Of a stretch of 64,000 nt of DNA, positions 1 to 64,000 are shown one piece after another (position 1 is the first letter of the stretch; every line of letters starts with the position of its first letter). The translations under genes and the position numbers were made by a program. The stretch spans positions 1-64,000 of the forward strand of contig NZ_JASZ02000006.1 of NCBI RefSeq assembly GCF_000735695.2, given 5' to 3'. This DNA is from Kaistella haifensis DSM 19056 (GTDB taxonomy: Bacteria; Bacteroidota; Bacteroidia; Flavobacteriales; Weeksellaceae). A model generated the notes under the pieces. That model had not been told where the DNA came from, searched no databases, and saw only the letters and a list, made by a program, of their open reading frames with translations.

Positions 1-170
<170 letters not shown>

Positions 171-249
171 TTAAAGCTCTAAGATACAAATTCTTGCAAT
201 AAAAAACAAGCTATTTTGAACCCAAAATACTAATAATCAGTAAATTATA

Positions 250-269
250 GGTGGTTTAAGGAGAGACTA
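250..269. repeat. Candidate terminal inverted repeat of the IS at the left edge
   Basis: The stretch ggtggtttaaggagagact lies about 90 bp upstream of the transposase start and could be the right terminal inverted repeat. The other end is outside the window, so neither the repeat partner nor a target duplication can be seen. The remaining bases from 159 to 414 are AT-rich and hold no other recognisable feature. Confidence 0.25.
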
Positions 270-414
270 TATAAACCAATAATGTGCCGAATTTTTCGAT
301 CATATCTAGCAAAAATCCCCAATCATCTTCTTTCGTTGATTAATTGTGGATTTCAGAATATTGCTTGTTTTTCTTTATTAAAATTAAAGAGAATTTGAAT
401 TTTTAAATAGCGTT

Positions 415-1443
415 TTAATAATATTTTTTCTTCAGCCATAAACTTACCCGAACCAGCAAGATAAGCACCGGAACTTCAACCAAAGGGCCGATAACACCCA
501 CAAAAGCTTGGGGCGAATGAATCCCGAAAACAGCGATTGCTACAGCGATTGCAAGCTCGAAATTGTTTCCTGTTGCAGTGAAAGCGATTGATGCATTTTT
601 GTCGTAAGGTAATTTTAAAGCTTTTCCAACAAAGAAACTGATGAAAAAAGTGACAATAAAATAAATCACTAGCGGGACTGCAACTTTCAAGACATCAGAA
701 GGCAATTCAATGATTTTGTCGCCTTTCAAACTAAACATCAAAACGATGGTGAAAAGCAGCGCATACAAAGTAAATGGCGAAATAAAAGGAATGAATTTTC
801 GGTTGTACCATTCGGTTCCTTTGGATTTAATTAAAAAATATCTGCTCAAAAATCCGGCAAGAAAAGGAATTCCAAGATAGATGAAAACACTTTCGGCCAC
901 ATCGCTCATCGGAACAGAAATTTGGAAACTTCCGAAACCTAATTTTTGCGGCAAAATATTAATGAAAAACCATGCATAAATGCTATAAAAAATCAACTGA
1001 AAAACACTATTTAAAGCGACCAATAGCGCGGCGTATTCACGGTTTCCTTTTGCCAAATCGTTCCAAACCAGCACCATTGCGATACATCTTGCGAGTCCAA
1101 TCAAGATTAATCCCATCATATAATCAGGTTCGTCTCTAAGGAAAACGATCGCTAAAATGAACATCAAAATTGGTCCAATTACCCAGTTCAATAGCAACGA
1201 AACCGACATGGCTTTGGTGTCTTTGAAAGCTTTTGGTAAAAGTGAATAATCCACTTTTGTTAGTGGAGGATACATCATCACGATCAATCCGATTGCTAAC
1301 GGAATATTTGTAGAACCTACCGAAATCATTTGGGTTTTCTCTGCAATACTTGGAAAAAAATAACCAATTCCGATTCCCAAAAGCATCGCTAAAAATATCC
1401 AAAGCGTAAGAAATCGATCGAGAAATTTGAGTTTTGGTTGCAT
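415..1443 (-). CDS. acr3: ACR3-family arsenite efflux permease
   Basis: This 342-residue inner-membrane protein has about ten hydrophobic segments and the ACR3 hallmarks: [11 protein letters not shown] near residue 57, [16 protein letters not shown] with the conserved transport cysteine at about 120, and [14 protein letters not shown] near the C-terminus. ACR3 proteins export arsenite using the proton-motive force. It is the last gene of the arsR-DUF6428-arsC-acr3 operon and begins 3 bp after the arsenate reductase, so arsenite made by that enzyme would be exported here. Length matches the family (about 340-350). Confidence 0.95.
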
Positions 1444-1446
1444 TTT

Positions 1447-2061
1447 TTAAGATTTAATTTGAGAAAAAACAAAGAACATTTCCGAAGCAATTTGCAAACT
1501 TCTTTCTGCGTAAACTTCGTTTTGTTGAGGAGTATTATCAGAAACTTTTGGATCTTCAAAAGTGATTGGGATTCGTTTTTCGGTCCCTGCGATGAAAGGG
1601 CAACCGCCATCAGCTTGAGAACAAGTCATAATCGCTGCGAAACCATTTTCCGGGTTGAAAGCGTGATCGTATTTTTTTGAAAATCCAATGATTGGTTTGC
1701 TATTTTCATCAAATTTAATGGCATAAACAGGATTTGGTTCAGCAGAAATTTTCAACACCTGAAACCCTTGAGTGCTCAATGTTTCTGCAACTTTCGGAAA
1801 CAACGCGGTTTCTTCAGTTCCGCCGGAATAGCAACTCACATTTGGAACTTTGTAAAAAGCGGCTGCAACTTGTGCCCAAACCTGTGATAGATGGCTTCTT
1901 CGGGAATTGTGGGTGCAAATAAAATTGAGATTTATAGGCAGATTTTTATCTTTTTTATCTTGAATAAAATCGATAAGTGGTTGTAAAGTTGCTTTTCTTT
2001 CGTCCGTGATTTTAAAGTTTTCTACAAGTCCGGAAATTGTTTTTGATAGCGTAGGATTCAT
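1447..2061 (-). CDS. arsC: Thioredoxin-type arsenate reductase (LMW phosphatase-like)
   Basis: The start is set at the ATG at 2059-2061 because a longer in-frame start at 2106 would overlap the upstream gene by 26 bp; the chosen form has 204 residues. The phosphatase P-loop ICTHNSRRS supplies C-X5-R (Cys49, Arg55), and MTCSQADGGCPF supplies a C-X6-C pair (Cys147, Cys154). This is the three-cysteine arrangement of thioredoxin-coupled ArsC enzymes that reduce arsenate to arsenite. The protein is longer than classical ArsC (about 130), with an N-terminal helical extension and an insertion typical of the Bacteroidetes form. It lies between DUF6428 and acr3. Confidence 0.85.
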   Translation of the reverse strand: MNPTLSKTISGLVENFKITDERKATLQPLIDFIQDKKDKNLPINLNFICTHNSRRSHLSQVWAQVAAAFYKVPNVSCYSGGTEETALFPKVAETLSTQGFQVLKISAEPNPVYAIKFDENSKPIIGFSKKYDHAFNPENGFAAIMTCSQADGGCPFIAGTEKRIPITFEDPKVSDNTPQQNEVYAERSLQIASEMFFVFSQIKS

Positions 2062-2080
2062 GTTTATTTTGATTTTGTAA

Positions 2081-2548
2081 TTAGCAGCAACCAGAATTTG
2101 GGGCACATTTTGAAACAGGTTTCAGTTCGGATAGATTTCTTTTCACCTTTTCGCTGGGAATTCCACACGCATCCTGAGCCAAACAAGCTGTCATTTTATT
2201 GCGCAAAACAAATGTTTTTCCATTGAATTCCAAATCGTATTTTCCGATGGTTTCGCTTTGATATTCCACCTCGATTTCGTGGTCTTCAATTCCCAATTTT
2301 TCTTCGGAAAGTTTGATAATGTTTAGTAATTTTCCTGGTTTCAAGCGGTGTTCAAGATCGTCGGCATTCCAAAGTTGAAAATTCACCACTTTTTCATTGC
2401 GAATTACGCCGCCGCAATCGATGAAATTTTTGTTGATCATTCCGACTTCCGTTACATGAAAATGTTCTGGAACGAAAGTCCCGTTTTCCAATTGAAATTC
2501 AACATTTTCTAATGTTGGCAAAATCTGTTTTACTGCTGAAAGTTTCAT
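2081..2548 (-). CDS. DUF6428 arsenic-operon protein
   Basis: This 155-residue protein matches the DUF6428 family found in Bacteroidetes arsenic operons; its biochemical role is not established. It has no signal peptide or membrane segment. Five cysteines are visible, including CLAQDAC near residue 125 and a C-terminal CAPNSGCC tail, which is suggestive of thiol coordination of arsenite, although that is inference. It is the second gene of the operon and is followed after 19 bp by the arsenate reductase. Confidence 0.8.
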   Translation of the reverse strand: MKLSAVKQILPTLENVEFQLENGTFVPEHFHVTEVGMINKNFIDCGGVIRNEKVVNFQLWNADDLEHRLKPGKLLNIIKLSEEKLGIEDHEIEVEYQSETIGKYDLEFNGKTFVLRNKMTACLAQDACGIPSEKVKRNLSELKPVSKCAPNSGCC

Positions 2549-2572
2549 TGTATTTGATTTTATAGTTTTAAT

Positions 2573-2593
2573 GCAATATTGCGATATAGATAA
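2573..2593. promoter_or_regulatory. ArsR-type operator copy between arsR and DUF6428
   Basis: The perfect 10-bp palindrome GCAATATTGC at 2573-2582 is followed by GATATAGATAA. It shares GCAATATT-CGATA with the site upstream of arsR at 2954-2966. The position, between arsR and the rest of the operon, suggests a second ArsR site; binding is inferred. Confidence 0.5.
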
Positions 2594-2605
2594 TTAAAAA
2601 AATGC

Positions 2606-2932
2606 TTAGCAGCATTTGGATTTGGCAACAGTTTGTACAATAGACGAAAAATAAGCATTGAAAATCTTAATTGTTTCCTCATCAATACAATAGCAGATTG
2701 AATTTCCTTCGATATTTCCTTTGATAATTCCTGCGTTTTTAAGTTCTTTTAAATGCTGAGAAACCGTCGGTTGTGCCAACGGAAGTTCATTCACGATATC
2801 GCCGCAAATGCATTCATTTACTTTCATTAGATATTCGATAATAGCAATTCGAGCCGGATGTCCCATTGCTTTTGCGATGGTTGCCATTTTATTTTGGTTC
2901 TCGGTAAAATGTTCAGTTTTTGTTGCGCCCAT
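2606..2932 (-). CDS. arsR: ArsR-family metalloregulator
   Basis: This 108-residue winged-helix repressor has the ArsR/SmtB core: AMGHPARIAIIEYL, the metal-box region ECICGDIVNEL, and the recognition helix AQPTVSQHLKELKNAG. It ends in a KCC motif that could add arsenite ligands. The CICGD element resembles the CVCDL arsenite box, with two close cysteines. It heads the arsenic operon, and a 16-bp perfect palindrome lies 15 bp upstream of its start. Repression relieved by arsenite is the expected mode from the family. Confidence 0.93.
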   Translation of the reverse strand: MGATKTEHFTENQNKMATIAKAMGHPARIAIIEYLMKVNECICGDIVNELPLAQPTVSQHLKELKNAGIIKGNIEGNSICYCIDEETIKIFNAYFSSIVQTVAKSKCC

Positions 2933-2946
2933 TTTTTTTATCTATT

Positions 2947-2962
2947 TAATATTGCAATATTA
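2947..2962. promoter_or_regulatory. ArsR operator palindrome
   Basis: TAATATTGCAATATTA is a 16-bp perfect palindrome just upstream of arsR, where an autoregulatory operator would lie. The adjoining ACGATAAATAAG resembles the sequence next to the second site at 2573. The role as operator is inferred from position and symmetry. Confidence 0.6.
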
Positions 2963-3020
2963 CGATAAATAAGATTTACACCAAACATTTCATTTAATTA
3001 TTTTTAAAAACATGATATTT

Positions 3021-4163
3021 CTAACCTAAAAAGTCTTTGATTTTAGAAGATGCATCAGCGATGGTTTCTTCTTTTTTCGCAAAACAGAAACGAATCATTC
3101 CAGTGTTGGTTTCCTCATGATAGAACGCCGAAAGTGGAATAGTTGCAACTTTTGCTTGTTCTGTTAGCCAAATTGCAAATTCTTTATCTGAAATATTCGA
3201 TATGTTTTCATAACCCAATACCTGAAAATATCCGGCTTCGGCTTTTTCTTTTAATGAAAACGGAAGATTCTTGAATTCATTGAGGAAAAAATCTCTTTTT
3301 TGTTGCATGATTTTTCGGTTTTCTTCAGCATCAAAGATTTCGAGATATTTTGCTAAAGCATATTGTGAAGGCGAATTCACGCTAAAACTTAAATATTGAT
3401 GAACACGGCGATAGGCGAGGGTAAGTTCCTCCGAAGCCAAGATATAACCCACTTTCCAGCCGGTGATGTGAAACATTTTACCAAAAGAAAATATACTGAA
3501 ACATCTTTCGCGAAGTTTTGGATGATGAAAAGCGCTACAAAATTCGTTCTCATCATAAGTGAGAATATCGTAAACTTCATCGGAAATTACGATGATTTCT
3601 GTAGAATCTATGATCGACGCAAGTTGATCCCAATCGGATTTTTTCCAAATTTTCCCGGAAGGATTATGTGGTGAATTGATGATTATCGCTTTTGTTTTCT
3701 CTGATATTGCATTTTTCAATATATCAAAATCCACTTCAAAGTCGTTTTTTAAACTCACAAAAACCGGCAAACCGCCATTCATTTCAATTGCTGGAACATA
3801 CGAATCGTACGAAGGCTCCAAAACGATCACTTCGTCATCAAAACCAATAATCGCGGCTAGTGCAGTGTAAATCGCGTACGTTGCTCCCGGAGAAATGGTG
3901 ATGTTTTCATTGACCAAGGAAATCGGCAGTTTTCTATTTTGGTTAAAGGTGATAAGATTTTCAACCAATACAGGAAGTCCGCTCATGGGTGCGTATTGAT
4001 TAAATTTTTTCTCGGTTCCTTCAGCGAGAAGTTTTTTCAGTCGGTCATCAACTTCATAATCGGGGAAACCTTGTGAAAGATTTACCGCGTTGTTTCGTTG
4101 TGCAAGCGCCGTCATTTCAGAGAATATCGTAAGGTCTTTGCCTGAATGTTTTCTTTTAATCAT
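3021..4163 (-). CDS. Methionine-type aminotransferase (PLP fold I)
   Basis: This 380-residue class I/II aminotransferase resembles E. coli YbdL (methionine aminotransferase). Visible landmarks are NLSQGFPDY near residue 30, the PLP-contact stretch SPGATYAIYTA, NSPHNPSGKIW, the DEVYDILTY aspartate, and the Schiff-base lysine in FSFGKMFHITGWKVGY. A cytosolic role in transaminating methionine or its keto acid is inferred from the family. It is monocistronic, and a TAAATTTG promoter box ends only 5 bp before the start codon. Confidence 0.88.
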   Translation of the reverse strand: MIKRKHSGKDLTIFSEMTALAQRNNAVNLSQGFPDYEVDDRLKKLLAEGTEKKFNQYAPMSGLPVLVENLITFNQNRKLPISLVNENITISPGATYAIYTALAAIIGFDDEVIVLEPSYDSYVPAIEMNGGLPVFVSLKNDFEVDFDILKNAISEKTKAIIINSPHNPSGKIWKKSDWDQLASIIDSTEIIVISDEVYDILTYDENEFCSAFHHPKLRERCFSIFSFGKMFHITGWKVGYILASEELTLAYRRVHQYLSFSVNSPSQYALAKYLEIFDAEENRKIMQQKRDFFLNEFKNLPFSLKEKAEAGYFQVLGYENISNISDKEFAIWLTEQAKVATIPLSAFYHEETNTGMIRFCFAKKEETIADASSKIKDFLG

Positions 4164-4168
4164 ATCAT

Positions 4169-4176
4169 CAAATTTA
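4169..4176 (-). promoter_or_regulatory. Promoter -7 box of the aminotransferase gene
   Basis: TAAATTTG on the minus strand matches the Bacteroidetes -7 consensus TAnnTTTG. It ends 5 bp before the ATG, so transcription would start at or very near the start codon. No clear -33 TTTG is visible. Confidence 0.45.
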
Positions 4177-4239
4177 AAAATAAACTTTAAGATTTGTTTT
4201 AAAATTTATTTGTTACTTTTAAACTTCAAAAAAATAATT

Positions 4240-5256
4240 ATGAAAAACCTTTTTCTTCCGCTATTTTCGGTGGTGATGCTTAGCAGTTGTGCTTCTGTGA
4301 ACTATTCTTATGATGGTAAAGTATTTAAACAATCATTAGAAACTATTTCGCAACAGGATTTAAAGAAAAATCTTTATGTGATTGCTTCCGACGAAATGGG
4401 AGGTCGCGATACCGGAAGTCCAGGACAGAAAAAAGCCGGTGAATATATGATTAAGCAATATATGGAAATGGGTATTTCTCATCCAGATCGAATGAATTCT
4501 TATTACCAAAAAATTCCTGCAGCTAGTTTGAATACAGGAAGAGGGCGTGGTTTGCCAGATTCTGAAAATATTTTAGCTTTTATCAAAGGAACAGAAAAAC
4601 CCGAAGAAATCATCGTGGTTTCTGCACATTACGATCATGTAGGAACCAAAAATGGTGTGGTTTTCAACGGAGCTGATGACGATGGAAGTGGAACTGTTGC
4701 GGTAATGCAAATTGCAAAAGCTTTCCAGAATGCGAAAAAATCGGGACATGGACCGAAAAGATCGATACTCTTTCTTCATGTAACCGGCGAAGAACATGGA
4801 TTGTTGGGATCAAAATTTTATGCTGAAAACCCGATTTTCCCGATGGCAAATACCGTAGCTAATCTTAATATTGATATGATCGGAAGATGCGATCCTGAAA
4901 ATTGCGGAAAAAATTATGTGTATGTAATTGGCTCCGAAATGTTGAGTTCAGATTTAAAGAAAATTAATGTGGAAGCCAATAATAAAGTAACCCAAATGGA
5001 GCTAAATTATAAATATGACGATCCAAAAGATCCGCAAAGATTGTATTACCGTTCCGATCATTATAATTTTGCCAAAAACGGCGTTCCGGTTGCTTTTTTC
5101 TTTGATGGAATTCATGAAGATTACCATCAGCCAACCGATGACGCTGATAAAATTGATTATGAAGCGCTTCAGAAACGCGCTCAACTTGTTTTCGCAACTG
5201 CCTGGGAATTGGCAAATAGAAAAGATAGAATTGTGGTCGATAAAAAAAATCAGTAG
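4240..5256 (+). CDS. M28-family zinc peptidase, lipoprotein
   Basis: The ATG at 4240 is chosen because it starts a lipoprotein signal peptide (MKNLFLPLFSVVMLSSC, lipobox cysteine 17); a longer reading from 4090 would overlap the divergent gene. The 338-residue protein carries the M28 metal and catalytic residues: His in SAHYDHVG, Asp in GADDDGSGT, Glu-Glu in TGEEHGLLGS, Asp in NIDMIGR, and the last His in EDYHQPTDD. It should be a membrane-anchored aminopeptidase facing the periplasm or surface. A strong terminator follows at 5281. Confidence 0.92.
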   Translation: MKNLFLPLFSVVMLSSCASVNYSYDGKVFKQSLETISQQDLKKNLYVIASDEMGGRDTGSPGQKKAGEYMIKQYMEMGISHPDRMNSYYQKIPAASLNTGRGRGLPDSENILAFIKGTEKPEEIIVVSAHYDHVGTKNGVVFNGADDDGSGTVAVMQIAKAFQNAKKSGHGPKRSILFLHVTGEEHGLLGSKFYAENPIFPMANTVANLNIDMIGRCDPENCGKNYVYVIGSEMLSSDLKKINVEANNKVTQMELNYKYDDPKDPQRLYYRSDHYNFAKNGVPVAFFFDGIHEDYHQPTDDADKIDYEALQKRAQLVFATAWELANRKDRIVVDKKNQ

Positions 5257-5280
5257 AAAATCTCAAGATCCAAAATAATT

Positions 5281-5311
5281 ACTCTGTTGCTTTTGCAGCG
5301 GAGTTTTTGTT
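5281..5311 (+). terminator. Rho-independent terminator after the M28 peptidase
   Basis: A fully paired 10-bp stem (ACTCTGTTGC with GCAGCGGAGT, including G-U pairs) closes a TTTT loop and is followed by a T-rich tract. Its right arm sits beside the promoter of the tRNA gene. Confidence 0.85.
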
Positions 5312-5324
5312 TTTTGTACATTTG
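5292..5324 (+). promoter_or_regulatory. Promoter of tRNA-Arg
   Basis: TTTG at 5292-5295 and TACATTTG at 5317-5324 are 21 bp apart, matching the Bacteroidetes -33/-7 promoter. Transcription would begin about where the mature tRNA starts (5331). The -33 element lies inside the preceding terminator hairpin. Confidence 0.7.
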
Positions 5325-5330
5325 ATCGTC

Positions 5331-5402
5331 GGCTCCATAGTTCAACGGATAGAATAGAAGTTTCCTAAACTTTAGATCCAAGTTCGATTCTTGGTGGAGT
5401 CA
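5331..5402 (+). tRNA. tRNA-Arg (anticodon CCT)
   Basis: The sequence folds as a complete cloverleaf. The acceptor arm is GGCTCCA with TGGAGTC (one G-U pair), the D stem is GTTC with GAAT, and the anticodon stem GAAGT/ACTTT closes a TTCCTAA loop with anticodon CCT. A 4-nt variable region is followed by T stem CCAAG/CTTGG with loop TTCGATT. Discriminator A is at 5402. CCA is not encoded. Confidence 0.95.
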
Positions 5403-5701
5403 CTTTCCGCAAATAAGAGAATCCGCTGTTTAGCAACGGATTCAATAGATAAAAACATCTCATTTTTTAATTAGACAACAACAAAAAAGAGAAGCCGACG
5501 ATGCTTCTCTTAAATTTTTATATCAATTTAATGGTATTTCTGTGGATATTGAAATAGAAAAAAGTCCTCATTCTCTCTTATTTTCATAGTAAATTTAATA
5601 CAATTTTTAATAAGTAATGTAAACTAAATGTTAAAAAACACTTTTTATTCACATTTTTTTGTGGATAAAGTACCTAAATTGAATGTTAAATCATCATTAT
5701 G
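5403..5701. other. Non-coding stretch between tRNA-Arg and uvrA
   Basis: No gene is seen. An imperfect hairpin at 5419-5443 (GAATCCG...CGGATTC) without a T-run lies after the tRNA and may help end or process its transcript. A strong minus-strand terminator at 5483-5511 serves uvrA. The rest is AT-rich. Confidence 0.6.
5483..5511 (-). terminator. Terminator of uvrA
   Basis: On the minus strand a perfect 9-bp stem (AAGAGAAGC with GCTTCTCTT) and 7-nt loop are followed directly by a T-run. This is a typical intrinsic terminator, 190 bp downstream of the uvrA stop codon. Confidence 0.8.
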
Positions 5702-8488
5702 TTACAGTTTTTCCTTTAAATATTTCGCCGTATGTGATTTTTTATCCTTAATTAAATCTTCCGGAGTTCCTGCAAAAACCACCTCACCACCGTGTTTTCC
5801 TGCTTCCGGACCGATGTCGATGATGTAATCTGCAGATTTGATGATGTCGGGTTGATGCTCAATAACAATCACCGAATGTCCCAATTCAATCAAAGCTTGA
5901 AGGGAAGTCAACAATTTATTGATGTCGTGAAAATGCAAACCAGTAGAAGGTTCATCGAAAATGAAAAGTGTTTTATCGTTGGAAACACCCTTCACAAGGA
6001 AAGAAGCTAGTTTCACCCTTTGAGCTTCACCGCCAGAAAGAGTAGAAGAGCTTTGCCCGAGTTGAAGATATCCCAAACCTACTTCCTGCAGTGGTTTCAG
6101 TTTGGTCACAATTTTCTGCTCGTCGTTTTCGCTGAAAAATTCCAATGCTTCATCCACGGTCATGTGGAGGACATCCGAAATGTTTTTTTCATCAAATTTG
6201 ATTTCAAGAATTTCGTTTTTGAAGCGCGTTCCGTGGCAAGTTTCGCATTCCAATTCGATATCAGCCATAAACTGCATCGAAACGTTGATTACGCCTTCGC
6301 CCTTGCATTCATCGCATCTTCCGCCATCTACGTTGAACGAAAAATGTTTTGGTTTCAAACCTTGCAATTTCGCGAGTTTTTGTTTGGAAAAAAGATCCCT
6401 AATATCGTCGTAGGCCTTCAAATAGGTTACAGGATTGGATCGCGAAGATTTTCCGATTGGGTTCTGGTCAATCAGTTCTATATTTTTGATGAGTTTTTTA
6501 GGGAATTCCACCGAATCATAATCGGCTTTTTTTCCGCCCATTCCCAATTGAATTTGAATGTCGTTCGTGAGAATTTCTTTCATCAATGTTGATTTTCCAC
6601 TTCCCGAAACTCCGGAAATCACGACCAAACTTTCCAATGGAATATTGACATCGATGTTTTTCAGATTGTTTTGTCGCGCACCTTTTATTTGAATAAATTC
6701 CTTTGCTTTTCGTCGTTTTTCAGGAACTTTAATTTCTAATTTTCCTGTTAAATATTGAGCGGTAAGTGAATCTGAATTTTTCAATTCTTTGAAATCTCCA
6801 GCAAAAACTAGCTCACCGCCAAGATATCCTGCTTCTGGACCAATATCGATGATATAATCGGCGGCTTTCATAACGTCTTCGTCATGTTCTACCACAATCA
6901 CTGTATTGCCCAAATCCCGAAGATTTATTAAGACTTCAATTAAATTTTCAGTATCCCGAGAATGCAATCCAATCGACGGTTCATCCAGAATATAAATGGA
7001 ACCAACTAAGGAACTTCCCAAAGATGTTGCAAGATTAATCCGTTGACTTTCGCCACCGGAAAGGGTGTTAGAAGTTCGGTTGAGCGTGAGATATCCTAAG
7101 CCAACTTTGTCTAAAAATTCAAGTCGGGTAGTGATTTCATAAAGCAACCGTTTTGCGATTTCTGCGTCGTGTTTATTGAGTCTTAAAGATTTGATTAATG
7201 GCAACAATTCATCCAATGGAAGCTCGATCATATCCTGAATATTATGTCCATCAATCTTCACGTACTGCGTTTCCTGGCGCAATCTCAATCCTTCGCAAGT
7301 CGGGCAAATGGTTTTTCCTCGAAATCGGGAAAGCATCACGCGATATTGAATTTTGTAAAGATTTTCCTCCACCATTTTGAAGAAGTTGTTGATCGAGGGG
7401 AAATTTCTGGAGTTATCGCCTTTCCAGAGAAAGTTTCTCTGCTCTTTACTAAGTTGATGATAGGGTTTATGAATAGGAAATTGCGTTCCTGCTTTTTTAA
7501 TGAATTCTTTCTTCCAATCGCTCATGGATTCACCTTTCCAACTGGCCACTGCGTCCTCATAAACCGATAGGTTCTTGTTGGGAATTACCAAATCTTCATC
7601 AATTCCAACGACTTTTCCGTATCCTTCACATTCCGGACAAGCTCCATAAGGATTATTAAAACTAAAAAAATGAACATTGGGTTCCATGAAAGTCATTCCG
7701 TCCAACTCAAATTTATTTGAAAATTCGGTGATTTTTCCGGTTTCGATATTTTTCAGTGAGCAATAACCATGACCTTCGTAAAACGCCATTTGAATAGAGT
7801 CGGCAAGTCTTTGCAAGAAGTTTTCATCCTCTTCATACCGAAAACGATCAATCACCAGCTGAATTTCCATGTCTTTTTCAGGAACAAATCCGAAACTCTC
7901 AAGATCTTCAATTCCTGCAACATTTCCATTGACTTCAATTCTTGTAAAACCTGATAATTTTAGCGTTTTCAGTTGCTCGTTGAATTTGGAAAGGTCAAAA
8001 TTCAATGGGTTTCTCAGTAGAAAAGTTTGGTTTTCATTTTTCTTAATGAAATCGATCACATCAGAAACCGAATCTTTCTTCACTTCCCGACCGGATATTG
8101 GCGAAAAAGTTCGTCCAACTCTTGCGAAAAACAACTTCAGATAATCGTAAACTTCGGTTGAAGTTCCGACGGTAGAGCGCGGATTCGAAGAAATTACTTT
8201 TTGTTGAATCGCGATCGAAGGCGCCAAACCTTTAATGTCGTCCACCTTCGGCTTTTCCAATTTTCCAAGAAATTGTCGTGCATAAGAACTTAAACTTTCT
8301 ACATATCTGCGCTGTCCTTCGGCATAAATGGTGTCGAAAGCCAGTGAAGATTTTCCGCTCCCGGAAACGCCCGTAATCACAATTAATTTATTCTTCGGAA
8401 GAAGAACATCGATGTGTTTCAGGTTGTTAAGATGAGCGTTCTTAACGAAAATTTGCTTTTTAATATCGATTTCTGGATTTTTAGTCAT
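5702..8488 (-). CDS. uvrA: Excinuclease ABC subunit A
   Basis: UvrA is the damage-sensing ATPase of nucleotide excision repair. The 928-residue protein has two ABC halves: Walker A GVSGSGKSS at 40-48 with signature LSGGESQRI, and GVSGSGKST in the second half with signature LSGGEAQRVKLA. The C-terminal zinc finger is intact (CDECKGEG and CETCHGTRF). The first zinc module is reduced: CPECEG at 284-289 is present, but the preceding CxxC is replaced by FSNKF, and a usual early cysteine pair reads SPISGRE. I believe this is a known Bacteroidetes form rather than a defect. A TATTTTTG box lies upstream. Confidence 0.96.
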   Translation of the reverse strand: MTKNPEIDIKKQIFVKNAHLNNLKHIDVLLPKNKLIVITGVSGSGKSSLAFDTIYAEGQRRYVESLSSYARQFLGKLEKPKVDDIKGLAPSIAIQQKVISSNPRSTVGTSTEVYDYLKLFFARVGRTFSPISGREVKKDSVSDVIDFIKKNENQTFLLRNPLNFDLSKFNEQLKTLKLSGFTRIEVNGNVAGIEDLESFGFVPEKDMEIQLVIDRFRYEEDENFLQRLADSIQMAFYEGHGYCSLKNIETGKITEFSNKFELDGMTFMEPNVHFFSFNNPYGACPECEGYGKVVGIDEDLVIPNKNLSVYEDAVASWKGESMSDWKKEFIKKAGTQFPIHKPYHQLSKEQRNFLWKGDNSRNFPSINNFFKMVEENLYKIQYRVMLSRFRGKTICPTCEGLRLRQETQYVKIDGHNIQDMIELPLDELLPLIKSLRLNKHDAEIAKRLLYEITTRLEFLDKVGLGYLTLNRTSNTLSGGESQRINLATSLGSSLVGSIYILDEPSIGLHSRDTENLIEVLINLRDLGNTVIVVEHDEDVMKAADYIIDIGPEAGYLGGELVFAGDFKELKNSDSLTAQYLTGKLEIKVPEKRRKAKEFIQIKGARQNNLKNIDVNIPLESLVVISGVSGSGKSTLMKEILTNDIQIQLGMGGKKADYDSVEFPKKLIKNIELIDQNPIGKSSRSNPVTYLKAYDDIRDLFSKQKLAKLQGLKPKHFSFNVDGGRCDECKGEGVINVSMQFMADIELECETCHGTRFKNEILEIKFDEKNISDVLHMTVDEALEFFSENDEQKIVTKLKPLQEVGLGYLQLGQSSSTLSGGEAQRVKLASFLVKGVSNDKTLFIFDEPSTGLHFHDINKLLTSLQALIELGHSVIVIEHQPDIIKSADYIIDIGPEAGKHGGEVVFAGTPEDLIKDKKSHTAKYLKEKL

Positions 8489-8506
8489 AGGTAAAATTGA
8501 GACCTA

Positions 8507-8514
8507 CAAAAATA
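8507..8514 (-). promoter_or_regulatory. Promoter -7 box of uvrA
   Basis: TATTTTTG on the minus strand fits TAnnTTTG and would give a leader of about 12 nt. No LexA-like palindrome is recognised nearby. Confidence 0.45.
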
Positions 8515-8654
8515 CGGTTTTTTGCTCAGAAACTTTCATAGACTTTCATTTTAAGTATCAGGAGATTTCCCACCAAAATATTATTTTTCTGCATTAAGAA
8601 TTAAGTAGTGAAATCATCAATTAATTATCTAATTATTTCATTGCACTATTAATT

Positions 8655-8677
8655 AAAAAAAGCCAAAATTTTTGGCT
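8655..8677 (-). terminator. Isolated minus-strand terminator-like hairpin
   Basis: AGCCAAAA and TTTTGGCT form a perfect 8-bp inverted repeat around a single T, with six A upstream that become a T-run on the minus strand. No minus-strand gene lies upstream in the window, so it may end a small RNA or insulate uvrA. Confidence 0.5.
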
Positions 8678-8756
8678 TTCAGATATTTACGACATACAGT
8701 TTTTTGAGCAGTATTTTATTCGTTTTTAAATGAAGTAAATATTACAGAAAAGCTTT

Positions 8757-8785
8757 TTTGTGACGAGAATAAGTGTTTATATTTG
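8757..8785 (+). promoter_or_regulatory. Promoter of the TonB-dependent receptor gene
   Basis: TTTG at 8757-8760 and TATATTTG at 8778-8785 are 17 bp apart. The predicted transcript has a leader of about 90 nt. Confidence 0.7.
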
Positions 8786-8880
8786 CCACTATTTTTTAGT
8801 ATAAACATAATTATGCTTGATGTTTTTTTCTAAAGAATATTTATCATTAATTCAAATAAATCTATAAAAATATATCGTAA

Positions 8881-10689
8881 ATGAAAAAACTAGTTTGTTC
8901 CGTTCTGTTTTTGGGAGTAATTGGAATGTTTTCGGCGCAGGAAAAGGAAAGTGAGATTAGCGAAATTACGGTGCAAGGAAAATTTCTGAATCTTCCACTG
9001 AAAAAGGTGAATGAAAATATCACTGTAATTTCCAAACAAGAATTAGAAAATTCTCCTGCGAAAAGCATCGAAGAAGTTTTGGCACAATTCACAGGAATGG
9101 ATATTCGAAAAAGAGGAGGAAATGGGGTTCAAGCCGATATTTCTGTTCGTGGAAGCAGTTTCGAGCAGGTTTTGATTTTGGTAAATGGAATTAGAATTAA
9201 TGATTCGCAAACTGGCCATAATTCTATGAATATTCCCTTTGATTTAGCTTCTGTGGAAAAAATAGAAATCGTGAAAGGTCCTGCTGCACGTCGTTTTGGT
9301 CAAAATGCTTATGCAGGAGTTATTAATATTATCACCAAACCTTCTTCCGATGAGAATATCGTTTTTACGGCAAGTGGCGGAGATTTCAAAACCTATTCTT
9401 TAGGAGTTGGGGCTAATTTTGGAAATACACGTTCTTCAAATTTTATTCAGGTAAATTCGAGCAGTTCTGATGGCTACCGCTACAATACTGATTACAAAAT
9501 CAACAATATTTTTTACCAAAACCGATACAAAATCGAAAATGGAAATGTGAACTTTCAGGCCGGAATTCAGGAGAAAAAGTTCGGAGCGAATGGTTTTTAT
9601 GCAACACCTGCCGCAAAAGATCAGTACGAAGAAACGCAAGCTTCAATTGTGAGTTTAGGAATTGATAAAAATTACGAAAAATGGGGATTAAATTCTGCAG
9701 TTTACTGGCGAAGAGGACAAGATATGTACGAATATATCCGCAATAAACCGGAAATTTATCGAAATATGCACATTGGAAATAGTTTTGGAGCCGAGCTAAA
9801 CGGAAGTTACCGATCAGATTTGGGAACGACTGGTTTGGGATTGGAACTTCGCAAAGAATTCCTTGCCAGTAACAATTTGGGACATCGCGAGAGGTTTGTG
9901 ACACAAGTTTTTTTTGAACATCATTTTTCTTTTCTTGAAAATAAATTGAATATTTCTCCCGGAATTTCGTGGGCAAATTATGATACGGAAGGCAATTTCT
10001 TTTATCCAGGTTTGGACCTAGGATTTAATTTTAGTGAACATCATAAAATCTATGGAAATATTGCAAAAGTTAACAGAATTCCAACGTTTACCGATTTATA
10101 TTATGTGAGCAAGACTGAAGCGGGAAATCCCAATTTGAAGCCCGAAAATGCAGTGTCAGCTGAAATTGGATACCGATTTCAAAAGCAGAGTTTTCTGGGA
10201 AAAATCAGTGGATTTTTAAGGGATTCAGATAATTCCATCGATTGGTCAAAGCAAAATGCAAACGATATTTGGCGTGCTGAAAACATCGGTAAAATCAAGA
10301 CTAAAGGGGTAGAAGTGGAATTGGCTCAACATTTTAATTCCTTCCTAAAATCATATTCTGTGGGCTATACTTTTTTAGAAAGTAACTACGAGCAACCAAC
10401 CGGCTTGTTGTCGCGGTATGTGATGGAAAATTTAAAACATCAGTTTGTGGCTAAATTAGAAGTTTTCTTCTTGAAAAAATTTACAAACCAATTGATTTAC
10501 CGATATAATGAAAGAGTTTCGACAGGAAGTTATCAAATTCTGGATGAAAAATTGAGTTATGATGCCAAAAATTACAATATTTATATTATGGTAAACAATA
10601 TTCTAGATACTGAATATACTGAAACATTTGGTGTTCCGATGCCTGGTCGGTGGTTTCATATCGGAGTAAGTTTCAAAACTGGTTTTTAA
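8881..10689 (+). CDS. TonB-dependent outer-membrane receptor (BtuB-like size)
   Basis: The 602-residue protein has a Sec signal peptide ending near MFSAQE, a plug domain with the usual landmarks (SIEEVLAQFTGMDIRKRGG, ADISVRGSSFEQVLILVNG, VEKIEIVKGPAARRFGQNA, AGVINIITK), and a barrel ending in aromatic strands (GRWFHIGVSFKTGF). Its length is close to BtuB (about 600), and no SusC-type carboxypeptidase-like domain is present. The substrate (cobalamin, siderophore or other) cannot be told from sequence. A DUF2490 gene follows after 32 bp, probably co-transcribed. Confidence 0.88.
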   Translation: MKKLVCSVLFLGVIGMFSAQEKESEISEITVQGKFLNLPLKKVNENITVISKQELENSPAKSIEEVLAQFTGMDIRKRGGNGVQADISVRGSSFEQVLILVNGIRINDSQTGHNSMNIPFDLASVEKIEIVKGPAARRFGQNAYAGVINIITKPSSDENIVFTASGGDFKTYSLGVGANFGNTRSSNFIQVNSSSSDGYRYNTDYKINNIFYQNRYKIENGNVNFQAGIQEKKFGANGFYATPAAKDQYEETQASIVSLGIDKNYEKWGLNSAVYWRRGQDMYEYIRNKPEIYRNMHIGNSFGAELNGSYRSDLGTTGLGLELRKEFLASNNLGHRERFVTQVFFEHHFSFLENKLNISPGISWANYDTEGNFFYPGLDLGFNFSEHHKIYGNIAKVNRIPTFTDLYYVSKTEAGNPNLKPENAVSAEIGYRFQKQSFLGKISGFLRDSDNSIDWSKQNANDIWRAENIGKIKTKGVEVELAQHFNSFLKSYSVGYTFLESNYEQPTGLLSRYVMENLKHQFVAKLEVFFLKKFTNQLIYRYNERVSTGSYQILDEKLSYDAKNYNIYIMVNNILDTEYTETFGVPMPGRWFHIGVSFKTGF

Positions 10690-10721
10690 TAAGTTTTGTT
10701 TATTTTTACGTTTTTAAAAAG

Positions 10722-11435
10722 ATGAAAAAAATATTAATATTGATGCTCCTTTTAGCGATATTTTCCCCGATTTTCGGTCAGGAGCATATTTCCAGTTTTA
10801 ACTCCGTAACGATTACCTATAAAATACATCCAAAGTTTTTCATTTATGGTGAAGGACAAATGCGTGGAATTGAAGATTATTCTTATCCGGATTATTACGA
10901 AATAAAAGGTGGAATAGGTTATAATTTAACACCAAATCATAAACCTTTTGTAGGAATTGGCCGTTACGGAAACTACAAAAATCATGCGATGGATAAAGAG
11001 GAATTCCGAATTTGGTTACAAGATGTTATTGATTTAAAAGTTAATAAATTTAAATTTGAAAACCGAATAAGAGCTGAGAAAAGTTGGTTTTATGAACCAA
11101 AGAAAGACCAGCATTCCGATCGAATCCGTTTTCGTTACAGAATGAACGTTTCGGTTCCGCTTAATTCCGAATCTGTAAAACCAGGAACGCTCTTTGTGAA
11201 CGCTTATGATGAAGTATTTTTTGTAGCAACCGAGAAACCTCTTTTTGCCAGAAATCGTGTTTTTGGAGGCTTTGGTTATCAGATTGATGAGAATTTCGGA
11301 ATCGCGAGCGGCTACCTCTGGCAAAGAGAATTCGCGAAATCGGGCAACAAAAACCTGCATTTTCTATATCTCGCTCTGAATATCACCATTGATAGTTCCG
11401 ACGATAAATCTTATAATTTTCCAGGAGCTGATTAA
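10722..11435 (+). CDS. DUF2490 family protein, exported
   Basis: The start at 10722 begins a signal peptide (MKKILILMLLLAIFSPIFGQ). The 237-residue mature protein shows alternating beta-strand patterns throughout, for example FFIYGEGQMRGIEDYSYPDYYE and FGGFGYQIDENFGIASGYLWQRE, consistent with a small outer-membrane beta-barrel of the DUF2490 family. Function is unknown. It directly follows a TonB-dependent receptor, so a supporting role in the same outer-membrane process is possible but unproven. Confidence 0.8.
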   Translation: MKKILILMLLLAIFSPIFGQEHISSFNSVTITYKIHPKFFIYGEGQMRGIEDYSYPDYYEIKGGIGYNLTPNHKPFVGIGRYGNYKNHAMDKEEFRIWLQDVIDLKVNKFKFENRIRAEKSWFYEPKKDQHSDRIRFRYRMNVSVPLNSESVKPGTLFVNAYDEVFFVATEKPLFARNRVFGGFGYQIDENFGIASGYLWQREFAKSGNKNLHFLYLALNITIDSSDDKSYNFPGAD

Positions 11436-11477
11436 TGTTGATAACTTTTGCAGCATTTAGTTTTTTTAATGAAAAAG

Positions 11478-11512
11478 TTTGACACTTTTTTTGTACCAAA
11501 TTCATATATTTG
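11478..11512 (+). promoter_or_regulatory. Promoter of dnaN
   Basis: TTTG at 11478-11481 and TATATTTG at 11505-11512 are 23 bp apart, at the long end of the allowed spacing. The leader is about 85 nt and contains a short open frame at 11532-11597. Confidence 0.6.
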
Positions 11513-11531
11513 TCAAAATAATAAAAAATAA

Positions 11532-11597
11532 ATGAAACTGTATGGAATTAAAAGGGGATTTTACACAATTGCAGTTCCATTTTTACCGATAAAATAA
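11532..11597 (+). CDS. Possible 21-residue leader peptide upstream of dnaN
   Basis: An ATG-initiated frame in the dnaN leader encodes MKLYGIKRGFYTIAVPFLPI plus K and stops 8 bp before the dnaN ATG. The position just after the promoter and just before dnaN is that of a leader peptide or coupled small ORF. Nothing is recognised in the peptide, and chance is a real alternative. Confidence 0.3.
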   Translation: MKLYGIKRGFYTIAVPFLPIK

Positions 11598-11605
11598 CAT
11601 AACAA

Positions 11606-12736
11606 ATGAAATTTATTGTTGCAAGCGGAGAGTTACAGAAAGCATTGAACACGGTAAGTGGAGTGATTTCAAGTTCTCAGTCAAGACCAATTTTAGAAAA
11701 TTACCTGTTCGAAGTTGATGGAAATAATTTGAAAATTACCGCGTCCGATGGCGAAACCACTTTGGTAACGACTTTGGAAGTAAAATCTGACGAGACCGGA
11801 AAATTTGCCGTTCCTGCAAAGATTTTTCAGGATTTTGTAAAAACTTATGGAGAACAGCCTTTAACATTATCCGTAAAGGATTCTGAAGATGGAAATGGAA
11901 GTTTATTAGAAATTCTAGATGAAAAAGACAATTTCGCAGTGGCATTGGATAACGCGGAAGATTACCCAGAATTACCCGAATTCGACGCTGCACAAAGTGT
12001 TAAAATTTCTGCAGGTGTATTAAGTGAAGCACTTACCAATACACTTTTCGCAACAAGTAATGATTCCCTTAGACCGGTGATGACTGGCGTTCTGTTTCAA
12101 TTTAAAGAAGATGAAACCAACTTTGTTTCCACAGATTCGCACAGATTAGTCGTTTATAAAAGAACCGATTTGATCAATGCTGAACCTATTGAGTTCATCA
12201 TGCCGAAAAAACCTTTGGCAATTTTCAAAAATATTCTAGCAAATTCTAATGATGAAGTAATCATTGAATTTAATGAAAATATGGCGAAGTTCACTTTTGG
12301 AAACAATATTTGGATATGTAGATTAATCGATGGAAAATATCCGAATTATTCTGCGGTAATTCCAAAAGAAAATCCAAACGTGTTGACCATTAACAGAAAT
12401 TTACTTTTAAGTTCGATCCGAAGAGCTTCCATTATGTCCAACAAATCTACCAACCAAGTGAGATTTAAGTTGTCCGGAAACATTCTTCACCTTCATGCGG
12501 AAGATACAGAGTATGCAAACAAGGCGGATATGCAAATTCCTTGTGATTACAATGGGGAAGATATAAATATAGGGTTTAGTTCCAAATTCCTTACAGAAAT
12601 GCTTTCTGTATTGAGTTCTGATGATATCACCATGAAAATGTCGCAACCGAACAGACCGGGAATTATCGAGCCGGTTGATGGTTTAGAAGCTGAAGAAAAT
12701 ATTTTAATGCTTTCAATGCCGGTAATCGGAATGTAA
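11606..12736 (+). CDS. dnaN: DNA polymerase III beta subunit (sliding clamp)
   Basis: The 376-residue protein has the three repeated clamp domains. Landmarks are the N-terminal MKFIVASGELQKALNTVSGVISSSQSRPILENY, STDSHRLVVYKR in the middle domain, and the C-terminal hydrophobic tail ILMLSMPVIGM. The ring clamp tethers polymerases and repair enzymes to DNA. It is not next to dnaA or recF here, as is usual for Flavobacteriia, and forms its own transcription unit with an upstream promoter and a terminator at 12759. Confidence 0.97.
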   Translation: MKFIVASGELQKALNTVSGVISSSQSRPILENYLFEVDGNNLKITASDGETTLVTTLEVKSDETGKFAVPAKIFQDFVKTYGEQPLTLSVKDSEDGNGSLLEILDEKDNFAVALDNAEDYPELPEFDAAQSVKISAGVLSEALTNTLFATSNDSLRPVMTGVLFQFKEDETNFVSTDSHRLVVYKRTDLINAEPIEFIMPKKPLAIFKNILANSNDEVIIEFNENMAKFTFGNNIWICRLIDGKYPNYSAVIPKENPNVLTINRNLLLSSIRRASIMSNKSTNQVRFKLSGNILHLHAEDTEYANKADMQIPCDYNGEDINIGFSSKFLTEMLSVLSSDDITMKMSQPNRPGIIEPVDGLEAEENILMLSMPVIGM

Positions 12737-12758
12737 GATTTAATTAAAAAAAATAATG

Positions 12759-12796
12759 AATTGAGATTTGAAATTTTTCAGATCTCAATTTTTTTT
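12759..12796 (+). terminator. Terminator of dnaN
   Basis: AATTGAGATTTG pairs with CAGATCTCAATT (one mismatch) around an 8-nt loop, followed by a run of T. Confidence 0.85.
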
Positions 12797-12912
12797 AAAC
12801 TCCAAAAACACGATATTTGCAAAATTATCGGGGTACGACGATATAACATCATTACCCCAAATTTCAAAAAACCGAAAGGCACATTTATCCTCAAAATAAA
12901 TAGGAAAATCAA

Positions 12913-15315
12913 ATGAAAATCTCAAACAACTGGCTCAAGGATTACATCAAAACCGAATTAAAATCTGATAAAATAGGAGAATATCTTACCGATATTGGTT
13001 TGGAGGTTGAAGGAATTGAAAAATATGAATCCGTAAAAGGAAGCCTGGAAGGAATTGTCGTAGGAAAAGTTTTGACTTGCGAACAACACCCTAATGCTGA
13101 TAAATTAAAGAAAACCACTGTAGATGTAGGAAGCGGAAAAATATTGAATATCGTTTGTGGTGCACCGAACGTTGCAGCCGGACAAACTGTTCCCGTAGCG
13201 GTAATCGGAACGAAAATATATGCCAAAGACGGAAGTTCATTTGCGATCAAAGAAGCAAAAATACGTGGAGAAGTTTCTCAAGGAATGATCTGTGCGGAAG
13301 ATGAGTTAGGGTTGAGCGATGATCACGGCGGAATCATGATTTTGGATGAAAACAAATTCGAAATCGGGAAAAATTTTGCAGATTATTTTGACCTTGCTAC
13401 TGATGAAGTTTACGAAATTGGTTTGACTCCGAACCGAACTGACGCGATGTCGCATTATGGAGTTGCTAGAGATTTGAATGCATTTTTGGTTTCAAACCAA
13501 ATGAAATCGCAATTCGAAAAAATCACTTCGAAAACTTTAAATATCGAAGGAGCAACCGATTTTCAGCTGGAAGTAGAGGATTCAGAATTAGCTCCAAGAT
13601 ATATTGGTGCAGTAATCGAAAACGTGCAGGTAGCTGATTCTCCGGATTGGTTGAAACAGCGCTTGAAAGCCATTGGATTAAGCCCAATCAACAATATTGT
13701 CGACATTACCAATTATATTTTGCATGGATTAGGACAACCTCTTCATGCTTTTGATGCTGATAAAATTGCAGGAAAGAAAGTAAGAGTTGGGGTAAATGCA
13801 GAGGGAACAAAATTCACTACTTTGGATGGTGTTGAAAGAACTTTGAATGGAACAGAAATCATGATTAAAGACGGAAACAACGTGCCTTTGTGCATCGCTG
13901 GAGTTTTTGGCGGATTGAATTCCGGAGTTTCCGAAAACACGAAAACCATTTTCCTCGAAAGTGCATATTTCAATCCTGTTGCTGTTCGAAAAGGAGCGAA
14001 ATATCACGGTTTAAACACCGACGCTTCCTTCCGTTTTGAACGTGGAGTAGACCCGAATAATACACGTACTGCTATCAGTCAGGCCATTTCAATGATTCAA
14101 GAAATTGCCGGAGGAGCTTTGAAAGGGGAGTTGTTGGAACATTTCCCTCAAAAAATTGAGCACAATTATATTATTTTAAGATTTTCTAAAGTTGAACAAA
14201 TTTTAGGAACCAAAATTCATAAAGAAAAAATCAAAGAAATTCTGAAATCTCTTGAAATTGAAGTTTTAAACGAAATTCAAAATGGTTTAGAAATTTCAGT
14301 TCCACCTTATCGTGCAGATGTTACCAGAGAAATCGATGTAATTGAAGAAATTTTAAGAATCTATGGTTACAACAAGATTGATGCACCAAAAAAAATCTCT
14401 TTTACACCAGTGAAATTGAGTTTTGATGATCAAGACGCTCTCGAAAATTCTTGGGCGAGAACTTTACAAAGCAATGGTTTTAACGAGGTGATGAATAATT
14501 CCCTTACTTCTGTGAAAGATGAAACCGATGCAGTGAAACTCCTCAATCCATTGAGTAGCGATTTGGCTTTCATGCGAAAGTCTTTGTTGGAAGGACTTTT
14601 GGCAAATGCGGATTATAATATTAAAAGAAAAAATCAGGATATTAAATTTTTCGAGCTCGGAAAAATTTATCATAAAAAAGAAAAATACACGGAAAGAAAG
14701 CAACTTGCGATTTTGGTTTCGGGAAGAAATGTGGCTGAAAATTGGATCCAATCGAAATCCGCAACCGATTTTTATTATTTAAAATCTTATGTTAAAGTTC
14801 TTTTGGATAAATTGAATTTAAACATTGAAGAAAAAGCGTTGGAAGATGAGCGTTTTTCTGATGCTTTGCAATTGATTTCAGATGGGGAAGTGATCGCAAG
14901 ATTGGGTAAAGTTTCTCCGGAATTTTTGAAAGATGCAGATATCGATCAGGAGTGTTTCTACGCTGAAATTGAAGTTGAAACTTGTCAAAAACTTCGTTCT
15001 CATGGAAATTTAAAATTTGTTGATATTCCAAAATTCAATAAAATCCGAAGAGATCTTGCTTTATTGATTGATAAAAATATCACTTATTCCGAATTGTATC
15101 AGGCAGCGAAGAAAAATCCTTCGAAATACTTGAAAAACATCAATCTTTTTGATGTTTACGAAGGCAAGAATCTTGCGGAAGGCAAGAAATCTTACGCATT
15201 GAGTTTTGAACTTTTAAACGAAGAAAAAACTTTGGAAGATAAAGAAATTAGCGAAGTGATGAACTCCCTAATCAACATGTTCCAAAAAGAATTTTCTGCA
15301 GAACTAAGGTCATAG
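12913..15315 (+). CDS. pheT: Phenylalanyl-tRNA synthetase beta subunit
   Basis: The 800-residue protein has the bacterial PheT order: tRNA-binding OB fold at about 40-155 (VGKVLTCEQHPNADKLKKTTVDVG), B3/B4 editing domain (GLTPNRTDAMSHYGVARDL; HGLGQPLHAFDADKI), B5 domain, the synthetase-like core, and a C-terminal ferredoxin-like anticodon-binding domain (PKFNKIRRDLALLID). It charges tRNA-Phe together with PheS, which is not in this window. Length is standard. A terminator follows at 15335. Confidence 0.97.
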   Translation: MKISNNWLKDYIKTELKSDKIGEYLTDIGLEVEGIEKYESVKGSLEGIVVGKVLTCEQHPNADKLKKTTVDVGSGKILNIVCGAPNVAAGQTVPVAVIGTKIYAKDGSSFAIKEAKIRGEVSQGMICAEDELGLSDDHGGIMILDENKFEIGKNFADYFDLATDEVYEIGLTPNRTDAMSHYGVARDLNAFLVSNQMKSQFEKITSKTLNIEGATDFQLEVEDSELAPRYIGAVIENVQVADSPDWLKQRLKAIGLSPINNIVDITNYILHGLGQPLHAFDADKIAGKKVRVGVNAEGTKFTTLDGVERTLNGTEIMIKDGNNVPLCIAGVFGGLNSGVSENTKTIFLESAYFNPVAVRKGAKYHGLNTDASFRFERGVDPNNTRTAISQAISMIQEIAGGALKGELLEHFPQKIEHNYIILRFSKVEQILGTKIHKEKIKEILKSLEIEVLNEIQNGLEISVPPYRADVTREIDVIEEILRIYGYNKIDAPKKISFTPVKLSFDDQDALENSWARTLQSNGFNEVMNNSLTSVKDETDAVKLLNPLSSDLAFMRKSLLEGLLANADYNIKRKNQDIKFFELGKIYHKKEKYTERKQLAILVSGRNVAENWIQSKSATDFYYLKSYVKVLLDKLNLNIEEKALEDERFSDALQLISDGEVIARLGKVSPEFLKDADIDQECFYAEIEVETCQKLRSHGNLKFVDIPKFNKIRRDLALLIDKNITYSELYQAAKKNPSKYLKNINLFDVYEGKNLAEGKKSYALSFELLNEEKTLEDKEISEVMNSLINMFQKEFSAELRS

Positions 15316-15334
15316 AAATAGTTTTACGAAACAG

Positions 15335-15364
15335 AAAGCATCTTCTTTTGAGATGCTTTTTTTT
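15335..15364 (+). terminator. Terminator of pheT
   Basis: AAAGCATCT and AGATGCTTT form a 9-bp stem with a 7-nt loop and a T-run. Confidence 0.85.
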
Positions 15365-15416
15365 GTTTTGAGGAGCAAAATTTTTCGATTATGAAGGCTG
15401 GGTAAATTATATTACT

Positions 15417-15424
15417 TAAATTTG
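15417..15424 (+). promoter_or_regulatory. Possible promoter box of the META lipoprotein gene
   Basis: TAAATTTG matches TAnnTTTG 80 bp upstream of the start; no -33 element is evident. Confidence 0.35.
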
Positions 15425-15504
15425 AATCAATAAAAATGCGTCGTGATTATTTAAAAATAAATCAGGCGACAGCAAAATATCATCTAATATAAAGATTTAT
15501 ACTT

Positions 15505-15903
15505 ATGAAAAACATTTTTTTATCAATATTTGCAGCCGCAGCTTTAGCATCTTGTTCTTCGCTTTCGAGCACTAAAGTTGGAGGTTCTCAGGCGAATATA
15601 GCAGGAACGAAATGGATTTTGGCGGAGCAAGTGAAAGGTAAAACGCCTACATTGAATATAGAAACAGATAAAATCACCGGAAACGGAGGTTGCAACAGTT
15701 ATTTCGGTGAAGTTCTTTTAGATGCCACAGCGGGCAACTTTTCAGCAAAAAATATTGCTTCCACCAAAATGGCATGCGCTGATATGTCTGCAGAATCTAA
15801 TTTTTTCAGTATGTTGAGTGAGGCCAATAAGTATGTCGTAAGCGGCAATACATTAGAGCTGTACAAAGGAAATTTGCTGCTTCTGAAATTCAGTAAACAA
15901 TAA
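15505..15903 (+). CDS. META-domain lipoprotein (HslJ-like)
   Basis: The 132-residue protein has a lipoprotein signal (MKNIFLSIFAAAALASC, lipobox cysteine 17) and one META domain: IAGTKWILAEQVKGK, then GNGGCNSYFGEV and STKMACADMSAESNFF, with the two conserved cysteines. META proteins include the heat-inducible HslJ; the molecular role is not known. A TAAATTTG box lies at 15417-15424. The gene faces the next one across a bidirectional terminator. Confidence 0.88.
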   Translation: MKNIFLSIFAAAALASCSSLSSTKVGGSQANIAGTKWILAEQVKGKTPTLNIETDKITGNGGCNSYFGEVLLDATAGNFSAKNIASTKMACADMSAESNFFSMLSEANKYVVSGNTLELYKGNLLLLKFSKQ

Positions 15904-15924
15904 TTTTTCAATTAAAATAATAGT

Positions 15925-15956
15925 AAAAAAAGGAACCCGATTGAGTTCCTTTTTTT
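15925..15956. terminator. Bidirectional terminator
   Basis: A stem AAAAAAAGGAAC / GTTCCTTTTTTT with an 8-nt loop lies between convergent genes and has a T-run on either strand. Confidence 0.85.
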
Positions 15957-15965
15957 GTTTCTTTA

Positions 15966-16205
15966 TTATTCGTCGTCTTCTTCGTCATATTTAGCGAGTT
16001 CGTCATCGCACCATTTGAAGGCTGCTTCAACCACTTTGGTCGCTTCATCGGCCATAGTTTCCTCGTCATCACCTTCCAAATCATCCAACCATTCAACCTC
16101 CTCTTCTTCTACGTTTAGGATAAATCTAGGATATTCCGTGTGAACAACAAATAAATCTTCAGGAAAATCTGAATTGTCGGCTAATAAAAATTTTGGTAAT
16201 TTCAT
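15966..16205 (-). CDS. Small acidic conserved hypothetical protein
   Basis: The 79-residue protein starts MKLPKFLLADNSDFPEDLFV, contains HTEYPRFILNVEEEEVEWLDD, and ends in a run rich in Asp and Glu. I recognise the N-terminal pattern from uncharacterised Flavobacteriia proteins, but no function is known. It has no signal peptide or membrane segment. The serine-rich frame on the opposite strand is a shadow of this acidic tail. Confidence 0.75.
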   Translation of the reverse strand: MKLPKFLLADNSDFPEDLFVVHTEYPRFILNVEEEEVEWLDDLEGDDEETMADEATKVVEAAFKWCDDELAKYDEEDDE

Positions 16206-17458
16206 TTTTTCTAATGTTTAAACTTTTTCAAAGATAAAAAATATTATTGATATTTATTCTTGTCAATTTTAATTTTTCTTAAAACTTTATATTTGGTCAG
16301 GGTATTGTTCTGAAGCGTATCTTTTGGTTTGAAAGTTACCTTTACATTAGGGTTTACGGTGCTTATCAATTCGGCAATTTGCATTTTATCTAGTAACTTT
16401 TCATCTTCCATAAAGAAATTAATTCTTCCTTCTTCCAAATTTTCAGATTTCAAGAATTTGGTAATTTCTCGTCGGTTTTCAAGATAATTTCCTCGGGAAA
16501 GCCAAGTGAAAATAAAACCGGTCATTAAACTTAAAATGGTAATGCCATAGGTGAGTTTTCCGAAAATTTGATATATTTTTCTGAAATAAACCAACCAAAT
16601 TGGGAATGAAAATGGAGCCATTAATCGATAATCAATGGGATTTACCGAATAAAAATATTGTATAAAAAACGAACAAATAATCCCAATAATTCCTACGAAA
16701 ACAAAAAATCGTTCCGTTTCTGAAAGTTTATTTTTAATGAAAATAAAACCGATCAACAGAATATTCAACAAACCAATTCCGTAGATTCCGTAATTGATGA
16801 TTCCGCCCGCTGGATTTGCAATGTGAATGAACGGGTTGAATGTGGTCGCCATTCCCTGAACCAGCTCTATCAATAATTTTGATGTTGGATGAAGCCCGAT
16901 TTCTAAAAATTCATCGATATAGTCATCATTAAAATAATCGATGAAAAGAAATTTATACAACACCACATATCCAAAACCTACGAAAGCTGAATAAATAAAG
17001 GTTTTACCGTAAGATTTTCGATAATTTAAAACGCCATAAAGAAAGACCGCACCAATCATAAAAAGGGCAGGATAACGGATATTGTAAAGTACAAGTAGTG
17101 ATAAACTTAGATAGAAAAAAGCCTTAAAACCGGTGAGTTCGCCTATGATGATCTGCCTTCCAGCATAAAGAAAAAGAAAAACAATTGGCAAAATAAGGGA
17201 TTCGCTCATCGTGTAAGAAAATATTGAAATATAGCTGAAAAGCCCGCCCACAAGAATGGTTTCTTTTAAATAAAATCTTTTTTTCCAAGCAAAATAAACG
17301 ATGAAAAGATAAGAGAGAATTCCTATGAGTTTACTTGCCCAAAACAAATCCAAACCAAAAATCGTAAAAAATTTTAAGCTCAAAGGATAACCAAGTGGCG
17401 TCGTTGTATTATCAATAACCGGGAAAACTTCCGCCGTTCTCATAAATCGGAGCGAGTC

Positions 17459-17468
17459 GGGATTTACG
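17459..17468. repeat. Target-site duplication, left copy
   Basis: GGGATTTACG directly abuts the IS left end and is identical to the copy at 18867-18876. Confidence 0.9.
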
Positions 17469-17506
17469 TAGTCATGGTCGGAAGAAATTCCGGCCATTTT
17501 TTATGA

Positions 17507-18724
17507 CTAAGTTTTGAATACCTTTCCGGGGTCTCCGCCTGCAAAAATGATAAGTATTTCGGTAATCATATCGCGAAGTTCCATGGCAATGCGCCTTTTT
17601 GCGGTTTTGTAGCCTAAAGCGTTGGCTTTTTTGTAAATCAGCAAAAGCATTGAGGCAATCATCGTCATGTATACCATCACTTCGATGCCGTTTTTGTTGA
17701 GCGAGACCAAATGGCTCAGATTGAGTTCCTGCTTTAGGAATCTGAAGAAAACTTCAATATCCCAGCGTTTGCGGTAATAGTCAGCAATTTCCTTGCTGGT
17801 GAGTTCAAACTCGTTGGTTAAAAACCAAAACTCTTTCTTTGTTTTTTCGTTACGGATTACCACCAATCGAAAATCAGTTTCTACTTTTTCTTCGCGGTGA
17901 TGCACGTTTCCACGCTTGTTTTGTACCGGGATTCCGGTGTAGAGTTTTACTTTACTGTCTTTCAAGACTCTCCAGTCATCCCATCTCTCCAAACCTTGCG
18001 AAGTGAGATAGGATTCGACTTCTTCAAACTTGCGGTTTTCTTTAGAACGGACAATGAATTTTACCGACTTTTCTTCAAATTCCTTCATCACCCTTACCGA
18101 CTGCAAACCCCTGTCGATAACATAAATATTACCGTGATGTTCTTCCTTTTTTACCTGCTTTAGGATGGCTTCCGGCAGCGCATTGTCTTCTGCAGAATAT
18201 TTCTGTCCGGTAAAAACCTCTGCTCCCGAAGGCAGAACACCATCAAAAGAAAAACTAAACTTCACCAATTTTTTACCGCTTTTTTGGTCGATGCCTTCCT
18301 TGAGTTTTGAGCAGGTATCGGCGACAATAGTACTGTCCACCCGGATAAGGTTGTATTTCTCTATCTCGGCTTTATCGTAGAGTTGCGAAAATCTTCCGTA
18401 CATCTGCTCGTAGATTTCTTTGAAATAATTAGGGTCAATTTTGGAGAGCCTCTCCGAGATGGAGCTTCTGCGTACTTTTTCTTTCTCGCCCAAACCGAAA
18501 AGTGCTTTGAAGCCGCTGCTGTTAAATGTATCTTCAAGAGTTCTCTGGCTTAGTTTTTCATTGTCGAAGATACAGAAAAGCAAAAGGTAGAACATTTTCT
18601 TGCCATGAAGCACCTTGCTGTAATAGTCCACCTTCGTGGTTGCAGAAAGATGGCTCAAAAGAGCTTCGGGAATAAAATCCAAAACTTGTTTAAGAGAAAT
18701 CTTGTGGTCTTTAAATACTGACAT
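17507..18724 (-). CDS. IS4-family DDE transposase
   Basis: The 405-residue transposase has the DDE residues Asp130 (RVDSTIV), Asp204 (YVIDRG) and Glu324 in the IS4 YREK signature Y317-x2-R320-x3-E324-x6-K331 (YRKRWDIEVFFRFLK). An N-terminal domain of about 100 residues precedes the RNase H-like core. All catalytic residues are present, so it should be active. The gene points in the same direction as the host gene it interrupts, and its stop codon lies 9 bp before the ATG of the downstream host fragment. Confidence 0.95.
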   Translation of the reverse strand: MSVFKDHKISLKQVLDFIPEALLSHLSATTKVDYYSKVLHGKKMFYLLLFCIFDNEKLSQRTLEDTFNSSGFKALFGLGEKEKVRRSSISERLSKIDPNYFKEIYEQMYGRFSQLYDKAEIEKYNLIRVDSTIVADTCSKLKEGIDQKSGKKLVKFSFSFDGVLPSGAEVFTGQKYSAEDNALPEAILKQVKKEEHHGNIYVIDRGLQSVRVMKEFEEKSVKFIVRSKENRKFEEVESYLTSQGLERWDDWRVLKDSKVKLYTGIPVQNKRGNVHHREEKVETDFRLVVIRNEKTKKEFWFLTNEFELTSKEIADYYRKRWDIEVFFRFLKQELNLSHLVSLNKNGIEVMVYMTMIASMLLLIYKKANALGYKTAKRRIAMELRDMITEILIIFAGGDPGKVFKT

Positions 18725-18831
18725 AAGTTATTGATTATCAGATATAAAGATACGAAATAAAACCCATTAATCCAAATTAAATCATTGAAAATCAACAAGT
18801 TAACCAAAAAAAATCAAACAATTTTAAATAC

Positions 18832-18858
18832 AAAAAGTCGGAAGAAAAATCTTCCGAC
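18832..18858 (-). terminator. Intrinsic terminator inside the upstream end of the IS
   Basis: On the minus strand GTCGGAAGA and TCTTCCGAC form a perfect 9-bp stem around a 4-nt loop, followed by TTTTT. One arm is part of the terminal inverted repeat. It would stop transcripts entering from the host promoter before they reach the transposase. Confidence 0.7.
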
Positions 18859-18866
18859 CATGACTG

Positions 18867-18876
18867 GGGATTTACG
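18867..18876. repeat. Target-site duplication, right copy
   Basis: GGGATTTACG directly abuts the IS right end and is identical to the copy at 17459-17468. Confidence 0.9.
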
Positions 18877-19064
18877 CGTCCTTTTTCATTAAGCAAAAAC
18901 CGCAAAATGATCATCACTAAAGTTAGGATGAAGATGGAAATTTGCAAAAATTTTTCTTGAGTTCTATTTCGCATAAAAAATCGCTAATTCAACAAATTTA
19001 CAGATTCTTACTAAAAATCTGCATCATTAGCTGAATTAACAAAAGAATTTTTTGAGTTTTAGAA

Positions 19065-19955
19065 TTATCGCTGGAACATTTTCGCTACTTTTTCAGCTTT
19101 TTTAGATTCAGAATAATCATAGAAACCTTCACCAGATTTCACGCCTAATTTTCCTGCCATAACCATGTTTACCAATAGCGGATTTGGAGCATATTTAGGA
19201 TTTTTGAAACCGTCATACATCACATTTAGAATTGCTAAACAAACGTCTAATCCTATGAAATCTGCCAATTGCAATGGTCCCATTGGATGAGCCATTCCCA
19301 ATTTCATTACCGTATCAATTTCTTCTACACCTGCAACTCCGTTGTAAAGTGTTTCAATCGCTTCATTAATCATTGGCATTAGAATTCTGTTGGCCACAAA
19401 ACCTGGATAATCATTCACTTCTACAGGAACTTTTCCTAATGTTTTAGACATTTCAAAAATCGCATCAAACGTTTTTTTTGAAGTAGAGTAGCCCTTGATG
19501 ATTTCTACCAATTTCATAATCGGCACCGGATTCATAAAGTGCATTCCGATTACTTTCTCTGGGCGTTTTGTTGCCGCAGCAATTTTCGTGATAGAAATTG
19601 ATGAAGTATTGGTAGCCAAAATGCACTTTTCCGGCGCTAACTCGTCCATTTGCTTGAAAATTTTCAGCTTCAAATCTTGGTTTTCTGTTGCCGCTTCTAC
19701 GATTAAATCTGCATTTTCGCAAGCTTCAGAAAGTTGAGTAAACGAGGTAATATTTCCAAGAGTTTCTGCTTTTTGTTCTTCCGTAAGATTTCCTTTGGCG
19801 ATAATTCTGTCAAGATTTTTAGAAATTGTAGAAATTCCTTTTTGTAGGGCTTCCTCTGAAACATCTACCAAATTTACCTTAAAACCGGTTTGCGCAAAAG
19901 TATGGGCAATTCCGTTTCCCATTGTTCCGGCGCCGATTACGACTATGTTTTTCAT
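19065..19955 (-). CDS. hbd: 3-hydroxybutyryl-CoA dehydrogenase
   Basis: This 296-residue NAD-dependent enzyme interconverts 3-hydroxyacyl-CoA and 3-oxoacyl-CoA, probably of short chains. The Rossmann motif is VIGAGTMGNGIAHTFA (glycines 8, 10, 13). Family landmarks are ATNTSSISITKIA, the catalytic histidine in GMHFMNPVPIMKLVEII, and PGFVANRILMPMINEAI, with the C-terminal domain GPLQLADFIGLDV. It lacks the hydratase domain of the large fusion at 40721. It likely works with the beta-oxidation genes elsewhere in the window, although it is not in their operon. Confidence 0.93.
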   Translation of the reverse strand: MKNIVVIGAGTMGNGIAHTFAQTGFKVNLVDVSEEALQKGISTISKNLDRIIAKGNLTEEQKAETLGNITSFTQLSEACENADLIVEAATENQDLKLKIFKQMDELAPEKCILATNTSSISITKIAAATKRPEKVIGMHFMNPVPIMKLVEIIKGYSTSKKTFDAIFEMSKTLGKVPVEVNDYPGFVANRILMPMINEAIETLYNGVAGVEEIDTVMKLGMAHPMGPLQLADFIGLDVCLAILNVMYDGFKNPKYAPNPLLVNMVMAGKLGVKSGEGFYDYSESKKAEKVAKMFQR

Positions 19956-20018
19956 TAGTGCTATTTTTTTATTTTTAAATACAAGCTTGTTAAATTAACC
20001 TTGTCAAGGTTTCGCTGC

Positions 20019-20897
20019 TTAATTTAGATGATTCCAAACCGTTTTAGAAATATCGGAAATCATTTTGCAATTTACTTCATAAGACTCCCTAGAATCCGAA
20101 ACGAGAACTGCAATTGCATACTTTTTTCCGTTAGGAAGGGTAATGATCGCGATATCGTTTTCGGCAACTGTTAGTCCGTCAATTTTTCCGGAAGATCCAG
20201 TTCTGTGTGCTACAGGTGTTCCTTTTGGGAGTTGTTCCACGATTTTATTGGTTCCGGTTGTAGTTCCGAGCATTATATTCATCAATAAATCTCGTGAAGT
20301 TTTTGGGAGAATTTTGGCTTTATCAAATTTTATGAGCGACTTCACCAATGATTCTGTCGTCGACCAATTTTCATACATACTTTTCCAGTCGGCGCTGTTC
20401 ATTCTTTCCTCATTCACTCGAATTTGAAAATCTTTGATTTTCTTCGAATCAATAAAATTTTGCACGATTTGCGTGCCTCCAATTACGTTCAGTATTTTAT
20501 CGGTCGCATTATTATCGCTATTTGCCACCATATATTTTAGTAGTTCGGAAAGCGTCATTTCATAATTTCCATTTGGAAATTTTTCTCTGAGCGGACTCCA
20601 AGTTTTTTCGTGCAAATCTTCTTTTTTAATAAAGATTTTTTGGTTTAAATTCAATCGTCCCTTATCTACCATATCCAAAGTTGCAAGCGCAATATGAAAC
20701 TTGAAAACACTCAGTAGTGGTAATTTTTTTCTTAAATTCTCATTATTAAATTCAAACGGGAAGTCGATTCCTTTTACAGAAACAGCAACGGTAGCTTTTT
20801 TACCTTCGGTAATTTTAGAAATTTCCTTTTTCAGTTCAGCTTTTTGTGCGAAAGTGAAAAAAGAGATTAGTATAAATAATAGCGTGAGTTTTTTCAT
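20019..20897 (-). CDS. bla: Class A beta-lactamase, subclass A2-like
   Basis: The 292-residue protein has a signal peptide (MKKLTLLFILISFFTFAQ) and the serine beta-lactamase motifs: S63-V-F-K66, S127-D-N129, and Glu163 in the omega loop (NEERMN, the E-xxx-N pattern). The third box, normally KTG, reads R-T-G at 232-234 (AHRTGSSGKID). The sequence resembles the chromosomal CGA/CIA/CME-type enzymes of Chryseobacterium and relatives, which hydrolyse penicillins and cephalosporins in the periplasm. It starts 2 bp after the Gfo/Idh gene and is probably translated from the same mRNA. No regulator is adjacent. Confidence 0.88.
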   Translation of the reverse strand: MKKLTLLFILISFFTFAQKAELKKEISKITEGKKATVAVSVKGIDFPFEFNNENLRKKLPLLSVFKFHIALATLDMVDKGRLNLNQKIFIKKEDLHEKTWSPLREKFPNGNYEMTLSELLKYMVANSDNNATDKILNVIGGTQIVQNFIDSKKIKDFQIRVNEERMNSADWKSMYENWSTTESLVKSLIKFDKAKILPKTSRDLLMNIMLGTTTGTNKIVEQLPKGTPVAHRTGSSGKIDGLTVAENDIAIITLPNGKKYAIAVLVSDSRESYEVNCKMISDISKTVWNHLN

Positions 20898-20899
20898 TT

Positions 20900-21862
20900 T
20901 TAACTGATCAACTTCATAATCTCCAAAGCCACTTTCAAAGCTTCTGTTCCGTCTTCTAAAGAAACTTCTACTTCTCGATTTTCATTAATCGCATCAGCAA
21001 AACTTTCTAATTCGTCTAAAATAGCATTGTTCGGTTGAATGTTTGGATATTCAAAAATAATTTGGTTTTTTTCGCCTTCTGCATTTTCAATGATCATGTC
21101 GAAATCACTTGGATTTTCAGGCGCTTCTTTCATTCTGATAACTTCTGCTTTTTTCTCCAAGAAATCTACGGAAATATAAGCATCTTGTTGGAAAAACCTT
21201 GATTTTCTCATCGCTTTCATCGAAATTCTGGAAGTGGTCAAATTCGCTACACAACCGTTTTCGAACTCAATTCTGGCGTTACAAATATCCGGCGTTTTAG
21301 AAACTACGCAAACTCCGCTTGCATGAATGTTTTTCACCTTAGATTTTACAATAGAAAGCAATATATCCAAATCGTGAATCATTAAATCCAAAACTACAGA
21401 AACATCCGTTCCTCTAGGATTAAATTCTGCCAAACGATGAATTTCAATAAACATCGGATCTTTAATAAAATCCTTCGAACCGATAAACGCAGGATTGTAT
21501 CTTTCAACATGTCCAACTTGCGCTTTGATGCCGAATTCTCTACATTTATAAAGAATTTCTTCTGCTTGTTCCAAAGTCTGCGTAACCGGTTTTTCAATAA
21601 AAAAATGTTTATGATTTTGAATCGCTTTCATCGCGTAATCGTAATGATAAACCGTGGGCGTTACAATGTCTAGCATGTCGATTTCTTTCAATAATTCATC
21701 GAAATCGTCAAAATATCTATATCCGAATTCAGCTTCAATTTTTTTTCCGTTTTCCTGATCTGCGTCGTAAAAACCTACCAATTCATATTTTTCAGACTGA
21801 TTTAATAATCTTAAATGGACTTTGCCGAGATGTCCCGCACCAACTAAACCTGCTTTTAGCAT
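20900..21862 (-). CDS. Gfo/Idh/MocA-family oxidoreductase
   Basis: This 320-residue NAD(P)-dependent sugar-type dehydrogenase has an N-terminal Rossmann fold (KAGLVGAGHLGKVHLRLL), DIVTPTVYHYDYAMKAI, the family EKP motif in HFFIEKPVTQTLEQAE, and an alpha/beta C-terminal domain with MIHDLDILLSIV. Substrate is not predictable; similar proteins act on sugar nucleotides. A TATCTTTG promoter box at 21879-21886 lies just upstream, and the beta-lactamase gene follows with a 2-bp gap. Confidence 0.88.
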   Translation of the reverse strand: MLKAGLVGAGHLGKVHLRLLNQSEKYELVGFYDADQENGKKIEAEFGYRYFDDFDELLKEIDMLDIVTPTVYHYDYAMKAIQNHKHFFIEKPVTQTLEQAEEILYKCREFGIKAQVGHVERYNPAFIGSKDFIKDPMFIEIHRLAEFNPRGTDVSVVLDLMIHDLDILLSIVKSKVKNIHASGVCVVSKTPDICNARIEFENGCVANLTTSRISMKAMRKSRFFQQDAYISVDFLEKKAEVIRMKEAPENPSDFDMIIENAEGEKNQIIFEYPNIQPNNAILDELESFADAINENREVEVSLEDGTEALKVALEIMKLIS

Positions 21863-21878
21863 AGAAAATTAATTTTTC

Positions 21879-21886
21879 CAAAGATA
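21879..21886 (-). promoter_or_regulatory. Promoter box of the Gfo/Idh-beta-lactamase unit
   Basis: TATCTTTG on the minus strand fits TAnnTTTG and would give a leader of about 10 nt. Confidence 0.45.
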
Positions 21887-21971
21887 ATAATTAGTTGTCA
21901 GTTGAGAGTTGGGAGTATATGCTTTTTTAATTTCCAATGGCGTTCGACGCGAAAAAATCAACTAAAATTCC

Positions 21972-21979
21972 TATTTTTG
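21972..21979 (+). promoter_or_regulatory. Promoter box of pcm
   Basis: TATTTTTG ends 4 bp before the pcm start codon, predicting a leaderless or nearly leaderless mRNA. Confidence 0.45.
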
Positions 21980-21983
21980 TGAC

Positions 21984-22634
21984 ATGCAGGATACGTTTTT
22001 ACATAAAGGAAAAAGAAAAATTTTGGTGGAATATCTTCGGGAGAAAATCGGGATTTCCGATGAAAATGTTTTAAGAGCGATGAATGAAGTACCACGTCAT
22101 CTTTTTTTGGAAAGTATTTTTGAGGATTTCGCATACGAAGATCGCGCATTTCCGATTTTGGCGAAACAAACAATTTCTCATCCTTCGACCGTGGCGGAAC
22201 AAAGCGAATTGCTACACTTAAAAGAGAAAGATAAAGTATTGGAAATCGGTACAGGTTGCGGTTATCAAACTGCGGTTTTGGTGGCGATGAATACGTTAGT
22301 TTACACGATTGAAAGGCAAAAAGAACTGCATGATTTCTCACAGAAAAAACTCCGTGAATTGCATTTAAGACCAAAATTTCAGAGTTTCGGCGATGGTTTT
22401 GCCGGTTTGCCGACTTTCGCTCCTTTTGATAAAATTTTGGTGACTTGTGGTGCGGAAATTTTACCGACAGAATTGCTTCATCAGTTGAAAGTAGGAGGAA
22501 TGATGGTAATTCCGCTGGGAAAAACGGAGGAACAAATCCTTACCCGATTTACCAAAAAATCTGAAAAAGAATTTATAAAAGAAGAATTCGGAGCGTATAA
22601 ATTTGTACCAATGCTGAATAATACCAGTCAGTAG
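21984..22634 (+). CDS. pcm: Protein-L-isoaspartate O-methyltransferase
   Basis: The 216-residue SAM-dependent enzyme repairs isoaspartyl residues in aged proteins. Landmarks are VPRHLFLESIFEDFAYEDRAFPI, the substrate-binding ISHPSTVAEQSELL, SAM motif I VLEIGTGCGYQTAVL, and DKILVTCGAEILPTELLHQLKVGG. Length is typical. It is divergent from the Gfo/Idh gene and stands alone. Confidence 0.94.
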   Translation: MQDTFLHKGKRKILVEYLREKIGISDENVLRAMNEVPRHLFLESIFEDFAYEDRAFPILAKQTISHPSTVAEQSELLHLKEKDKVLEIGTGCGYQTAVLVAMNTLVYTIERQKELHDFSQKKLRELHLRPKFQSFGDGFAGLPTFAPFDKILVTCGAEILPTELLHQLKVGGMMVIPLGKTEEQILTRFTKKSEKEFIKEEFGAYKFVPMLNNTSQ

Positions 22635-22722
22635 TTGGTTTCATTGATTTTTTTTTGGAGTGGAATTTTTAGAAACTGATAAATAACATCTTTCAAATTC
22701 GGTTTTTAAGAATAACTAATGT

Positions 22723-22730
22723 ATTTTTGC
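22723..22730 (+). promoter_or_regulatory. Promoter box of the cytochrome c biogenesis gene
   Basis: TATTTTTG lies 40 bp upstream of the start codon; a -33 element is not clear. Confidence 0.4.
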
Positions 22731-22770
22731 AACTATTTGAATTTTGATATAATCTGATAGTTTCAAAAAA

Positions 22771-25700
22771 ATGAAAAAAATCCAAAACATTCTTATTTCA
22801 ACGCGTACAATGGCGGTTTTGTTACTGGTTTTTGCTATTTCTATGGCGTATGCAACTTTCCTGGAAAACGATTTTGGCACTCCTGTCGCAAAAGCCCTAA
22901 TTTACGAAGCAAAATGGTTTGAAGCCATCATGTTTCTCCTTATTTTAAATTTCATTGGGAATATTTCCAGATATCGTCTTCTTCGTCGCGAAAAATGGCC
23001 GGTTTTGGTGTTTCACCTTTCATTTATTTTGCTTTTCATTGGTGGTGCAATCACGCGATACATAAGCTACGAAGGCATTATGCACATCCGTGAAGGAGAA
23101 ACTTCAAATGAAGTAATTACCGATAAGAATTATTTTAAAATTCAAATTGAAGAAAAAGGAGATATCTTAAATTATCAGGATGTTCCATTTACTTTGATTT
23201 CCGATGAAGCAAAAAAAACCAAATTGATTGCTAAACTTTTCGGTAAAACCTTCAAAGCGGGTTATGATTTCCATGGAAAGCAAATTAATGTAAAGCAATT
23301 GCAATATATTCAGAGAAAAAAGGACAGTTTGATTGCCGACCCTAATGGAACTGAATATTTACATGTAGTTTCAACGGGAAATACCGGACGCGAGAACTAT
23401 TACATCAAACCGGGTGAAGCCAAATCGATTAACGGAACGTTGGTAACGTACAACCGAGCGATTGAAGGTGCGGTAGAATTCCGAAATGATAATGGAAAAT
23501 TAATGATCAAAACACCTGTCGACGCTAATTTCATGACGATGGCAACCCAAGCAACAGGAACTACGAAAAAAGATGAATTTCAACCATTGGCTTTGAGAAG
23601 TCTTTACACCGTAAACGAACTGAAACTGGTTGTTCCTGAAGGTTTGAAGAAGGGAAAACTCATCGCTTATGAAGGTGATAGAAAGAAAGATAAAGACGTT
23701 CCGGATCAATTGACGGTAGAAGTTCAAGGTCCGAAAACGAAGCAAATCGTGGATCTTTCTGTTGAAAAAGGAAACCCAAATGCTTTCAAGCAAATCGCTA
23801 TTGATGGGATGAATGTGATGCTTGGTTTCGGCCCGAAAGTTTACAACACGCCTTTCTCTTTGAAATTGGATAAATTCGTGATGGAAACATACCCTGGAAG
23901 TTCATCGCCAAGTGCTTATGAAAGCCATGTTCAGATTATCGACGAAGGCAAACAAACGCCTTATAAAATCTATATGAATCACGTTTTAAATCATGGCGGT
24001 TACCGATTTTTCCAGGCAAGTTTCGATCCGGATAGGAAAGGAACCGTACTTTCTGTGAACCACGATTTCTGGGGAACTTTGATCTCGTATATCGGATATG
24101 CTTTCTTGTTTTTAGGAATGTTCGTAACTTTCTTTTGGAAAGGTACTCACTTCTGGAAACTTAATGAAAATTTGAAATCGGTGAATAAGAAAAGAATTGC
24201 TACGGTTTTATTGCTTTTATTAAGTCTACATTTCAGCGCGCAAGAAATCGATACCCACGGAACAGATGGCTCCGGAAAACAAACCCATTCCGCAAACGAC
24301 GGACACAACCACGGCAATGCAGATGCTCTTTTAATGGAAGAACCTGCGCCGAAAAAAACCGCCAATTCTTTTGCTTTGAAATCTCCAAAAATGATTTCAG
24401 CGGACGAAATTATTTCGAGAAACCGTATTTCAAAAGAACATGCGGACAAATTCGGGTATCTTTTGGTTCAGAATTACGAAGGTCGGATTGTTCCTATGAA
24501 TACTCAAGCGCTAGATGTTCTTCGAAAGCTTTATAAAAGAGATGAATTCCGAGGCAGCGATGGTAAAAAATTAACAGCAAACCAATGGTTTTTGTCGATC
24601 AATACGGATACACCAAGCTGGACCATGGTTCCTTTAATTAAAGTAATTAACGGTGGTGACGAATTGAAAAAGAAAGTAAAAGCCAACGAAGACGGCTATA
24701 CATCTTTAATGAATATGTTTCCGGCCGACGAAACAGGCCAGTTGCACTACGTTTTGGAAGCAGATTATCAAGCAGCTTTCAGAAAAAAACCGGCGGAACA
24801 AAGCAAATATGATTTAGCCGTAATCGATTTGAATGATAGAGTTCAGGCTTTTAACGAATTTTTCAGTGGCCAGTTTATGAGAATTGTTCCGGTTCAAAAT
24901 GATCCGAACAACACTTGGCATTCTTGGCTGGACCAAAATTTCGAACCAGATGAAGCTTCCCAAAAAGTGATGGGACCTTATTTTTCAAGTGTTTTGGAAG
25001 CTCAGCAAACCGGAAATTGGTCAAAAGCGGATACGGAACTGAGCAAGCTAAAAGATTATCAGAAAACTTGGGGAAAAAACGTCATTCCTTCGCAATCGAA
25101 AGTTGATGTAGAAGTTTTCATGAACCAATTGAATATCTACTTTAAACTCCTTATTTTCTACACCATTATCGGTGGTTTATTGCTTATTTTAGGATTTGTA
25201 GATTTATTCAAACCAAGCAAAATTTTGAGTGTCGCCATTAAAGCCATTATTGCAATCGGTTGTATCGGATATTTTGCTCATTTCCTTGGACTTATCGCAA
25301 GATGGTACATGTCGGGTCACGCGCCTTGGAGCAACGGTTACGAAGCGATTATTTTCATCTCTTGGGTAGGGATTTCTGCGGGATTATTCCTTTATAGAAA
25401 TTCAAACGCTTTGATTCCGGCTGCGGGATTTATGGTTGCAGTAATTATGATGGGATTTGCGCACGGTGGTTCCGCTCTCGATCCGCAGATTACTCCGCTC
25501 GTTCCGGTACTGAAATCTTATTGGTTGATTGTTCACGTAGCGATTATTACTTCCAGTTACGGTTTCTTCGCATTGTCAATGATTATCGCGGTAATTACTT
25601 TGCTATTTTACATTATTTCAAGTAAAAATTTATACAAAATTCACCACGATACGACAATTAAAGAATTAACCATCGTTTCAGAAATGTCTTTAACCATCGG

Positions 25701-26064
25701 ACTTTTCGCATTAACCGTTGGAAATTTCTTGGGCGGAATTTGGGCAAATGAATCGTGGGGAAGATACTGGAGTTGGGATCCGAAAGAAACTTGGGCATTC
25801 ATTTCCATCATGGTGTATGCTTTCGTTTTGCACATGAGATTGGTTCCTGGTTTACGAAGCAGATGGGCGTTCCACGTTGCAGCGATGTTTGCTTTTTGTT
25901 CAATGGTAATGACGTATTTCGGTGTGAATTATTACCTGAGCGGATTGCATTCTTACGCAGCAGGAGATCCAGTTCCGGTTCCGGCTTGGGTCTACATCGG
26001 TTTATCAACCATGTTGATTTTAGCAGTCGTTTCTTATTTTAGATTTAAAAAATTAAAGAAATAA
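22771..26064 (+). CDS. ccsA: Fused cytochrome c biogenesis protein CcsB-CcsA
   Basis: The 1097-residue membrane protein joins a ResB/CcsB-like N-terminal half (four helices around a large extracytoplasmic domain at about 110-450) to a CcsA C-terminal half. The heme-handling WWD-type motif appears as WANESWGRYWSWDPKETWAF near residue 995. System II CcsBA exports heme and attaches it to CXXCH motifs of c-type cytochromes in the periplasm. A histidine-rich linker (GTDGSGKQTHSANDGHNHG) lies near 510. The fused form is usual in Bacteroidetes. A terminator follows. Confidence 0.92.
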   Translation: MKKIQNILISTRTMAVLLLVFAISMAYATFLENDFGTPVAKALIYEAKWFEAIMFLLILNFIGNISRYRLLRREKWPVLVFHLSFILLFIGGAITRYISYEGIMHIREGETSNEVITDKNYFKIQIEEKGDILNYQDVPFTLISDEAKKTKLIAKLFGKTFKAGYDFHGKQINVKQLQYIQRKKDSLIADPNGTEYLHVVSTGNTGRENYYIKPGEAKSINGTLVTYNRAIEGAVEFRNDNGKLMIKTPVDANFMTMATQATGTTKKDEFQPLALRSLYTVNELKLVVPEGLKKGKLIAYEGDRKKDKDVPDQLTVEVQGPKTKQIVDLSVEKGNPNAFKQIAIDGMNVMLGFGPKVYNTPFSLKLDKFVMETYPGSSSPSAYESHVQIIDEGKQTPYKIYMNHVLNHGGYRFFQASFDPDRKGTVLSVNHDFWGTLISYIGYAFLFLGMFVTFFWKGTHFWKLNENLKSVNKKRIATVLLLLLSLHFSAQEIDTHGTDGSGKQTHSANDGHNHGNADALLMEEPAPKKTANSFALKSPKMISADEIISRNRISKEHADKFGYLLVQNYEGRIVPMNTQALDVLRKLYKRDEFRGSDGKKLTANQWFLSINTDTPSWTMVPLIKVINGGDELKKKVKANEDGYTSLMNMFPADETGQLHYVLEADYQAAFRKKPAEQSKYDLAVIDLNDRVQAFNEFFSGQFMRIVPVQNDPNNTWHSWLDQNFEPDEASQKVMGPYFSSVLEAQQTGNWSKADTELSKLKDYQKTWGKNVIPSQSKVDVEVFMNQLNIYFKLLIFYTIIGGLLLILGFVDLFKPSKILSVAIKAIIAIGCIGYFAHFLGLIARWYMSGHAPWSNGYEAIIFISWVGISAGLFLYRNSNALIPAAGFMVAVIMMGFAHGGSALDPQITPLVPVLKSYWLIVHVAIITSSYGFFALSMIIAVITLLFYIISSKNLYKIHHDTTIKELTIVSEMSLTIGLFALTVGNFLGGIWANESWGRYWSWDPKETWAFISIMVYAFVLHMRLVPGLRSRWAFHVAAMFAFCSMVMTYFGVNYYLSGLHSYAAGDPVPVPAWVYIGLSTMLILAVVSYFRFKKLKK

Positions 26065-26083
26065 TAAACTTTAAATTATTATA

Positions 26084-26116
26084 AAATCCCGAATTTATTT
26101 TTGGGATTTTTTTTTT
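26084..26116 (+). terminator. Terminator of ccsBA
   Basis: AAATCCC and GGGATTT form a 7-bp stem with a 12-nt AT loop and a long T-run. Confidence 0.8.
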
Positions 26117-26139
26117 AATTTTTTTTAAAACTAATGCTA

Positions 26140-26172
26140 TTGCTTAATTTCAGCAAATATTCATTAAATTTG
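26140..26172 (+). promoter_or_regulatory. Promoter of the RNase Z gene
   Basis: TTG at 26140-26142 and TAAATTTG at 26165-26172 are 22 bp apart. The leader to the TTG start would be about 35 nt. Confidence 0.5.
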
Positions 26173-26213
26173 TATTTGAAATTCATTAACATTTAAACCC
26201 ACCACCCAACAGT

Positions 26214-27128
26214 TTGAGTACTTATCTTACCATTCTCGGTTTTAATTCGGCAATTCCTACGGTGAATTCTTCTCCCACGGCTCAGTTCCTAGAAATGGAA
26301 GAACGTGCATTTTTAATCGATTGTGGCGAGGGTACGCAAGTTCAGCTTCGAAAAGCAAAAGCAAGATTTTCCAAAATCAATCATATATTTATTTCGCATC
26401 TTCATGGTGATCATTGTTTTGGTTTGCCCGGATTGATCGCTTCTTTCCGACTTTTGGGAAGAGACACCCCACTAAATGTTTACGGTCCGAAAGGAATCAA
26501 GGAAATGCTGGAAACCATTTTCAAAATTACCGAAACACACAAAGGTTTTGAGGTGATATATCACGAGCTCGAAAGTAAAAATTCCGAGAAAATTTACGAA
26601 GATAATCGAGTAGAAGTGTACACCATTCCCCTTGATCACAGGATTTATTGCAACGGATATTTGTTCCGAGAAAAACCAAAAGAACGTCATCTCAACATGG
26701 CGGAAATTTCAAAATATCCCGAAATTGAAACCTGCGATTATCACAACTTAAAACTCGGGAAAGATTTTATTTTGAGTGATGGTTATGTTCTGAAAAACGA
26801 GATCCTCACCACGGAACCCAGCAAATCTGTTTCCTATGCGTTCTGCAGTGATACTCGATATTTGGAAACTATTTTGCCGATAATTGAAAACGTAGATGTT
26901 TTATATCACGAATCTACTTTTCTTCACGATTTAAAGGAAATGGCTGATTATACCGGACATACAACCGCTTTGGAAGCAGCCCGAATCGCCAGAAAAGCCA
27001 ACGTTGGGAAATTGATCTTAGGACATTTCTCCAACCGATATCACGATTTAAATGTTTTCACCGACGAGGCAAGAGAAGTTTTCCCCAATTCGTTTTTGCC
27101 AAAAGCATTAGAACCGATTAAAATTTAA
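26214..27128 (+). CDS. rnz: Ribonuclease Z
   Basis: This 304-residue metallo-beta-lactamase-fold endonuclease matures tRNA 3' ends. The zinc motif SHLHGDHCFGL gives H62, H64, D66 and H67. Further ligands lie in SYAFCSDTRYL and in the HFSNRY histidine near the C-terminus, and YHESTFLHD is typical. Translation appears to start at TTG (26214): an in-frame stop lies 24 bp upstream, no ATG intervenes, and the next ATG is at residue 28, inside the conserved fold. Confidence 0.93.
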   Translation: MSTYLTILGFNSAIPTVNSSPTAQFLEMEERAFLIDCGEGTQVQLRKAKARFSKINHIFISHLHGDHCFGLPGLIASFRLLGRDTPLNVYGPKGIKEMLETIFKITETHKGFEVIYHELESKNSEKIYEDNRVEVYTIPLDHRIYCNGYLFREKPKERHLNMAEISKYPEIETCDYHNLKLGKDFILSDGYVLKNEILTTEPSKSVSYAFCSDTRYLETILPIIENVDVLYHESTFLHDLKEMADYTGHTTALEAARIARKANVGKLILGHFSNRYHDLNVFTDEAREVFPNSFLPKALEPIKI

Positions 27129-27175
27129 TTTTTTTTAATTGAAATTTCATCATCACACCAATCATTTTCTTAGCA

Positions 27176-27940
27176 ATGAATTTTGATGAATTAAAAATTT
27201 TCCTCGACGAAAAAGCCGATTTCTACAACAATCCGGAGTTTATCGAACAGGATCCAATTCAGATTCCGCACGGTTTTTCTTCTAAACAAGACATCGAAAT
27301 CGCAGGATTTTTGGCGGCAACCATTTCTTGGGGAAACCGAAAATCGATCATCAATGATGCCGAAAAAATGATGAGTTTTATGGATCATTCTCCTTTCGAT
27401 TTTGTGAAAAATGCTACACGGAAAGATTTGGATCTTCTTGAAGGAAAAAGCATTCACAGAACTTTCACCGGAGAAGATTTTCGGGAATTTATTTTGAATT
27501 TGAAGAGAATTTATCAGGAAAATGACAGCTTGGAAAATTTGTTTTTAATGAAAGAAAATGAGCATAATTTTTACTACGCTTTGGAACGATTCAGAAGTCA
27601 GTTTCTTGGTGAAACGATTCATAGAAGCCATAAACACGTAAGTTCAACGTATAAAAATTCTTCTGCGAAAAGATTAATGATGTTCCTCCGTTGGATGGTG
27701 CGGAAAGACAAGAAAGGAGTCGATTTCGGGATTTGGGAAAACCTGGATCAGAAATATCTTTCCATTCCTTTGGATGTACATACGGGAAATATTTCAAGAA
27801 AACTAAATTTACTTCAAAGAAAACAAAATGATTGGAAAACCGTGGAAGAATTGGACTTGATATTACGGAAACTTAATGCGGAAGATCCCGCGAAATATGA
27901 CTTTGCCTTGTTTGGTTTAGGTGTTTCGAAAGATTTTTAA
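27176..27940 (+). CDS. TIGR02757 family protein
   Basis: The 254-residue soluble protein matches the uncharacterised TIGR02757/DUF2400 family, conserved in Bacteroidetes. Recognisable stretches are EQDPIQIPHGFSSKQDIEIA, GFLAATISWGNRKSII, the KRLMMFLRWMVRKD region, and PLDVHTGNISRKL. The fold recalls helix-hairpin-helix glycosylases, but function is unproven. It follows RNase Z by 47 bp and may be co-transcribed. Confidence 0.88.
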   Translation: MNFDELKIFLDEKADFYNNPEFIEQDPIQIPHGFSSKQDIEIAGFLAATISWGNRKSIINDAEKMMSFMDHSPFDFVKNATRKDLDLLEGKSIHRTFTGEDFREFILNLKRIYQENDSLENLFLMKENEHNFYYALERFRSQFLGETIHRSHKHVSSTYKNSSAKRLMMFLRWMVRKDKKGVDFGIWENLDQKYLSIPLDVHTGNISRKLNLLQRKQNDWKTVEELDLILRKLNAEDPAKYDFALFGLGVSKDF

Positions 27941-27941
27941 G

Positions 27942-27949
27942 TAATTTTG
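27942..27949 (+). promoter_or_regulatory. Promoter box before the coiled-coil membrane protein
   Basis: TAATTTTG sits 16 bp upstream of the ATG at 27966, predicting a leader of about 10 nt. Confidence 0.4.
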
Positions 27950-27965
27950 CATAAATTTAAAAAAT

Positions 27966-28496
27966 ATGAGCCGAAAAGAATTAAGAGAAAGAAATATTCT
28001 GTTCCTTGAGAAAGTGACAGATAAAATTATGTGGTGGATCGGTTCTGTTCCTTCACTCGTCGCACATACGTTGGTTTTTATCACAGCATTTCTATTGCCG
28101 ATTTTTGGGATAGTTTCGTTGGATAAAATGCTTTTGGTACTTACGACAGTTTTGTCTTTGGAAGCAATTTATTTTTCAATTTTCATTCAAATGTCGGTCA
28201 ATCGAAGCCACGAACATATTGAAGATATCCGAGAAGACATCGAAGAAATCCAAGATGATATTGAGGAAATCAGTGAAGATATTGATGATATCCAGGAAGA
28301 TATCGAAGATATTGCCGAAGATGAAGATGAGGACGACCACATCGAAAAAGCAAGAAATGTGATGCTAAAAAGCAATGTTTCGTCCAACAAAAACGATATC
28401 AAAGCACTTCGGGGTGTAATTTCAAATCTGCAAGAACAACTCGAAGATTTGAAAAAAAATGATGAAAATACAGAACAAAAAACGCCAGAAAATTAG
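27966..28496 (+). CDS. Two-helix membrane protein with acidic heptad coiled coil (DUF1003-like)
   Basis: The 176-residue protein has a charged start, two hydrophobic helices (about 30-48 and 54-72, with WWIGSVPSLVAHTLVF and LSLEAIYFSIFIQMSVNR), then five perfect-length heptads at 85-119 of the pattern I-E-x-I-x-E-D, and a second helix (ISNLQEQLEDLKKN). The hydrophobic part resembles DUF1003-type proteins. The regular isoleucine spacing predicts an acidic coiled coil in the cytoplasm. Function is unknown. Its stop overlaps the convergent rsmA by 4 bp. Confidence 0.8.
   Translation: MSRKELRERNILFLEKVTDKIMWWIGSVPSLVAHTLVFITAFLLPIFGIVSLDKMLLVLTTVLSLEAIYFSIFIQMSVNRSHEHIEDIREDIEEIQDDIEEISEDIDDIQEDIEDIAEDEDEDDHIEKARNVMLKSNVSSNKNDIKALRGVISNLQEQLEDLKKNDENTEQKTPEN
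28218..28322 (+). repeat. Five 21-bp in-frame repeats encoding heptads
   Basis: Five successive 21-bp units encode IEDIRED, IEEIQDD, IEEISED, IDDIQED and IEDIAED. Codons vary while the amino-acid pattern is kept, so selection acts on the protein coiled coil. Confidence 0.8.
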
Positions 28497-29260
28497 GCGT
28501 TTTTCCATTCCTGGGTAAATGATATAAAATCTTCAACCGAAAGTTCTTCCGCCCGCTTATCCAAAAAAGGATGATTTTTCAGCGATTCCGGAATTTCTAA
28601 AACCTTTAAAGAATTGGAGAGTTTTTTTCGTCTTTGATTAAAACCTGCTTTTACGATTTGCTTGAACAGAATTTCGTTTCCTGCCAATCCGGATTTAGGG
28701 TTTCGGGTTAATCGAATAACACCGGATTTTACTTTTGGAGGCGGATTGAAGACATTTTCGTGAACAGTAAATAAATATTTCACGTCATAAAGCGCCTGTA
28801 CCAAAACCGATAAAATTCCGTAATCTTTGGTTCGCGGAACCGCTGCTGTTCTTTCCGCAACTTCTTTCTGAAACATTCCGACCATTTCCGGTACATTTTC
28901 GTAGAAGTCGATAATTTTAAATAAAATTTGAGACGAAATATTGTAAGGAAAATTCCCAATAACCGCAACCTGATCACCAAAGGTTTCCGCAATGTTGATT
29001 TTCAGGAAATCGCCAGTGAAATGGTTTTCCTGCAATTTTGGATAGTGGTTTTTCAAATAATCGACAGATTCCGCATCGATTTCTGCCACGAAAACTTCAG
29101 CATCTTTCTCCAAAAGATATTTGGTGAGAACACCCATTCCCGGACCAACTTCCAGAATTTTCTTATAATTTTCCAAACTCAATCCTTCTACGATTTTCTG
29201 TGCAATATTTTCGTCTGTGAGAAAATGTTGACCGAGATGTTTTTTTGCTCTAACGCTCAT
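28493..29260 (-). CDS. rsmA: 16S rRNA dimethyladenosine transferase
   Basis: RsmA/KsgA dimethylates two adjacent adenosines near the 3' end of 16S rRNA. The protein starts MSVRAKKHLGQHFLTDENIA; this ATG (29258-29260) is preferred over one five codons upstream because the family begins here. SAM motif ILEVGPGMGVLTKYLL and the catalytic NFPYNISSQIL are clear, followed by the helical C-terminal domain with FNQRRKKLSNSL. It has 255 residues, close to the usual 260-270. It converges with the preceding gene. Confidence 0.96.
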   Translation of the reverse strand: MSVRAKKHLGQHFLTDENIAQKIVEGLSLENYKKILEVGPGMGVLTKYLLEKDAEVFVAEIDAESVDYLKNHYPKLQENHFTGDFLKINIAETFGDQVAVIGNFPYNISSQILFKIIDFYENVPEMVGMFQKEVAERTAAVPRTKDYGILSVLVQALYDVKYLFTVHENVFNPPPKVKSGVIRLTRNPKSGLAGNEILFKQIVKAGFNQRRKKLSNSLKVLEIPESLKNHPFLDKRAEELSVEDFISFTQEWKNA

Positions 29261-29391
29261 AAATTCAATATTCAATTAATGTAAATGCGGTGTGCGGAAG
29301 ATTTCCTTTATGTTTTTTTTAACACCGATTTTCTAGGATTCTCCGCAAATTACGGAAGTTTTTTTCTATTTTAGCAGAAATTTTTTATTTA

Positions 29392-30291
29392 ATGGCAAAG
29401 ACAGTTGAAGATTTTAACAAGAGACGGCTTCGCTCAAGCAATATTACGGTAGTGATTAGTATTGCGCTGGTATTATTTTTATTAGGATTAATGGGGCTAA
29501 TCCTCATCAATGCTCAAAAATATTCCGATTATATCAAGGAACAATTGGTAGTGAATGCTTATTTTGATGAAAATTATGATGCTAAAGATTCAGTAAAAAT
29601 TGTAAAAAGAGAAGCTGAAGCTTTCAAGAAAATTCAAGGTTTAACTCCCGTGAAACGCGCAACTTATATCAGTCGAGAAATGGCTGCTCAAGAAGCTAAA
29701 AAAAGTATGGGAATTGAAAGCAGCGCACTTTTCGAAGAGAATATTTTCCCGTCATCAGTGGAAATCGCATTGAGACCTGAATATGTAGATCCTGTAAAAA
29801 TCGATGAAGCCATTAAACAAATCAAAGCTACACCAGGAATTGTAGATGTGAAAAACAACAGCACTTTAATGGTCGAAGTTTATAATAATCTCAATAATAT
29901 TTTGAAGTGGATTTTAGGATTTTCGATCTTGTTTTTGATTTTGGCAGTGGTCCTTATCAACAATTCAATCAGGCTGAAAATATTCTCTAAACGATTTATT
30001 ATCAAGACGATGCAGTTGGTTGGAGCCAAACGCAGATTTATCTTAAAGCCGTTTATCAAAGAAGCTGTAATATTAGGAATCATCGGTGCAGTCCTTGGTT
30101 TGGCAGTCCTTTTCGGAGCTTGGTATTATTTCATCACCGAAATCGGAACTCCATTTGCCCAAGACAATAATCAGTTGATTATTTTGGTGGTCGGCATTTT
30201 CCTTCTAGGTGTTCTTATTACCGTAATCAGTACAATTTTCGCAACTTGGAGATTCTTAAGATCGAATGTTGATGACTTATATTATTCTTAA
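29392..30291 (+). CDS. ftsX: Cell division protein FtsX
   Basis: The 299-residue permease-like protein has one N-terminal helix (ITVVISIALVLFLLGLMGLI), an extracytoplasmic domain at about 45-165, and three C-terminal helices with the FtsX-type segment IIKTMQLVGAKRRFILKPF. With the ATPase FtsE it regulates peptidoglycan hydrolases at the septum; ftsE is not adjacent, as is common in Flavobacteriia. It is followed after 2 bp by the DUF3098 gene and then uppP, a cell-envelope cluster. Confidence 0.93.
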   Translation: MAKTVEDFNKRRLRSSNITVVISIALVLFLLGLMGLILINAQKYSDYIKEQLVVNAYFDENYDAKDSVKIVKREAEAFKKIQGLTPVKRATYISREMAAQEAKKSMGIESSALFEENIFPSSVEIALRPEYVDPVKIDEAIKQIKATPGIVDVKNNSTLMVEVYNNLNNILKWILGFSILFLILAVVLINNSIRLKIFSKRFIIKTMQLVGAKRRFILKPFIKEAVILGIIGAVLGLAVLFGAWYYFITEIGTPFAQDNNQLIILVVGIFLLGVLITVISTIFATWRFLRSNVDDLYYS

Positions 30292-30293
30292 AA

Positions 30294-30596
30294 ATGGCAA
30301 AAAAATATAAAAATTTCTCCGCTGATCATATCGGACAAAAAGAAGTAGAAGTTTCTCAGGAAAATAGTTTCTATTTCGGCAAAGAAAACTATAAATGGAT
30401 GCTGATTGGTTTGGCGCTAATTATTGTAGGTTTTCTATTGATGATGGGAGCTGATGCCAATACCGTAGATGGGAAATACGATCCCAATTCCTGGAACGAA
30501 GACATTTTCTCCATTCGCAGAATCCGCATTGCGCCGCTTTTGGTAATCGCCGGTTTTGCCGTAGAAGTTTATGCGATTTTGAAAAGAAACAAATAA
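30294..30596 (+). CDS. DUF3098 family membrane protein
   Basis: The 100-residue protein has two membrane helices (WMLIGLALIIVGFLLMMGA and IAPLLVIAGFAVEVYAIL) separated by a polar loop with DPNSWNEDIFSIRRI. This is the DUF3098 pattern, regularly found next to ftsX in Bacteroidetes. Function is unknown; the position suggests a division or envelope role. A strong terminator follows. Confidence 0.9.
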   Translation: MAKKYKNFSADHIGQKEVEVSQENSFYFGKENYKWMLIGLALIIVGFLLMMGADANTVDGKYDPNSWNEDIFSIRRIRIAPLLVIAGFAVEVYAILKRNK

Positions 30597-30615
30597 ATTT
30601 AATCTCTTATAAACA

Positions 30616-30667
30616 AACTTTGTCAAAGCAATATTTACTTAAGGTGCGCTTTGACAAAGTTTTTTTT
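30616..30667 (+). terminator. Terminator after DUF3098
   Basis: AACTTTGTCAAAGC and GCTTTGACAAAGTT form a perfect 14-bp stem with an 18-nt loop and a T-run. Confidence 0.88.
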
Positions 30668-30687
30668 AATAAAACAACTCCCTTAAA

Positions 30688-31500
30688 ATGGATTTAATTA
30701 AAGCAATCATCATTGCCATTATCGAAGGATTAACCGAATATCTTCCAGTTTCATCCACCGCACACATGATTTTCACCAGCTCACTTTTCGGAATTCAGGA
30801 AGATGAATTTGTGAAAATGTTTCAGGTTTCCATTCAGTTTGGGGCAATTCTGGCGGTAGTTTTTTTATATTGGAAAAAATTTTTCGATTTTAAAAACATT
30901 AATTTTTATTTAAAACTTGCGGTTGCAGTAGTTCCGGCTTTGGTTTTAGGAAAACTATTTGATGACAAAATTGAAGCTGTTCTCGGCGATCCCGTTCCCA
31001 TCGCGATTGTACTCATTTTGGGTGGAGTAGTTTTGCTCTTTATCGATAAATTATTCAAAACGCCAATCGTTGATGATGAGAAAGATATTTCCTACAAAAG
31101 TGCGATTATTATTGGCTTTTGGCAATGTCTTGCGATGATGCCCGGAACCAGCAGAAGTGCCGCTTCCATCATCGGGGGAATGCAGCAAAAACTCACCCGA
31201 AAAGCAGCCGCAGAATTTTCATTTTTCCTCGCGGTTCCTACCATGTTGGCGGTAACCACTTATTCGATTTTCCTGAAAGATTGGAACCACAATGGATTAG
31301 AACAAAAAGGCTACGAAATGCTGATGCAAGGAGATAATCTAATGTTATTTTTAGTCGGAAACGTCGTAGCATTCGTGGTTGCGGTGATCGCAATCAAGTT
31401 TTTCATAGGAGTTTTAACAAAATATGGTTTCAAACCGTGGGGTTGGTACCGAATCATCGTTGGAATCGTTTTGTTGATTTATTTTACACAATTTGCATAA
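30688..31500 (+). CDS. uppP: Undecaprenyl-diphosphate phosphatase
   Basis: UppP/BacA recycles the lipid carrier for peptidoglycan synthesis by removing a phosphate from undecaprenyl diphosphate. The 270-residue polytopic protein shows the catalytic motifs EGLTEYLPVSSTAH (13-26) and MPGTSRSAASIIGGM near 150. Loss or overexpression affects bacitracin sensitivity in other bacteria. A GC-rich palindrome lies between it and truB. Confidence 0.96.
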   Translation: MDLIKAIIIAIIEGLTEYLPVSSTAHMIFTSSLFGIQEDEFVKMFQVSIQFGAILAVVFLYWKKFFDFKNINFYLKLAVAVVPALVLGKLFDDKIEAVLGDPVPIAIVLILGGVVLLFIDKLFKTPIVDDEKDISYKSAIIIGFWQCLAMMPGTSRSAASIIGGMQQKLTRKAAAEFSFFLAVPTMLAVTTYSIFLKDWNHNGLEQKGYEMLMQGDNLMLFLVGNVVAFVVAVIAIKFFIGVLTKYGFKPWGWYRIIVGIVLLIYFTQFA

Positions 31501-31506
31501 TTTTTT

Positions 31507-31606
31507 GGGCAGCTTTATCCGCCCTCCGTTCCCGCTTTTTCGCCTTCACTTCGTTGCGGCGAAAAGAGCTCCACTCAGGTCGGGCTGCGGTTTCGGGATT
31601 TTTTTC
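31507..31606. repeat. GC-rich REP-like palindrome between uppP and truB
   Basis: This 100-bp stretch is far richer in GC than its surroundings. Its core is a perfect 8-bp inverted repeat TTTTCGCC (31537-31544) / GGCGAAAA (31558-31565) with a 13-nt loop, flanked by conserved-looking blocks CCCTCCGTTCCCGC and GAGCTCCACTCAGGTCGGGC and ending in a T-run. I believe similar sequences recur between genes in Chryseobacterium genomes, but that is recollection. It may also terminate uppP. Confidence 0.6.
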
Positions 31607-31623
31607 AACAATAGTTTATCAAA

Positions 31624-32325
31624 ATGACCAATCAGGATTTCTTAGAAGGACAAATCATTTTACTCGACAAACCTCTGGACTGGACGAGTTTTCAGGCCGT
31701 GAATAAACTCAAATATAAACTCAAAAACGAATTCAATCTTCCGAAGAAATTCAAAATTGGTCACGCAGGAACTTTGGATCCTCGCGCAACAGGACTTTTA
31801 ATAGTTTGTACCGGAAAATTCACCAAGAAAATCCCGGAAATTCAGGATGCGCCAAAAGAATATTTAACTGAAATTAAAATCGGCGTACAAACCGAATCTT
31901 ACGACACCGAAAAACCAGAAATACTGCATCAAGATTTTTCACATATTTCAGAAGAATTTATCAAAGAAACTTTAGAAAAATTCCTTGGAGAAATCGAACA
32001 AAAACCTCCGGTTTTCTCCGCTATAAAAATCGATGGAAACCGCGCGTATGATCTTGCCAGAGCCGGAAAAGAAGTCGAAATGAAATCAAGGAAAACCACG
32101 ATTCATTACCTCAATAATATCGAAATTGATTTACCATTTGTACGCTTTACCGTTGGTTGTTCGAAAGGTACTTATATCCGAAGTCTAGCGCACGATATTG
32201 GTCAGGAATTGGGTGTTGGAGCATATCTCACCAATTTACGACGAACAAAAATCGGAGATTACTCCATAGAAAATGCTTCAACACAGTATTTGGAAAATGA
32301 TTTCAGATTTTCCGATGGCCTTTAA
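31624..32325 (+). CDS. truB: tRNA pseudouridine(55) synthase
   Basis: TruB converts U55 of the tRNA T-loop to pseudouridine. The 233-residue protein has GHAGTLDPRATGLL with catalytic Asp52, KPPVFSAIKIDGNRAYDLARAG, and CSKGTYIRSLAHDIGQELG. It lacks an extended C-terminal PUA domain, giving a short form usual in Bacteroidetes. It is followed after 14 bp by rluF. Confidence 0.95.
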   Translation: MTNQDFLEGQIILLDKPLDWTSFQAVNKLKYKLKNEFNLPKKFKIGHAGTLDPRATGLLIVCTGKFTKKIPEIQDAPKEYLTEIKIGVQTESYDTEKPEILHQDFSHISEEFIKETLEKFLGEIEQKPPVFSAIKIDGNRAYDLARAGKEVEMKSRKTTIHYLNNIEIDLPFVRFTVGCSKGTYIRSLAHDIGQELGVGAYLTNLRRTKIGDYSIENASTQYLENDFRFSDGL

Positions 32326-32339
32326 TAATATTCATCATC

Positions 32340-33062
32340 ATGGAAAAAACACGTATCAATAAATATCTTTCGGAAGTTGGATTCTGTTCGCGTCGGGAAG
32401 CCGACCGAATGTTGGAGCAGGGAAGAATCACGGTAAATGGCGCAGCGCCAGAATTGGGCACGAAAGTTTCCGATGAAGACGAAATCTTGGTTGATGGTAT
32501 TTCGATCCGAAAAACCGAAGAAGAACACGTGTATATCGCCCTGAACAAGCCGGTTGGAATCGTATGTACCACCGATACTAAACGCGAAAAAAACAATATT
32601 GTCGAGTTCGTGAACCATGCGAAAAGAATTTTCCCGGTCGGAAGATTAGATAAACCTAGTGAAGGTCTTATTTTATTGACTTCTGATGGTGATATTGTGA
32701 ACAAAATTCTTCGCGCCAGAAACAACCACGAGAAAGAATATATCGTGCGAGTCGATAAACCTATCACGCCGCAATTCCTCCATAAAATGCGAAACGGAGT
32801 TCCTATTTTAGGCGTTATCACGAATAAATGTGAAGTGGAACAGATCGATACTTTATCGTTCAGAATTATTTTAACCCAAGGGCTGAACCGACAAATCCGC
32901 AGAATGTGCGAATATTTGGGGTATGAAGTGAAGAAGCTGAAACGAATCAGAATTATGAACATCAAACTCGATTTGCCCATCGGTAAATGGCGTGATTTAA
33001 CCAAATCCGAAATGACCGAACTGAACGAATTACTCGGTGATTCCGAGAAAGTTGCCGATTAA
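32340..33062 (+). CDS. rluF: 23S rRNA pseudouridine(2604) synthase, RluF type
   Basis: The 240-residue protein has an N-terminal S4 RNA-binding domain (INKYLSEVGFCSRREADRML) and an RsuA-type pseudouridine synthase domain with catalytic Asp104 in VGRLDKPSEGL. The stretches VPILGVITNKCEVE and LNRQIRRMCEYLGYEVKKLKRIRIMN match RluF more than RluB. It overlaps the convergent HD-domain gene by 4 bp. Confidence 0.9.
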   Translation: MEKTRINKYLSEVGFCSRREADRMLEQGRITVNGAAPELGTKVSDEDEILVDGISIRKTEEEHVYIALNKPVGIVCTTDTKREKNNIVEFVNHAKRIFPVGRLDKPSEGLILLTSDGDIVNKILRARNNHEKEYIVRVDKPITPQFLHKMRNGVPILGVITNKCEVEQIDTLSFRIILTQGLNRQIRRMCEYLGYEVKKLKRIRIMNIKLDLPIGKWRDLTKSEMTELNELLGDSEKVAD

Positions 33063-33502
33063 TATTTTTCCTTTAAATAGAGATAAGCCATTAAATATTT
33101 GTTCAATCTTTTGGCATCTTTTTCAGTTAACGGTTTTGTAAATCTCGTCAAATCCATATTGTCTCTTAAATCATTGAGTTTCACCGAAACTGCTAAGGCG
33201 GAACGCTCGGTTTGTCTGATAAATTCTGTGTAATTTTGGTCCGAAGGTTTCTTGGTAAGGCATTCAATCGCAAATACGATATCATTGGGAAAACCTTGTT
33301 CTAAAAGAAAATCGTAAGTGATTTCCGGGCAATCTTCAATCACATCATGCAGAACACCCACGATTTTTTCGTCATAAGTTTTTCCGTAGCTCATCACCCG
33401 CATCACATGCCCAATATAAGGAGTTCCAAATTTGTCGGTTTGTCCTTTGTGCGCTCGATCAGCTATTTTAATCGCCTTATTCAGCAGTTCTTCTTTGCTC
33501 AT
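33059..33502 (-). CDS. HD-domain phosphohydrolase, small alarmone hydrolase-like
   Basis: The 147-residue protein is a stand-alone HD hydrolase resembling the (p)ppGpp hydrolase domain of SpoT and MESH1. Metal ligands fit: His18 (RAHKGQ), His32 (YIGHVMRV), His52-Asp53 (LHDVIED), and Asp111 (VKLNDLRDNMD). Alarmone hydrolysis is plausible, but other nucleotides are possible. It follows the cation antiporter with a 3-bp gap, so the two are translated from one mRNA. Confidence 0.85.
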   Translation of the reverse strand: MSKEELLNKAIKIADRAHKGQTDKFGTPYIGHVMRVMSYGKTYDEKIVGVLHDVIEDCPEITYDFLLEQGFPNDIVFAIECLTKKPSDQNYTEFIRQTERSALAVSVKLNDLRDNMDLTRFTKPLTEKDAKRLNKYLMAYLYLKEKY

Positions 33503-33505
33503 CTT

Positions 33506-35764
33506 TTATATTTCTACATTAAGTTTTTCAATCTTTTTACCGTTTCCAACTACCCAAACAATATCGTCAACTTGCAAAATTTCTGAAGAATCGGGATTTA
33601 GGATTCTTTCATCGCCTCGTCGGATGGCAATTACTAAGCCATCTGTTTTATCCCGGATTCCGGATTCACGGATGGATAAACCTTTCGCGGGCGAATGATG
33701 ATTGATCAGGATTTTACCCAATTTAATATGATCTGTATTTTGCTCTGGAACAAGTTCTCGGCTATCAAATATAAATTTAAAAATTTGGAACTGATCATCG
33801 GTTGCGATAATTCCGACTTTATCATAAGGCATCAAAATCTGATTTCGGTCGGGCGTATGAATCAATTTTTCACCGCGACGAATGTAGCCAATGTTTATCC
33901 CGTATTTTTCGCGCCATTGTAATTCATTAAGATTTTTACCAATATAATCCGCCAGCGGATTTACTTCCAGTTCGATGATGTGCACGTCCCAAGCAGCAAG
34001 ATTGCTCATGCCATCAGTTTTTCCTGCTAATCTGGTGACCGCATCCGGATCAGATTTTTCTGATCTGTCGTTCAGATTACTGATGAATCTTTTTTCGAGT
34101 CTATTGTAAAAACGGTTCAGTTTTTTGGAGAAGAAAATGATAAGAATCAACGCAACAGGAATGGTGATGAAGAAAGAAATTTGGGTAGAAGCAAAACGAT
34201 CGAGAAAAAATCCTAGAAAAGCTATTCCAAGCACAAATCTGGCAATTTCGATGATTAATAAAGGACCACGATTGTATTTTGTTTTGGTCCAAAGTTCTTT
34301 GTACGAACCAGAACTTGGCCTTTTCGCCATTAAAGCCCATAAAAATGGAAGGATAAATAGAATCGGAAGTGCGTTACCGATAATGTTTTTAATATCATTG
34401 CTCTCCAGATTTTCATTGATGGTAGGAATGATAAAATTCGAAAACAACAGATATACTGCGATAATGATAATTCCGTTGATTACGATGATTCTACCGTAGC
34501 TTTTCAGAATTGTTTGCCAACTGTTTTCGGCCTGAATGCTTTGGGTATTCGCAGAATATTTGTTAATTTTTGCAAGATATTTCGGCGGAATTACCTTTAC
34601 CAACCAATTATAAAACGGTTCGGAAAACTTGATTAAATAAGGAGTTGTGAACGTGGTAATCGCAGAAACTCCCACTGCGACAGGGAAAAGAAAATCTGAA
34701 ATTACGCCCAAAGACAAACCTAAAGTCGCAACAATGAAAGCAAACTCCCCAATTTGTGCCATGCTCATTCCCACTTGTACCGATTGTTTCAGGGGTTGCC
34801 CGGAAATAAGCGCTCCCAATGTAGAACTCACCATTTTGCCGAACAAAGTGAGTAGTGTGACAATTAAAATTGGCCATGCGTAGGTGATCATCGCATCATA
34901 ATTAATCATCATACCCACAGAAACGAAAAATACTGCTCCGAAAAGGTCTTTCACCGGTTTCAAAGTATGTTCTACCTTTTCCGCAAGGGTAGTTTCGGCG
35001 ATAATAGATCCCATTACAAACGCACCCAATTCGGCCGAGAAACCTACGTTAGTTGCCAACAAAACCATCCCAAGACACAAACCTATCGATAAAATCAGCA
35101 GGATTTCCTCGTCAACAAGGTGTTTAATTTTTTTTAAAAAAGTGGGTAATAAGAAGATTCCCAACAAAAACCAAAGACCCAGGAAGAACAGTAATTTTGC
35201 AACGGTAAAAAGGATTTGGATTCCTTCAAATTCTTTGGTAACCGCTATCGTTGAAAGCAAAACCATTAATAGGATTACTACAATATCCTCCACCACGAGT
35301 ACTCCGAAAACAGTTTTAGCAAAATTTTTCGTCTTCACGCCCAACTCATCGAAGGCGCGAATGATAATCGTAGTCGATGAACTCGCAAGCATCCCACCGA
35401 GAAACATACTATCCATGGTGCTCCAACCCAATAATTTACCGGTGAAATATCCTGCAACAGTGATGAAAATAATTTCTATAAATGCAGTAACAGAAGCCGA
35501 TCCGCCAACATTCATCAGTTTCTTGAAACTGAACTCCAACCCCAGACTGAAAAGGAGGAAAATTACCCCGATTTCTGCAAGGGTTTTGATGTTTTCGCTA
35601 TCGGCAATAGATGGAAAAATTTTGAAATTCGGACTTACCAAAAAGCCAGCAATGATGTATCCCAAAACCAGCGGTTGCTTGATTTTCCGGAAAATAAGAA
35701 CGACAAATGCGGCAACAATTAATATCAATGCTAAATCTTCAATAAGCTTTGGTAAATGTCCCAT
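33506..35764 (-). CDS. CPA2-family cation:proton antiporter with two TrkA-C domains
   Basis: The 752-residue protein has about twelve N-terminal membrane helices of the Kef/CPA2 type (VLGYIIAGFLVSP, LLFSLGLEFSFKKL, GGMLASSSTTIIIRAFDELG, VVEDIVVILLMVL, SAELGAFVMGSIIAET), extra membrane helices at about 425-560, and two C-terminal RCK_C/TrkA-C modules: VHIIELEVNPLADYIGKNL... and HHSPAKGLSIRESGIRDK... These modules bind ligands and gate transport. No NAD-binding TrkA-N domain is seen. It exchanges K+ or Na+ for protons. The promoter at 35789-35819 is near consensus. Confidence 0.9.
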   Translation of the reverse strand: MGHLPKLIEDLALILIVAAFVVLIFRKIKQPLVLGYIIAGFLVSPNFKIFPSIADSENIKTLAEIGVIFLLFSLGLEFSFKKLMNVGGSASVTAFIEIIFITVAGYFTGKLLGWSTMDSMFLGGMLASSSTTIIIRAFDELGVKTKNFAKTVFGVLVVEDIVVILLMVLLSTIAVTKEFEGIQILFTVAKLLFFLGLWFLLGIFLLPTFLKKIKHLVDEEILLILSIGLCLGMVLLATNVGFSAELGAFVMGSIIAETTLAEKVEHTLKPVKDLFGAVFFVSVGMMINYDAMITYAWPILIVTLLTLFGKMVSSTLGALISGQPLKQSVQVGMSMAQIGEFAFIVATLGLSLGVISDFLFPVAVGVSAITTFTTPYLIKFSEPFYNWLVKVIPPKYLAKINKYSANTQSIQAENSWQTILKSYGRIIVINGIIIIAVYLLFSNFIIPTINENLESNDIKNIIGNALPILFILPFLWALMAKRPSSGSYKELWTKTKYNRGPLLIIEIARFVLGIAFLGFFLDRFASTQISFFITIPVALILIIFFSKKLNRFYNRLEKRFISNLNDRSEKSDPDAVTRLAGKTDGMSNLAAWDVHIIELEVNPLADYIGKNLNELQWREKYGINIGYIRRGEKLIHTPDRNQILMPYDKVGIIATDDQFQIFKFIFDSRELVPEQNTDHIKLGKILINHHSPAKGLSIRESGIRDKTDGLVIAIRRGDERILNPDSSEILQVDDIVWVVGNGKKIEKLNVEI

Positions 35765-35788
35765 CCTGCGTATTTCTTAGTTTTCCCT

Positions 35789-35819
35789 CAAAAATAATGT
35801 TTTGGCTCAATTTATCAAA
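35789..35819 (-). promoter_or_regulatory. Promoter of the antiporter-HD operon
   Basis: On the minus strand TTTG (35816-35819) and TATTTTTG (35789-35796) are 19 bp apart, a near-perfect Bacteroidetes promoter, with a leader of about 18 nt. Confidence 0.7.
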
Positions 35820-36120
35820 GTCTTTCTTCATTAATTTAATGTCGTTTTTTATTCACAAAACGTAATGGAGCAAAAAATATATCCTTAAAGAATATCTATA
35901 TATGTATAAGACAGAAAAATTTAAATTTAAGACTAAAAATATTGAGTCTTAAGCTTAAAGATTATAGTCTTAAGCTTAAAATATATAGTCTTAAACTAAA
36001 AAGTTGTAGTTTTAAACTAATAATTTATAGTCTAAGACTAAATAAGATTATTCTTAAGCATATATTTTGTTATGTGAAACTAAAATTTATTAATTTTAAT
36101 CCTCATAAAACCAATGAATT
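35820..36120. other. Gene-free stretch upstream of the antiporter
   Basis: No gene is seen. The stretch holds the 21-bp tandem repeat and very AT-rich flanks; base composition is strikingly low in GC compared with the GC-richer HTH remnant that follows. Confidence 0.6.
35945..36070. repeat. Degenerate 21-bp tandem repeat, about six units
   Basis: Units of exactly 21 bp start at 35945, 35966, 35987, 36008, 36029 and 36050 with consensus AGTCTTAAGCTTAAA plus six A/T bases. The first two are nearly identical, and the later ones diverge toward AGTYTTAAACTAA. Each unit contains the self-complementary CTTAAG or TTTAAA, and a reverse-oriented half unit (TTTAAGACTAAAA) lies just before. The open frame across it (SLKLKxY repeated) is a by-product of the period. 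Confidence 0.85.
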
Positions 36121-36447
36121 ATGTTTCCAACACACACTTATTTGAAACCCGGAGCCCATCCTTATCCGCATGTTGGGAAGTTTATTCGCCGAAAACTTAT
36201 GGAACTGCATGTTTCACCGCCCGAAGCGGCAAGGCGAATTGGGGTAAATACAAGTACTGTTCACGCTTATTTTCGGTAGCCATCGCTGCAGTTTGGGATT
36301 ATCTGGAAATTGTCGATGGCGTTAAATTATGATTTGCTGTCGGATTTAATCAGCAGTTATCCCCCGAATTTCCCTGTAAAACCCAATGAAAAACTGCTTG
36401 AACTGGAAAAAGAAGTGGAGATTTTGAGGGGATTGTTGAAGAGGTGA
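36121..36447 (+). pseudogene. HTH (XRE-like) regulator broken by a TAG stop
   Basis: The frame starts MFPTHTYLKPGAHPYPHVGK, has the helix-turn-helix SPPEAARRIGVNTSTVHAYF, hits TAG at 36277-36279, and continues in the same frame with PSLQFGIIWKLSMALNYDLL to a TGA at 36447. Related Chryseobacterium proteins, as I recall them, read YFxQPSLQFxIxW here, so the stop is probably a single CAG-to-TAG change. The full product would be 108 residues with a C-terminal coiled coil (LLELEKEVEILRGLLK). GC content is higher than the surroundings, suggesting acquisition. A hairpin at 36478-36515 follows it. Confidence 0.75.
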
Positions 36448-36549
36448 GTTTTTGATAGGATTCCACGGGAAAGGATTCGAGAGGGAGCGGGGTTGAATGA
36501 TGTTGCAACCTCTCGGTTCGGTTATGTTTTTGGAATTTTTGTACGGAGA

Positions 36550-36936
36550 TTAGGCGATTTCTAACTGCATCAATTCTTTTCCTAAATCTTTGATACCGGT
36601 TAGGATTTTTTGGATTTGCTTTTCGGAGGGCTCCTTTTTGCCGTTCACATATTGAGACAGTAGCGATTCGTTCATATTAATGCGTTTGCTTAGCGCTTTT
36701 GCATTGATAATCGAATAAAACTCAAAGAAACTCGGCAAGTCTAGTTTTGTGATAATATTTTCGGCAGTTGCAGCTTTTTTTCCGGCATGTTCCAGGTATA
36801 AATTAAGCGCTTCGAGGATATTTGTTTTTATTTCTTCAAAGTCTTTGCCTGTGGTAAATACAGGTAAATTTTCATCTTCGGCAAATGCGGAAAAACCAGT
36901 TTGAGTTCTTTCTACTACGAATTTATAATTTTTCAT
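36550..36936 (-). CDS. hicB: HicB antitoxin
   Basis: The 128-residue protein has an N-terminal HicB partial RNase-H-like domain (YKFVVERTQTGFSAFAEDENLPVFTTGKDFEEIKTNI) and a C-terminal XRE helix-turn-helix (INAKALSKRINMNESLLSQYVNGKKEPS). It should neutralise HicA and repress the operon by DNA binding. It lies 38 bp downstream of hicA, the usual toxin-first order. Confidence 0.92.
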   Translation of the reverse strand: MKNYKFVVERTQTGFSAFAEDENLPVFTTGKDFEEIKTNILEALNLYLEHAGKKAATAENIITKLDLPSFFEFYSIINAKALSKRINMNESLLSQYVNGKKEPSEKQIQKILTGIKDLGKELMQLEIA

Positions 36937-36974
36937 TTTTTTAAGATTTAAGTGTGTTACAGCATTTTCTGAAT

Positions 36975-37160
36975 TTAAATTCCTGCTGTTCTTTTAATTT
37001 TTATTTCAAGTCCTTTTCCAATTTCTTGTGAACCGTGATTTGGGACAACGAATTCTTTTCCGGTAATCGGGCTGAACCAAATTTCATGGCTGCCTTTTCC
37101 TTGTCTTACCATGTAACAGCCAGCTTTTGAGAGTTTTCGTAACAATTCACTCGTTTTCAT
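36975..37160 (-). CDS. hicA: HicA toxin (mRNA interferase)
   Basis: The 61-residue dsRBD-like protein has KLSKAGCYMVRQGKGSHEIW with the catalytic histidine in GSHEIW, then VPNHGSQEIGKGLEIKIKRTAGI, the standard HicA signature. It cleaves mRNA and is held inactive by HicB. Length is typical and the gene looks intact. A consensus promoter and a small palindrome overlap upstream. Confidence 0.93.
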   Translation of the reverse strand: MKTSELLRKLSKAGCYMVRQGKGSHEIWFSPITGKEFVVPNHGSQEIGKGLEIKIKRTAGI

Positions 37161-37177
37161 CCCTTGAATTTGTTATA

Positions 37178-37209
37178 CAAAAGTATATAATTGTTTACTC
37201 TATTCCAAA
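37178..37209 (-). promoter_or_regulatory. Promoter and probable operator of hicAB
   Basis: On the minus strand TTTG (37206-37209) and TACTTTTG (37178-37185) are 20 bp apart. The -7 region is embedded in the inverted repeat TATAC-AAAA-GTATA (37174-37187), a likely HicB site. Confidence 0.65.
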
Positions 37210-37244
37210 TAAAAAAGTAATTTATTATTTACTTTTTAGCCATC

Positions 37245-37275
37245 AAAAAAACGCCCCAGTTTCCCGAGGCGTTTT
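37245..37275 (-). terminator. Terminator of the beta-oxidation operon
   Basis: On the minus strand AAAACGCC and GGCGTTTT form an 8-bp stem with a 12-nt loop followed by a T-run, 20 bp after the acyl-CoA dehydrogenase stop. Confidence 0.85.
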
Positions 37276-37295
37276 ACTATTATTCAAAACTAATT

Positions 37296-39074
37296 TTAGT
37301 AATGACCTTTCTCTACGAAATGAGCAGCTACTTTTTCAGTAAGTGCAATTACGTTTGGTTGATTCGCGTATTTGGTGAATCTTCTAAGACCGGAAAGCAT
37401 CATTCTTTGTTCATCGCCTTCTGCGAAAGAAATGATTCCCTCTTTAGCCGCTACGATGATTTTTTCTACTGCTTTGTAAAGGTTCAGTTGAGCCATTGCC
37501 GCTTCCACAGAATCTGCTGCAAAATGTTTTTCAGCTCTTAAAACTGCAGATTCCGCCATGTAAATTTGGTTCAAGATTTCGGAAGCATTCAACAATAAAT
37601 GTTGTTGCTTCTCGATTTCCATCATGTATTTCTGTAGTGCAGCTCCGGAAACCATTAAGAAAACTTTTTTCAAATTGGCAATTACTGCCTTTTCTTCGCT
37701 CATGAATTCAGAATAATCTGGCACATCGAAAGAAGGAATTCCCATCAATTCTTTTCCAACTGCCATCGCAGGTTTCAAAAGATCGATTTCGCCTTTCATT
37801 GTTTTTTTGATGAGCATTCCTACCGCTAATAGACGGTTGATTTCGTTGGTTCCTTCGTAGATTCTTGCAATTCGGGAATCTCTCCAAGCTGCTTCCATAG
37901 GAGCATCTTCGGAGAAGCCCATTCCACCGTAGATTTGGATTCCTTCGTCTGCGGTATTTTGGGTTAAATCGGATACGAAAACTTTTAGGATCGAACATTC
38001 TACTGCGAATTCTTCCACACCTTTCAATTCCGCTTCTTGATGATTCATTCCGCCAGCGATTAATTCATCAATCTTATCTTGAATATCTTTGGCAGCTCTG
38101 TAAGATCCAGCTTCGGAAACAAAAATTCCGGTCGCCATTTCAGCAAGTTTCTTTCTGATTGCTCCGAAAGTTGAAATTGCAACGCCAAATTGTTTTCTTT
38201 CGTTGGCATATTGGGTAGCATAAGCAAGAATTCTTCTTTGTCCGTCAAGGTTTGCGGCAGCTAATTTAATTCTACCAACGTTCAATGCGTTCAAAGCGAT
38301 TTTGAAACCGTTGTTTCTTTCACCTAAAAGATTTTCTACAGGAACTTTCATATCGTTGAAGAAAACCTGTCGGGTAGAAGAGGAGCGGATTCCCAGTTTG
38401 TGTTCTTCCTCACCGAAAGTCATACTTTCAGGATTTTCCAATTCCGAACGGTTAATGACGAAACCTGTAATGTTTTTATCATCATCAATTTTTGCAAAAA
38501 AAGTAAAAGTATCAGCAAAACCGGCATTGGAAATCCACATTTTCTGTCCGTTGATGATGTAATGTTTCCCATCTTCGGAAAGTCTTGCTTTTGTTTTTCC
38601 GGAGTTTGCATCGGAACCTGCATCTGGTTCAGTAAGACAATAAGCGCCAAATTTGGTTCCGGCAGCTAAATCTGGAAGGTATTTTTTCTTTTGTTCTTCA
38701 TTTCCGTAAAGCAAAATCGGCAAAGTTCCGATTCCGGTGTGTGCGCCGTAAGCAGTTGCTACAGAACCATTGGCTCCGGAAGCCATGTCGCAGGCAAGCA
38801 TTGTGGTGATGAATCCCATTCCCAAACCGCCATATTCCTCTGGAACAGCAACGCCAAGAACACCCATTTCACCTAATTTGCGCATCACTTCTTCAGTTAA
38901 TGCATAATCTTTGTGTTCGAAACGTTCGCGGTGAGGAACCACTTCTTTATCGATAAATTCTTTGATGGATTCGCGAAGCATTTTTTGCTCCTCGCTGATT
39001 TCTTCCAAAGTGAAGATTTCTTTTGCAGGAATATCTTTGATGATGAATTCGCCGCCTTTAAGTGTATTGGCCAT
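37296..39074 (-). CDS. Acyl-CoA dehydrogenase (VLCAD-like)
   Basis: This 592-residue FAD enzyme performs the first step of beta-oxidation. Domains are N-terminal helical (about 25-140), the beta domain with AYCLTEPDAGSDANSGKT and KMWISNAGFADTF, the C-terminal helical domain with RKQFGVAISTFGAIRKKLAEM and QIYGGMGFSEDAPMEAAWRDSRIARIYEGTNEINR (catalytic Glu in YEGTNE), and an extra C-terminal domain of about 150 residues as in very-long-chain enzymes. Electrons pass to ETF, encoded at 54228-55952. It is the last gene of the MarR-headed operon. Confidence 0.94.
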   Translation of the reverse strand: MANTLKGGEFIIKDIPAKEIFTLEEISEEQKMLRESIKEFIDKEVVPHRERFEHKDYALTEEVMRKLGEMGVLGVAVPEEYGGLGMGFITTMLACDMASGANGSVATAYGAHTGIGTLPILLYGNEEQKKKYLPDLAAGTKFGAYCLTEPDAGSDANSGKTKARLSEDGKHYIINGQKMWISNAGFADTFTFFAKIDDDKNITGFVINRSELENPESMTFGEEEHKLGIRSSSTRQVFFNDMKVPVENLLGERNNGFKIALNALNVGRIKLAAANLDGQRRILAYATQYANERKQFGVAISTFGAIRKKLAEMATGIFVSEAGSYRAAKDIQDKIDELIAGGMNHQEAELKGVEEFAVECSILKVFVSDLTQNTADEGIQIYGGMGFSEDAPMEAAWRDSRIARIYEGTNEINRLLAVGMLIKKTMKGEIDLLKPAMAVGKELMGIPSFDVPDYSEFMSEEKAVIANLKKVFLMVSGAALQKYMMEIEKQQHLLLNASEILNQIYMAESAVLRAEKHFAADSVEAAMAQLNLYKAVEKIIVAAKEGIISFAEGDEQRMMLSGLRRFTKYANQPNVIALTEKVAAHFVEKGHY

Positions 39075-39132
39075 TATTTTTAGAGTTTAAATTTTTTTTT
39101 TGATAAAAGAAAAAAGAGGAAAGAACAAAGAC

Positions 39133-39486
39133 TTACAAAAGTGTTTTTTGGAAACCTGAAATCATTTTTTGCAAATCGACGATTTTAATATCTAGATCAT
39201 TTGCAATTTCCTCTTCTATAAAATTTCTATTTTTTGATATAATTAATTGAGTTTGAAGTTCGAATAAAGAGCCCATACTTATTTCGAGAAACCTGGAGAA
39301 ATCTTTATTTGATGATCTACTGGAGCCTTCTGCAATGTTGGATGCAATAGAAACAGCACATCTTCTAATTTGAGATTTCAAGCCAAAATCTTCAGTTTTA
39401 GGAAACATTTCTGTCACCGGGTAAATGTCATTAGCCAAACTAATGGATAAGTTCCAAATATTCAGGTTTTTAAAGTTATGTTTCAT
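39133..39486 (-). CDS. Four-helix-bundle protein (S23/IVP family)
   Basis: The 117-residue protein matches the family first seen in 23S rRNA intervening sequences: FKNLNIWNLSISLANDIYPVTEMFP, FGLKSQIRRCAVSIASNIAEGSSR, then KDFSRFLEISMGSLFELQTQLIIS. Members are mostly helical and often stand alone in Bacteroidetes genomes. Function is unknown. Here it sits inside the beta-oxidation operon between the thiolase and the acyl-CoA dehydrogenase. Confidence 0.9.
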   Translation of the reverse strand: MKHNFKNLNIWNLSISLANDIYPVTEMFPKTEDFGLKSQIRRCAVSIASNIAEGSSRSSNKDFSRFLEISMGSLFELQTQLIISKNRNFIEEEIANDLDIKIVDLQKMISGFQKTLL

Positions 39487-39519
39487 GAAGTCTTTATTCT
39501 TTTTTCTTTGCTCTTTCTT

Positions 39520-40701
39520 CTATAGTAACTCAAATATCGAAGCAGCGCCTTGTCCTGTTCCTACGCACATAGTAACCATTCCATATTTGTTGCCACGTTT
39601 TCTCATTTCATCAAGAAGTTGAACGGTTAATTTCGTTCCTGTACAACCCAGTGGATGTCCGAGTGCGATTGCGCCACCATTTACATTTAAGATATCAGGA
39701 TTTAATCCTAATTCTTTTTTAATGGCAACAGATTGAGAGGCAAAAGCTTCGTTAAGTTCGATCAAATCGATGTCTTTTAGTTCTAAACCAGCTTGTTTTA
39801 AAGCTTTAGGAATAGCATAAACAGGTCCCATTCCCATAATTCTTGGCTCCAAACCAGCAGCCGCATAAGCAACTAATCTTGCTTCAGGTTCCAAACCTAA
39901 TTCTTTCACCATATCTTCGCTCATCACGATTACGAAAGCGGCTCCATCACTCATTTGCGAGGAATTTCCGGCGGTAACGCTTCCACCGTTTGCGAAAACC
40001 GGACGAAGTTTTGCTAAACCTTCCAAAGAAGTGTCTGCTCTTGGACCTTCATCTACTGAGAAATCGAATTTTTTGGTTTGGATTTTTTGATTCTCATCAA
40101 GGAAATTATACTCAACCGGAATGGATACAATTTGGTTTTTGAAAGCGCCGGTTTCATTAGCTTTTAAAGCTTTCAAATGCGATTCTAAAGCAAATTGATC
40201 TTGCTCTTCTCTGGAAATATTGTATTGTTTTGCAACTTCTTCCGCTGTATAACCCATTCCCCAATAATAATCGGGATTGGTTTTTGCGACTTCGGTTTCC
40301 GGAACCGGTTTGTAGCCACCCATCGGAATGTATGACATGGATTCTGTACCTCCTGCGATGATGCAATCTGCCATTCCAGCTTGGATTTTTGCAGAAGCAA
40401 TTGCAATCGCTTCCGAACCTGATGCGCAATATCTGTTCACAGTAACACCAGGAACTTTGTCGGTATTTAAACCCATTAATGAAATTAAACGGGCAACATT
40501 TAGACCTTGTTCCGCTTCCGGCATTGCGTTTCCTACGATCAAATCGTCGATTCTGTCTTTATCGAGTTGTGGAACTGCAGCCATTAGTTTTTCGATTACG
40601 GTTGCCGCCATCACATCTGGACGGGTGAAACGGAGCGATCCTTTCGGGGCTTTTCCCACGGCAGTTCTGAATCCTTTTATTATATATGCTTGTCTTGACA
40701 T
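39520..40701 (-). CDS. fadA: Acetyl-CoA C-acyltransferase (3-ketoacyl-CoA thiolase)
   Basis: The 393-residue thiolase performs the last step of beta-oxidation. The nucleophile is the cysteine in VNRYCASGSEAIAIA, and GHPLGCTGTKL and MCVGTGQGAASIFE supply the active-site His and second Cys. It follows the FadN-type gene by 19 bp. A second thiolase, of the acetyl-CoA acetyltransferase type, lies at 59583. Confidence 0.94.
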   Translation of the reverse strand: MSRQAYIIKGFRTAVGKAPKGSLRFTRPDVMAATVIEKLMAAVPQLDKDRIDDLIVGNAMPEAEQGLNVARLISLMGLNTDKVPGVTVNRYCASGSEAIAIASAKIQAGMADCIIAGGTESMSYIPMGGYKPVPETEVAKTNPDYYWGMGYTAEEVAKQYNISREEQDQFALESHLKALKANETGAFKNQIVSIPVEYNFLDENQKIQTKKFDFSVDEGPRADTSLEGLAKLRPVFANGGSVTAGNSSQMSDGAAFVIVMSEDMVKELGLEPEARLVAYAAAGLEPRIMGMGPVYAIPKALKQAGLELKDIDLIELNEAFASQSVAIKKELGLNPDILNVNGGAIALGHPLGCTGTKLTVQLLDEMRKRGNKYGMVTMCVGTGQGAASIFELL

Positions 40702-40720
40702 TTGTTGTAAATTTTAATTA

Positions 40721-43114
40721 TTAGTTTCGAAGTGGTTTTCCGTTTTGTAGCATGTACTGAATTCTTTCTAATGTTTTTCTCTCACCACACAATTGAAGGA
40801 AAGTTTCTCTTTCGAGGTTCAAAAGATATTGTTCGGTAACTACGGTTGGTTCCGAAAGATTTCCACCTACTAAAACATTTGCAAGTTTATCAGCGATTAA
40901 TTTATCGTGTTCCGATATGAAATTCCCAGCTACCATTTGGTCCGTTCCTACATAGAACATCCCAAGTGCATCTTTACCCAAAACTTTTACTTTTTGCTGA
41001 ATTGGTTGCGTGTAACCTTTTTCTGCCATTAGTTTTGCTACTTTTTTTGCTTCAAGAATCTGGGTGTTTTTGTTTACCACAACGATGTCTTTATGATTTT
41101 CCAAAATTCCCATATCATAAGCTTCGTAAGCGGAAGTTGCCACTTTACCCATCGCGATATTCATGAAAGCATCGCGAAGACGGTTGTTTTTAACATCATC
41201 ACTGTGGAATTCTTTTGAAGTTCTGATCGCAAATTCTTTAGTTCCACCACCTCCAGGAATTACACCCACTCCGGTTTCTACTAAACCGATGTAAGTTTCA
41301 GCAGCAGCCACTACTTTATCAGCGTGCATGGTCATTTCGCAACCACCACCTAAAGTCATTCCGTGAGGAGCAACAACTACAGGAATAGAGGAGTAGCGAA
41401 CTCTCATCATCGATTTTTGGAAGTACGCAATTGCCATATTCAAATCGTCCCAATCTTGCTCGATGGCCATCATCAAAATCATGGCTAAATTAGCTCCGAC
41501 AGAGAAATTAGCGCCTTGATTTCCGATTACTAAACCATCGTGTTCTTTTTCTGCCAAGTCGATGGCTCTGTTTAATCCATCCAGAACTTCACCACCTAGA
41601 GAATTCATTTTTGAACGAATCTCGAAATTGATGATTCCGTCTCCTAAATCCTGGATTGCAGAACCAGAATTGCTCCACAAGGTTTTATTTTTTCTAATAT
41701 TATCAAGGATAATGAAGGCTTCTTGACCAGGAATGTTGTTATAATTTCCAGAATTTTGATCGAAGAAAATACTTTGACCTTCATCATTAACTTTATAGAA
41801 ACTTGTTACCGATTTCACCCAATCAGATACTTCATATCCGGCTTCTTTAGCGAGTTCGATACCTTTTTGAACACCAACAGCGTCCCAAATTTCGAAAGGA
41901 CCGTTTTCCCAACCGAAACCAGCTTTCATGGCATCATCAACTTTGTACAACTCGTCTGAAATTTCAGGGATTTTATGTGAAACATAAGCGAAAAGAGCAC
42001 CCAGAGATTTTCTGTACAATTCGCCAGCTTTGTCTTTGCCACCAATTAAAACTTTGAATCTGTCTATCGGCTTATCGATGTTTTTGGTTAGCTCAAGAGT
42101 AGGGAAGCTGGATTTACCCTGAAGTTCATATTCCATCGTGTCTAGATTCAGACCATGGATTTCAGATTTTCCTTCAGCATTTTTTACTTTTTTGTAGAAT
42201 CCTTGTTCAGTTTTAGCACCTAACCATTTGTTGTCTACCATTTCTTGGATGTATTCCGGCAACTTAAACACATCATTGAAATTTTGTGCTTCAACACCCG
42301 ATTTTTCAACACCTTGAGCAACATGAACCAAAGTATCCAAACCAACCACATCCGCAGTTCTGAACGTAGCCGACTTTGGACGTCCGATAACAGGTCCGGT
42401 TAATTTATCAATATCGGTTACATTTAAACCTAAATTTTTCACTTCGTGAAGTAAATTCATCATCGAGAAAACTCCAATTCTGTTTGCGATGAATGCTGGA
42501 GTATCTTTTGCTAAAACCGTAGTTTTTCCTAAGAATTTAGCGCCATATTCCATGTAGAATTTCACGATTTCAGCATCAGTATGTTTGGTAGGAATAATTT
42601 CTAGAAGTGGTAAATATCTTACCGGGTTAAAGAAGTGCGTTCCAGCGAAATAATGTTTAAAATCGTCACTTCTGCCTTCTACGAGCATATTAATCGGAAT
42701 ACCGGAAGTATTAGAAGAAACCAAAGTTCCGGGTTTGCGGAATTGTTCGATTTTTTCGTAGACCGATTTTTTAATGTCTAATCTTTCTACCACAACTTCG
42801 ATGATCCAATCTGTGTTTTTTATTTTTTGCAAATCATCATCAAAGTTTCCTACAGAAATTCTGTCGGCAAATTCTTTTTTGTAAAGCAGCGCAGGGCTTG
42901 ATTTTACCAATTTGGCCAAACTTTCGGTAGCGATTCTGTTTCTCACTATTTTGTCTTCTTTGGTAAGTCCCTTTTTTTGTTCAGCTTCCGTCAATTCAAA
43001 AGGAACGATATCAAGAAGGAGAACTTCAACGCCGATGTTGGCAAAGTGCGCTGCAATTCCGCTTCCCATAATTCCTGAACCGAGAACGGTAACGTGTTTT
43101 ATTCGTCTTTTCAT
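40721..43114 (-). CDS. fadN: 3-hydroxyacyl-CoA dehydrogenase / enoyl-CoA hydratase (FadN type)
   Basis: The 797-residue protein has an N-terminal NAD domain (VLGSGIMGSGIAAHFANIG, glycines 12, 14, 17), a dehydrogenase core (SSNTSGIPINML, GTHFFNPVRYLPLLEII, TPAFIANRIGVFSMM), and a C-terminal crotonase domain (GLVIGNQGANFSVGANLAMI, GMTLGGGCEMTMHADKVVAAAETYIGLVETGVGVIPGGGG). This order, dehydrogenase first, is that of Bacillus FadN rather than E. coli FadB. It catalyses hydration and oxidation in beta-oxidation and is the second gene of the operon. Confidence 0.93.
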   Translation of the reverse strand: MKRRIKHVTVLGSGIMGSGIAAHFANIGVEVLLLDIVPFELTEAEQKKGLTKEDKIVRNRIATESLAKLVKSSPALLYKKEFADRISVGNFDDDLQKIKNTDWIIEVVVERLDIKKSVYEKIEQFRKPGTLVSSNTSGIPINMLVEGRSDDFKHYFAGTHFFNPVRYLPLLEIIPTKHTDAEIVKFYMEYGAKFLGKTTVLAKDTPAFIANRIGVFSMMNLLHEVKNLGLNVTDIDKLTGPVIGRPKSATFRTADVVGLDTLVHVAQGVEKSGVEAQNFNDVFKLPEYIQEMVDNKWLGAKTEQGFYKKVKNAEGKSEIHGLNLDTMEYELQGKSSFPTLELTKNIDKPIDRFKVLIGGKDKAGELYRKSLGALFAYVSHKIPEISDELYKVDDAMKAGFGWENGPFEIWDAVGVQKGIELAKEAGYEVSDWVKSVTSFYKVNDEGQSIFFDQNSGNYNNIPGQEAFIILDNIRKNKTLWSNSGSAIQDLGDGIINFEIRSKMNSLGGEVLDGLNRAIDLAEKEHDGLVIGNQGANFSVGANLAMILMMAIEQDWDDLNMAIAYFQKSMMRVRYSSIPVVVAPHGMTLGGGCEMTMHADKVVAAAETYIGLVETGVGVIPGGGGTKEFAIRTSKEFHSDDVKNNRLRDAFMNIAMGKVATSAYEAYDMGILENHKDIVVVNKNTQILEAKKVAKLMAEKGYTQPIQQKVKVLGKDALGMFYVGTDQMVAGNFISEHDKLIADKLANVLVGGNLSEPTVVTEQYLLNLERETFLQLCGERKTLERIQYMLQNGKPLRN

Positions 43115-43119
43115 ATTGA

Positions 43120-43572
43120 TTATTTTTTATTATTCAGTTCGTTTGCTATTTTTAAAATGTCATACATCACTTCTTTGAAAACTTCCATTTTTTCAGAAGA
43201 AATTTTTTCGACTACTTTTTTGTTAAAGTTTACCACAACTTCTTTAGATAAATTCCTACTGGTCAATCCTTTGTCGGTTAGTTTAATGATGACTTCGCGT
43301 TTATCATTGGTAGTTTTTTCTTTGTAGATATAACCATTGTCTTCCAGTAATTTGATAATTCTTGTTAAAGACGTTGGTTCAATCGCCATTTTCGGTCCCA
43401 AATTCGTACTTCTGGTTCCTTCTTTTGGATCGATTTTTAAAAGCGTAAGTGCTTGAACTGCAGTAGCATCATGATCTTGCGCTAGCTCCGAATACATTTT
43501 CGAAACAGCAAGCCAAGTCGACTTCAAAATGAGATCTACATTCTCAACTCTTTCATTATTTTTATGGTCCAT
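43120..43572 (-). CDS. MarR-family regulator of beta-oxidation
   Basis: The ATG at 43570-43572 is chosen because it places the start downstream of the promoter; a longer in-frame reading to 43647 would run through the operator. The 150-residue protein has the MarR winged helix: LLKIDPKEGTRSTNLGPKMAIEPTSLTRIIKLLEDNGYIYKEKTTNDKREVIIKLTDKG. It heads the operon with fadN, 5 bp upstream. Two perfect palindromes lie in its promoter region. By analogy with FadR-like regulators it may sense acyl-CoA, but that is inference. Confidence 0.9.
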   Translation of the reverse strand: MDHKNNERVENVDLILKSTWLAVSKMYSELAQDHDATAVQALTLLKIDPKEGTRSTNLGPKMAIEPTSLTRIIKLLEDNGYIYKEKTTNDKREVIIKLTDKGLTSRNLSKEVVVNFNKKVVEKISSEKMEVFKEVMYDILKIANELNNKK

Positions 43573-43596
43573 ATTTATCTTTCGATGTGATTTATA

Positions 43597-43604
43597 CAAA
43601 TATA
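43597..43604 (-). promoter_or_regulatory. Promoter -7 box of the beta-oxidation operon
   Basis: TATATTTG on the minus strand. The -33 position falls inside the palindrome at 43611-43634, consistent with repression by blocking RNA polymerase. Confidence 0.55.
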
Positions 43605-43610
43605 AAAAAG

Positions 43611-43634
43611 AAATACTATGCATGCATAGTATTT
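43611..43634. promoter_or_regulatory. Operator palindrome 1 (proximal)
   Basis: A 24-bp perfect palindrome with core TACTATGCATGCATAGTA, covering the -33 region of the MarR-fad operon. It is the longest perfect palindrome I noticed in the window. Confidence 0.8.
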
Positions 43635-43691
43635 TCAGTATTTTCATTAAGTATTTGATTATCAGCTAAATAAAATATATGATTTGCATAA

Positions 43692-43709
43692 TACTATGCA
43701 TGCATAGTA
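43692..43709. promoter_or_regulatory. Operator palindrome 2 (distal)
   Basis: TACTATGCATGCATAGTA, an 18-bp perfect palindrome identical to the core of site 1, with centres 78 bp apart (between seven and eight helical turns). Confidence 0.78.
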
Positions 43710-43736
43710 AATAATTAATCATTCAAAAATGTAGAA

Positions 43737-44660
43737 TTAATCATGGTTTGCAATGAATTCGGCAATCTCTTTAAAAGAATTGAATTTTCGTTGAATTTCA
43801 TCAATAGAAATCACCCAAAACGGATCATTAAATTCAAATTTTAGGGAAGAAAGGTTTTTTCTAAAGTTTTTTTGAAGAAAAGAATACAGCATTTCCTTTT
43901 CCAATTGTGGTGCGAAAATCTGTGGAGCAACAAAATTTTCGTTGAAACGAAAAACTTCAGGATTCAACAATTCATTGTGTTTTAAGAGGATTTCTTCCGC
44001 AATTCCAGCTTCTAACTTCCCATCATTTACCAACCAAATTTTGTCCGAAAATTCCTTTGCCAAACGCCAATCGTGAGAAGAAAAGAGAATCAATTTGTTG
44101 TGATTTTTAGCTAAATTTCTCAGCAATTTTAAAATGATGATTTTATTTTCTTCATCGAGATGAGTGGTAGGTTCATCAAGAATAATCATTGGAGAATTTT
44201 GCGCTAAAGCTCTTCCTATAAATGCCTTTTGAAGGTTTCCATCTGAAAGTTTTTGCAAAGGAAAGTCTTTGTATTGAGTTAAATTTAAACTTTCGATAAT
44301 TTTTTCAACTTCCTGTAAATCAGAATTATTTAGATTGAAATAATATGGGTAATGAATATATTTTCCGAGAGCGACCAAATCGGTCAAAGTAAAATTCGCC
44401 GGAACCTGAGATTTTGAAAAAACCACTGCAATTTGTTCCGCGATTTTTTTCTGGGAAAGTCTTTTTAAAGGTTGATTTTGCAGGACAATTTCTCCGTTCA
44501 AAGTTGGAATCTGATTGAGAATCGATTTAATTAAAGTAGTTTTTCCAACGCCGTTGTTACCGATTAGTAAACAAATTTCGCCCAAATCCAACGATGTATC
44601 AACGCCTTTTATTAAAGGAGTTTTGTAACCGATTGTTGTATTTTTTAATTGTAAAAACAT
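43737..44660 (-). CDS. ABC transporter ATPase, FecE/BtuD-like, with C-terminal extension
   Basis: The 307-residue protein has Walker A IGNNGVGKTT (34-42), the Q-loop VVFSKSQVP, signature LSDGNLQKAFIGRALAQ, Walker B MIILDEPTTHLD and a switch SSHDW, the pattern of iron, hemin or cobalamin importer ATPases. Beyond the usual 220-250 residues it has about 70 more (RFNENFVAPQIFAP through EFIANHD) that I do not recognise. It follows the FecCD-type permease by 22 bp. Confidence 0.88.
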   Translation of the reverse strand: MFLQLKNTTIGYKTPLIKGVDTSLDLGEICLLIGNNGVGKTTLIKSILNQIPTLNGEIVLQNQPLKRLSQKKIAEQIAVVFSKSQVPANFTLTDLVALGKYIHYPYYFNLNNSDLQEVEKIIESLNLTQYKDFPLQKLSDGNLQKAFIGRALAQNSPMIILDEPTTHLDEENKIIILKLLRNLAKNHNKLILFSSHDWRLAKEFSDKIWLVNDGKLEAGIAEEILLKHNELLNPEVFRFNENFVAPQIFAPQLEKEMLYSFLQKNFRKNLSSLKFEFNDPFWVISIDEIQRKFNSFKEIAEFIANHD

Positions 44661-44682
44661 TTTATTTACTAAAAAGCGAAAT

Positions 44683-45651
44683 TTATTTTTTCTTCATAAT
44701 CATCATCAAAATCACCGGAATTCCGAAAAGGGAGGTGATAACATTCAAAGGAAATTGCGTAAGTTCTGAAATAATACAGAAAAATTCCATGATGAAAATT
44801 CCTAAAATCATATTCAAAATCCATTGTTGCCAAAGTTTTGCCGGATTATAAATCATTCTGCAAAAATGAGGAACAACAATTCCAATAAATAAAATCGGTC
44901 CTAAAAACGCCGTAACAGAAGCTGAAAACAAGGATGAAGCAATGATGACCAAATATTTCAATTGATTCAAATTTACTCCTAAACTTTGTGCATAAGCGGT
45001 TCCTAAAGCATTTCCAATCAATGGTTTTATGGATTTGAAACTTAGGTAAATTCCGAAAATTACAATCAACGATAATATTAAAATTTGATTGGTAGAAACC
45101 TGATTATTCGCTCCAAAACTCCATAAAATATAATTTTTAAGGCTTTGATTTTCCGCATAGAACTGCAAGATAGAAACGATAGCTCCTGCCAATGCAGAAA
45201 CCAAAAATCCAAAAATAATCAAGAAAGATTTATCTTGAAATTTATTGGAAAAAGCCAGCAAAACCAGCATCAACAAAAAGCTTCCCGCAATTGCAGAAAT
45301 ACTGAGAAAACTATTTTGCAAAAACTCTGGAAGCACCAAATTTTGTGAGAAAAAAATATAAAAAGCAACACTTAAGCTCGCCACGGAAGAAATTCCTAAA
45401 ACGGAAGGTCCAGCCAAAGGATTTTGAAAATATTCCTGCAACAAAAAACCAGAAGTTGGAATCGCAATTCCAGCCAAAAGCATTGCTAAAACCCGATTAA
45501 TACGAAGTTGTGCTATCTGTGAATTCTCTGAATTTGAAATGAAAAAATCGGAAAAATTAAGTTTTATAAAACCAATATTCAAGTTGATGATTACCGAAAT
45601 AAAAATTCCGATAATAATGAGAAAACAAATAAACCTGAAACCGGTTTTCAA
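44683..45651 (-). CDS. FecCD-family ABC importer permease
   Basis: The 322-residue permease has about nine to ten helices and FecCD/BtuC landmarks: RINRVLAMLLAGIAIPTSGFLLQEYFQNPLAGPSVLGIS, LWSFGANNQV, GTAYAQSLGVNLNQLK, FLGPILFIGIVVPHFCR. It forms the membrane channel of an iron, heme or corrinoid importer with the ATPase downstream. No periplasmic binding protein is encoded nearby. A TlpA-like lipoprotein gene precedes it by 18 bp. Confidence 0.9.
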   Translation of the reverse strand: MKTGFRFICFLIIIGIFISVIINLNIGFIKLNFSDFFISNSENSQIAQLRINRVLAMLLAGIAIPTSGFLLQEYFQNPLAGPSVLGISSVASLSVAFYIFFSQNLVLPEFLQNSFLSISAIAGSFLLMLVLLAFSNKFQDKSFLIIFGFLVSALAGAIVSILQFYAENQSLKNYILWSFGANNQVSTNQILILSLIVIFGIYLSFKSIKPLIGNALGTAYAQSLGVNLNQLKYLVIIASSLFSASVTAFLGPILFIGIVVPHFCRMIYNPAKLWQQWILNMILGIFIMEFFCIISELTQFPLNVITSLFGIPVILMMIMKKK

Positions 45652-45669
45652 TAGAATTTTCTTTATTTT

Positions 45670-46251
45670 TTACTTGGACACCATGAAAGAAGAAATTTTT
45701 TCATTCAGCATTTCTTTGCTCATCATTCCGACAGTTTCATCGGTTTTATCGCCTTTTCGCAGCAAAGTAAACGGAATTGAACCGCCGTCCCATTGTTTAA
45801 AATTGGCGTGGAAATATTCAGGAATCAGTTGTTCACCATCCACCAAAACGATATTTTCTGACAAATGATTTTCTTCTGCAAAAGCTTTTACCTTCGTATC
45901 CCAATCTTCTTTTGCATCCAAACTGACAAATGTGAATTTCACGGGTTGACCTTTCAATTCCTTCATTTTCTCTTTGAAATGCGGGATTTCAACCATACAA
46001 GGTCCGCACCATGTAGCGAAAAAATTGGTTACATATAAAGTATCATTATTTTTTTTTGCAAGCATCTTTGACGTTTCATCCGGTGTTAATTCTATTTTTT
46101 TGAAAGGAATTGCCGTTTCTGAAACTTCATTCGATTCCGGAGTTTTTACCGAATCAGTGATGGAATTATCCGTAAGTTCGTCGGTTTTTGTTTCTTTTTT
46201 GCAACTGGAAACCATTGCCAAAATCAGAATGCTTAAAATTAATTTATTCAT
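45670..46251 (-). CDS. TlpA-like thioredoxin-fold lipoprotein
   Basis: The ATG at 46249-46251 gives a lipoprotein signal peptide (MNKLILSILILAMVSSC, lipobox cysteine 17), so it is preferred over a start eight codons upstream. After a low-complexity linker, a thioredoxin fold follows with WCGPC (Cys82, Cys85) in NFFATWCGPCMVEIPHFKE and a cis-proline region GGSIPFTLL. It should be a periplasm-facing thiol reductase. It precedes the FecCD permease in one apparent operon and is divergent from the PaaE-like gene. Confidence 0.9.
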   Translation of the reverse strand: MNKLILSILILAMVSSCKKETKTDELTDNSITDSVKTPESNEVSETAIPFKKIELTPDETSKMLAKKNNDTLYVTNFFATWCGPCMVEIPHFKEKMKELKGQPVKFTFVSLDAKEDWDTKVKAFAEENHLSENIVLVDGEQLIPEYFHANFKQWDGGSIPFTLLRKGDKTDETVGMMSKEMLNEKISSFMVSK

Positions 46252-46261
46252 TTTATTTTTA

Positions 46262-46269
46262 TATTTTTG
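46262..46269 (+). promoter_or_regulatory. Promoter box of the PaaE-like gene
   Basis: TATTTTTG lies 13 bp before the ATG, in a divergent gap of only 31 bp. Confidence 0.4.
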
Positions 46270-46282
46270 AATCATAATTGAT

Positions 46283-47407
46283 ATGGAAAAACTTTCACCT
46301 AAGGTGCGGCAAGCCGAATTTCACAGGCTAAAATTAACGAAAAAGCGTCAGCTGACCAAAAACACTTTCTCATTGGAATTTGAAATTCCGGAGGTTTTGA
46401 AATCGAATTACCGCTTCGAAGCCGGGCAATATGTTACCATAAAATATCCGGCAAAAGGTAAGGTTTTTCAGAATGATTTTTCGATGACTTCTGCGCCTTA
46501 CGAGGAAAAAATTTCTTTAGGTATAAAAATCAATAGTGAGGAAAGTTCTACGCAAGAACTTTTTGAAAATTATGAAATCGGTGACGAATTAGAAATTTCT
46601 GAACCAAAAGGCCGGTTTACGTTGATATCGAAACCGCATGAATTCCGTACCATCATTGGATTTGCCAGTGGAATTGGCATTACACCTTTAATTAGCCATT
46701 TCAAACAATTATTGCATACGGAACCCAGAACACGGTTGTTTTTGTTCTATGGAAACAGAAAATCGGAAGAAATCGCCTTTAAAGATGAACTCGATGATTT
46801 GGCCAAAAAATATGGCGACCGATTGCAGATTTTCTATTTCTTTTCGCAGGAAAAAACCTCGGACAACCTGTTTTACGGAAGATTAGATGAAAAAAAACTC
46901 AAGCTAATCATTAATCAAATTCTGCATTTAGACGATACCGACGAGGAAAGTACCATTTGGGATGCAGTTGACGAAGTGCTGATCTGCGGAAAAGGAGAGA
47001 TGATTAAATCGTTGGCGAACGCGTGCTACAACAACGGAATTCCAAAGAAAAATATTCATTTTGAATTATTTGAAGAGTTTAATGATGATATTTATCCTGT
47101 CGAAAAAGAATTTCCTTTGGTAGAAGAGATTTCGGTGGATTTTAAACTTTTCGGGAAAAATTATTCAACAAAGCTGGAAAATAATAAAACCAAACTTTTG
47201 CAACAATTATTAATTCAACGTTTTCCGTTGCCATATTCTTGTAAATCAGGAATTTGTGGGAGTTGCGAATGTGTTTTGGAAGAAGGTGAGGTAGAACTTT
47301 TAGAAAATGAATATTTGACGGAAAAAGAAGAAAAGTCGGGAAAGATTTTGGCGTGCATGTCTTTTGTTTTAAGCAAGAAAATAAAGGTTAATTTTGATCT
47401 AACATAA
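46283..47407 (+). CDS. PaaE-like ferredoxin/FAD oxidoreductase
   Basis: The 374-residue protein has an FAD-binding barrel (RFEAGQYVTIKYPAKGKVFQNDFSMTSAP), an NAD(P)-binding domain (IIGFASGIGITPLISHFK; VLICGKGEMI), and a C-terminal plant-type 2Fe-2S domain with CKSGICGSCECVL and a fourth cysteine in ILACMSF (C-X4-C-X2-C-Xn-C). This is the arrangement of PaaE, the reductase of phenylacetyl-CoA epoxidase. No other paa gene is near, so here it is better called a general electron-transfer reductase. Confidence 0.88.
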   Translation: MEKLSPKVRQAEFHRLKLTKKRQLTKNTFSLEFEIPEVLKSNYRFEAGQYVTIKYPAKGKVFQNDFSMTSAPYEEKISLGIKINSEESSTQELFENYEIGDELEISEPKGRFTLISKPHEFRTIIGFASGIGITPLISHFKQLLHTEPRTRLFLFYGNRKSEEIAFKDELDDLAKKYGDRLQIFYFFSQEKTSDNLFYGRLDEKKLKLIINQILHLDDTDEESTIWDAVDEVLICGKGEMIKSLANACYNNGIPKKNIHFELFEEFNDDIYPVEKEFPLVEEISVDFKLFGKNYSTKLENNKTKLLQQLLIQRFPLPYSCKSGICGSCECVLEEGEVELLENEYLTEKEEKSGKILACMSFVLSKKIKVNFDLT

Positions 47408-47420
47408 AAGCGAGCAACTT

Positions 47421-48044
47421 TTGCAAAGAATTTTAGAAATATTAAAATCTTTTTTTATCCTTGTTGAAATCACCGTTTTGCTGATGATTTTAGCGAATGT
47501 TTGGGTTGTGGCATTAACTAACGGACGAACTTTTACCAAAATTTCGAAAGTTCCGCCAAGAGAAACTGCGCTGGTTTTAGGGACCTCACCTAGAATGAAA
47601 TCCGGAGTTTCGAATCCTTATTTTACCAAAAGAATGGATGCAACCGCACTGCTTTACCATCATGGAAAAATAAAAAAAATCATCGTCAGTGGCGAAAAAA
47701 GCCAAGGCTACGACGAACCTTTTGCAATGAAAAACTATCTCGTTTATCAGGAAGGTGTTCCGGAAAACATCATTACCGAAGATCCGAAAGGTTTCAAAAC
47801 GCAAGCTAGCATTAATAATTGCAAAAATATTTACAAGAAAAACGACATCATAATTGTTTCCCAAGGTTTCCACAATTTGCGGGCACTTTTTTATGCAAGA
47901 AACAATAATATGAATGCGTTGGGATTCGATGCGCAGGACGTTTTCAGCAATCAAAGTTTTTACAGAAACCAATCTCGGGAATTTTTGGCCCGCGTAAGCG
48001 CGGTGGTTTATTATCTCCTTGGAATTGAGAAAAAAGGAACTTAA
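47421..48044 (+). CDS. SanA/YdcF-like DUF218 membrane protein
   Basis: The 207-residue protein starts at TTG (47421); the next ATG is at codon 22, inside the single N-terminal membrane helix, so TTG is preferred. The DUF218 fold follows: TALVLGTSPRMKSGVSNPYF, IKKIIVSGEKSQGYDEPFAMKNYLVYQEGVPENII, and IIIVSQGFHNLRALFYAR. The relative SanA of E. coli affects vancomycin sensitivity and envelope integrity. It follows the PaaE-like gene by 13 bp and may be co-transcribed. Confidence 0.85.
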   Translation: MQRILEILKSFFILVEITVLLMILANVWVVALTNGRTFTKISKVPPRETALVLGTSPRMKSGVSNPYFTKRMDATALLYHHGKIKKIIVSGEKSQGYDEPFAMKNYLVYQEGVPENIITEDPKGFKTQASINNCKNIYKKNDIIIVSQGFHNLRALFYARNNNMNALGFDAQDVFSNQSFYRNQSREFLARVSAVVYYLLGIEKKGT

Positions 48045-48102
48045 TTTTCAATTTTCAAGTTAAATTCCTGCCATAAAATTCAGAATCATTCGTGCAAAAT
48101 TC

Positions 48103-48110
48103 TATCTTTG
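48103..48110 (+). promoter_or_regulatory. Promoter box of the udk operon
   Basis: TATCTTTG lies 15 bp before the udk ATG at 48126. Confidence 0.45.
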
Positions 48111-48125
48111 CATAAACTTTTATTT

Positions 48126-48743
48126 ATGCTCGTTATCGGAATTGCAGGCGGCACAGGCTCTGGAAAAACTACTGTGGTAAACAAAATTCTACAGCAACTG
48201 AACACTGAAGGAGTTAATGTACTCTCACAAGATAATTATTACCACGATAATCAGCAGTTAACCCTTGCTGAAAGGGAAGTTCTCAATTACGACCACCCAA
48301 AATCCATCGATTTTGATCTCTTGCTAAAACATGTAAAAGCGCTGAAAAATGGAGAAAACATCGAACAGCCAATCTACTCATTTGTTACCCATTCCCGAAC
48401 CGGCGATCATGTTCTGGTAGAACCTAAAAACGTACTGATTGTGGAAGGGATTTTGGTACTGTCCAATTCTGAATTATTGAAAGAATATGATTTAAAAGTC
48501 TTTGTTCATGCGGATTCAGATGAAAGATTAATACGAAGAATCCGAAGAGATACGCAGGAAAGAGGTCGCGATTTGCAGGAAGTTCTGCACCGTTACCAAA
48601 CCACTTTGAAACCCATGCACCAGGAATTTATTGAGCCATCAAAAAATGAAGCAGATCTGATCGTTCCCAACATGAAGCAAAATACCGTGGCGATTGATTT
48701 TCTGTCAACGGTGATCAATAATACCTTGAAAAAATCACATTAA
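48126..48743 (+). CDS. udk: Uridine kinase
   Basis: The start at 48126 places the P-loop GIAGGTGSGKTT at the family position; a start at 48108 would lie within the promoter region. The 205-residue enzyme phosphorylates uridine and cytidine. Other landmarks are SQDNYYHD, YDHPKSIDFDLL, LIVEGILVLSN and RLIRRIRRDTQERGRD. It heads an apparent operon with the divIC-like gene, mutA and a methyltransferase. Confidence 0.94.
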   Translation: MLVIGIAGGTGSGKTTVVNKILQQLNTEGVNVLSQDNYYHDNQQLTLAEREVLNYDHPKSIDFDLLLKHVKALKNGENIEQPIYSFVTHSRTGDHVLVEPKNVLIVEGILVLSNSELLKEYDLKVFVHADSDERLIRRIRRDTQERGRDLQEVLHRYQTTLKPMHQEFIEPSKNEADLIVPNMKQNTVAIDFLSTVINNTLKKSH

Positions 48744-48777
48744 TTTCTGTATCTTTATTTTTTAAATTTTAAAGGAA

Positions 48778-49131
48778 ATGAAAGAGCTGATTAAAGAAAT
48801 AAAACCAAAATCTCCGGCGTTAAAATTTATTCAGAAATATGTTCTGAATAAGTATTTTATCACGGTATTTTTGTTTTTGGTTTGGATGATTTTCTTCGAT
48901 AACACTTCATTTTTGGTCGTTAACGAACTCAACGGAGAAGTCAATAAATACGAAAAACAGCTCGAATATTACAAAACCGAATATCAGAAAAATGACGAGT
49001 TCTACAAGAAACTTATGAATAATAAATCTGAAAAAGAAAAATTTGCCAGAGAAAATTATTTCATGAAAAAGCCCAACGAAGAAATCTTCATCCTTGTAGT
49101 TGACAGCGCCAATTTGAAAAAAAATCCTTAA
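48778..49131 (+). CDS. Septum formation initiator (FtsB/DivIC family)
   Basis: The 117-residue protein has a short cytoplasmic start, one membrane helix (YFITVFLFLVWMIFFD), a coiled coil (LNGEVNKYEKQLEYYKTEYQKNDEFYKKLMN), and the DivIC-type end EKFARENYFMKKPNEEIFILV. FtsB/DivIC bridges FtsL and FtsQ in the divisome. Its place between udk and mutA is, as I recall, a conserved flavobacterial order. Confidence 0.9.
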   Translation: MKELIKEIKPKSPALKFIQKYVLNKYFITVFLFLVWMIFFDNTSFLVVNELNGEVNKYEKQLEYYKTEYQKNDEFYKKLMNNKSEKEKFARENYFMKKPNEEIFILVVDSANLKKNP

Positions 49132-49134
49132 GAT

Positions 49135-50301
49135 ATGTTCGCAAAAAACTCCATTCAAGATTGGGAAAATTTAGTTAAGAAACAACTGAAAACCGAAGAT
49201 ATCTATGAAATTCTTTCTAAAGAAAATCTGGAAGGAATTGATGTAAAACCTTACTACGATTCCGTTTCCAAGCCTTTGCGAAATCTTCCGAAAGTGGAGG
49301 AATCGACGCACTTGGTTGCTCGATATCACGAAAGTTTGGAGGAGAATGTTTTTGCTTTTCTTTTGAATCAAAATGTTGAAAATCTTGAAGAAAAGGCTAT
49401 TTTCATTAATAATATTGATTTTGCGGAACATATTTCGGTTGATGAAACCAATCGTTATTTCAGTTTGATTGATCTTTTTTCGGAAGACCAAAACGGTGAA
49501 ATCAATGTGCAATTGGGTAAAGAACTTTTAGCTAAAAGTTTCGACCGAAATATTGCAATCGATGTTTCACTTCATCAAAATTCCGGAGCAACTATTGTAC
49601 AGCAATTGGCAATTGCATTGGCGAAAGCTAAAGATTTAGCGGAAATTTTCGGTGCGGAAATTCTTAAAAATATCGTTTTTAAATTTGCAGTTGGTTCTAC
49701 TTATTTCTTTGAAATTGCAAAATTGAGAGCGTTTAAATTGCTTTTCAATCAATTGTCAAAAGAGTTTAACTTAAATGAAATTCCATTTATTTTTGCGGAA
49801 ACTTCGTTGAGGAACAAATCCCAAAATGATTCTGAAAATAATATTATTAGAGCTTCATTAGAACTTTCATCTGCAATGATTGGTGGTGCTGATGCGGTTT
49901 TTACGAACGATTTCAAGGTGGGAACCGGAGATGAACTTTCCGAGGAAATTTCATTCAAACAACAAATTGTTTTGGCTTACGAAAGCATTATCAATGTTTT
50001 TGATGACGCCGGAAACGGAAGTTATTACATCGAAAACATTACGCAACAATTCGCCGAAAAATCCTGGAAATTATTCCTTGAAATGGAAGAAAATGGTGGT
50101 TATTCCGAATTGGTGAAAACAGGTTGGATTCAGCAAAAAATTTATGAAAATGCGGTCAAAGAACAGCAATGGTTGGAAGAGGGAAAAATAAAATTAATCG
50201 GCGTGAATTTCTATCCTAAATTGGAGAAAACGAAATCCGTCGAAGAACTTTATAATCCGTCGAAAATTGTACCAGTCCGATTAAGTGAAATGTACGAATA
50301 A
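49135..50301 (+). CDS. mutA: Methylmalonyl-CoA mutase small (beta) subunit
   Basis: The 388-residue protein resembles the non-catalytic MutA subunit: LVARYHESLEENVFAFLLNQ, a TIM-barrel-like middle with VGSTYFFEIAKLRAFKLLFNQL, SAMIGGADAVFTNDF, then DAGNGSYYIENITQQFAEKSWKLF. It lacks a B12-binding domain. The large subunit is not in this window, although it usually lies downstream. The complex isomerises methylmalonyl-CoA and succinyl-CoA. It begins 3 bp after the divIC-like stop. Confidence 0.9.
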   Translation: MFAKNSIQDWENLVKKQLKTEDIYEILSKENLEGIDVKPYYDSVSKPLRNLPKVEESTHLVARYHESLEENVFAFLLNQNVENLEEKAIFINNIDFAEHISVDETNRYFSLIDLFSEDQNGEINVQLGKELLAKSFDRNIAIDVSLHQNSGATIVQQLAIALAKAKDLAEIFGAEILKNIVFKFAVGSTYFFEIAKLRAFKLLFNQLSKEFNLNEIPFIFAETSLRNKSQNDSENNIIRASLELSSAMIGGADAVFTNDFKVGTGDELSEEISFKQQIVLAYESIINVFDDAGNGSYYIENITQQFAEKSWKLFLEMEENGGYSELVKTGWIQQKIYENAVKEQQWLEEGKIKLIGVNFYPKLEKTKSVEELYNPSKIVPVRLSEMYE

Positions 50302-50308
50302 TTGCCTT

Positions 50309-51457
50309 TTGAAAAATATTTTAAAACCAGAAATACAACAATTCATCAATGCAAATCTAACCACCGATTTGCATTCTTTGTTATTGAAAAAATCGCCTTT
50401 TCCAGAGGCGTCAATGCTGGAAATCATCCAACAGATCAAAGGAAAAAAAGTAGCTCAACGAAAATTTCGGTTTCTGTTGAAAGAAGGAATTGTATTTCCT
50501 CCGAATCTCAACTTGGAGCAAGCGTCATCGCAATCTACAGCTGAATTTAAAGCTAAAAATTTGCAAGGAAAAAACTTCCTCGATCTCACTTGCGGTTTCG
50601 GAATTGACGCTTATTTTCTGTCGGAAAATTTTGAAAAAGTTATCCTTATCGAACAGAATTCGCAACTTATTGAAATCGTGAAACATAATTGGATGGTTTT
50701 GGGCAGAAAAGCGAATTTTATTAATGAAAAATTAGAAATATTTTTAACTGAAAACACCGAAAAATTCGATCTGATTTACCTTGATCCGGCAAGAAGAGAC
50801 CACGAAAAGAACAAAAAATTTCTTCTTGAAGATTTATCGCCCAATCTTTTGGAAATTCAAGAAAAACTGAGCGAAATATCCGATGAACTCATCGTGAAAC
50901 TTTCTCCTTTGATTGATATTTCTTACTTGGTTTCTGTTTTAAAATCTGTTTCGAAAATTCAAATTATTGCGGTGAAAAATGAGGTTAAGGAACTTTTGGT
51001 TTTTATCAATTCTTCTTCAAAGTCAGATGAAATTGAAGTTTCTACCATCAATTTAGAAAGTGACGAACCTGAATTTTTTTATAAATTAAATGAAGAAAAA
51101 AGCTCAATTTCTGCTTTTTCTGAACCTTTGAAATTTCTTTATATTCCGAACAATGCGGTTTTGAAATCGGGGGCTTTCAATTTGGTTTCCGAAAAATTTA
51201 GCATAAAAAAACTGCATCCGAATTCTCATTTTTATACTTCGGATGAACGTTTGAATGCCTTTCCGGGAAGAATTTTGGAAGTTGAAAAAATTGAAGCTAA
51301 AGCCATTAAAAAAGGAGAAAAATTCAATATAATTTCAAAAAATCATCCGCTTTCGCCTGAAGAAATCAAGAAAAAATATAAGATTTCGGATGGTGGAAAT
51401 TCCTATTTGATTTTCACGCAAAGCCAAAAAGGGAAAATTATTTTGAAATCTGTTTAG
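50309..51457 (+). CDS. Class I SAM methyltransferase with THUMP-like C-terminal domain
   Basis: Two starts are possible: GTG at 50285, overlapping mutA, or TTG at 50309. The latter, giving LKNILKPEIQQFI at the N-terminus, fits the family as I recall it and is used here (382 residues). The SAM motif is FLDLTCGFGIDAYFL and motif IV is DLIYLDPARRD, an N-type DPAR variant; a C-terminal THUMP-like domain follows (PFKLFYIPN-like LKFLYIPNNAVLKSGAF; NSHFYTSDE). RNA methylation is likely, target unknown. Confidence 0.82.
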   Translation: MKNILKPEIQQFINANLTTDLHSLLLKKSPFPEASMLEIIQQIKGKKVAQRKFRFLLKEGIVFPPNLNLEQASSQSTAEFKAKNLQGKNFLDLTCGFGIDAYFLSENFEKVILIEQNSQLIEIVKHNWMVLGRKANFINEKLEIFLTENTEKFDLIYLDPARRDHEKNKKFLLEDLSPNLLEIQEKLSEISDELIVKLSPLIDISYLVSVLKSVSKIQIIAVKNEVKELLVFINSSSKSDEIEVSTINLESDEPEFFYKLNEEKSSISAFSEPLKFLYIPNNAVLKSGAFNLVSEKFSIKKLHPNSHFYTSDERLNAFPGRILEVEKIEAKAIKKGEKFNIISKNHPLSPEEIKKKYKISDGGNSYLIFTQSQKGKIILKSV

Positions 51458-51472
51458 AAAAGATTTAATTTT

Positions 51473-51504
51473 TTTGTGACAAATCGTAATATTTCTTACT
51501 TTTG
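51473..51504 (+). promoter_or_regulatory. Promoter of the small lipoprotein gene
   Basis: TTTG at 51473-51476 and TACTTTTG at 51497-51504 are 20 bp apart, a close consensus match, with a leader of about 93 nt. Confidence 0.65.
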
Positions 51505-51603
51505 GACAATCAAAAAAAACATATGAAATCGCCAATGATCAATGCGAAAAGTGGTGAAAATTCAGCAATTTCATATAACCTATAAAAACAATAGAGATTA
51601 CTT

Positions 51604-51870
51604 ATGAAAAAAATTATTTTAGGTGTAGCGCTTGCAAGTTTGGTGATTAGCTGTAAAAAAATACAAGCAGGTGGCAATAAAGGAGTTCTGAAATTAGACG
51701 AAAACACAGAAAGATACAGCGACGATGAGATTCATGGAGACGGAATGCCGGCTGCGACTCATCATACCGAAGAAGTATCAAAAGATTCTGCAAAAATTAC
51801 AGATGCTCACGCAACTTCTGTAAAAACCGATTCAGCGAAAGTAGAAACTGCAGAAAATCACAGCAAATAA
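51604..51870 (+). CDS. Small hypothetical lipoprotein
   Basis: The 88-residue protein has a lipoprotein signal (MKKIILGVALASLVISC, lipobox cysteine 17) and a short polar mature part rich in Asp, Glu, His and Lys, including HGDGMPAATHHTEEVSKDSAK and repeated KTDSAK-like stretches. No domain is recognised. It has its own near-consensus promoter and a terminator at 51896. Confidence 0.8.
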   Translation: MKKIILGVALASLVISCKKIQAGGNKGVLKLDENTERYSDDEIHGDGMPAATHHTEEVSKDSAKITDAHATSVKTDSAKVETAENHSK

Positions 51871-51895
51871 TTCTTAATTTTATTATAAACAGATA

Positions 51896-51926
51896 AAATG
51901 TCTTGCTCCTGCGAGGCATTTTTTTT
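51896..51926 (+). terminator. Terminator after the small lipoprotein
   Basis: AAATGTCTTGC and GCGAGGCATTT pair over 11 bp (G-U pairs included) around a TCCT loop, with a T-run. Confidence 0.85.
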
Positions 51927-51970
51927 ATTTTTACAAGATTCGATTTTTCATAATTAATAATAAAGATAAA

Positions 51971-53353
51971 ATGCAAGAAACATTAAATTACATTCAGGAA
52001 AACAAACAGAGATTTGTAGATGAATTGTTTGAACTACTAAAAATTGCTTCTATTTCAGCCGATCCTGCGTATAAAGATGAAGTTTTGAAATGTGCAGATA
52101 CCATTGCCGGATTTTTGAAATCCGCAGGAGCTGATCAAGTTGAAATTTGCGAAACCAAGGGTTATCCTATCGTTTTTGGGGAGAAAATTCTAGATAAAAA
52201 TTTGCCGACCGTTTTGGTTTACGGACATTATGATGTGCAACCACCAGATCCGTTGGAACTTTGGAGAAAACCACCTTTCGAACCGTATATTGAGAAAACG
52301 GAGCTTCACCCAGATGGCGCCATTTTCGCAAGAGGTTCTGCTGACGATAAAGGACAGTTTTTTATGCATTTAAAAGCATTTGAAGCGATGATGAAAACCA
52401 ATTCTTTGCCTTGTAATGTGAAATTTATTTTAGAAGGCGAGGAAGAAGTTGGATCGAAAAGTCTAGAAGATTTCGTGAATGACAACAAAGAAAAACTTTC
52501 TTGCGACGTTATTTTGATCTCAGATACTCACATCTACTCAAAGGAACAACCAACGGTAACTACCGGTCTTAGAGGTTTGAGCTACGTAGAAGTAGAAGTG
52601 GAAGGTCCGAACAGAGATTTGCATTCCGGACTTTACGGCGGCGCAGTTCCAAATCCTATTCACGCTCTTTCGAGAATGATTGCCAAATTGATCGATGAAG
52701 ACGGTCACATCACAATTGACGGATTTTATGATAATGTCGATAACGTTTCTGATGCTGAAAGAGCAGAAATGAACAAGTTGAAAGATGATCCGGAAGGTTT
52801 CAAAAAATCGATCGGTTTAATTGATGTTGAAGGTGAAAAAGGATACACGACATTGGAAAGAACCTCGATTCGACCGACTTTAGATTGCAATGGAATTTGG
52901 GGCGGATACATCGGTGAAGGTGCGAAAACAGTGATCCCTTCGAAAGCTTTCGCTAAAATTTCGATGCGTTTGGTTCCTTATCAAACTCCAGAAGAGATTA
53001 CCGAAAAATTCACGAAGTATTTCGAGAAAATTGCTCCTAAAAATGTAAAAGTGAAAGTAACGCCTCACCACGGTGGAATGCCTTATGTTTTACCAAGCGA
53101 TACGAAAGAGTTTTTGGCGGCCAAAAAAGCAATGGAAACAGCTTTTGGAAAAGAAGTTTTACCATACAGAAGTGGCGGAAGTATCCCAATTACAGCGATG
53201 TTTGAGCAAGTTTTGGGAGCGAAATCTGTATTAATGGGATTCGGGTTAGATTCGGATGCAATTCACTCACCGAATGAACATTACGGATTATTTAATTTCT
53301 ATAAAGGAATCGAAAGTATTCCGCTTTTCTTTGAAAATTACGCTAAAGCATAG
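51971..53353 (+). CDS. M20-family dipeptidase
   Basis: The 460-residue cytosolic metallopeptidase resembles CNDP/DapE-type M20 dipeptidases. Zinc and catalytic residues appear in LVYGHYDVQPPDPLELW (His, Asp), RGSADDKGQFFMHL (Asp), LEGEEEVGSKSL (Glu-Glu), ILISDTHI (Asp) and GLDSDAIHSPNEHYGLFNF (His). The dimerisation lid domain with RDLHSGLYGGAVPNPIHAL is in the middle. An SDR gene follows after 19 bp. Confidence 0.93.
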   Translation: MQETLNYIQENKQRFVDELFELLKIASISADPAYKDEVLKCADTIAGFLKSAGADQVEICETKGYPIVFGEKILDKNLPTVLVYGHYDVQPPDPLELWRKPPFEPYIEKTELHPDGAIFARGSADDKGQFFMHLKAFEAMMKTNSLPCNVKFILEGEEEVGSKSLEDFVNDNKEKLSCDVILISDTHIYSKEQPTVTTGLRGLSYVEVEVEGPNRDLHSGLYGGAVPNPIHALSRMIAKLIDEDGHITIDGFYDNVDNVSDAERAEMNKLKDDPEGFKKSIGLIDVEGEKGYTTLERTSIRPTLDCNGIWGGYIGEGAKTVIPSKAFAKISMRLVPYQTPEEITEKFTKYFEKIAPKNVKVKVTPHHGGMPYVLPSDTKEFLAAKKAMETAFGKEVLPYRSGGSIPITAMFEQVLGAKSVLMGFGLDSDAIHSPNEHYGLFNFYKGIESIPLFFENYAKA

Positions 53354-53372
53354 CACAACAAATTATTAAAAA

Positions 53373-54077
53373 ATGAAAGATAAAGTAGCATATATCACAG
53401 GCGGAACCAAAGGAATTGGTTTTGGAATCGCACAAGTATTACTGCAGAATGGAATTATAGTAGCAATTTCCGGTAGAAAACAAGAAGATGCGGAAGCAGC
53501 AGCAAACCATTTATCAAAAGATCAATCGATGGTTTTAGGAATTGCTTCAGATGTTAAAATTTTTGAAGATGAAAAAAATGCAGTTTCGGAAATTATTAAA
53601 AAATTCGGTCGGTTAGATTATGTAATTGCCAATGCTGGTTTAGGGATTTTCAAACCAGTAGATCAACTCGATACTGAAGATTGGAACAATATGATAGATA
53701 CCAATCTTACCGGTGTATTTCATAGTTTGAAAGCATCTGTAGAAGAATTGAAGAAAACAGAAGGATATTTCATCAGTATTGCAAGTTTGGCCGGAACCAA
53801 TTTCTTCGAAAACGGAGCAGGTTACAATGCTTCGAAATTCGGAGTTGTAGGTTTCACCCAAGCTGCGATGATTGATTTAAGGAAGTACAATATTAAAGTT
53901 TCCACAATTTTGCCGGGTTCGGTTTCTTCTAATTTTAATGATAATGAACCTTCGGAAAAAGACGCGTGGAAAATTCAACCGGAAGATATCGGCGAGTTAA
54001 TCATCGATCTTTTCAAAATGAATCCACGTACTTTACCTAGTAAAATCGAGATTAGGCCGTCTAAACCAAACAGTTAA
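53373..54077 (+). CDS. Short-chain dehydrogenase/reductase
   Basis: The 234-residue enzyme has the classical SDR signature: cofactor loop TGGTKGIGFGIA, NAG motif (VIANAGLG), catalytic Ser in ISIASLAG, and YNASK (GAGYNASKFGVVGFTQAAM). Substrate is unknown. It probably shares a transcript with the M20 dipeptidase; a shared operator and the etf operon lie downstream. Confidence 0.92.
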   Translation: MKDKVAYITGGTKGIGFGIAQVLLQNGIIVAISGRKQEDAEAAANHLSKDQSMVLGIASDVKIFEDEKNAVSEIIKKFGRLDYVIANAGLGIFKPVDQLDTEDWNNMIDTNLTGVFHSLKASVEELKKTEGYFISIASLAGTNFFENGAGYNASKFGVVGFTQAAMIDLRKYNIKVSTILPGSVSSNFNDNEPSEKDAWKIQPEDIGELIIDLFKMNPRTLPSKIEIRPSKPNS

Positions 54078-54107
54078 AATTATGTATGAAATATTAATTT
54101 TCAAAAA

Positions 54108-54127
54108 ATACTATGCATGCATAATAT
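54108..54127. promoter_or_regulatory. Operator copy 3, upstream of etfBA
   Basis: ATACTATGCATGCATAATAT matches the MarR-operon palindromes with a single mismatch (A for G at 54124). It lies 100 bp upstream of etfB, which suggests co-regulation with the beta-oxidation operon. Confidence 0.72.
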
Positions 54128-54227
54128 ATTATTATTTAACTTAGCAAAACTGAAAAAACAAATTACAGCTCCGTAATCAATAAATTATTGAGGTGTATTT
54201 TTTAAAAAATTTTAAATTATTTAACAC

Positions 54228-54974
54228 ATGAAAATATTAGTTTGTATCAGTAGTGTTCCGGATACTACTTCCAAAATTAATTTCACAGCAGATAAATCTG
54301 CTTTCGACAAAAACGGAATTCAGTGGGTTATCAACCCTTTGGATGAATTTGCATTAACTAAAGCCGTTAAGTTACAAGAAACTCAAGGTGCAACGGTAAC
54401 GGTAATCAACGTTGGTGATGCAGGTACTGAGGCTGTAATCAGAAAAGCTTTGGCAATTGGTGCTAATGATGCAGTTCGTGTAAATACCGATCCTAAAGAT
54501 AGTTTTTCTGTTGCAAAAGAAATCGCCAATTTCGCTCAAAACGGTGGTTACGATTTAGTACTTTGTGGAAAAGAATCTATCGATTACAACGGTGGTGCTG
54601 TTCCCGGAATGGTAGCTCAATTGCTTAATCGGCCTTTTGTAAATGCTTGTGTAGGACTTGATGTAAACGGTTCCGAAGCTACAGCAGTTCGAGAAATCGA
54701 AGGTGGAAAAGAAACAATTTCTGTTAAACTTCCTGCTGTAATTGCTGGTCAAAAAGGAATGGTTGATGAAAAAGATTTAATTATTCCGAATATGAGAGGA
54801 ATTATGTCTGCCAGAACAAAACCATTACAGGTGCAAGAGCCTACCTCTACTGAAGTTCGCGTTGAAGGAGTTTCCTACGATTCAGTACCTGCAAGAGCTG
54901 CAGTGAAAATGGTTGCAGCAGATCAGCTTGATGAGTTGGTAAGATTACTTCATGAGGAAGCAAAAGTAATTTAA
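54228..54974 (+). CDS. etfB: Electron transfer flavoprotein beta subunit
   Basis: The 248-residue subunit starts MKILVCISSVPDTTSKINFT and contains QWVINPLDEFALTKAVKL, the AMP-site region GKESIDYNGGAVPGMVAQLL and the ADP-binding-type LPAVIAGQKGMV. With EtfA it carries electrons from acyl-CoA dehydrogenases to the quinone pool. A beta-oxidation operator copy lies upstream and etfA follows after 30 bp. Confidence 0.95.
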   Translation: MKILVCISSVPDTTSKINFTADKSAFDKNGIQWVINPLDEFALTKAVKLQETQGATVTVINVGDAGTEAVIRKALAIGANDAVRVNTDPKDSFSVAKEIANFAQNGGYDLVLCGKESIDYNGGAVPGMVAQLLNRPFVNACVGLDVNGSEATAVREIEGGKETISVKLPAVIAGQKGMVDEKDLIIPNMRGIMSARTKPLQVQEPTSTEVRVEGVSYDSVPARAAVKMVAADQLDELVRLLHEEAKVI

Positions 54975-55004
54975 TTTAAAATTCAACATTTAAAATTTCA
55001 AAAA

Positions 55005-55952
55005 ATGGCAGTATTCGTATACGCAGAAAATATAAACGGAATTTACAAGAAGGCAGCTTTCGAAGCGGTTTCTTACGCTAAAGCAATTGCCGATCAATTG
55101 GGCGAAACCGTGAGCGCAATTACCATTAATCCTACAGATTCTTCAGATCTTTTGTATAAATATGGTGCAAATAATGTAATCAATGTGAAAGACGAAGGAT
55201 TGAAAAACTTCAGCGCGAAAGCTTACGCACAAGCAGTAAAAGAAGTTGCAAACGGCAATATCATCGTATTTCCTCACACCACTGATGCGTCTTCTGTAGC
55301 TCCAATGTTGGCGGTGATGAAAGATTTTTCATTAATTACCAATGTTTTGGAAGCACCAGAAAGTATTTCCCCGTTCCAAGTGAAAAGAAGAGCTTTTTCC
55401 GGAAAAGGGTTTATGCACGCGAAAGCTGATGCACAGGGTGTTATCGTTACCGTTTCTCAAAACGCTTTCGGTGTTAAAGAAAATCCAGTTGCAGGAACTG
55501 AAGAAGTAAAAGATCTTTCCGTTGCGAATGAGGATACCAAAGTGATTTCTCATGAACAAAGTTCCGGTAAATTAGACTTAAAAGAAGCAGAAATCGTAGT
55601 TTCCGCAGGTCGTGGAATGAAGGCTCCAGAAAACTGGGGAATGGTTGAGGATTTGGCAAACGTATTAGGAGCAGCAACTGCTTGTTCTAAACCAGTTTCC
55701 GATATCGGTTGGAGACCTCACTCCGAGCACGTTGGACAAACCGGAAAAGCAATTTCTCCTAATTTGTATATCGCAATTGGGATTTCCGGCGCGATTCAGC
55801 ATTTGGCGGGAGTAAATTCTTCAAAAACCATTGTGGTAATCAATAGTGATCCTGAAGCTCCTTTCTTCAAATCAGCAGATTATGGAGTTGTAGGTGATGC
55901 ATTCCAGATTATCCCGGAATTAACTCAGAAAATCAAAGCTTTGAAAGGATAA
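55005..55952 (+). CDS. etfA: Electron transfer flavoprotein alpha subunit
   Basis: The 315-residue subunit has the C-terminal FAD domain: VVSAGRGMKAPENWGMVEDLANVLGAATACSKPVSDIGW, HSEHVGQTGKAISPNLYIAIGISGAIQHLAGV and VINSDPEAPFFKSADYGVVGD. Length is standard. A strong terminator follows at 55976. Confidence 0.96.
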   Translation: MAVFVYAENINGIYKKAAFEAVSYAKAIADQLGETVSAITINPTDSSDLLYKYGANNVINVKDEGLKNFSAKAYAQAVKEVANGNIIVFPHTTDASSVAPMLAVMKDFSLITNVLEAPESISPFQVKRRAFSGKGFMHAKADAQGVIVTVSQNAFGVKENPVAGTEEVKDLSVANEDTKVISHEQSSGKLDLKEAEIVVSAGRGMKAPENWGMVEDLANVLGAATACSKPVSDIGWRPHSEHVGQTGKAISPNLYIAIGISGAIQHLAGVNSSKTIVVINSDPEAPFFKSADYGVVGDAFQIIPELTQKIKALKG

Positions 55953-55975
55953 TTTTTTTCCTTAAAAAATACACG

Positions 55976-56004
55976 AAACGTCGGAATTTTCCGGCGTTTT
56001 TTTT
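55976..56004 (+). terminator. Terminator of etfBA
   Basis: AAACGTCGG and CCGGCGTTT form a 9-bp stem (one G-U pair) with a 6-nt loop and a run of eight T. Confidence 0.88.
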
Positions 56005-56109
56005 GTTTGCAAAAATAATATTCTTTAAATTGTTAAATATTTCATGATAAAATTCTGTTTCATAACGAAAAACAGTAATTTTACTTAAATATCCTGCTAA
56101 AATACCAAA

Positions 56110-57481
56110 ATGGATGTGTTTGTATGGAATATGGCGATTTCTTTTCAGGTACTTTTTCTTATTATAAGTGGAGTAATTTTCATTTACATTAGAGAAGGAA
56201 GCTTTAAATATTATGCGCTTTATATTGTTTTTCTATTAACATATCTGTTAAGCAGAAACGATTATTTTTACTATGCTTTTGAGCATTTTATCGCTCGATT
56301 TCTTACTCAAAATAACGCGGAAATTTTCACTTACATCGCATGTCTTTTTCTGCAAATTGTTTTTTATAATTACTACTGCAGATTTGCGCTACACTTTCTG
56401 GACCTCGATAAACATATTAGAAAATATTTCAACAGAATCATGAGAATCGTGAGGTATCTCGGTGGTTTATTTTTCGGTTGGGCAATCATTGCATATTATT
56501 TCAAAACTCCGCATTTGTACATGAAATTGTTCACATTTCTATATTTACCCATAATGCTCAGCATTTTTGTGATCACTTTTTACCATGCAATTCAACATTC
56601 CGGAAAACATAAAAATTTCTTTTTGGTTGGCGTTTGTGCATTTGTTTTTTTTGCTTTAATGGCGTTCAGCGGAAGTCGGATTTCTTCTTTGAATATGGAA
56701 AATCCAATCAAGTATTTCTATATCGGAATCATCATTGAAACACTTTTTTTTTAGTTTAGGTTTGGCTTACAAGGTGAAATTGATTAATGACGATAAAAAC
56801 CGAATTTTAATGCAAGTTACCAAACATCGACATCAACAGCAAATAAGCAAATTAAATGGAGTTTTGGAAGGCGAGGAAAAAGAAAGAAAAAGAATCGCCG
56901 AAGAGTTGCATGATGGAGTAGCAGGTGATTTAACAGCTATAAAATTTAATCTTTTAGCACTGAATTCTGAAGAGATGAAACCGAAAAACTCGTCGATTAT
57001 TAAAGAAATTACTGAAATTATCGACAATTCTTGTTTACAAATTCGGGAACTTTCTCACAATCTTTCTCCTTCTTCGATTACCCAGTTTGGATTGGTAAAA
57101 ACCATTGAAAACCTCTTTTTAAAAGGAGAAAAGTTTTATGGAATCCGGTTCAAATTTCTTTTCACTGGCGAAAAAATTCAATTTAATAAAGTAATTGAAA
57201 CGCATATTTATCGGATAATCCAGGAGCTCATCAATAATATCATCAAACATTCCGGAGCGAAAGAAGCTTTTATAGAAATCAACTACCATCATCCTGAGCT
57301 GAAAATTTCTGTTCGAGACAACGGAATTGGCTTTCAACCAAAACAAATCAGTAAAGGAATTGGTTTAAACAACATCGATTCGCGAATTCGTTTTTTGAAT
57401 GCCGATTTTAAAAAGATTGAAATAGAGAAAGGAAGCTGGTTTATCGTTGACATTTCTTTGGACAAAATAGTTGATTTGTAG
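56110..57481 (+). pseudogene. 7TM sensor histidine kinase split by a T9 frameshift
   Basis: The first half (56110-56754, 214 residues) is a seven-helix membrane sensor ending IGIIIETLFF then stop. The second half reads on in another frame from SLGLAYKVKLINDDKN and carries a HisKA_3 phospho-acceptor (EKERKRIAEELHDGVAGDLTAIKFNLLAL) and an HATPase (IQELINNIIKHSG; VRDNGIGFQPK; GIGLNNIDSRI), to 57481. The break is in a run of nine T at 56744-56752. With eight T the frames join seamlessly into one kinase of about 456 residues. A second-half start at 56735 exists but would lack all helices. Sequencing error, true mutation or slippage-based switching are all possible. No response regulator is adjacent. 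Confidence 0.85.
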
Positions 57482-57545
57482 ATGATCTTTAATGCTTTTT
57501 TTAAGAAATATTAAGAATTATAAATTCTGAATCTAAAAAATCAAT

Positions 57546-57553
57546 TATATTTG
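57546..57553 (+). promoter_or_regulatory. Promoter box of the DUF151 gene
   Basis: TATATTTG ends 5 bp before the ATG at 57559, predicting a leaderless or nearly leaderless transcript. Confidence 0.45.
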
Positions 57554-57558
57554 TAGCC

Positions 57559-58151
57559 ATGGATTACAAAAGACTAATCATACGTGGAATTTCATACAGC
57601 CAATCGCAATCCGGAGCGTACGCACTTCTGCTAGAAGATGAAGAAACCAACGTAAAATTACCAATCGTAATAGGAAATTTCGAAGCACAATCAATTTCTT
57701 TAGGTTTAGAGAAAGATTTAAACCCACCACGGCCTCTAACCACGATTTATTCGCAAAATTTGTGATTTCTACCAATTATAAAATCGAATCGGTGATTATT
57801 TATCAAATCGTCGATGGAGTATTTTTTTCACATATCAATTTTAAAGAAAATTCTACTGGCCAAGATTTAATTTTAGATGCAAGAACTTCCGATGCAGTAG
57901 CGATGGCAGTACGTTTTGATGCTCCCATATTTACTACGAAAGAAGTATTGTCGGAAGCCGGAATCCTATTGGAATTGGAACTTCCCGTAACAACTGAAGA
58001 AGATTTTGATGATCCTCAAACTGGTAGTTTACATCTGCTTTCTATGGAGGAGTTACTAAAAATTTTGGACGATGCAGTGAGAGATGAAGATTTCGATGCT
58101 GCCTTGGAAATACAAGAGGAAATTAAGAGAAGAGATAAAAAAATAGAATAA
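57559..58151 (+). pseudogene. DUF151 bifunctional nuclease with UVR domain, frameshifted
   Basis: The first frame encodes the start of a DUF151 nuclease (MDYKRLIIRGISYSQSQSGA ... LPIVIGNFEAQSISLGLEKD ... PPRPLT) and then stops at 57765. Reading one frame over from about 57740 gives HDLFAKFV and then ISTNYKIESVIIYQIVDGVFFSHINF, the rest of the domain with ARTSDAVAMAVRFDAPIF, and a C-terminal UVR motif (MEELLKILDDAVRDEDFDAALEIQEEIKRRD). The expected CTA-ACC-CAC has lost one C (57740-57742). The intact form would have about 197 residues. It may be a sequencing error. Confidence 0.85.
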
Positions 58152-58168
58152 ACTAGGAATTATCAATC

Positions 58169-59491
58169 ATGAATTTAAAATTACGACTTACCATAATCAG
58201 TTTTCTGCAGTTTTTTGTTTGGGGCGCGTGGCTTACCACACTCGGAACTTATGGTTTTTCTTATAAACAATGGAGCGGTGCCGAATTTGGAGCTTTATTT
58301 TCAACATTGGGGATTGCATCTGTATTCATGCCCGCTTTGATGGGAATTATCGCTGATAAATGGATCAATGCCGAGAAACTCTACGGAATGCTTCATATTC
58401 TCTACGGAATTACGCTCTTCCTATTAGCAAAAACCGACGATCCAACTTCCTTTTTCTGGATTTTATTAGTAGGAATGTGTTTTTACATGCCTACTTTATC
58501 GCTATCTAACTCTATTTCGTACAAATTACTGAAGGATAGCCATTACGATGTCGTAAAAGTTTTCCCTCCAATTAGAGTTTGGGGAACCATCGGATTTATC
58601 GTAGCCATGTGGTGCACCAATATTTTCAGTGATGAGCAATCATTCTCCCAAACAGGTATTAAAATGGGCGAAATGTTAGCAGGAATTTTCTCGAATTCGC
58701 TTAATGCAAATCAATTTTATATTGCCGGTTTCGTTGCAATTTTCTTAGGAATTTTTGCAATGTTCTTGCCGAAATGTCCACCTCCAAAACTCATCGCTCA
58801 TGATGCTACATGGTCTGAAAAATTAGGATTAGACGCTTTCAAGTTATTTGGACAGAAAAAAATGGCGTTGTTCTTTGTATTTTCGATGTTTTTGGGAGCT
58901 GCATTACAGTTAACCAACATGTACGGTGATACATTTCTAAAAGATTTTGGCGCAGTAGAAGCTTACAAAAATTCAGCGGTAGTGCAATATTCTACAATGA
59001 TCATTTCCATTTCTCAAATTTCAAAAACGCTTTTCATTTTGGCAATACCTTTCTTCCTTTATAAATTTGGAATTAAAAAAGTGATGCTTATCAGTATGGG
59101 AGCTTGGGTCTTGCGCTTCGGTTTCTTTTCTTTGGGAGCACCGGAAGGTTTCGGGCTTATCCTTATTATTCTTTCGAATATTATTTATGGAATGGCTTTC
59201 GATTTCTTTAATATTTCAGGATCATTATTCGTAGAAAGTACCACTGATAGCAAAATTCGTTCATCAGCACAAGGTTTATTCATGATGATGACCAATGGTT
59301 TCGGAGCCATTTTAGGCAGCTCGGTAAGTGGTTGGCTCATTTCTACCTTCTTCACCAATCCGGATGGTGGAAAGATGTGGCATGAGATATGGCTCGTTTT
59401 CGCCATTTACGCACTGATCATTGCAATCGCTTTTGCAATTTTGTTTAAGCACAAGCATAATCCGGCAGTTGTGGCGGAGCTCAAACATTAA
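58169..59491 (+). CDS. Nucleoside:H+ symporter (NupG family, MFS)
   Basis: The 440-residue, twelve-helix transporter begins LRLTIISFLQFFVWGAWLTTLGTY, the NupG/XapB-type start, and contains FMPALMGIIADKWINAEKLYG, VFPPIRVWGTIGFIVAMW and DFFNISGSLFVESTTDSKIRSSAQGLF. It should import nucleosides with protons at the inner membrane. It follows the DUF151 gene by 17 bp and ends at a strong terminator. Confidence 0.9.
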   Translation: MNLKLRLTIISFLQFFVWGAWLTTLGTYGFSYKQWSGAEFGALFSTLGIASVFMPALMGIIADKWINAEKLYGMLHILYGITLFLLAKTDDPTSFFWILLVGMCFYMPTLSLSNSISYKLLKDSHYDVVKVFPPIRVWGTIGFIVAMWCTNIFSDEQSFSQTGIKMGEMLAGIFSNSLNANQFYIAGFVAIFLGIFAMFLPKCPPPKLIAHDATWSEKLGLDAFKLFGQKKMALFFVFSMFLGAALQLTNMYGDTFLKDFGAVEAYKNSAVVQYSTMIISISQISKTLFILAIPFFLYKFGIKKVMLISMGAWVLRFGFFSLGAPEGFGLILIILSNIIYGMAFDFFNISGSLFVESTTDSKIRSSAQGLFMMMTNGFGAILGSSVSGWLISTFFTNPDGGKMWHEIWLVFAIYALIIAIAFAILFKHKHNPAVVAELKH

Positions 59492-59516
59492 CCAATCCCT
59501 TTAAAATAAAATCAAA

Positions 59517-59546
59517 ACGCACTTTTTCGGAAGTGTGTTTTTTTTT
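59517..59546 (+). terminator. Terminator of the nucleoside permease gene
   Basis: ACGCACTT and AAGTGTGT form an 8-bp stem (one G-U pair) with a 6-nt loop and a run of nine T. Confidence 0.85.
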
Positions 59547-59582
59547 GTATTTTGCCGTATTAATAAACTTATAATTCAAAAT

Positions 59583-60761
59583 ATGAAAGAAGTATTCATC
59601 GTGTCGGCAGTACGGACTCCAATGGGAAGTTTTTTGGGAAGTCTTTCCACTGTTCCGGCACCGAAATTAGGATCTGTAGCCATCAAAGGTGCATTAGACA
59701 AAATCAATCTTAATCCGAAATTGGTACAAGAAGTTTATATGGGAAATGTTCTACAAGCAGGCGAAGGACAAGCTCCGGCTCGACAGGCTGCTTTGGGCGC
59801 AGGTTTGTCAAATGAAACACCATCAACAACTATCAACAAAGTTTGTGCATCTGGAATGAAAGCTGTGATGATGGCTGCACAATCCATTAAAGCGGGTGAT
59901 CAAAACATCATTGTTGCCGGTGGAATGGAAAATATGTCTTCGGTTCCGCATTATTATAATGCACGAAATGCTACTAAATTAGGCGACGTGAAAATGCTGG
60001 ACGGAATGCTTGTTGACGGACTTATTGATGTTTACAACAAGGTTCACATGGGAGTTTGCGCCGAAAAATGTGCAGCGAAATACGAAATTTCACGAGAAGA
60101 TCAGGATAATTTCGCCATCGAATCTTACAAACGCTCCGCAAAAGCATGGAGCGAAGGGAAATTTAAAGAAGAAATCGTTCCTGTAGAAATTCCTCAAAGA
60201 AAAGGCGATCCAATAATTTTCGCTGAAGACGAAGAATACAAATCTGTAAATTTTGATAGAATTTCGACTTTACCAACGGTATTCCAGAAAGAAAATGGAA
60301 CCGTAACTGCTGCAAATGCTTCAACTTTAAATGATGGCGCTTCTGCTTTGGTATTAATGTCGAAAGAAAAAATGGAAGAATTGGGCTTGAAACCTTTAGC
60401 AAAAATTGTTTCTTACGCAGATGCTGCTCACGAGCCTGAGTGGTTTACTACCGCACCTTCCAAAGCCTTGCCTATCGCTCTGGAAAAAGCGGGATTACAA
60501 ATTTCTGATATCGATTTTTTCGAATTCAATGAAGCGTTTTCTGTGGTAGGTTTGGCAAATAATAAAATTTTAGGATTAGATGCCAGTAAAGTGAATGTAA
60601 ATGGTGGTGCAGTAGCATTAGGTCATCCGCTTGGAAGTTCCGGATCAAGAATTATTGTGAGTTTAATCAATATTCTTAAACAAAATGGAGGAAAATACGG
60701 AGCTGCTGCAATTTGCAACGGTGGAGGAGGCGCAAGCGCAATCGTCATCGAGAACGTATAA
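59583..60761 (+). CDS. Acetyl-CoA C-acetyltransferase (thiolase)
   Basis: The ATG at 59583 is chosen because the family begins MKEVFIVSAVRTPMGSF; the longer in-frame reading from 59535 runs back to the upstream terminator. The 392-residue enzyme has the nucleophile cysteine in INKVCASGMKAVMMAA and the His/Cys pair in GHPLGSSGSRI and AAICNGGGGASA. It condenses or cleaves acetoacetyl-CoA and may feed the mevalonate pathway (a mevalonate-type kinase lies 1.7 kb downstream) or complete fatty-acid oxidation. It differs from the fadA-type thiolase at 39520. Confidence 0.93.
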   Translation: MKEVFIVSAVRTPMGSFLGSLSTVPAPKLGSVAIKGALDKINLNPKLVQEVYMGNVLQAGEGQAPARQAALGAGLSNETPSTTINKVCASGMKAVMMAAQSIKAGDQNIIVAGGMENMSSVPHYYNARNATKLGDVKMLDGMLVDGLIDVYNKVHMGVCAEKCAAKYEISREDQDNFAIESYKRSAKAWSEGKFKEEIVPVEIPQRKGDPIIFAEDEEYKSVNFDRISTLPTVFQKENGTVTAANASTLNDGASALVLMSKEKMEELGLKPLAKIVSYADAAHEPEWFTTAPSKALPIALEKAGLQISDIDFFEFNEAFSVVGLANNKILGLDASKVNVNGGAVALGHPLGSSGSRIIVSLINILKQNGGKYGAAAICNGGGGASAIVIENV

Positions 60762-60780
60762 ACCGATGTTTCTTTAAATA

Positions 60781-60834
60781 AAACCATTAAGAATTATTAA
60801 TGAATTTTTTCATCAGATTCTTAATGGTTTTTTT
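60781..60834 (+). terminator. Terminator of the thiolase gene
   Basis: AAACCATTAAGAAT and ATTCTTAATGGTTT form a perfect 14-bp stem with a 22-nt AT loop and a T-run. Confidence 0.85.
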
Positions 60835-60841
60835 ATTTTTG
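60834..60841 (+). promoter_or_regulatory. Possible promoter box of the UMF1 transporter gene
   Basis: TATTTTTG at the end of the preceding T-run, 20 bp before the ATG. Confidence 0.4.
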
Positions 60842-60861
60842 TTCTATTAATTAATTTACCA

Positions 60862-62346
60862 ATGCCTGAAAACGATCATTCACAGACTCCAAATATCAAG
60901 AACAATCCGAAAATCATGAAAGCATGGGCTTACTATGATTGGGCAAATTCGGTGTATTCATTGGTAATTACCTCTACTATTTTTCCTATTTACTATTCGA
61001 TTCTTACCACAGCTACCGAAAAAAGTGAGTTTGTAGAAGAAACCGGAAAATGGATTAAAGTTCCTGTGCGGCACATGATCACTATTTTTGGAAAACAGTA
61101 CCAACCGGATGCTATTTATGGATATTCACTTACGATTTCATTTTTGATTGTAGTTTTACTTTCTCCAATTTTATCGTCATTGGCAGATACCATTGGAAAT
61201 AAAAAATCGTTTTTGCAGTTTTTCTGTTATCTTGGAGCCACTTCCTGTATGGGATTGGCGATGTTCACAGGTATGCAAAATGTTTTTCTAGGGCTTTTAT
61301 TCAGTATCACTGCAAGTGTAGGATTTTGGGGAAGTTTGGTGTTTTACAACTCATTTCTTCCCGATATTGCAACACGCGACAAGCAAGATGCACTTTCCGC
61401 GAGAGGTTATGTTTATGGTTACATTGGTTCGGTAGTTTTAGTAGTGATTTGTTTGGTTTTAATACAGGTTTTCGCAAAAAATCCCGAGGAAGCTAAACTT
61501 TATACCCGAATCTCCTTTCTTTTAACCGGAGCTTGGTGGTTTGGTTTTTCACAGTATACTTTTAAACATTTGCCGCAATTTGGTAATGTTAAAGATCAAT
61601 TACCCAAAGATTTGGTGTTGCTTAATTACAAAAACATTTTCAAAAAACACGAGGAACAGGGTGGTTTTTGGGAAGTTTTGAAAGATAATATCAATTTTTA
61701 TTGGGATATTGTTATAGAAAGTTTTCATGAACTTTTCAAGGTCGGAAGAACACTTTTCGCAGACCGTAATTTGAAATTTTTCCTTTCGAGTTTTTTCTTT
61801 TATAGCGTTGGGATGCAAACTATTTTCTTAATGGCCACTCTTTTCGGAAAAAGCGAGATCAACCTTGCGCAAGATAAATTGATTTTCACGCTCTTGTTGA
61901 TTCAAATTGAAGCCATTATCGGTGCCATTATCTTTTCCAGATTATCGAGAATTATCGGCAACAAAAATGTGATTTCTGTCGCGATTATCCTGTGGATTGT
62001 GGCGTGTTTATCCGCTTATTATTTAAACAAAGAAAATCCGAATGTGGAATATCAATTCTACGGAATCGCAAGCATCATCGGGTTAGTAATGGGTGGTTTG
62101 CAAGCGATGTCGCGCTCTACTTACTCAAAACTTTTGCCTGAAGATTCCATGGACAATACTACTTATTTCAGCTTTTATGATGTATTAGAAAAATTAGCGA
62201 TTATCCTCGGTACTTTTATATTTGCCACAATGATCGAGAAATACAGCAACATGAGATTTGCAGCATTATCCATGTCAATATTTTTCTTTGCTGGATTGGT
62301 TTTAATTAGATTTCTGAAGGTAAAAATAGTAACCGAGAAAAATTGA
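60862..62346 (+). CDS. MFS transporter, UMF1/Atg22-like
   Basis: The 494-residue polytopic protein has the UMF1-family landmarks AWAYYDWANSVYSLVITSTIFPIYY, LSPILSSLADTIGNKKSF, FWGSLVFYNSFLPDIA and GLVMGGLQAMSRSTYSKLLPE. About twelve helices are visible, with an extended loop near 60-75. Fungal Atg22 exports amino acids from the vacuole; the bacterial substrate is unknown. Confidence 0.9.
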   Translation: MPENDHSQTPNIKNNPKIMKAWAYYDWANSVYSLVITSTIFPIYYSILTTATEKSEFVEETGKWIKVPVRHMITIFGKQYQPDAIYGYSLTISFLIVVLLSPILSSLADTIGNKKSFLQFFCYLGATSCMGLAMFTGMQNVFLGLLFSITASVGFWGSLVFYNSFLPDIATRDKQDALSARGYVYGYIGSVVLVVICLVLIQVFAKNPEEAKLYTRISFLLTGAWWFGFSQYTFKHLPQFGNVKDQLPKDLVLLNYKNIFKKHEEQGGFWEVLKDNINFYWDIVIESFHELFKVGRTLFADRNLKFFLSSFFFYSVGMQTIFLMATLFGKSEINLAQDKLIFTLLLIQIEAIIGAIIFSRLSRIIGNKNVISVAIILWIVACLSAYYLNKENPNVEYQFYGIASIIGLVMGGLQAMSRSTYSKLLPEDSMDNTTYFSFYDVLEKLAIILGTFIFATMIEKYSNMRFAALSMSIFFFAGLVLIRFLKVKIVTEKN

Positions 62347-62412
62347 TAAATTTTTAAAAATTTGGCTTAAATTTTGTTAAAACTAAAATATAAATATTTG
62401 TTAAATATTTAG

Positions 62413-62420
62413 TAATTTTG
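62413..62420 (+). promoter_or_regulatory. Promoter box of the GHMP kinase gene
   Basis: TAATTTTG lies 30 bp before the ATG at 62451. Confidence 0.45.
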
Positions 62421-62450
62421 CAATTGAAAATCAACGGTTTAAATTAAACT

Positions 62451-63377
62451 ATGAGCAATCCTTTATTTTACGCTAAAATACTTCTCTTCGGAGAATATGG
62501 AATTATTGAAGATTCGCAGGGGCTTACCTTGCCATACAGTTATTATAAAGGCACACTGAAATTTTCTGAACTAAAAAATGATTTTGAAAAAAAATCAAAT
62601 CTTTCCTTAAAAAAATATTCAGATTATTTAAAAAATTTAGACTTACCTGATCCTTTCAAACTTAATATTCAGGATTTCCATAAAGATATTCAAAATGGAC
62701 TTTTCTTCGACTCTAATATTCCGCAAGGATATGGGGTTGGAAGTTCCGGAGCCTTGGTCGCAGCAATTTTTGAAAAATATTCCATCAAAAAATATACACC
62801 AGAAAATATCACAAAAGATGAACTGAAAGATTTGAAAAAAGTCTTTGGGCAATTAGAAAGTTATTTTCACGGCAAAAGCTCAGGAATTGACCCTTTGATT
62901 TGCTATATGAATCTGCCGATTCTCATTGAAAATAAAGAGAATGTGGACCGAGTATCAATCCCAGAAAGTGAAGCAGGCAAAGGTGCCATTTTTTTGATAG
63001 ACTCTGGAATGACGGGCGAAACCGGACCTATGGTACAGATTTTTTTCGAAAAAATGAAAACTGAAGGTTTCCGCAAAACAATGAAGGAAGAGTTTATCCG
63101 ATACAACAATGCCTGTATTGATGCTTTTTTGAAAAAAGATATGAATCCGCTGTTCAGAAACCTCAAAAATCTTTCAATTTGGGCATACGAACATTTCAAA
63201 CCAATGATTCCGGAAAGCATTTACAACGCTTGGAAAAAAGGTCTTGATACGAACGCTTACTACATGAAACTATGTGGTAGTGGAGGCGGAGGTTATATTT
63301 TAGGCTTCACAAAAGATTATGCAAAAGCAGAAAAAATGCTCAAAGGTTTCCACAAAGAGGTAATTTACAGATTCTAA
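62451..63377 (+). CDS. GHMP kinase, mevalonate kinase-like
   Basis: The 308-residue protein begins FYAKILLFGEYGIIEDSQG, the mevalonate-kinase N-terminal pattern, with the ATP loop IPQGYGVGSSGALVAAI, a catalytic Asp in HGKSSGIDPLICY, and the C-terminal GHMP motif KLCGSGGGGYILGF. It likely phosphorylates mevalonate in isoprenoid synthesis, as Flavobacteriia commonly use that pathway. A UbiA-type prenyltransferase gene begins 48 bp downstream. Confidence 0.88.
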   Translation: MSNPLFYAKILLFGEYGIIEDSQGLTLPYSYYKGTLKFSELKNDFEKKSNLSLKKYSDYLKNLDLPDPFKLNIQDFHKDIQNGLFFDSNIPQGYGVGSSGALVAAIFEKYSIKKYTPENITKDELKDLKKVFGQLESYFHGKSSGIDPLICYMNLPILIENKENVDRVSIPESEAGKGAIFLIDSGMTGETGPMVQIFFEKMKTEGFRKTMKEEFIRYNNACIDAFLKKDMNPLFRNLKNLSIWAYEHFKPMIPESIYNAWKKGLDTNAYYMKLCGSGGGGYILGFTKDYAKAEKMLKGFHKEVIYRF

Positions 63378-63425
63378 TCATTAAGCCGGAAAAAATACAT
63401 TGTTTGATCTTGTTCCGCTTAATTA

Positions 63426-64000
63426 ATGAAAAATCCAATCCTTTATAGAATTTCACAGTTAATCGGTTTCCTTTTGGGAGCACGGGTTTTTGTAGGTTTG
63501 TTGCTTACATTTGCGCTATATGTTTCTACGTTTTTCCTTTTTAATCAAGAAGAAAGTTTAAGAAATTTCGTTTTCGATTTCAAAGTTCACGGGATTATTT
63601 TTTGTACGGTTTTAAGCATTTTCGCCGGCGGAATTATCAACCAATTTTACGATCGGGAAAAAGATCAATTGACCAAACCCTTTCGCACCCGAATTCAAAA
63701 TTTCCTGAAGCAGAAATACTTTCTTTACGCATATCTTACGCTCAACATACTTTCTTTGGGAATCGCATATTTCATTTCAACGCGGGTTTTTATTTTCTTT
63801 CTAATTTATCAATTTTTTATGTGGTTTTATAGTCATAAACTTAGTAAAATATTGATTATTAATAATTTAATCTTTGTCAGTTTAACACTTTACCCATTTT
63901 TCGGGATGATGGTTTATTACCACACATTTTCGGTGAAGGTTTTTCTGATGGCTATTTTTATATTTTTAATTTTGCTGATCATCGATCTTACCAAAGATTT
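63426..64000 (+). CDS. UbiA-family prenyltransferase, N-terminal part (cut by window edge)
   Basis: From ATG 63426 an uninterrupted frame of 191 codons reaches the right edge. It begins MKNPILYRISQLIGFLLGAR and has at least five hydrophobic helices. The first aspartate-rich motif is recognisable as INQFYDREKDQLTKPF, a variant of the UbiA NDxxDxxxD prenyl-diphosphate site. With the mevalonate-type kinase just upstream, a role in polar-lipid, quinone or carotenoid prenyl transfer is likely. The second aspartate motif may be the IIDLTKD at the very edge. Confidence 0.82.
   Translation, partial: MKNPILYRISQLIGFLLGARVFVGLLLTFALYVSTFFLFNQEESLRNFVFDFKVHGIIFCTVLSIFAGGIINQFYDREKDQLTKPFRTRIQNFLKQKYFLYAYLTLNILSLGIAYFISTRVFIFFLIYQFFMWFYSHKLSKILIINNLIFVSLTLYPFFGMMVYYHTFSVKVFLMAIFIFLILLIIDLTKD

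Follow-up and report, generated by a model that had tools for sequence, protein, structure and literature searches.

A run of nine T in the genome assembly of Kaistella haifensis DSM 19056 breaks the gene for a 7TMR-DISM/HisKA_3 sensor histidine kinase into two ORFs, while the nearest relative found carries eight T at the aligned place and reads the gene as one uninterrupted ORF of 456 aa. The same gene is also broken, at other places, in five further genomes of the genus and absent from 13 more. We consider it about an even bet that the K. haifensis copy is a young pseudogene, i.e., that a dispensable orphan 7TM sensor histidine kinase was recently lost through non-programmed slippage in a T8 tract.

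The gene lies in the window, i.e., the whole stretch of 64,000 nucleotides that was analysed (bases 1-64000 of contig C6, in a genome of 2.85 Mb and 96 contigs; Table 1). The upstream ORF scored above the Pfam cut-off for the membrane sensor domain (PF07695 7TMR-DISM_7TM, 46.6 bits vs. a cut-off of 29), and the downstream ORF did so for both kinase domains (PF07730 HisKA_3, 43.4 bits vs. 24; PF02518 HATPase_c, 39.7 bits vs. 26.4). The two ORFs are in different frames, with the start of the kinase ORF falling within their overlap, and a membrane-free kinase fragment could putatively be translated from the downstream ATG. The first-pass annotation had described this break and had proposed that losing one T would join the two halves; both points held, since the gene is indeed frameshifted relative to the intact protein of the nearest relative. 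The T9 run by itself is unremarkable, because 1.03 Mb of the same genome contains 27 A/T runs of length 9 or 10 that are fully enclosed by ORFs of at least 120 aa; it is the broken frame that is unusual.

Table 1. Features at and around the split kinase gene, and other point disruptions found in the same genome (positions without a contig label refer to the window).
Feature	Position	Strand	Remarks
etfA-like gene	55005..55952	+	intact upstream neighbour; marks the slot for presence/absence scoring
5' half, membrane sensor	56110..56754	+	214 aa ORF; 7TMR-DISM_7TM domain; TAG right behind the T run
3' half, kinase	56735..57481	+	HisKA_3 and HATPase_c; 248 aa from TTG, 223 aa from first ATG
T9 homopolymer	56744..56752	+	T8 at the aligned place in G024 (L004) and G034 (L005)
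bfn, bifunctional nuclease (PF02577)	57559..58151	+	frameshifted near 57741
Other point disruption	C3:67460-68112
Other point disruption	C3:25595-27508		accessory flavoprotein
Other point disruption	C6:73483-73920		small gene

The closest relatives in the sets searched were Chryseobacterium sp. FF12 ('Chryseobacterium senegalensis'; G024 in the genus set, L004 in the other), which holds the intact orthologue, and Chryseobacterium sp. Marseille-Q5410 (G034 and L005, respectively). The orthologue of G034 has the tract at T8, yet is broken elsewhere by three lesions: two deletions (1 nt and 2 nt) disrupt its membrane half, and its kinase half is interrupted by an in-frame TAA. To judge from these lesions, G034 has lost the kinase gene by other routes despite its in-frame tract.

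The state of the gene was then scored from ORF lengths and stops across 36 genomes of the genus (with K. haifensis itself as G000), using the slot between the upstream neighbour, which we take to be etfA, and bfn. The kinase gene was present in 23/36 genomes, being in a single reading frame in 17 and broken in six, and was absent from 13. Apart from the T9 run of K. haifensis and the lesions of G034, the broken copies comprised a frameshift within the membrane half (G021), a TAA stop (G006), a TAG stop (G010), and a stop about 28 aa short of the end (G028); the shortened kinase of G028 may retain partial function, and some of the five other lesions could be assembly errors. In all 13 genomes without the gene, etfB, etfA, and bfn stood side by side, the matched etfA and bfn ends lying about 120-330 nt apart, and tblastn revealed no kinase remnant at an E-value below 0.05 in any of them. 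Because the etfA-bfn slot is shared, these absences are read as losses. In a wider sample of 148 genomes of the family, 15 gave a match with an E-value of 1e-60 or lower; the genus accounted for 14 of these, and the remaining one was G111 (38% identity).

In a tree built from the DNA of etfA and bfn (36 rows, with G021 and G015 less than half filled and G003 and G010 on long branches), the six broken copies sat in six separate places. The broken label required six changes, at least five of which were forced by starred branches, and presence/absence likewise required six; the tree is unrooted, so gain and loss are not separable from it alone. As controls, the transporter gene 3' of bfn was found in 36/36 genomes with no internal stop (some rows were split by a gap yet lay in a single open frame), and another kinase of the K. 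haifensis genome was found in 31/36 genomes with no stops in 32 rows. With K. haifensis excluded, the kinase under study was broken in 5/22 genomes vs. 0/30 (Fisher, p = 0.010) or 0/35 (p = 0.006) for the controls, although these tests assume an independence of species that does not hold. A kinase on contig C34 was dropped as a control for being too patchy (a match in 6/36 genus genomes).

The first-pass annotation had named a sequencing error as the main alternative, citing a second frameshift 1 kb away. That frameshift is present in the sequence and falls in bfn, which runs from 57559 to 57741 in one frame and then to 58151 in another, with one C fewer than in both closest relatives. Since bfn is near-universal, this strengthens the case for error: 59 of 60 relatives each had one match free of internal stops, K. 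haifensis alone had the gene in two pieces, and bfn was intact in 35/35 other genus genomes. An error at bfn is likely because a real loss of this gene would be unusual, and the presence of both disruptions within 1 kb points to one local origin for the pair; random placement of 5-6 disruptions over 1.03 Mb would put two that close in about 2-3% of cases.

The idea that the assembly as a whole is frameshift-ridden was nevertheless rejected, since 290 of the 298 G024 genes matched over 1.03 Mb were scored as intact. Among the eight flagged genes, five were judged to be point disruptions, kinase and bfn included. Two flags were set aside as probable start-site artefacts, i.e., Bb_73869 (shifted over no more than its first 25 aa, likewise in G034) and Bb_57408 (a stop at aa 38, with G034 flagged too), and the gene at 16247-18974 was not counted as a point disruption, being interrupted by an insertion sequence. 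The census in the reverse direction flagged 1/298 genes (a stop at aa 38 of 297). The disrupted accessory flavoprotein gene is the second of two succinate dehydrogenase/fumarate reductase flavoprotein genes in the K. haifensis genome and carries an in-frame TAA; with the other copy intact and a full-length match to its G024 counterpart (L155:14672-16588) in only 6/36 genus genomes, its stop was dropped as proof of errors in essential genes. The small gene, which lies outside the window (L075:9483-9920), has an in-frame TAA where G024 has a Lys codon.

Comparison with the two closest relatives also brought out two further features of the window. The insertion sequence just mentioned is an IS4-family transposase gene (17507-18724, minus strand) sitting inside a gene that is an intact 440-aa ORF in both G024 and G034, and for which no Pfam match was found. 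On the same strand, a class A beta-lactamase gene (20019-20897) had the CGA/CIA family as its best NCBIfam model, scoring below the cut-off for that family and above that for subclass A2; the syntenic regions of both relatives gave no match to it.

The stability of comparable tracts was assessed against G024. Over 0.37 Mb of alignment, 45 of 47 coding A/T8 tracts were unchanged in length, the exceptions being the kinase tract and one at C2:175401, just before a likely start codon, while outside ORFs the length had changed in 14 of 42 A/T8 tracts. Because of this difference, a slip in a T8 tract is an ordinary event where selection is weak. Selection on the kinase gene itself was not absent, as dN/dS against G024 was about 0.10 in the membrane half and about 0.12 in the kinase half. 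The best single segment of the kinase, which takes in a few codons beyond the frame break, had a dN/dS of 0.149 (rank 278 of 302 genes, median 0.060), i.e., high for this genome but not neutral. On these values, selection acted on the gene through most of the divergence, and the break is therefore either recent or not real.

If the break is recent, the young pseudogene would derive from an orphan 7TM sensor histidine kinase with which the genus can dispense: a replication slip would have expanded T8 to T9 by one base, and the frame would have been broken with no programmed restoration. If it is not real, the strain has T8 and an intact kinase, and poor coverage of this stretch would have produced the frameshift in bfn as a further error. 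We regard such a sequencing or assembly error as quite possible, at somewhat below even probability: the singular state of bfn, its closeness to the kinase break, and the purifying selection on both kinase halves all speak for it. On the other side stand the fairly clean remainder of the assembly, the length stability of the 45 other coding A/T8 tracts (with the one further change lying before a likely start codon), and the private substitutions of the window, which were not raised between 56.0 and 58.0 kb (500-base bins gave 0.018-0.052 per base, around a mean of 0.041). Moreover, a real lesion is the slightly better bet than an error because the same gene is independently broken in 5/22 other genomes. 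A fixed pseudogene, which the first-pass annotation had listed only as an outcome that would speak against its own proposal of a phase switch, is what fits the genus-wide pattern best.

That proposal, in which reversible T8/T9 slippage would turn the kinase on in some cells of a population and off in others, found no support. Points in its favour are a coding tract in which one base flips the frame, two halves that are otherwise open, and a low dN/dS. However, the alignment of orthologues that had been put forward as a check gave T8 in only six of 22 (G034, G024, G019, G027, G031, and G009) and T5-T7 in the other 16, with no tract longer than T8; the shorter tracts stem from substitutions in and around mostly conserved Phe-Phe-Ser codons. 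None of the five other broken orthologues in the genus, G034 with its three lesions included, is broken at the tract, and the nonsense mutations and clean absences seen elsewhere are irreversible by slippage. As T8 is this scattered and no other copy is broken there, the tract seems to be a side effect of codon choice rather than a maintained switch, in a genome where runs of this length are common in genes. Phase variation is therefore very improbable. Among the papers listed for Chryseobacterium and phase variation, the titles and abstract openings showed nothing on this kinase gene. Still more improbable is a leaky rescue, in which RNA polymerase would slip on the T9 run so that part of the mRNA encodes full-length kinase; the purifying selection kept in the 3' half would agree with it, but the intact relatives are in frame with T5-T8 and give no hint of an evolved slip site. 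It also seems unlikely, though less so than either of these, that selection has acted repeatedly against the orphan kinase across the genus, possibly during isolation and culture; loss-of-function alleles of this one gene would then arise and spread repeatedly, as with GacS in pseudomonads, and its signalling would be costly in some common condition.

Should T9 be real, the young pseudogene of K. haifensis would belong to a compact natural series of about six young breaks in one sensor gene within a single genus, suited to asking what makes the loss of a signalling gene so frequent. Should it be an error, the result is a warning on two adjacent gene calls, kinase and bfn. In either case, the phase-switch claim is not to be carried forward on the present basis.

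As a phase switch, the kinase would be of a known kind, resembling the BvgS sensor kinase of Bordetella pertussis, for which a C6/C7 tract and mixed C6/C7 cultures have been shown (PMC1891110). In both, an additional base within a coding homopolymer disrupts the frame of a sensor kinase gene; unlike in BvgS, the tract here consists of T, is not conserved, and was read from a genome assembly, and orthologues of the gene are broken at other places. Interruption exactly at a homopolymer is likewise shared with tssM of Citrobacter rodentium, where transcriptional frameshifting at an A11 run rescues the gene and slippage has been demonstrated (PMC4256274), whereas the kinase has a T9 run read from DNA. 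The Gac/Rsm system of pseudomonads is similar in that a sensor kinase pathway has been inactivated several times independently; spontaneous mutations there, including those in the GacS sensor, are reported to enhance motility and root colonisation (PMC7695008); in contrast to the benefit reported there, the kinase losses described here are seen between species, through comparison of their genomes.
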